NCBI GenBank assembly: GCA_002686705.1
Contig: NYYH01000033.1
Coordinates: 1 to 21,908, forward strand
Origin: Bacteroidota bacterium
GTDB lineage: Bacteria; Bacteroidota; Bacteroidia; Bacteroidales; F082
Reading direction: 5' to 3'
Length of the DNA: 21,908 bases
Shown: positions 1 through 21,908 of the stretch, one piece after another
Layout of the letters: the number at the start of each line of letters is the position of its first letter
Position numbering within the stretch: the stretch's first letter is position 1
Notes under the pieces: generated by a model
What the model was told of the DNA's origin: nothing
The model's input: only the letters and a program-made list of their open reading frames with translations
The model's database searches: none
Program-made: the position numbers and the translations under genes

Positions 1-56
1 TTTCTTTACTTTTTAAGATTAATAAAATTATAAAATATATATCTTAAATTTGACTC

Positions 57-326
57 GTGAAAAGTTCACTTTTTGCTGAAACTATACACTCTGGCAATAC
101 AGCAAGAGATGGTAAAATGCCAATGAATACAACTGGTGGTTTAATAGGATGGGGACATCCAACCGGTGCCACTGGAGTACACCAGGCAGTGACCATATGG
201 CAGCAGCTTACAGGAAAAGCTGGTAAATCACAAATAAAAATAACAGATGATCGGCCCTATGGTATGACAATAAACATGGGTGGTGATGATGTAACTGTTG
301 TTGCTATTGTTTACAAAAGAGCATAA
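57..326 (+). pseudogene. Thiolase (acetyl-CoA acetyltransferase family), C-terminal fragment
   Basis: The 89-residue product matches only the last quarter of a thiolase (usual length about 390). It contains the glycine-rich stretch GGLIGWGHPTGATG (residues 27-40), whose His34 corresponds to the catalytic histidine of the GHP motif. The N-terminal nucleophile cysteine and most of the fold are missing. The second catalytic cysteine, expected near the C terminus, is replaced in the segment INMGGDDV, as in some divergent thiolase-like proteins. A stop codon lies in frame at 51-53, and bases 1-50 are AT-rich with no thiolase-like coding in any frame. The GTG at 57 is only a nominal start. The fragment ends just before a strong terminator at 338. 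I read it as the 3' remnant of a decayed or rearranged gene, though an expressed short protein cannot be excluded. Confidence 0.7.
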
Positions 327-337
327 AATGACCAAAT

Positions 338-369
338 AAAAAAGCTCACCAGGCAGGTGAGCTTTTTTT
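338..369. terminator. Bidirectional rho-independent terminator
   Basis: A perfect 13-bp inverted repeat (338-350 and 356-368) encloses the 5-base loop AGGCA. The GC-rich core is GCTCACC/GGTGAGC. The A-run on the left and T-run on the right give a U-tract in either direction. It lies between the thiolase fragment (ends 326) and the convergent minus-strand gene ending at 431, so it can stop transcription from both sides. Confidence 0.9.
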
Positions 370-430
370 GTAATATGAGGAAATTTATATCTCTTTATTT
401 CCTTTTGAAATTTTTCTATTCTAACATCAA

Positions 431-1510
431 TTATTTAACTGGTACTCCATTTGATATTGTAGAAATTGATGCAACTCCATAGGTTTCGGTTGTGAAATTT
501 ACCAGATTGGGATGGGCTACAATTCCATTCCATAAATCAGATTCTAAATATGTATTCATAGAGTCTTCATCAGTAAAATAATACACACCACCAAAAACAC
601 CATCGCTTGTATTTCCAATAAAGGTCTTTCCAATTAAACCATCTATATTTTCAGGTGAAAAATTTGAACCTACCTTTGATCCTAGTTCGGCATGCTCTTC
701 AAGTGTCATGTTTTCAAGTTCGTAATTTACAATTAGAACGCGGATATCTTTCGCATCATCGCCATTACTAGAAGTTTTTCTTGCAGACGCAATCCCATTT
801 GTAACCTCTGATATTGGGGCAACAGAATAAACTTCTGTTGTGAAATTAACTAAATTTGGGTGTGCTACAATCCCTTTCCATAAATCAGAGTTTAGATAAG
901 CATTCATGGAAGCTTGATCTGTGAAATAGTACACACCACCATAGACACCATCATCAGTATCTCCAATAAAGGTTTTACCAATAAGTCCATGTACATTTTC
1001 AGATGTAAACATAGGTGCTACCTGAGCGCCAAGTTTAGCATGATCATCAAGGCTAATATCCTTTAATTCATAATTAACTACCAATACACTCATTGGTCCA
1101 CGCAGCATTAATTTAAAAGCATCCAAGTCATATTCATTACCATAGAATAGCGTGCTCATGCGCATAATATCAGCGGCAATTAAGATTGCTGTTTTAATTT
1201 CTTCTTCTGTTGCTCCTAGCCTTCTTGCCTCAGTAACATGATATGGAACACAGTAATCGCATTTAGTAGCGGCAGCAGTTCCAAGTGCTATAAGGTGAGC
1301 ATCTTTTTCATTAATTACTCCTTTAGTATATAATCCCATCTGTGATTCAAAATATTTATCTGCGCTTTTTAATATTGATGTAGGATAGATTACATTAAAC
1401 GGACTTTTAGATAATAATTCTGATTTTTCCTGTTCTGTTAAAGGAGGGTCTTGTGCAAAGCCAATGCTTGCAAAAACTAGCAATAAAAGTGTTAAAAAAT
1501 AATTTTTCAT
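431..1510 (-). CDS. Exported AhpD-like (carboxymuconolactone decarboxylase family) protein with two YdhR-like domains
   Basis: The 359-residue protein starts with a signal peptide (hydrophobic 4-18, likely cleavage after FA19). Residues about 40-135 form a carboxymuconolactone decarboxylase/AhpD-like helical domain with a CxxC redox pair (C84, C87) and H91, the arrangement used by AhpD-type alkylhydroperoxidases. Two copies of an about 95-residue alpha/beta-barrel domain follow (142-236 and 258-352). Each has the signature GKTFIGxTxDGVxGGVYYFTD, resembling YdhR-type putative monooxygenases (GGxYxFTD). The copies lie 116 residues apart and are close to identical in places, so this is a recent internal duplication. 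The function is probably oxidative, such as peroxide or reactive small-molecule handling outside the cytoplasm, but the substrate is unknown. A single -7-like element on the minus strand (1587-1594) lacks a clear -33 partner. Confidence 0.8.
   Translation of the reverse strand: MKNYFLTLLLLVFASIGFAQDPPLTEQEKSELLSKSPFNVIYPTSILKSADKYFESQMGLYTKGVINEKDAHLIALGTAAATKCDYCVPYHVTEARRLGATEEEIKTAILIAADIMRMSTLFYGNEYDLDAFKLMLRGPMSVLVVNYELKDISLDDHAKLGAQVAPMFTSENVHGLIGKTFIGDTDDGVYGGVYYFTDQASMNAYLNSDLWKGIVAHPNLVNFTTEVYSVAPISEVTNGIASARKTSSNGDDAKDIRVLIVNYELENMTLEEHAELGSKVGSNFSPENIDGLIGKTFIGNTSDGVFGGVYYFTDEDSMNTYLESDLWNGIVAHPNLVNFTTETYGVASISTISNGVPVK
455..739 (-). repeat. Tandem domain repeat, copy 2 (C-terminal YdhR-like domain)
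   Basis: It encodes residues 258-352 of the AhpD-YdhR-YdhR protein. It is clearly similar at DNA level to 803-1087, with an offset of exactly 348 bases (116 codons) and no relative frame change. Long shared blocks include the DNA encoding DLWxGIVAHPNLVNFTTE. Confidence 0.85.
803..1087 (-). repeat. Tandem domain repeat, copy 1 (first YdhR-like domain)
   Basis: It encodes residues 142-236 and is the partner of 455-739. A linker of about 20 residues (237-257), rich in Ser, Asn and Asp, separates the two copies in the protein. Confidence 0.85.
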
Positions 1511-1731
1511 AGTAAATTAGTTTGTTAAGTTATTAATTATTTAGTCGCTAATATATCAATTAAAAAAATAATACCATATCTGGTAACAAAATTATCATAC
1601 TAAAACAGATTGCGTAATAGCTTATTTCTACGTAATTATAAATATTTGTACAAACAGCTATGCTCTGAGAAATTATGTAGTATTTTTAGCTTTATATTTA
1701 CTCGCTAAATTTAGCATAATACAAAGTGTAT

Positions 1732-1764
1732 TTTAAAAGCTGAACCATTGGCAAAGTATTTTTG
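1732..1764 (+). promoter_or_regulatory. Bacteroidota-type promoter of the M3 peptidase remnant
   Basis: TATTTTTG at 1757-1764 matches the -7 consensus TAnnTTTG. A near-match -33 element (TTTA, 1732-1735) lies 21 bases upstream. The -7 element ends 28 bases before the ATG at 1793, close to the spacing seen upstream of tatA and the lipoprotein at 12053. It also shows that the in-frame ATG at 1748 lies upstream of the likely transcript start. Confidence 0.45.
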
Positions 1765-1792
1765 TCAATCATTTTTAATTAAACTTAACACA

Positions 1793-2035
1793 ATGAAAAG
1801 GTATATAAAAAACAAATTTTTACTGGTCTTATTAATGGTTATAAGTGTATTTATGAGTTGTAAACAAGAAACGAAGGACGCTATGGTTGATAACATATTA
1901 TTAAAGGAATGGACAGGACCATATGGCGGCGTGCCTGCTTTTGACCTAATGAAAGTTGAAGATGTAAAAGATGCACATAAAGTAAAGATTAATTTTTTCA
2001 TAGCAATTTGTTTTGGTATTAATTTGTTTTTATGA
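1793..2035 (+). pseudogene. M3-family (Dcp-like) peptidase lipoprotein, N-terminal fragment
   Basis: The reading frame from ATG 1793 gives 80 residues: a basic start, a hydrophobic segment (9-20) and a lipobox-like FMSC with C23. A segment around residues 34-63 (ILLKEWTGPYGGVPAFDLMK) resembles the extreme N terminus of Bacteroidota peptidyl-dipeptidase Dcp/M3 oligopeptidases, which continue for about 650 more residues and carry HExxH. Here the similarity stops near residue 66 (about base 1990). An AT-rich, low-complexity tail then runs to the stop at 2033-2035. No continuation is visible in other frames up to 2292. I read it as the 5' stump of a deleted gene. The family assignment rests on a short stretch and is moderate. 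Confidence 0.55.
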
Positions 2036-2292
2036 GTATATGCAAAAAATTATTTTTTACGAATTAAAAGTGATATTTGACTGGTTAATAGTTAATTGTG
2101 ATAATATGATTAATTATTACAAAGATAAATATGACACATTATTGTTCAATGATTTGCAAGATATAAATAATTAGTGAATTGACAGCATTTTTTAACTTCG
2201 GAATGCAATTTGTTTAGTGACTTATATTGAATGCACTTAAAATGGCCTTGTATTTACATCGACTAATTGGAGAGGATTTAAACATATAATTG
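2036..2292. other. AT-rich gap without recognisable gene
   Basis: This spacer lies between the M3 peptidase stump and the C terminus of the first large T9SS protein. All frames are broken by stops, and I see no RNA gene, no clear hairpin terminator for the minus-strand gene ending at 2293, and no terminal inverted repeats. It is probably eroded coding DNA or plain spacer. Confidence 0.5.
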
Positions 2293-5200
2293 TTAATTTT
2301 TCACAACCATCTTCTGTATGAAGTCATTACCGTTATCAGTCAAAATAACCAGATAGATTCCATCTTTAAGTTTACCTGTATTAACAAATGAAACTCCTGA
2401 TTTTGATACCTGAATACGATTATTTTGATAAACCGGCAAACCGGTCAGATCAATAATCTTTAGTTCAAAATATCCGTTTTCGATATTATCTGTTTTAACA
2501 TAAAATTTACCATTATTTGGATTTGGATAAATTCCTAACTCAAAATAATTCTGTTCCTTAATTCCTGTGCAATTCACAAATTCCACAAGAATTTCATCAT
2601 ATCCAGCACAACCCGATGAGTCAATGGTTTCTACAAAAATATATTGTACACCATATCCTTTATCTATTGTGTCAATAATAATTGTTTGAGTTGTGCCGCC
2701 GGTCGACCATAGGTATTCTATACTAGCATTTCCGGCATCTAGTACCCAAGTTGTAGAACCACAAAGGCTTGTATCGGGGCCAAGGTTCACTTCTGGTGCA
2801 GGAAGCACATTAACATAAACAGAATCAATTGAAAAATGTTCACCATCAGAAACTTCTACTATGTACCATGTTGATACAAAAGGGATGGAAATAGGTCTTG
2901 CCTTATCTGAAGTAAATCCTTCAGGGTTCGAAGTCCATACAAATAATAATGTGTCGAATATACCTGGAACCTGAGCTGTTAAGTGAATAAACTGACCTGG
3001 ACACACTTCATTAAAATCAACGAAAGCATTAACAGCAATATGAACTGTTTTAAGCGTTATGGGTACTTCAGTTATACTGTTCAAGGGATCATTAGAGGAA
3101 ATAACTGCAGTTGTTGAATAAGTATCTTCAGGTAAATTTTCTGCATTGAAATTAACAGCTACAAAATTTGTATCTCCGGGAAATACTAAACCGCTTAAAG
3201 GATAAATATCCAGCCATCCTTGAACAACTACCGTATAATCCTCAACCTCTCCAAAGGTAGTAGTTCCGCATGGATTTAGTTCTCCGGTATATGTTATTCG
3301 AATCCTCATCTTGGTTATACCACTAATAGCTCCTGGGAGAGGTGATATTGTACCTGTGAATTTGTCAGTACCAGGTATACTTTGCATCAATGTTTGTTCA
3401 TCATTATCAAATATCTCATTTCCGTTCCAGTCGATCCATACGCCGCATTGGTCTAAGTCAAAGGGTTCCCCGTTGGTAACAATAATATCATAAGTATCAC
3501 CAACTGTAAATGTTGTTGATAGTTCGGAATAGTCAGTATAGTTATCACTTCCGGTATTTATGTTGAAGATATCACCAACTTCAACACCGCTTATATATTC
3601 ATTTCCTTGTCCACCGCCTCCTGATGCGGAACAATAACTATTTGCTTTTGAGGATGATAAAAGACTTATGCTGTATTCTAGATCAAGTTGGCCCGTATTA
3701 ATTATTGAGATTTCATTTTCTGATTGGGTTCCAATTACAAGCGTGTCATAGATACTGTCAGGGGCAACCGATATTATCACATCTCCCCATTGTAAAGATA
3801 TCCCGGAAGCTCCTGATTCAATATTATCTATGTAATATGCCGTTACACGATAAGTAAAAAGACCATATTGTGGAAGTAAATCTGAATAAGTTGTATCAGT
3901 TGTAGAGGCTATAGAATCACCATCCCTGTAAATAATAAATTTCAAAAAACCTGCTACTTCTTCGTATGACCATGTGAGGATTGTAATTCCTGTTTCAAAT
4001 TCAATTTCACCACTAAGAGAGGTAGGTCTATTTACGGGATTTGTTTCATAAGGAGAACAAAATGACATTGCATATCCTAATCGGTTATCCGTCCAAATAG
4101 GGTAAACCATACCATTTTTTGCATGTATTCCAAGGTAATCACCCATGTATTTGTCAACCAAACCAGGTATAGGTGCCGGTGTAAAGCTCACATCACTCAC
4201 TTTAAATTCTTCCCACGATGACCCTCCATCAACAGAGTTTGCACAATAAACTTCACATTGAGCAGTATCCACATTTCGATCATCATAGTATATCATGCTT
4301 AGTATTCCGTTAGTCGGATCACAGGTTATCCAGGAAAAAAAATGTTGTTTACCAAGTCCTGCCTCATCACTATTTACTTTAAGAGGATTGCTCCATGTTC
4401 CTCCCTTATCAGATGACTTAATAACATAGATGTCGATATCATTGCCTGTATTTATTCCAGGTGTACCAATATTAGCCCAGGTAATATATATCGCTCCATT
4501 ATCTGCTCCGTTACTATTGTCAACCGTTGCAACGGGAAATGAATTTACTCTCATGTTTTTACTTGTTCCTGACGCTCTAATACCTCTTATATTTGTTATT
4601 ATCCTTTGAGCTGGTTCCCATGAAACGCCACCATCAAGCGAGGTAGCCATCCCGATAGCTGATTCATCACTTCCACCAGAGGGCCAGCTATCATAGATAG
4701 CCCAAACTGCATAAATCTCACCATTTGGTCCGGTACTTAAATTAACGCCCTGATTATGACTTCCTGCGTTAACATCAGAACTGATATCGCTATTAACAGT
4801 CCAGGTATTTCCATTATCAGTTGAATAACTAAAACCTATTTCTGCATCGTACAGCCCTCCAGCATTCGTCCAGGCAACATATAAGTTACCCTCATAAGGG
4901 CTTGAAGAACTATTGTCAATCCACATATGATTTTTATCAGTAATTATCCCTGGATTTGGTGCAGCTTGTTTTACTGTCCATGTGGATCCTTGATCGTCAG
5001 AATACGATACTCCCATACCCCCGCTGTTATTAATAAAATTTACATACCATCGCCCATTTAGTCCTATAGTAGCTGCAGGATCACCTCCATTATCGGTGCC
5101 TGCTCCTTCAATATCCCCTTCCCAGATTTCACCCGAAGTAAATGAATAGAGTGCATTTGCACCATAGGCAGTATCTACATTGCTGTTAGTAGAATTATTT

Positions 5201-5538
5201 GAGTTTAATAAGTTGGTCTCATCAAGAGGGTTGACAAACACTGAATTTTCGCTTTGGGTTGAACCAATTTCAGTAACAGGAACATCAGGAGAATCGATAG
5301 TAATAACTGAATAGGCCTTAATATTACTTCCAGTAAATATTGCAGATTGAACCTCAATATCAGGATTATAATCAACCAGGCCTTTTTTTGCTGCCTGGCG
5401 CCAGTAACCCTGATTGTCAATTCTTGTATCTACTCCATCGCTAAATTTAATTCTCTTACTAATTGCCCAATTTGTGCCAAATCCAAAGGCAAGTAAGAGT
5501 AGAATAGTTATTATTACTTTAATTATTTTCATGTCCAT
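2293..5538 (-). CDS. T9SS-exported Asp-box (sialidase-like) propeller protein with GEVED and PKD-like modules, paralog A
   Basis: Numbered from ATG 5538, the product has 1081 residues. MKIIK at 5532 is equally plausible; the longer frame to 5598 adds a non-signal-like N terminus. An N-terminal hydrophobic export signal covers 5-22. The motif TRIDNQGYW (38-46) is shared with paralog B. Residues about 95-500 form a BNR/sialidase-like propeller with five Asp boxes (SxDxGxxW) near 180, 239, 300, 375 and 435. An FnIII-like domain (503-585), a GEVED domain (about 632-772, ending GEVEDYTVVV) and Ig/PKD-like modules (775-990) follow. Residues 1000-1081 are a type A sorting domain starting YPNPNNGKF. 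No sialidase RIP motif is evident, so glycosidase activity should not be assumed. The role is likely cell-surface or secreted binding. A terminator separates it from paralog B, so it probably has its own promoter. Confidence 0.85.
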   Translation of the reverse strand: MDMKIIKVIITILLLLAFGFGTNWAISKRIKFSDGVDTRIDNQGYWRQAAKKGLVDYNPDIEVQSAIFTGSNIKAYSVITIDSPDVPVTEIGSTQSENSVFVNPLDETNLLNSNNSTNSNVDTAYGANALYSFTSGEIWEGDIEGAGTDNGGDPAATIGLNGRWYVNFINNSGGMGVSYSDDQGSTWTVKQAAPNPGIITDKNHMWIDNSSSSPYEGNLYVAWTNAGGLYDAEIGFSYSTDNGNTWTVNSDISSDVNAGSHNQGVNLSTGPNGEIYAVWAIYDSWPSGGSDESAIGMATSLDGGVSWEPAQRIITNIRGIRASGTSKNMRVNSFPVATVDNSNGADNGAIYITWANIGTPGINTGNDIDIYVIKSSDKGGTWSNPLKVNSDEAGLGKQHFFSWITCDPTNGILSMIYYDDRNVDTAQCEVYCANSVDGGSSWEEFKVSDVSFTPAPIPGLVDKYMGDYLGIHAKNGMVYPIWTDNRLGYAMSFCSPYETNPVNRPTSLSGEIEFETGITILTWSYEEVAGFLKFIIYRDGDSIASTTDTTYSDLLPQYGLFTYRVTAYYIDNIESGASGISLQWGDVIISVAPDSIYDTLVIGTQSENEISIINTGQLDLEYSISLLSSSKANSYCSASGGGGQGNEYISGVEVGDIFNINTGSDNYTDYSELSTTFTVGDTYDIIVTNGEPFDLDQCGVWIDWNGNEIFDNDEQTLMQSIPGTDKFTGTISPLPGAISGITKMRIRITYTGELNPCGTTTFGEVEDYTVVVQGWLDIYPLSGLVFPGDTNFVAVNFNAENLPEDTYSTTAVISSNDPLNSITEVPITLKTVHIAVNAFVDFNEVCPGQFIHLTAQVPGIFDTLLFVWTSNPEGFTSDKARPISIPFVSTWYIVEVSDGEHFSIDSVYVNVLPAPEVNLGPDTSLCGSTTWVLDAGNASIEYLWSTGGTTQTIIIDTIDKGYGVQYIFVETIDSSGCAGYDEILVEFVNCTGIKEQNYFELGIYPNPNNGKFYVKTDNIENGYFELKIIDLTGLPVYQNNRIQVSKSGVSFVNTGKLKDGIYLVILTDNGNDFIQKMVVKN

Positions 5539-5614
5539 ATCCGAAATCAATCGCAAATTAGTAATATATTGATAATAATGCCTTGGTAAAAGTTGCATAT
5601 GAAGTAGGAAAAAT

Positions 5615-5653
5615 AAAAAAAGCTGCCCAAATAATTATCAGACAGCCTTTTTT
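5615..5653 (-). terminator. Rho-independent terminator of paralog B
   Basis: On the minus strand GCTGTC (5641-5646) pairs with GGCAGC (5622-5627) through six base pairs including one G.T, around a 13-base loop. Seven U follow (A-run 5615-5621 on the plus strand). It lies 15 bases after the stop of the 5668-9108 gene. The opposite face also ends in a T-run (5648-5653). Confidence 0.75.
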
Positions 5654-5667
5654 GTGATTAGTTTTAC

Positions 5668-8600
5668 TTATTTCCTCAACACAATCTTCCTTGTGGTTGA
5701 AACACCTTCATTGGTTACAATAATTGTATAATTACCATCTGAATAGTTACTTAAATCGACTTTTTCGATATGTGTTCCGGATACAACAATGTTATTAAGA
5801 TTATAGATTATAGATCCTGCAACATTTATGACTTTGATATTAACAGGATTGTTAGTCTCACTATTAATTTCAATATTAAATATACCTTGGGCAGGATTAG
5901 GATAGACTCTCAATTCAATCGAAGCCTGCTCATCAATACCTGTACAATTAACAAACTCTATAGAAATATCCCCACTATTAACACAGTCAAATTCTGTTGT
6001 AACTTCAACGGAATAGTTATGTACTCCATAACCAATCCCAAGTGTATCAGCAGTGATAGTTTGAGAAGTAAGGCCATTAGACCAAAGATATGTTGAACCA
6101 GGATTTCCTGCATCAAGAGTAATGCTAACATCACCACAAACCGCAGTATCAGCTCCAAGATTAACCTCAGGAATACTAGCAAAATTTAAATAAACAGTAT
6201 CATTTGAGGAACAGCCATCAGTATTTGTAACTTCTACCCAGAACATAGTTACTCCTGATCCAGTTGCTACAATAGTTTGTGAAATTGCGCCCGTTGACCA
6301 TAGATATGTATCTCCAGGATTCCCAGCGTCGAGGTCGTGATGAGTTTCATCACAAAGTATCTGATCTCCACCAAGATCAACAATAGGCAAAGGATAGACT
6401 GTAACTGACACTGATGCATCCAAAGTTATAAGACCATCATTAACTGATACAAAATACTCAGTATTTTCTGTAGGAATAACAGTAGGATCAGACACATCAG
6501 AAGTAAATCCCTCAGGGACTGATGTCCAGGAATAAGTATAGCTTCCACTACCACCTGTAGGGATTGCCTCTAACTGTGAACTTTCGCCAAAACAAATACC
6601 ATCAGGATCGGCAGATGCCGAAAGTTGCATATTTGTTATGTACAAAGTAAACGAGACCGGATATGAAGCATTATTCAGATCATTTGTAATAAACTCTACT
6701 TCGTCTTCATAAGTTCCGATGTCCATATCAGTTCCATCGAAAGTAACGGTAACCATCAGTGAATCTCCGGGTGCTATAATACCTTCATCTGGATCGAGTG
6801 TAAGCCAGTCAGCTATTATCAGTGTGTAATCTTCAACCTCACCATATTCAGTGCTACCATAAGCATTAAGTCTACCAGTACCACCTAAACGAATCCGCAT
6901 ACGCGTAGAACCCTGTACACTTCCCTTTGGTGCAACAATAGTTCCTTTGAAAAAACCAAATTCTTTATCATCATTAAGCACTATTGCAGCCTCATCAAAA
7001 ATACCATTTTGATCCCAGTCAACCCAAACTTTACATTGATCACCTTTATAAGGGTTATTGCAAAGCACCTCAATTGGATAAAACTGTGAAGTTTTAATGT
7101 TGGCATACATACTGGTGAAATCGTTGTAACTGTCAAAACCTGATGTATTGTACAAGTTGCCAACAGAAACCATATGAATGTACTCATCTCCGCCACCTCC
7201 AGCAATTTCATAATAGGGTTTAACGGTATTCTTAAAGAAAGGGGATAATGAAAAGTCAAGATCAAGCACTCCTGTGTTTTTGATTTTCATCATCTGCACA
7301 TCAGTTTCTTCTGGATATATTACAGACATATAGCTAATTGGAATAATTTCAATAGTAGATGAACCATATTGAGTCTCAGAAGTTGTTCCACTTGATTCAA
7401 CATTACCACTGTAAACAGCAGTAACTTTATATGTATAATAGCCATAATCGGTTATTTGATCTGTAAAAGTTTCTTCGGTTGCGGTACCAACAAGAACATC
7501 ATTCCGATACACGTTGAAATGCATAAAGCCTGTTGTGCCACTAAAACTCCAATCTAATATACATTCCCCAGTTTCCTGGTTCGTTGCTGTATTAAGACCG
7601 GTTGGAGCAATAATATCTATAGTTTCAAATACTGATACATATGTCATTGCAGGCCCCGCTCTGTTATCAGTCCATGTAGGATATACATAACCGTTAAGTG
7701 CAGTAATTCCAAGATAATCACCAAAATATCCACTTGCCAATCCTGGAATTGGTTGAGGAGTAAATGCAACATCACTAACTTGAAAATCTTCCCAGGTTTC
7801 ACCAGCTGTATTAGAAGTTGCAGCCCATGTTTCTGCCTGGTTGTTATTTGTATTTCTGTTATCGTAGAACACTACACTAAGAATACCATTTGAAGGATCA
7901 CACGTAATCCATGGCATATAATGCGCTTTACCCTGTCCAATTGGATCCTGATTTATACGAATTGGATCTGACCATATATCACCTCCATCCGTAGATTTTA
8001 TCATATAAACATCTCTATCACTACCTGTATTTACACCGGGAACGCCAATATTAGTCCAAACCACATAAATATTCCCATCGTTGGAACCACCACTAATATC
8101 AACAGTCATGACAGGAAAAGCAGCAACACGCATATTTTGAGGCACACCAGAATTTCGGATCCCTCTAATATTGCTAATTATTCTAGTAGAAGCTTCCCAT
8201 GTTTCTCCTCCATCAAACGACTTAGCAAATCCAATTGCGGTCTCATCCGAAGGCCAATTATCATAAATGCACCATGCAGCATAAGCTTCTCCATTGGGAC
8301 CAGTGTGAACATTTACTCCTTGATTATGACTTCCTGCATTAACAGCCAAGCTAATTACTTTTCTGTCAGACCAGGTTTCGCCATTATCGTTTGAATACTT
8401 TAGAACTATTTCCCCATCGGAAGAACCACCAAAGTCAGTCCAGGCATCATACAAATTGTTCTCGTAGGGGCTACCTACCTTGCGATCGAGCCACAAATGG
8501 TTTTTATCGCACATCTGTCCAGGATTAGGAGTCACTTGAACATGAGTCCATGTTTGCCCTTGGTCATCAGAATGTGCCACGCCTTGTCCACTACTTTTTA

Positions 8601-9108
8601 TATAACCAACATACCATCTGCCATCAGTTCCAATACATGCAGCGGGATCACCACTGTTGTTTCCTCCTGCACCAGCAGTTTCACCATCAAATGTTTCTCC
8701 TCCATCAAACGTATACAGGTCATTGGCACCATATATTGGTGTTCCACCGGCCCCCCCTGAATTATTTGAATTTAAAGCTGTCATACTGTTGTTAGGATCA
8801 ACAATAATAGAATTCTCACTTTGGGTTGAATTTGTTGAGACAGCAACATCAGGTGAGTTAAGTGTTGCTACCATAGGATTATTAATTGCTGAGCCTGTGA
8901 AAATAGCTTTTGGTATTTCAACGACAGGATTTAGTACAGTAAGGCCTTCTTTAGCCATCTGTTTCCAATAACCCTGATTGTCAATCCGGGTATCTAATTT
9001 AGCCCTTCGTTCACGTTCAGTATCTGAAGAATCACTAACCGCCCATCCAATTGTGGTAATGATAATCCCAGTTACCATAAATAAAAATAATAATCTAAAT
9101 CTCTTCAT
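5668..9108 (-). CDS. T9SS-exported Asp-box (sialidase-like) propeller protein with GEVED and PKD-like modules, paralog B
   Basis: The 1146-residue protein is collinear with its downstream neighbour. It has a signal/anchor segment (5-23), the shared motif TRIDNQGYWKQMAKEGL (40-56), and a propeller with four good Asp boxes near 180, 239, 297 and 371 plus a degenerate fifth (NTAGETW, about 433). FnIII-like (500-585) and GEVED (about 632-765, GEVEDY at 756-761) domains follow. A PKD-like module (828-906) and two tandem repeats of about 70 residues, each with LDAGNPGxTYLWSxG (908-976 and 980-1052), come next. The last 80 residues are a type A T9SS sorting domain (VYPNPAQG to KIVLRK). The extra tandem repeat explains most of the length difference from paralog A. 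Motifs such as NAGSHNQGV, NIRGIR, PIPGL and WTDNR are common to both. The ligand or substrate is unknown. Confidence 0.85.
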   Translation of the reverse strand: MKRFRLLFLFMVTGIIITTIGWAVSDSSDTERERRAKLDTRIDNQGYWKQMAKEGLTVLNPVVEIPKAIFTGSAINNPMVATLNSPDVAVSTNSTQSENSIIVDPNNSMTALNSNNSGGAGGTPIYGANDLYTFDGGETFDGETAGAGGNNSGDPAACIGTDGRWYVGYIKSSGQGVAHSDDQGQTWTHVQVTPNPGQMCDKNHLWLDRKVGSPYENNLYDAWTDFGGSSDGEIVLKYSNDNGETWSDRKVISLAVNAGSHNQGVNVHTGPNGEAYAAWCIYDNWPSDETAIGFAKSFDGGETWEASTRIISNIRGIRNSGVPQNMRVAAFPVMTVDISGGSNDGNIYVVWTNIGVPGVNTGSDRDVYMIKSTDGGDIWSDPIRINQDPIGQGKAHYMPWITCDPSNGILSVVFYDNRNTNNNQAETWAATSNTAGETWEDFQVSDVAFTPQPIPGLASGYFGDYLGITALNGYVYPTWTDNRAGPAMTYVSVFETIDIIAPTGLNTATNQETGECILDWSFSGTTGFMHFNVYRNDVLVGTATEETFTDQITDYGYYTYKVTAVYSGNVESSGTTSETQYGSSTIEIIPISYMSVIYPEETDVQMMKIKNTGVLDLDFSLSPFFKNTVKPYYEIAGGGGDEYIHMVSVGNLYNTSGFDSYNDFTSMYANIKTSQFYPIEVLCNNPYKGDQCKVWVDWDQNGIFDEAAIVLNDDKEFGFFKGTIVAPKGSVQGSTRMRIRLGGTGRLNAYGSTEYGEVEDYTLIIADWLTLDPDEGIIAPGDSLMVTVTFDGTDMDIGTYEDEVEFITNDLNNASYPVSFTLYITNMQLSASADPDGICFGESSQLEAIPTGGSGSYTYSWTSVPEGFTSDVSDPTVIPTENTEYFVSVNDGLITLDASVSVTVYPLPIVDLGGDQILCDETHHDLDAGNPGDTYLWSTGAISQTIVATGSGVTMFWVEVTNTDGCSSNDTVYLNFASIPEVNLGADTAVCGDVSITLDAGNPGSTYLWSNGLTSQTITADTLGIGYGVHNYSVEVTTEFDCVNSGDISIEFVNCTGIDEQASIELRVYPNPAQGIFNIEINSETNNPVNIKVINVAGSIIYNLNNIVVSGTHIEKVDLSNYSDGNYTIIVTNEGVSTTRKIVLRK

Positions 9109-9222
9109 AATTGTAATTTTAGAATGTTTTTTTTCAAGTGTCAGACAAAGTCCTAACCTTGATGGTTGCCTTATATAATAAACGGCTTACCATACTAAAT
9201 AAGTTATGCCATAAATTTGGCA

Positions 9223-9253
9223 CAAAAGTAATTCAAAAATATTTACTTGTAAA
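9223..9253 (-). promoter_or_regulatory. Probable promoter of paralog B
   Basis: On the minus strand TACTTTTG (plus-strand 9223-9230) fits the -7 consensus TAnnTTTG. TTTA at 9250-9253 lies 19 bases further upstream as a near-match -33 element. It overlaps the 3' end of buk (stop at 9243) and would give a leader of about 105 bases before the ATG at 9108. The leader holds a small palindrome, TGCCAAATTTATGGCA (9208-9223). Confidence 0.4.
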
Positions 9254-10319
9254 TTTTTACTTCAGCATCACCAGTAATAATTCTAAGACCATTCATCGCT
9301 AACGCTTTCATTTCGTCTTCTCCGGGATACACATGAACCGGTGCCATTCGATGAACATAAGAAATAACTTGATTAACAAAATACTTATCATGAGCTATTC
9401 CTCCTGTAATTAATATGCCATCCACTTCTGAATGGAGTACTGCAACCATTGATCCAATCTCTTTAGCAACCTGATAAGCCATGCCATCATAGATATACTT
9501 TGCTTCTTTATTACCAGCTTCTACTCGATTTTCAACTTCGTAGGCACTATTGGTTCCAAGATATGCAACCAAGCCACCTTCATTACTTATCATCTTTAGC
9601 ATTTGTTTTTGAGAGTATTCACCTTTAAAACAAAGCCTTACAAGATCACCTACAGGAAGAGTCCCTGTCCTTTCTGGTGAATAAGGACCATCACCATCCA
9701 GACCCTGGTTAACATCAACTACTCGGCCCTTTTTATGAGCTCCTACAGTTATTCCACCTCCAAGATGTACCACAATAAGGTTTAGATCTTCATATTTTCT
9801 CATGATGGATTTAGAGTGTTGGCGGGCCACTGCTTTTTGATTTAACGCATGGAAAATAGATTTTCTTGGAAGTAGAGGATGACCGGATAACCGTGCAAGA
9901 TCGCTGAGTTCGTCCACAACTACAGGATTACTAATATATGCGTTGGCATCTGGCAACGACTTAGCCAAATCATAGGCGATTAGTCCACCAAGGTTACTAG
10001 CATGTTCGCCATAAGTACAAGATTCAAGATCAAGAATCATTTTTTCATTTACAGCAATAATTCCAGACTCAACAGGCTTTAGTAAACCTCCGCGCCCCAT
10101 TACAACCTTAATTTGTTTTAAAGAAATTTCTGCAACTTCGAGTTCGTGAATTATAAGTTCTTTACGAAAATTAAACTGTTCAGTAATCAATTCAAATTGA
10201 GCAAGTTCTTCAATAGTGTGACGAATGATTTGAATAAAGACCGGGTTTGTATCAGCATACACAGCAATTTTAGTGGATGTTGATCCAGGATTTATTGCCA
10301 AAATATATACGGTCGCCAT
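9243..10319 (-). CDS. buk: Butyrate kinase
   Basis: This acetate/propionate/butyrate kinase (ASKHA fold) phosphorylates ADP from butyryl-phosphate, releasing butyrate; branched short-chain acyl phosphates are also used by family members. The 358 residues equal the usual family length. Visible motifs are the N-terminal phosphate-binding loop INPGSTSTKIAVY (9-21), VMGRGGLL (73-80), the second phosphate loop VVHLGGGITVGAH (183-195), DGDGPYSPERTGTLP (208-222) and the adenosine-site motif GILITGGIAH (301-310). It follows ptb with a 38-base gap on the same strand, so the two form an operon that converts acyl-CoA to acid with ATP formation in the cytoplasm. No obvious terminator follows; the promoter of the next gene overlaps its end. 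Confidence 0.93.
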   Translation of the reverse strand: MATVYILAINPGSTSTKIAVYADTNPVFIQIIRHTIEELAQFELITEQFNFRKELIIHELEVAEISLKQIKVVMGRGGLLKPVESGIIAVNEKMILDLESCTYGEHASNLGGLIAYDLAKSLPDANAYISNPVVVDELSDLARLSGHPLLPRKSIFHALNQKAVARQHSKSIMRKYEDLNLIVVHLGGGITVGAHKKGRVVDVNQGLDGDGPYSPERTGTLPVGDLVRLCFKGEYSQKQMLKMISNEGGLVAYLGTNSAYEVENRVEAGNKEAKYIYDGMAYQVAKEIGSMVAVLHSEVDGILITGGIAHDKYFVNQVISYVHRMAPVHVYPGEDEMKALAMNGLRIITGDAEVKIYK

Positions 10320-10357
10320 TAATTGGATTTATTTAGATCGTAAAATTTAAAATAACT

Positions 10358-11254
10358 TTAAGTTATAGCGGCAGCAAGAGCAATTGATAAAAATTTACTC
10401 TTGTCACTATCACCTCTTGATGTAAGTACTATTGGAACTTTTGCCCCCATTATAACTGCTGCGGAAGATGCCCCACCAAGAAAATTTAAAGATTTGTATA
10501 ATATATTTCCACCATTAATGTCGGGAGCTAGTATCAGATCGGCATCACCTGCAACATCACTTGTAATGTTTTTCAATAGTGCTGTCTCCTGTGAAATTGC
10601 TCCGTCGAGGGCAAGTGGGCCATCAATTATGCAACCCACAATTTGCTTTCGATAATTCATCATTGAGATAGTTGCAGCATGCATTGTGGCTTCCATCTTT
10701 GGATTAATGGTTTCAACTGAACCCAGTATGGCCACTTTAGGGTTTTTATTGCCAAGCCCGTGAAAAACTGCAACCGCATTTTTAATGATATCTATTTTTT
10801 CTTCCAGATCTGGATCTACATTCATAGCTGCGTCAGTAACTCCTAAAAGCTTGTGGTAATATGGTGTTTCGAATAACGCAATATGGCTCAACAGAGAACC
10901 TGTACGTAGGCCAAATTCTTTATTTAGCACAGCTTTTAGAAATAATCCGGAGCTTACAAGCCCTTTCATAATTATTTCAGCTTTTCCTTCACCCGTTAAT
11001 TTAGATGCTATTAAAGAAGCTTCATATGCGTCGACAGCGTCAATTACTTCAATATTTTTGATGTCAAAATCAATCTCGTTAGCAATTTTATCGATAACAA
11101 TTTTGTCGCCAACAAGTATTGGTTCAATAATTCCTTCTGAATAGGCCTTTGCAATAGCCTTTAATACGTGATAGTCACCCGCAGCCGCAACTGCAATGTG
11201 TCTTTTTATCTTATTTTTTGCAAGATCTACAAGGGAAGAAAGATGTTTAATCAT
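10358..11254 (-). CDS. ptb: Phosphate butyryltransferase
   Basis: The 298-residue protein has the length and pattern of phosphate acetyl/butyryl transferases (PTA_PTB family). The N-terminal half includes HIAVAAAGDYHVLKAIAKA (19-37) and EIIMKGLVSSGLFLKAVL (about 93-110). The C-terminal half carries the conserved DGPLALDGAIS and LILAPDINGGNILYKSL (about 240-256), followed by a GAKVPIVLTSRGDSDKSK-type ending. It transfers the acyl group of butyryl-CoA, and probably isobutyryl- or isovaleryl-CoA, to phosphate, and hands acyl-phosphate to the kinase encoded 38 bases downstream. It is divergent from the tyrosine phosphatase gene across 154 bases. A -7-like TAATTTTG on the minus strand (11328-11335) lacks an obvious -33 partner. 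Confidence 0.92.
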   Translation of the reverse strand: MIKHLSSLVDLAKNKIKRHIAVAAAGDYHVLKAIAKAYSEGIIEPILVGDKIVIDKIANEIDFDIKNIEVIDAVDAYEASLIASKLTGEGKAEIIMKGLVSSGLFLKAVLNKEFGLRTGSLLSHIALFETPYYHKLLGVTDAAMNVDPDLEEKIDIIKNAVAVFHGLGNKNPKVAILGSVETINPKMEATMHAATISMMNYRKQIVGCIIDGPLALDGAISQETALLKNITSDVAGDADLILAPDINGGNILYKSLNFLGGASSAAVIMGAKVPIVLTSRGDSDKSKFLSIALAAAIT

Positions 11255-11357
11255 GATGCTAATAATTAATGATTGATTTTCAATAATGTCAGCTTTAATA
11301 TTTTAAACACCAACACTTAATTTTTTGCAAAATTACAATAAATGTGCATGAATTACA

Positions 11358-11389
11358 TTTGTATTAAAAAGGAATTTAATCGTATTTTG
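11358..11389 (+). promoter_or_regulatory. Possible promoter of the tyrosine phosphatase gene
   Basis: TTTG at 11358-11361 lies 21 bases before TATTTTG (11383-11389), which is one base short of TAnnTTTG. The ATG is 20 bases further on. A perfect TACATTTG (11354-11361) overlaps the -33 candidate but lacks its own -33. The assignment is tentative. Confidence 0.25.
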
Positions 11390-11408
11390 CATAAATAAGT
11401 TACTTACA

Positions 11409-11894
11409 ATGAAAACAAAAATACTTTTTGTATGTCTTGGTAATATCTGTCGTTCTCCTAGTGCAGAAGCAGTTTTTAAAGGCCTTGTACGCAAAAAGGG
11501 GGTACAAGATAAATTTGAAATTGATTCGTCTGGTACATATGCTTATCACGAAGGAGAATGTGCTGACAGGCGTATGCAAAGTCATGCGGTTAAAAGAGGG
11601 TACAACCTTACTTCAATATCAAGACCGTTTGATTCCAATAGAGATTGGGATAGATTTGACTACATAATAGCTATGGATGATTCGAATCTCAGGAATTTGA
11701 GAGCAATGGGTCGTAACAAAGATGATTTAAAGAAACTTTTTAAAATGACGGATTTTGCAAATAATTTCAGTTATAATGAAATCCCTGACCCTTATTATGG
11801 GGGTGAACAAGGCTTTGAGCTTGTTTTGGATTTACTTGAAGATGCTGGAGAAGGCTTTTATGAATTTCTTGAGAATAGTAGATCTCACAATTGA
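11409..11894 (+). CDS. Low-molecular-weight protein tyrosine phosphatase
   Basis: The 161-residue protein has the P-loop C(X)5R-S as CLGNICRS (C9-S16), directly after the first beta strand as usual for this family. The general acid is in DPYYGG, D127. C9 forms the cysteinyl-phosphate intermediate, R15 binds phosphate and D127 protonates the leaving tyrosine. The length matches the family (about 150-160), and the segment DSSGTYAYHEGECAD (39-53) is the usual SSGT...G..D region. It is cytoplasmic, with no signal peptide. In many bacteria such enzymes oppose tyrosine kinases of capsule or exopolysaccharide export, but no such partner is in the window, so its target is unknown. Confidence 0.93.
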   Translation: MKTKILFVCLGNICRSPSAEAVFKGLVRKKGVQDKFEIDSSGTYAYHEGECADRRMQSHAVKRGYNLTSISRPFDSNRDWDRFDYIIAMDDSNLRNLRAMGRNKDDLKKLFKMTDFANNFSYNEIPDPYYGGEQGFELVLDLLEDAGEGFYEFLENSRSHN

Positions 11895-12018
11895 CCAAAG
11901 ATAATATCTCAAGACATAATGTAGAATTGTATAAAAACAACACAATAAACTGACATACCGATTAATGAACAAAAACAGAGAAATAAATGCTATAGATATT
12001 CGTTAATATGAAGAAACA

Positions 12019-12026
12019 TATATTTG
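12019..12026 (+). promoter_or_regulatory. -7 element upstream of the lipoprotein cassette
   Basis: TATATTTG matches TAnnTTTG and lies 26 bases before the ATG at 12053. It falls inside the extended reading frame from ATG 12008, arguing that translation starts at 12053. The -33 region is not well matched (TTCG near 11999). Confidence 0.4.
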
Positions 12027-12052
12027 CAGCAAATTTATTACCAAACATAATT

Positions 12053-12424
12053 ATGACACTTAAAACTAGCCTTATTAGTTTCATATTGAGTCTTTTTATT
12101 ATCATTTTTTTACCAGGATGCAAATCAAATGAAATTATTATGAAACCTAACCCTAAAAAGGGAGAAGCTAATAAAGGAAATCAGGAAGGTAGAAATGTTG
12201 ATTATGATGAAGCTGTGGCACGTCATTTTGAAATGCAAAGCGAAAGCACAAAACAAATGATGCTTAAGTCGGATAAAATGCGGAAAAGTAAAAATGCAGG
12301 AATAAGTCGAGTGTGGTATGATAAACTATTCAATAACAGTTGTTTTAAAAATTCAGCTATGGTTAAAACTGGGCATACAAATATGTCAATCACAAAAAGG
12401 GAATCCTGTTTCTTAAAATATTAA
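12053..12424 (+). CDS. Small putative lipoprotein, first gene of an envelope cassette
   Basis: From ATG 12053 the product has 123 residues: a hydrophobic signal (3-20) and lipobox FLPGC with C23 as the lipidation site. The upstream ATG at 12008 would put 15 extra residues before a signal peptide that already looks complete, and would overlap a -7 promoter element. The mature part is charged and rich in Lys, Met and Ser. It includes YDEAVARHFEMQSESTKQMM and a run of SDKMRKSK, resembling short uncharacterised Bacteroidota proteins with a helical HxxxQSxxTKxMM core. No enzymatic motif is visible. It is followed after 11 bases by an outer-membrane barrel gene and is probably co-transcribed with it. 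Function is unknown. Confidence 0.6.
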   Translation: MTLKTSLISFILSLFIIIFLPGCKSNEIIMKPNPKKGEANKGNQEGRNVDYDEAVARHFEMQSESTKQMMLKSDKMRKSKNAGISRVWYDKLFNNSCFKNSAMVKTGHTNMSITKRESCFLKY

Positions 12425-12435
12425 CTAAGTAATCC

Positions 12436-13053
12436 ATGAAACGAACATTAATAATTGTTACTGTAACACTGTTATCCTTATCCGCATCTGCACAATTTAG
12501 AGATATGCTAAATTTTAACAGTGGTGGTATGCTTAGTGTACAATGGGATATTGCTAAACCTATGGGCTCAATGAAAGATTATGTAAAGAATACATCTTTT
12601 TCAGGGATTAGTATTGACTACAAACACTGTTATAAAAAAGATATTATAATTGGTGGCAGGATAGGGTGGAATTATTTATACGAGAATAAGGGTTTAACAA
12701 ATGTTGAAGACGGAACAAGTACTACGTACACGCCTATTGATCATAATGTTAACGTTATCCCTATTTTGCTGGTAGTGGATTACATGCCTAATAGCAATAA
12801 ATTCATCCCTTATGCAGGAATCGGCATAGGTACTTACTTTATTAACTCATCTGTTATATCTAATAATGTTAAGACTGCGAGTAGCAATACTTTTCATTTT
12901 GGTATTTCCCCAGAAGTAGGACTTACTATACCATTTATTATAAGTAATTTCGGTTTAAATCTGAGCACAAAATATAATTATGCTCTGGGCGCAGGTAGTT
13001 CGTCAGGTTATTCATGGTTTGACTTTTGCATAGGAATTTCATTTATGTATTAA
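12436..13053 (+). CDS. Outer-membrane beta-barrel protein
   Basis: The 205-residue protein starts with a signal peptide (1-19, cleavage SASA|Q). Alternating amphipathic strands follow, separated by short polar turns, for example GISIDYKHCY, IIIGGRIGWNYLY, VIPILLVVDYMP and FIPYAGIGIGTYF. The C terminus ends in an aromatic residue (FMY), as expected for Bam-dependent barrels. Size and pattern suit an eight-stranded OmpW/opacity-like barrel. The start is unambiguous: ATG 11 bases after the stop of the lipoprotein gene. It lies between two lipoprotein genes at 11- and 15-base spacing, suggesting a three-part outer-membrane assembly. The ligand or pore function cannot be read from the sequence. 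Confidence 0.75.
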   Translation: MKRTLIIVTVTLLSLSASAQFRDMLNFNSGGMLSVQWDIAKPMGSMKDYVKNTSFSGISIDYKHCYKKDIIIGGRIGWNYLYENKGLTNVEDGTSTTYTPIDHNVNVIPILLVVDYMPNSNKFIPYAGIGIGTYFINSSVISNNVKTASSNTFHFGISPEVGLTIPFIISNFGLNLSTKYNYALGAGSSSGYSWFDFCIGISFMY

Positions 13054-13068
13054 TCAATCAATTAAGCG

Positions 13069-13548
13069 ATGAGCACAAATAAAATAATAGCTATATTTAT
13101 ATCCGCATTTATAGTGTATTTTTCCTCATCTTGTAATAAAGGTTCGGTTAACCCTAATATTCCTAAGGTGGTAATAAATGTAACCATTAATCCAAATTCA
13201 ACAATTTTTCAAGAGCTAAACACACCCGGAGGCTGGTTATATTTGGATGAACAACCCGGTATTTATATCCCACAAGGAAGCCGGGGTGTAATTGTTTATC
13301 GAGTAACTATGTCAGAATTTAAAGCCTATGAACGACAACCTCCAAATTTTCCTTTCGAATGCTGCGAAGAAAACGAATATAATTGCACAAAACTTATTGT
13401 TGGTGGTAATTATCCTTTTGTAAAAGATACATGTAATGATAATTTATATCAGCTACTAGACGGCACACTTTTTCAGGGAGACGGCCAGTATCCACTTATT
13501 GAGTATAATGCAATATATGATGGATCATTGTTGCATGTATTTAACTAA
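13069..13548 (+). CDS. Lipoprotein with a Rieske-like fold lacking cluster ligands
   Basis: The 159-residue protein has a signal segment (5-19) and lipobox SSSC with C22. The mature sequence follows the strand order of Bacteroidota Rieske-like lipoproteins: NVTINPNSTIFQEL, then GGWLYLD, a turn, GVIVYRVTMSEFKAYERQPP, a Cys-containing middle, DTCNDNLYQLLDGTLFQGDG and YPLIEYNAIYDGSLLHVFN. True Rieske proteins bind 2Fe-2S through CxH and CxxH. Here the four mature-region cysteines (C98, C99, C106, C122) are present but the partner histidines are absent, and the only His is near the end (H156). A structural or disulfide-stabilised, cluster-free domain is more likely than an electron carrier. It is the last gene of the cassette, 15 bases after the barrel. 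Fold assignment by eye is moderate. Confidence 0.6.
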   Translation: MSTNKIIAIFISAFIVYFSSSCNKGSVNPNIPKVVINVTINPNSTIFQELNTPGGWLYLDEQPGIYIPQGSRGVIVYRVTMSEFKAYERQPPNFPFECCEENEYNCTKLIVGGNYPFVKDTCNDNLYQLLDGTLFQGDGQYPLIEYNAIYDGSLLHVFN

Positions 13549-13562
13549 GCTTTGTATATTTG
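13530..13562 (+). promoter_or_regulatory. Possible promoter for nhaA
   Basis: TATATTTG at 13555-13562 fits TAnnTTTG, with a weak -33 candidate GTTG (13530-13533) 21 bases upstream. The leader to the nhaA ATG would be about 90 bases. The 110-base gap after the cassette shows no convincing terminator, only a 5-bp AAGAT/ATCTT hairpin near 13592-13606, so read-through from the cassette is also possible. Confidence 0.25.
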
Positions 13563-13658
13563 TTCATAGGAGATGAAGATTGTAAAACAGAAGATTTATG
13601 ATCTTTCGTTTTGGTTCATAACTTTTAGCTAATCCCTTGCATTAAAAGATTCTATTTC

Positions 13659-14978
13659 ATGAAGAATAAGCCTATACCTTATTTTGCCATTACCCGGTTC
13701 ATAAATGAACAAACCATTGGTGGAATAATATTAATTATTGCTACAATTATTGCTCTTTACTGGTCAAATTCCTATTTCTATGAAAGTTACCAAAACTTAT
13801 GGCATAATTATAAAATTGGATTTGTTTGGGGAGATATGAATATGGTTGGTTCGTTACATCATTGGATTAATGATGGATTAATGGCCTTATTCTTTTTCAC
13901 AGTTGGCCTTGAAATAAAGCGAGAAATAATGGGAGGTGAGTTGAACTCCGTTAAAAAAGCTTCACTACCTATAGCTGCAGCAGTAGGCGGGATGATAATT
14001 CCTGCTGTAATGTACAGTATTGTTGTATTTAACTACCCAGAATATATTAGTGGCTGGGGAATCCCAATGGCCACTGATATAGCATTTGCCCTAGGGTTGA
14101 TGGCTATGTTTGGAAAAAGGGTTAATATAAATCTCAAAATATTTCTTACAGCTCTGGCAATTGCTGATGATTTAGGTGCTGTTTTGGTCATAGCATTCTT
14201 TTATACTGATACAATAGTTTATGCTGAGATAATATCAGCTATTATTTTTCTGGGAGTTTTAGTAATTGCAAACTTTGCAGGAGTGCGACGAACAGTTTTT
14301 TATGCAATAGTTGGTTTTGGAGGAGTATGGGTAGCCTTTATGCTTTCTGGTGTTCATGCAACAATTGCAGGTGTTTTAATTGCTTTTACAATTCCTGCTC
14401 GAACAAAAATTGACGAAGACAGTTTTATGAATAAACTAAGCGGTTTCATTGCTGCATTTAAGAAAGAGCCATCAACACAAAACAATCTCCTTTCCAAAAA
14501 GCAAGTTCATATAATATCAGAAATTGAGAAACTCAATGATCAGGCACATACTCCACTTCAGAAGCTAGAACATGCATTACATCCGGTAGTAATTTATTTT
14601 ATCCTACCAATTTTTGCGCTGAGTAATGCTGGTGTGCATATTAGTGGCAGTATAATTGATATGTTTCTTCATCCTATTTCGTTGGGTATAATCGCCGGAT
14701 TATTATTAGGCAAGTTTATTGGTATCTCAATATTCTCACATATTGTTGTGAAATTCAAATTTGCTACTCTCCCCGAAGGTGTTACATGGAAACAGATTTA
14801 TGGAGCTGCTTTTCTTGCCGGTATCGGATTCACAATGTCAATGTTTATTTCTGATTTAGCATTTGTTAGTGAAGAATTTAAAGAAATAGCCAAAGTGGGG
14901 ATAATTGCAGCATCGGCGCTTTCAGCAATTGTCGGAATGCTATTGCTTGGGATGAGTTTGCCAAAAGGGGAGAAGTAG
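13659..14978 (+). CDS. nhaA: Na+/H+ antiporter NhaA
   Basis: This inner-membrane antiporter exports Na+ (or Li+) in exchange for H+, controlling sodium and pH. The 439 residues contain about 12 hydrophobic segments and the NhaA signature sites: MATDIAFALG with D140 (equivalent to E. coli D133), ALAIADDLGA with D170-D171 (D163/D164, the ion-binding pair) and LLGKFIGI with K351 (K300). FFTVGLEIKREI (79-90) is the family hallmark. It exceeds the 388 residues of E. coli NhaA mainly through a hydrophilic loop at about 248-305, common in longer NhaA forms. Transcription is probably separate from the upstream cassette. It fits an organism from a saline or Na+-cycling environment. Confidence 0.95.
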   Translation: MKNKPIPYFAITRFINEQTIGGIILIIATIIALYWSNSYFYESYQNLWHNYKIGFVWGDMNMVGSLHHWINDGLMALFFFTVGLEIKREIMGGELNSVKKASLPIAAAVGGMIIPAVMYSIVVFNYPEYISGWGIPMATDIAFALGLMAMFGKRVNINLKIFLTALAIADDLGAVLVIAFFYTDTIVYAEIISAIIFLGVLVIANFAGVRRTVFYAIVGFGGVWVAFMLSGVHATIAGVLIAFTIPARTKIDEDSFMNKLSGFIAAFKKEPSTQNNLLSKKQVHIISEIEKLNDQAHTPLQKLEHALHPVVIYFILPIFALSNAGVHISGSIIDMFLHPISLGIIAGLLLGKFIGISIFSHIVVKFKFATLPEGVTWKQIYGAAFLAGIGFTMSMFISDLAFVSEEFKEIAKVGIIAASALSAIVGMLLLGMSLPKGEK

Positions 14979-14995
14979 ATTGTTGAATTTTAGTT

Positions 14996-15028
14996 AAAAA
15001 ACCTTCCACCTCAATAAAAGATGGAAGG
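14996..15028 (-). terminator. Rho-independent terminator of the FG-GAP protein gene
   Basis: A perfect 7-bp stem CCTTCCA/TGGAAGG (15002-15008 with 15022-15028) is followed on the minus strand by six U (14996-15001). It lies about 37 bases after the stop at 15065. The plus-strand side has no T-run, so it serves the minus-strand gene rather than nhaA. Confidence 0.75.
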
Positions 15029-15064
15029 ATTCATATGAAGTATAAGTTGTAAACTTACAATGTG

Positions 15065-17995
15065 TTATTTTATTTTAGCTATCTTTCTTCTTAAATCGCC
15101 TTTGTTAGTGCTAATTTCATAGATATAGAATCCGGCAGGTAAATTTTTTCCAAAATTACTTCTTCCATTCCATATAGTTGAATGCTGTCCACTTGGTAAG
15201 TGGTTGTTGATCAATGTGCTAACAACTGTACCGCTGAGATTATAAATTCGTAATGTAACGAAAGATTCTTGATCGAGTCTGAAAGAGATTGTTGTTTGAT
15301 CAGAAAATGGATTTGGATAATTTGTTGATAACTGTTCATTCCCCAAATCGACCATTTCATCAATACCTACACCAAGTCCAATACCTCCAGAATAACAATA
15401 TACTCTGCCGTTTCTTCCTCCAATTACCATCTCCATAGTACCATCTCCAACTATATCAGGAATAGCATTAATTGCATCAACAGGAGTTGAATAATTAAAA
15501 GATTCAAGATCCTCACCGTCAACTCCATTTAAGAAATAACCATAATTATTTGAAAATAATGTTCCAATTATAACATCGTTAATCCCGTCACCGGTTATAT
15601 CATCAATTGGTGCCACATTCCACGATTTATCAGCAAGAGGTAGCGACCAAATAGTTGACGCATCAAATCCATCCAGAACAATACCATTTTGAGCACTATG
15701 CGCAATAAGAACATCAGCATATCCGTCAGAATTAACATCCTTAAGTCGTTCGAAGCGAAGAATTAATTTATAAGCACCAATACTTCCCTGATAAATTTGA
15801 GCATTGTTAACCGGATTTATGTAGTAATAATTTCCATAAAAATCTCCTGCTATTACATCTTTAACTCCATCTCCGGTAATGTCATCTAATTGCATCAATG
15901 CCCAGACTGATGATCCTGCAGTATTTTTTGTCCATTCAATAGTTCCTGTTGAACCATTAATTCCATAAACTCTTCCTTCTGTTTCATCGGCATTAGAAGC
16001 ACCTGCAATAACGTCAGGTTTACTATCGCCTGTAAAATCTTCTACACCAATTACTGAAAATACTGGTCCTCCAATATATCTTTCCCAAATTGATATGCCA
16101 TCCAAACCGTTTAAACAATAAACTCTTAACGGGCCAGTATCTTCACTATCGTCACCGGTACATGCCAATACATCATTAATGCCATCATCGTTATAATCGT
16201 AGCTTGCATCAACTGCATAAACCCAGCCACCATTACCATATTCATGAGTATCATGTTTCCAAATCTGTGTACCGGTTTTTCCAGAAATAGCAATTATTGA
16301 ACGATCTCCACCGGTAGTAGCTACAACAACATCTTCGTAACCATCGCCATTAATATCTTCAATAGTAGTCAATCCGGGTTGATCATAAACGTTACCTGAA
16401 TAAATTTCAAATTCCCACATTACATCAGCTATGTTATGAGAATTTCCATTAAAACACCTCACGAAATTATCTTCGGAACAAATGATGACATCGCCAACGG
16501 TATCGCCAGTAATATCCTGGATAGGGGCAATCGCCTTTGGGCTATTATCATAACTTGTGTTTATAAGATAGGTCCATAGAGCATCTCCAATAGGCCAAGT
16601 TTTTTCCAGTCCCTCTCCATCAAGATTAATATTGTAGGGATTATTTGCCGGATCATTATTGGTGATTGTAAGTTCTCCTACATAAGGCCCTGCTTTTATT
16701 GGATTAAACCAAACTCCAACCAAAGTTGAATTCAAAGGCGCAATATTTATAGGAAAAGTAACAGATTCATCAATAATATAGTTCTCAGAGTTAGAAATGA
16801 TATCACTTACTATGAGAGTAGCATCACCAATATTTTCAATCTCAAGAAACCACCTTGTAAATGCACCTGCACGCACATCACCATAATTATGCGAGCTATA
16901 GGGAATATACATTGATGGACCAGAGTTTACAGCTTCACCTGTTAAAGTAACATCAACTGAAGGTGTAATAGGATCCGTTGACTCAACTGATACAGTTACA
17001 TTTAAAGATCCCACAGTTGTTGGTGTATATGTTAATGGAATCATAATTGAATTTCCGGGATTTATGATTTGCGGTGGGCTAAAAGTAGAGGAGATAGGTG
17101 CTGAACCGGGAATTGTTAAACCAGTTATTTCAAGATCATCATCTCCAACATTTTCCACTTCCATATTCCAAGTTTCATTAGTTCCAATAGTAACAGTTCC
17201 GAAATTATGAGAAGTAATTGGAATATTTATTTCTGGCGTTCCTGAGCCGGAAAGATTGACTTTATATAATTTACTAGGAGAAGAAAGTTGTCCGTCAACA
17301 TACCAAAGATAGGTATCGTCATATACAATACCAGCTGGTTTAATATTTTCACAAGCATGACTTTCCAGTACATTTCCAGATTGGTCAGTTTTGTAAATCA
17401 TATTTGCATTATAATCAACCATCCACAAGTCATCTCCGTGAGTGCAGATATCCCATATTTGATCAGCGGGAGGAGTAAACTGGCTTATAACCGCACCTGT
17501 ATTGTCAACTTTGTAAATAGTTCCGGGATCAGGGTAATATGTGCCAACCCAAAAATCACCATCATCATATGCTATTCCACTCATGTAATGGTCGGGAAGA
17601 TTAAATGTTGAGAGAATAGTTCCTGATAGATTCAGTTCTATTGCTGTTGCTGGTGTAGAAGGAGTAGTGACGTGATCAGTAATCCAAAGTTCTGATCCAT
17701 CCCATGTCATACCAAAGCAATCACCTATGGCTGGGTTTATAAACTGTATCTGCGTTGAACCATCAGATGGATCGAATCTATAAAAATGATCACCATCAGC
17801 ACCGTAAATACCGAAATATAAATATGTTCCATCCCAAGCTAATCCAGAGGCTTTGCCAGGTATATCCCAAGATTGTAAAATTGTCCACTCCTGTACTTCT
17901 CTATTTAAATCTGAATCTTTTTGTGAGAATGTTGTGCTGAACATTCCAAATAACACAAAAAGAATTATTGTTATTTTTTTCATTTTACTTTTCAT
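15065..17995 (-). CDS. T9SS-exported surface protein with choice-of-anchor-D-like domains and eight FG-GAP-like repeats
   Basis: The 976-residue protein has a signal peptide (about 5-23, cleavage near TFS|Q). Residues 40-250 look like a propeller of repeated GLAWDGTYLY / GMTWDGSELW / GIAYDDGDFW / GIVYDDTYLW units. Two choice-of-anchor-D (ASH)-like Ig domains follow (255-353 and 361-462), with HNFGTV and HNYGDV starts. Residues 470-870 hold eight calcium-loop repeats of the type DxxGDGxxDV, near 494, 547, 600, 653, 705, 753, 799 and 847, alternating with PQQ-like W strands as in FG-GAP/integrin-alpha propellers. Residues 890-976 are a type A T9SS sorting domain (NYPNPFSDQT to KIAKIK). It lies 45 bases after the deiminase stop on the same strand, so the two are probably co-transcribed. 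The role is likely adhesion or binding at the surface; no catalytic motif was seen. Confidence 0.85.
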   Translation of the reverse strand: MKSKMKKITIILFVLFGMFSTTFSQKDSDLNREVQEWTILQSWDIPGKASGLAWDGTYLYFGIYGADGDHFYRFDPSDGSTQIQFINPAIGDCFGMTWDGSELWITDHVTTPSTPATAIELNLSGTILSTFNLPDHYMSGIAYDDGDFWVGTYYPDPGTIYKVDNTGAVISQFTPPADQIWDICTHGDDLWMVDYNANMIYKTDQSGNVLESHACENIKPAGIVYDDTYLWYVDGQLSSPSKLYKVNLSGSGTPEINIPITSHNFGTVTIGTNETWNMEVENVGDDDLEITGLTIPGSAPISSTFSPPQIINPGNSIMIPLTYTPTTVGSLNVTVSVESTDPITPSVDVTLTGEAVNSGPSMYIPYSSHNYGDVRAGAFTRWFLEIENIGDATLIVSDIISNSENYIIDESVTFPINIAPLNSTLVGVWFNPIKAGPYVGELTITNNDPANNPYNINLDGEGLEKTWPIGDALWTYLINTSYDNSPKAIAPIQDITGDTVGDVIICSEDNFVRCFNGNSHNIADVMWEFEIYSGNVYDQPGLTTIEDINGDGYEDVVVATTGGDRSIIAISGKTGTQIWKHDTHEYGNGGWVYAVDASYDYNDDGINDVLACTGDDSEDTGPLRVYCLNGLDGISIWERYIGGPVFSVIGVEDFTGDSKPDVIAGASNADETEGRVYGINGSTGTIEWTKNTAGSSVWALMQLDDITGDGVKDVIAGDFYGNYYYINPVNNAQIYQGSIGAYKLILRFERLKDVNSDGYADVLIAHSAQNGIVLDGFDASTIWSLPLADKSWNVAPIDDITGDGINDVIIGTLFSNNYGYFLNGVDGEDLESFNYSTPVDAINAIPDIVGDGTMEMVIGGRNGRVYCYSGGIGLGVGIDEMVDLGNEQLSTNYPNPFSDQTTISFRLDQESFVTLRIYNLSGTVVSTLINNHLPSGQHSTIWNGRSNFGKNLPAGFYIYEISTNKGDLRRKIAKIK

Positions 17996-18040
17996 TTTGA
18001 ATTAATGTTTGGTTTTGGTTTTCGATAGGAAGATTTCAAA

Positions 18041-20071
18041 TTATTCAATCCGTATCAGTTTTCCGCTTCTAGTAGTATTTCCACTTGTTATTCTGTAGAA
18101 GTATAATCCCGGTTTCAGCTCCGCTTTTACTTCTCCAATATTTATAGTGATATGATTTTCATTACTACTAATTAAATGCTTCAATTTGTCCAGTATTAAT
18201 CTACCGTTATAATCAAATATTTGAATCGCTACTTCATTACTTTCAGAATTCCTGATAATGAAATTAAGCTGGTTAGTAAACGGATTCGGATAAGCGGAAA
18301 TATGCACTTCAGTTAATGTAACATCATCAATTTCAGAAAGAAGATCACCATCTATCATTATTGGTTCAGCATATATATCCAAATCAGTTTCAATTAACAT
18401 TGTATCAATTACTAGTTCGCCAAATTTAGAAACGGGGAGATCGCAAAGTATATTCAAATTAAGAGTGTCGTCTTCGGAAAGCACATAAGGCAAGTCTGGC
18501 ATTTCTTCAACATACCACATAAATTCGTCACCATATTCAGTAATTGAATTAATAGTAACTATGTCTGATGTTAAATTAGTAATATGTAAAGGGATACCAT
18601 ATATCATATCTTCCGTAGTTTCAAATAATACAGTATCTGGGTTAAATGCAAGTTCAGTTTGTGGGAAATAAACATTTTTAAATACAAATGGATCAGGCTC
18701 ACCAATAAATGGTTGTTTTGCATTTCTTCCTGACTCATCCGCTGCAAATAAATAATAGGAAACAGTATCGCTTGGCATTACACCCTCAATAGTGCCTGTG
18801 TATGTTACATCGCTAACATATTCCATAACTGTTGATGTATAATTGCCACTATTTATTTTATAATAAATAAGTACAGAATCGGCATAAATATTTGATCCGC
18901 TTGCCGCCGTAATATCTGCTGAAATATCATATTCAGGATGATATGCAACAGTTCCAAGAGTTGGCATATGATCAATATAAAGCATGCCAATGTCAGCAAT
19001 ACCCTTTGCTCTGCAATGTAATGCATCAGTATTTTCCCATCCATTATACATAATGCCTATAATTTCATAACCCGGCATAGCTTCTTCGTAAGCTGCAAGA
19101 GCATCGTTATCATATGGGCCTCCGGTAATTGGTACTAGTACCTTATTGTTTAGTATTAAAGAGTTAGTGTATGGTGTATATGGATAATCACCTGGAGTAA
19201 AAACGCGATAAACTTCAAAAGGTGTTCCATAGGAACTTGTTTGAGATGCAAAGTAATCTGCCAAATCCTCATAATCCTGATAACGATTATCGGTAGTTGG
19301 AACCTGACCGAGCAATATTTTGTTAGGAGATAGGTATTTGCTCCAACAATCAATGTGTTTAATGTACTCTCCTAATGGATCATCAAGTACGTCATAAATT
19401 GGATTCCCAAGATAGTCGTTGATGAATCCCGAAACTTCTTCATGAGTAAGCGTAGGGTTTTCATCCCATACTAAATCCGTGGATGCTGAAAGCCCCTTGC
19501 CTGTGCACATGTAGTTTCCTCCAGTGCTTATTAAGTCCATTCCATATAGATCAATATCAAGATATTCTGACATTCTTATCGGAACATCATCATCATTTGG
19601 GCGAGGTCTATTGTAAGGAAAATTGACAATTCCGGGTTGATTATTCCCATCGAAAACAAACCATGGTCCGTAATCTCTTGTCCAATAACTATTGGTTGGG
19701 GCTATTAAAAAGTCACAATTTTCAAGATTTACATTATTATTTTGGTATTGCGTTGTAACGGTTTGCTGTTGAGAAGCATTGGCAACAAGCGTAACAACCA
19801 TAATATCCTCCGCCATTTCTCTTATTAACTCCATAGGAATACCAAATGGATATCTAATCAGAACTCCTTGCATTTGGTCAAATTCTGCCACATTTCTGAT
19901 AATCCCTTCAGGAGGATCCGTTGGATAAAAAGTCTTTGATTTTGTAAATGGAGTAAGCATTTCCTCTTCAGATAAGTAATGGAGCTTACGCCAATCGGGT
20001 TGTGTTTGTCCTATTATCACATTACCAAAAAATAATGCGATGATTGTTATAGTTAGTACTTTCACTTTCAT
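18041..20071 (-). CDS. PPAD-like peptidylarginine deiminase with Ig-like domain and T9SS tail
   Basis: The family converts guanidino groups to ureido groups (arginine to citrulline, or agmatine) through a cysteine nucleophile. The 676-residue protein has a signal peptide (1-21), the deiminase domain (about 48-370), an Ig-like domain (about 380-465), a further beta-rich domain (470-585) and a type A sorting domain (590-676, YPNPFTNQ). The active site reads [10 protein letters not shown] (W130, D133), YNRPRPND (R155, R157), HIDCW (H239, D241), YTNSL (N303) and LHCRAKG (C353). In P. gingivalis PPAD, as I recall, the equivalents are W127, D130, R152, R154, H236, D238, N297 and C351, a near-constant offset. 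R152/R154 bind the C-terminal carboxylate of peptide substrates, so a peptide deiminase is favoured over agmatine deiminase. It should act outside the cell. Promoter at 20113-20147. Confidence 0.88.
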
Positions 20072-20112
20072 AATAGAAATATTTGGTTTAGTGTTTTATA
20101 TATTAGTGCAGA

Positions 20113-20147
20113 CAAAAGTATGAAGTTGTTGGTTGTTTTGCAACAAA
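20113..20147 (-). promoter_or_regulatory. Promoter of the deiminase gene
   Basis: On the minus strand TACTTTTG (plus 20113-20120) is a perfect TAnnTTTG -7 element. TTTG (plus 20144-20147) is a perfect -33 element, separated by 23 bases. The ATG at 20071 lies 41 bases downstream of the -7 element. Confidence 0.5.
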
Positions 20148-20181
20148 TTGTTCATACTAATATTTATTTACATTACTTTTG
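20147..20181 (+). promoter_or_regulatory. Promoter of tatA
   Basis: TACTTTTG at 20174-20181 is a perfect -7 element. ATTG (20147-20150) is a one-mismatch -33 element, also with a 23-base spacer. The ATG at 20207 follows after 25 bases. The element lies within the longer reading frame from 20120 and so rules against that upstream start. Confidence 0.5.
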
Positions 20182-20206
20182 TCATATAAACGAAAAAAAC
20201 AATAAA

Positions 20207-20449
20207 ATGGGATCTTTGGGAAATATAGCTATGATACAGTATACAGGATGGATTGGTACACCTGAAATTATAATTATTGTTGTTATTGTACTTCTTTTGT
20301 TTGGAGGGAAAAAGATTCCTGAGCTTATGCGAGGTGTAGGGAAAGGTATAAAAGAATTTAAAGGTGGTATTGCCGAAGATAGTGATAAAAAAGAAGGCTC
20401 TGATAAAAAAGAAGACAAGAATTCAGAAGAGACAAAAACTGATAAATAG
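20207..20449 (+). CDS. tatA: Twin-arginine translocase subunit TatA/TatE
   Basis: TatA multimers form the passage for folded proteins carrying twin-arginine signals, together with TatC in the inner membrane. From ATG 20207 the protein has 80 residues: a short N terminus, a membrane helix (about 19-32, ending LLLFGG), then the conserved hinge and amphipathic helix [21 protein letters not shown] (32-52) and a charged Lys/Asp/Glu tail. The start at 20207 gives the standard TatA length; the frame from ATG 20120 adds 29 residues with an extra hydrophobic stretch and overlaps the promoter. No tatC is in the window. An insertion sequence follows within about 100 bases and may have separated tatA from its former neighbour. 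Confidence 0.92.
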
Positions 20450-20529
20450 TCCATCCTTACGAACCCTTTAAATTGTTGGTAATCAACAGCAAAAAGTGAA
20501 TAACTCACATGTTTTGCATAAGTTAGATT

Positions 20530-20563
20530 GCAAGGTTTTATATAATTTAGATAAAAATCTTGC
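20530..20563 (+). promoter_or_regulatory. Hairpin just upstream of the transposase start
   Basis: GCAAG (20530-20534) pairs with CTTGC (20559-20563) and TTTTAT (20536-20541) with ATAAAA (20551-20556), with one G.T pair and one bulged base, around a 9-base loop. The transposase ATG is at 20570, six bases after the stem. Such structures near insertion-sequence ends can reduce transposase translation from read-through transcripts; here that is inference. Confidence 0.4.
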
Positions 20564-20569
20564 AGAATA

Positions 20570-21898
20570 ATGAAAGGGAAATTACCAAACCAAGGTCAAA
20601 GAAACATGTTCCGGCCAGTACTAAAAGAGATTATTAATCCTAATCACGAACTTGTGATTTTATCTCAACAAATCGATTGGAATGAATTTGAAAACAGTTT
20701 CAGCCCTTTGTACTCTCACACTGGTCAGCCTGGAGTACCAATCCGTACTATAGTAGGACTGCTGTTATTAAAAAGGATTTATAACTTAGGTGATGAAACA
20801 GTTATGGAGCAGTGGCTTCAAAACCCTTACTACCAGTATTTTTGTGGAGAGTCTGAATTTCAGTGGGAATATCCCTGTGACCCATCAGACATGGTTCACT
20901 TCCGCAAACGTATAGGTGAAGAGGGTGCTGAAAAGATATTTCAATTATCGGTTCAAACAAGGAAAAAAGAGATAAGAACTAAAGATGTTCTCATAGATAC
21001 AACAGCACAAGAAAAGAATATTACTTATCCCACAGATGCTAAATTATTGATAAGGGTTATCCAGCAATGCAACAAGATTGCCAAATTGGAAAGCATCATT
21101 CAGCGCCAGACCTACAAGCGCACCATGAAAAAACTGTTACTTAAACAACGTTTTGCTCATCATCCCAAGCGAAAAAAAGAAGCAAATGCTGCATTGCGCA
21201 AATTAAGGACAATAGCAGGCAGGCTTGTACGGGAACTTGAGAGGACCTTAAACGAAGAAGCTCTAAAACAACATACTGAGCAACTTATAAATTTAAATAA
21301 AGTAGTATCTCAAAAGAGATTGGACAAGAACAAAATCTATAGTTTACATGAACCATCTACCTCTTGTATTGCAAAGGGCAAAGTACACAAGAAATTTGAG
21401 TTTGGATCAAAAGTATCATTTGCTGTTGTGCCTAGAGTAAATATAATTGTTGGAGTGAAGAACTTTAACGGCAACCCAAATGATACATCTACTTTACAAC
21501 CAGCCCTTGACAATGTTGAAAAGATTAGTGGTATTAAATTTAAGAACGCCATTGTTGACAGGGGTTACAAAGGAAAGAAAGAAGTAAATGGTACTACAAT
21601 AGTCACGCCACGGCCACCAAATGCCAAACAGCCTTATTCTAAATCAACTATGCGAAAAGAATGTAGAACAAGAGCCGCTGTTGAACCAGTAATTGGACAT
21701 GTAAAACATGATTGCCGTATGGCGAGAAATTACCTTAAAGGCACTATTGGTAATGACATCAATGCAAATCTTGCAGCAGCAGGGTTCAATTTTAGAGGAC
21801 TGCTCAAGAAAATCAAAGAAGAAATTCTTTGGGCAATTTTTTATATCAAAAACATTATTGAATCAAATGGACAAAACCTTAGCTTTGCTTGTTCATAA
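20570..21898 (+). CDS. IS5-family-like DDE transposase
   Basis: The 442-residue protein has an N-terminal DUF772-type helical domain (about 20-125: FSPLYSHTGQPGVPIRTIVG, LQNPYYQYFCGESEFQW, DPSDMVHFRKRIG). An RNase H-like catalytic domain follows with the triad D143 (LIDTTAQEKN), D330 (AIVDRGYKG) and E372 (RAAVEPVIGHVKHD). A basic helical insertion of about 90 residues (160-250) lies between the first and second Asp. All three acidic residues are present and the frame is uninterrupted, so the enzyme looks active. The IS5-family assignment rests on this architecture and the E-helix motif; the subgroup was not determined. It lies directly downstream of tatA in the same direction. Confidence 0.9.
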   Translation: MKGKLPNQGQRNMFRPVLKEIINPNHELVILSQQIDWNEFENSFSPLYSHTGQPGVPIRTIVGLLLLKRIYNLGDETVMEQWLQNPYYQYFCGESEFQWEYPCDPSDMVHFRKRIGEEGAEKIFQLSVQTRKKEIRTKDVLIDTTAQEKNITYPTDAKLLIRVIQQCNKIAKLESIIQRQTYKRTMKKLLLKQRFAHHPKRKKEANAALRKLRTIAGRLVRELERTLNEEALKQHTEQLINLNKVVSQKRLDKNKIYSLHEPSTSCIAKGKVHKKFEFGSKVSFAVVPRVNIIVGVKNFNGNPNDTSTLQPALDNVEKISGIKFKNAIVDRGYKGKKEVNGTTIVTPRPPNAKQPYSKSTMRKECRTRAAVEPVIGHVKHDCRMARNYLKGTIGNDINANLAAAGFNFRGLLKKIKEEILWAIFYIKNIIESNGQNLSFACS

Positions 21899-21908
21899 GG
21901 ATTGTCTA

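Follow-up and report, generated by a model that had tools for sequence, protein, structure and literature searches.

A PPAD-type peptidylarginine deiminase with a T9SS sorting tail from outside Porphyromonas, and the ties of its family to Arg-gingipains

The protein encoded near one end of a 21,908-nucleotide contig of an apparently uncultured Bacteroidota bacterium (NYYH01000033.1; the whole stretch is called the window here) is very probably an orthologue of the Porphyromonas gingivalis peptidylarginine deiminase PPAD, which would be exported through Sec and T9SS and would deiminate C-terminal arginines, most likely those left by the cuts of an RgpB-type gingipain of the same cell. The unusual point is the setting, as an enzyme ascribed to Porphyromonas occurs together with Arg-gingipains in other genomes, is in some of them encoded close by and can be fused to them. 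In the PPAD papers named here the enzyme is treated as Porphyromonas-specific and is explained by its effects on people; it is described as occurring "uniquely among microbes" (PMC4487231) and as "unique to pathogenic Porphyromonas species" (PMC6147916), and for homologues a passage of a 2025 review points to P. gulae and P. loveana (PMC12599369). On balance, we favour the view that Arg-gingipain and PPAD form an old exported module found in Cloacimonadota and in Bacteroidota other than Porphyromonas, which cuts after arginine and citrullinates the new end and which has been fused in Cloacimonadota; the rheumatoid-arthritis-linked virulence pair of P. gingivalis would have descended from it late and in shortened form, and the window protein would be one of the deiminases of the module.

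The deiminase gene is an intact reading frame on the minus strand (Table 1). Plus-strand frame 1 is full of stops over the same interval, where the ORF scan found no other reading frame of at least 90 aa. A reading made earlier from the sequence only had proposed a PPAD-type enzyme with a T9SS sorting tail and an additional domain between its Ig-like domain and that tail, and each of these proposals is supported by our analysis. The tail scored 45.9 bits with TIGR04183 (cut-off 23) and 46.5 bits with PF18962 (cut-off 27), export itself being a prediction. The additional domain is real, as residues 472-576 are modelled as an Ig-like fold between the PPAD-type Ig domain and the tail; PF22544 was above its cut-off on a homologue (P0138, residues 480-576) and below it on the window protein. 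The window deiminase is one more member of the known PPAD family, with a four-domain layout.

Table 1. Coordinates of the deiminase gene, its features and neighbours in the window, and of four fused genes in other genomes
Feature	Position	Strand	Basis
PPAD-type exported peptidylarginine deiminase (predicted), 676 aa	18041..20071	-	intact ORF, PPAD match, sorting tail
Probable Sec signal peptide, hydrophobic N-terminus, residues 1-21	20009..20071	-	visual inspection; modelled helix at 2-20
Five-fold pentein catalytic domain, residues 48-362	18986..19930	-	PPAD match, alignment, fold
W130-x-x-D133 (PPAD W127, D130)	19673..19684	-	alignment
R155-P-R157, putative clamp for substrate C-terminal carboxylate (PPAD R152, R154)	19601..19609	-	alignment; roles from passages of PMC4487231
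Michaelis loop YIKHIDC: Y236 lid, H239, D241, C242 (PPAD Y233, H236, D238, C239)	19346..19366	-	alignment
N303 (PPAD N297)	19163..19165	-	alignment
Catalytic C353 (PPAD C351)	19013..19015	-	alignment
PPAD-type Ig-like (IgSF) domain, residues 363-467	18671..18985	-	alignment, fold
Additional ASH/HYDIN-like Ig domain, residues 472-576	18344..18658	-	structure model, fold
T9SS type A sorting domain, residues 594-673	18053..18292	-	family models
976-aa protein, ASH + FG-GAP + T9SS sorting domains	15065..17995	-	next gene, 45 bp downstream of deiminase
TatA-like divergent neighbour, outside the system	20120..20449	+	neighbour annotation
Pfam-tested fusion, L292	5789-9172	-	
Pfam-tested fusion, L285	5086-11379	-	
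Pfam-tested fusion, L290	7029-13577	-	
Pfam-tested fusion, L289	3107-8839	+	

The window protein matched the PPAD structure 4yt9 at E=5.5e-133 over residues 48-465, and its structure model gave a structural Z of about 56 to PPAD in comparison to about 35 to agmatine deiminases. With the 556-aa PPAD cluster representative as alignment reference (P0121, 99% identical to the crystallised chain), the catalytic domain is identical at 162/308 positions (52.6%) and the Ig-like domain at 46/102 (45.1%). The eight key residues of PPAD recur exactly at the offsets given in the earlier reading, and their nucleotide positions were confirmed; they lie at +3 for W127 (W130), D130 (D133), R152 (R155), R154 (R157), H236 (H239) and D238 (D241), at +6 for N297 (N303) and at +2 for C351 (C353), so the PPAD catalytic set (D130, H236, D238, N297 and C351) is complete. 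The clamp motif is YNRPRPND, with both carboxylate arginines in place, and the displacement of these arginines away from the pocket, which the earlier reading had named as its possible refutation, did not occur in the alignment or in the model. Further pocket residues, whose roles in PPAD are given in passages of PMC4487231, are conserved as well (I234 as I237, G182 as G185, C239 as C242, T346 as T348 and D347 as D349), together with the lid tyrosine Tyr233 (Y236), an element missing from the earlier reading. In quick-method trees with a class B outgroup, PPAD, the window protein, the fusions described below and L105-L107 form one branch with support 100, apart from other T9SS deiminases.

The protein resembles P. 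gingivalis PPAD (4yt9, 4ytb, 4ytg, 5ak7, 6i0x) in its pentein catalytic domain, which packs against an IgSF domain in the model, in the catalytic residues, in the R152/R154/Y233 clamp, in C239 and G182 and in its T9SS-type tail. It differs in the extra Ig-like domain, in three solvent-channel positions of the window's subfamily (N235 replaced by K238, R252 by G255 and H258 by D261) and in its nearest named relatives, which are not Porphyromonas but Lentimicrobiaceae and unclassified Bacteroidetes MAGs. As judged from sequence and fold, every tested feature of PPAD family membership passed. Animal and cyanobacterial PADs use the same chemistry and also hold the main chain of the substrate with two arginines (passages of PMC4487231), whereas they are Ca-dependent and act on internal arginines; the PPAD type is phylogenetically distinct from them according to a passage of PMC8826395.

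As the earlier reading had stated, the arginine pair tells PPAD and agmatine deiminases apart, but the same pair is common to arginine deiminases and vertebrate PADs (passages of PMC4487231). An exported agmatine deiminase acting on environmental agmatine is very improbable here. Agmatine deiminases (PF04371; 2jer, 3hvm, 6b10) do share the pentein fold and the Asp/His/Asp/Asn/Cys core with the window protein, several of the listed relatives carry the database name "agmatine deiminase family protein", and the NCBIfam agmatine deiminase models touch the window protein; these matches, however, reach 50 bits against a cut-off of 483 and 47.9 bits against 381.8, and the modelled fold lies far closer to PPAD, as given above. 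The segment of 3hvm and 6b10 aligned to YNRPRPND has no arginine, where the window protein has RPR, and their lid position is not Tyr. Moreover, agmatine deiminases have a closed site and no extra domain (passages of PMC4487231), and the pairing or fusion with Arg-specific proteases seen in relatives would make no sense for agmatine. Two small control deiminases from relatives' genomes (L100, L103) keep the catalytic core without the clamp; as they fall below the agmatine deiminase cut-offs, they can be called agmatine-deiminase-like only.

An exported free-arginine deiminase, in which the two arginines hold the carboxylate of the amino acid, is unlikely, though the least so of the alternatives, since arginine deiminases also use a two-arginine clamp (passages of PMC4487231) and free L-arginine is listed among PPAD substrates in a passage of the 2025 review (PMC12599369). 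The peptide preference of PPAD is, however, ascribed to binding of the preceding carbonyl by R154, whose counterpart R157 is present, and the fold match is to PPAD with its open site, whereas the sites of arginine and agmatine deiminases are closed (both from passages of PMC4487231). A peptidylarginine deiminase acting on internal arginines to decorate surface proteins, in line with the surface modification suggested in the earlier reading, would suit the T9SS tail, and the scaffold could open in this way, as the lid Tyr is gone in 24 of 25 loci of other deiminases which keep R152 and R154; we regard it as improbable all the same, because Y236 and I237 are both present in the window protein and because, in passages of PMC4487231, the PPAD lid and R152 exclude C-terminal extensions and the exo activity exceeds the endo activity by a factor of nearly 5,500. 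As PPAD acts on free C-terminal arginine, products of proteolysis are likelier substrates than intact surface proteins. A catalytically dead binding protein can hardly be entertained: dead-looking deiminase-like paralogues with Cys and His replaced do exist, but the catalytic residues are all present in the window protein and invariant among 93 representatives of its family.

The PPAD-type family is large outside Porphyromonas. Among 7,998 candidates scored, 5,322 proteins matched the window protein at E<=1e-20, and 4,319 among 7,320 candidates matched PPAD at E<=1e-30; in genome contigs, relatives were encoded on 141 stretches, of which 80 were kept, and their hosts include MAGs of Bacteroidales, Lentimicrobiaceae, Cloacimonadota, Chlorobiota and Saprospiraceae among others. 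Conservation was counted on 93 of 94 representatives with less than 72% identity (set A1), used in place of a 212-row set which contains duplicates; the remaining one, P0123, was excluded as a diverged paralogue that lies close to the P. gingivalis enzyme (R154 to Pro, Y233 to Phe). R152, H236, D238, N297 and C351 are each kept in 93/93, R154 in 92/93 and Y233 in 79/93. Lengths of 640-760 aa were found in 227 of the 240 listed proteins and of 540-605 aa in 9, within searches limited to 0.55-1.75 times the query length, which bounds these counts; six of the nine short forms (P0121-P0126) comprise P. gingivalis PPAD and the proteins nearest to it among those listed. In quick-method trees with some forks below 90, PPAD and the short forms lie beside or among long forms, a 677-aa protein (P0129) joins them at 95, and their clade is apart from the window's subfamily. 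The predominance of long forms and this placement indicate that the extra Ig domain is the usual state and that P. gingivalis PPAD is a shortened form.

The spread of the family was followed in three genome samples. In a phylum sample centred on the genome of L002 (even, 395 genomes), 27 deiminase matches at E<=1e-20 were obtained with at most 4 candidates scored per genome, two of them weak and of agmatine-deiminase size. Among 25 matches of the first search (3 candidates per genome), R152 and R154 are present in all and the lid Tyr only in the centre genome, so the full PPAD-type enzyme is not phylum-wide. In the order sample of the same genome, by comparison, 61 of 149 genomes have a deiminase match (47 at E<=1e-90), and in a sample of Cloacimonadota, the phylum of L056, the figure is 112 of 124 at E<=1e-20. 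The PPAD-type deiminase is frequent in one non-Porphyromonas order of Bacteroidota and in Cloacimonadota.

Several variants were seen beside these main forms. The residues of the 6i0x-variant loop (231-235), found also in P0121 and P0122, are widespread in set A1 (T232 in 50/93, D235 in 52/93 and N231 in 17/93) and so look like old states. Three paralogues which share about 50% identity with P. gingivalis PPAD (P0123, P0125 and P0126) keep R152 and have Pro at 154 and an altered lid, substitutions which suggest a changed specificity. Twenty apparently exported deiminases of 29-33% identity (L109-L128) keep both clamp arginines, with the lid Tyr replaced by Gly, Gln, Val, Glu or Pro and C239 by Met; a small residue at the lid position admits internal arginine in human PADs (passages of PMC4487231), so these may be internal-Arg deiminases. 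A further deiminase-like family of about 550 aa (L081-L083, L085, L087, L088, L101; L081 and L085 have a confirmed T9SS tail) has four members without catalytic Cys and His which look dead (L085, L087, L088 and L101). The CBM_56 model was touched at E<=0.01 by 33 of 59 members of set A2, and the three matches that were located fall on the IgSF domain (residues 394-440 in P0053, for example), and carbohydrate binding by this domain is possible, if weakly indicated.

The earlier reading had noted the absence of a gingipain. This holds for the window, where the C25 profile matched no reading frame and hence no gene adjoining or fused to the deiminase, but not for the relatives, whose genomes carry RgpB-type gingipains; the idea that this absence signals a different biology is contradicted by them. 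In a Bacteroidales genome (L054, BS750m-G6), a protease gene lies about 280 bp downstream of the deiminase gene on the same strand and encodes the gingipain architecture of propeptide, C25 domain and C25 Ig domain. The protease is identical to mature RgpB at 184/419 positions (E=1.6e-101) and shares with RgpB (1cvr) the S1 residues D163, V242, W284 and M288 and the dyad H211/C244, with Gln instead of E152; roles of these residues are described in passages of PMC4357240 and PMC9559808. In L080, an RgpB-type gene cut by the contig end lies about 50 bp before the deiminase gene (88/231 identical, D163 being outside the covered part); this contig is binned as Thermoplasmatota, in a genome bin without an SprA match, and is probably mis-binned.

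With the L054 protease domain as query, a match was found in 36 of 39 PPAD-type genomes at E<=1e-40 and in 38 at 1e-20, its own genome included. Every genome of the window's nearest relatives (L001-L006) has one, at 61-64% identity, and that of L004 has two tandem copies; D163, H211, C244 and W284 are kept in all 30 loci fetched from the 36 genomes and in all 34 loci of the phylum and order samples. The genome of L014 (G006) has a PPAD-type gene and no RgpB-type match even at 1e-20, for which we propose that the MAG is incomplete or that a different Arg protease is used. An RgpB-type match is present in 58 of the 61 deiminase carriers of the order sample, against 11 of 88 other genomes (Fisher 3.7e-26, kinship ignored), the exceptions at 1e-40 being G563, G484 and G491; for the strong carriers the figures are 46/47 against 23/102 (6.3e-20, kinship ignored). 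The presence of T9SS as the cause of this co-occurrence was rejected, since SprA is found in 140/149 genomes and within these the contrast persists (58/61 against 10/79, 6.2e-25). In the phylum sample an RgpB-type match at E<=1e-40 occurs in 6 of 395 genomes, 4 of them among the 27 deiminase carriers (Fisher 2.4e-4, or 2.3e-3 without the centre genome, kinship ignored); this rate may be low, as at most 4 candidates per genome were scored here and up to 11 in the order sample. Both families may, all the same, simply mark protein-eating T9SS bacteria.

Physical linkage was seen less often. In 5 of 47 strong carriers the protease and deiminase genes lie within a few kb on one contig, in both gene orders, as direct neighbours in G543 (46 bp), G515 (164 bp) and G552 (394 bp) and with one gene between them in G557 and G440; among the matches listed, the remaining 42 show no such linkage. 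The chance expectation is roughly 0.22 linked pairs, on the assumption that a 3.4-Mb genome carries 1.35 RgpB-type genes (94 matches in 69 genomes of the order sample), and two of the five observed pairs share one arrangement. The short flanks of 64 RgpB-type loci (L156-L219) contain no PPAD-like reading frame. C25 neighbours of the deiminase gene in L051, L056, L072 and L073 were rejected as RgpB-type, having about 20-24% identity to RgpB and Phe at 163, and L063 also has a distant C25 protease beside its deiminase gene. As such distant neighbours are not RgpB-type, the case for pairing is built on L054 and L080, on the genome samples and on the fusions.

Some of the deiminase matches from Cloacimonadota sit in open frames of 1,100-2,600 aa. 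Among 27 fetched regions, chosen mostly for long frames, 21 from 21 genomes encode in a single reading frame an RgpB-type C25 domain near the N-terminus followed by a PPAD-type domain. Pfam identified Propeptide_C25, Peptidase_C25, Peptidase_C25_C and PAD_porph in the four fusions tested (Table 1), and a T9SS type A tail is absent from these four. The shortest of the 21 (L292, 1,128 aa) has both domains side by side on a 2.25-Mb contig, which makes mis-assembly unlikely. A search for long proteins gave 201 at E<=1e-20, and both domains were present in 103 of the best 120. In the protease half of these 103, D163 is kept in 101 and H211, C244 and W284 in 102; in the deiminase half R152, R154, H236, D238 and N297 are kept in 103 and C351 in 102, and the lid position is Tyr in 62, Ser in 31, Thr in 8 and Asn in 2. 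The C25 domain is N-terminal to the deiminase in 124/124 fusions (103 plus 21, overlapping sets: P0357 is L290, and P0242 is 99% identical to L285). The tree places L294, at weak support, apart from the main clade of fusions, and no C25 domain was found in three long reading frames among the rows labelled as fusions in the tree (L295, L302 and L309). Fusions with a database name are listed either as "C25 family cysteine peptidase" or as "agmatine deiminase family protein", and the organisms named are Cloacimonadota. In P. gingivalis the deiminase is not known to be fused to a gingipain; in these Cloacimonadota-sample genomes protease and deiminase can form one polypeptide. Among titles, abstract beginnings and passages of open-licence articles in PMC, no report of a gingipain-deiminase fusion or pair outside Porphyromonas was found; a dockerin-bearing C25 peptidase is described in a Cloacimonadota genus, with no mention of deiminases in the passages available (PMC8542988).

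These results are consistent with the window protein being a PPAD orthologue that takes the second of two steps, either on the cell surface or in the surrounding medium. An Arg-protease, fused or neighbouring in relatives and presumably encoded elsewhere in the window's own genome, would leave a free C-terminal arginine. Its guanidinium would be gripped by D133 and D241 and the substrate carboxylate by R155, R157 and the Y236 lid, and C353, H239 and N303 would perform the chemistry, giving a C-terminal citrulline and ammonia. As to the gain for the cell, we can only guess at removal of charge from the cut ends, at a shield against carboxypeptidases or competition with them, or at a supply of ammonia or citrulline. 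If the pair is common in protein-degrading bacteria elsewhere, its original job would be nutritional or biochemical and not pathogenic, and the origin and purpose of PPAD would become testable questions. Bacteria far from the mouth would produce C-terminally citrullinated peptides, and "agmatine deiminase" records would include misnamed PPADs. The natural fusions are direct test objects for the hand-over of cut ends from protease to deiminase.

In the neighbourhood of the window gene, the pair formed by the deiminase gene and the gene of the 976-aa protein is kept in L002-L005, and L004 and the window are collinear over the stretch that runs from the deiminase gene to a 205-aa gene. Among the 80 relatives, a lytic-transglycosylase-like gene of two kinds was seen by eye upstream of the deiminase gene (19 and 22 loci), and mostly downstream a gene for a 423-aa protein (25 loci) and lysS (24 loci). 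A transposase gene (DUF772/DDE_Tnp_1, 20570-21898, plus strand) lies past the TatA-like gene at the window end; in spite of it, an origin on a mobile element is not favoured, as neighbourhoods recur among the 80 relatives. M14 zinc carboxypeptidases with T9SS-type tails are encoded near some PPAD-type genes (L056:2-2053, L072:3-1808 and L065:3100-5871; the tail in L072 is just below the Pfam cut-off) and hint at a larger set of peptide-processing enzymes; a carboxypeptidase, CPG70, is likewise exported by P. gingivalis (passage of PMC11285876). The window further encodes a butyrate kinase above cut-off with a phosphotransbutyrylase-like gene (9243-11254, minus strand), which suggests an anaerobe fermenting through acyl phosphates. 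Two adjacent minus-strand genes (2293-5598 and 5668-9108) encode related T9SS-tailed proteins of 1,101 and 1,146 aa with BNR repeats and GEVED, and proteins like this pair flank PPAD-type loci in other genomes too.
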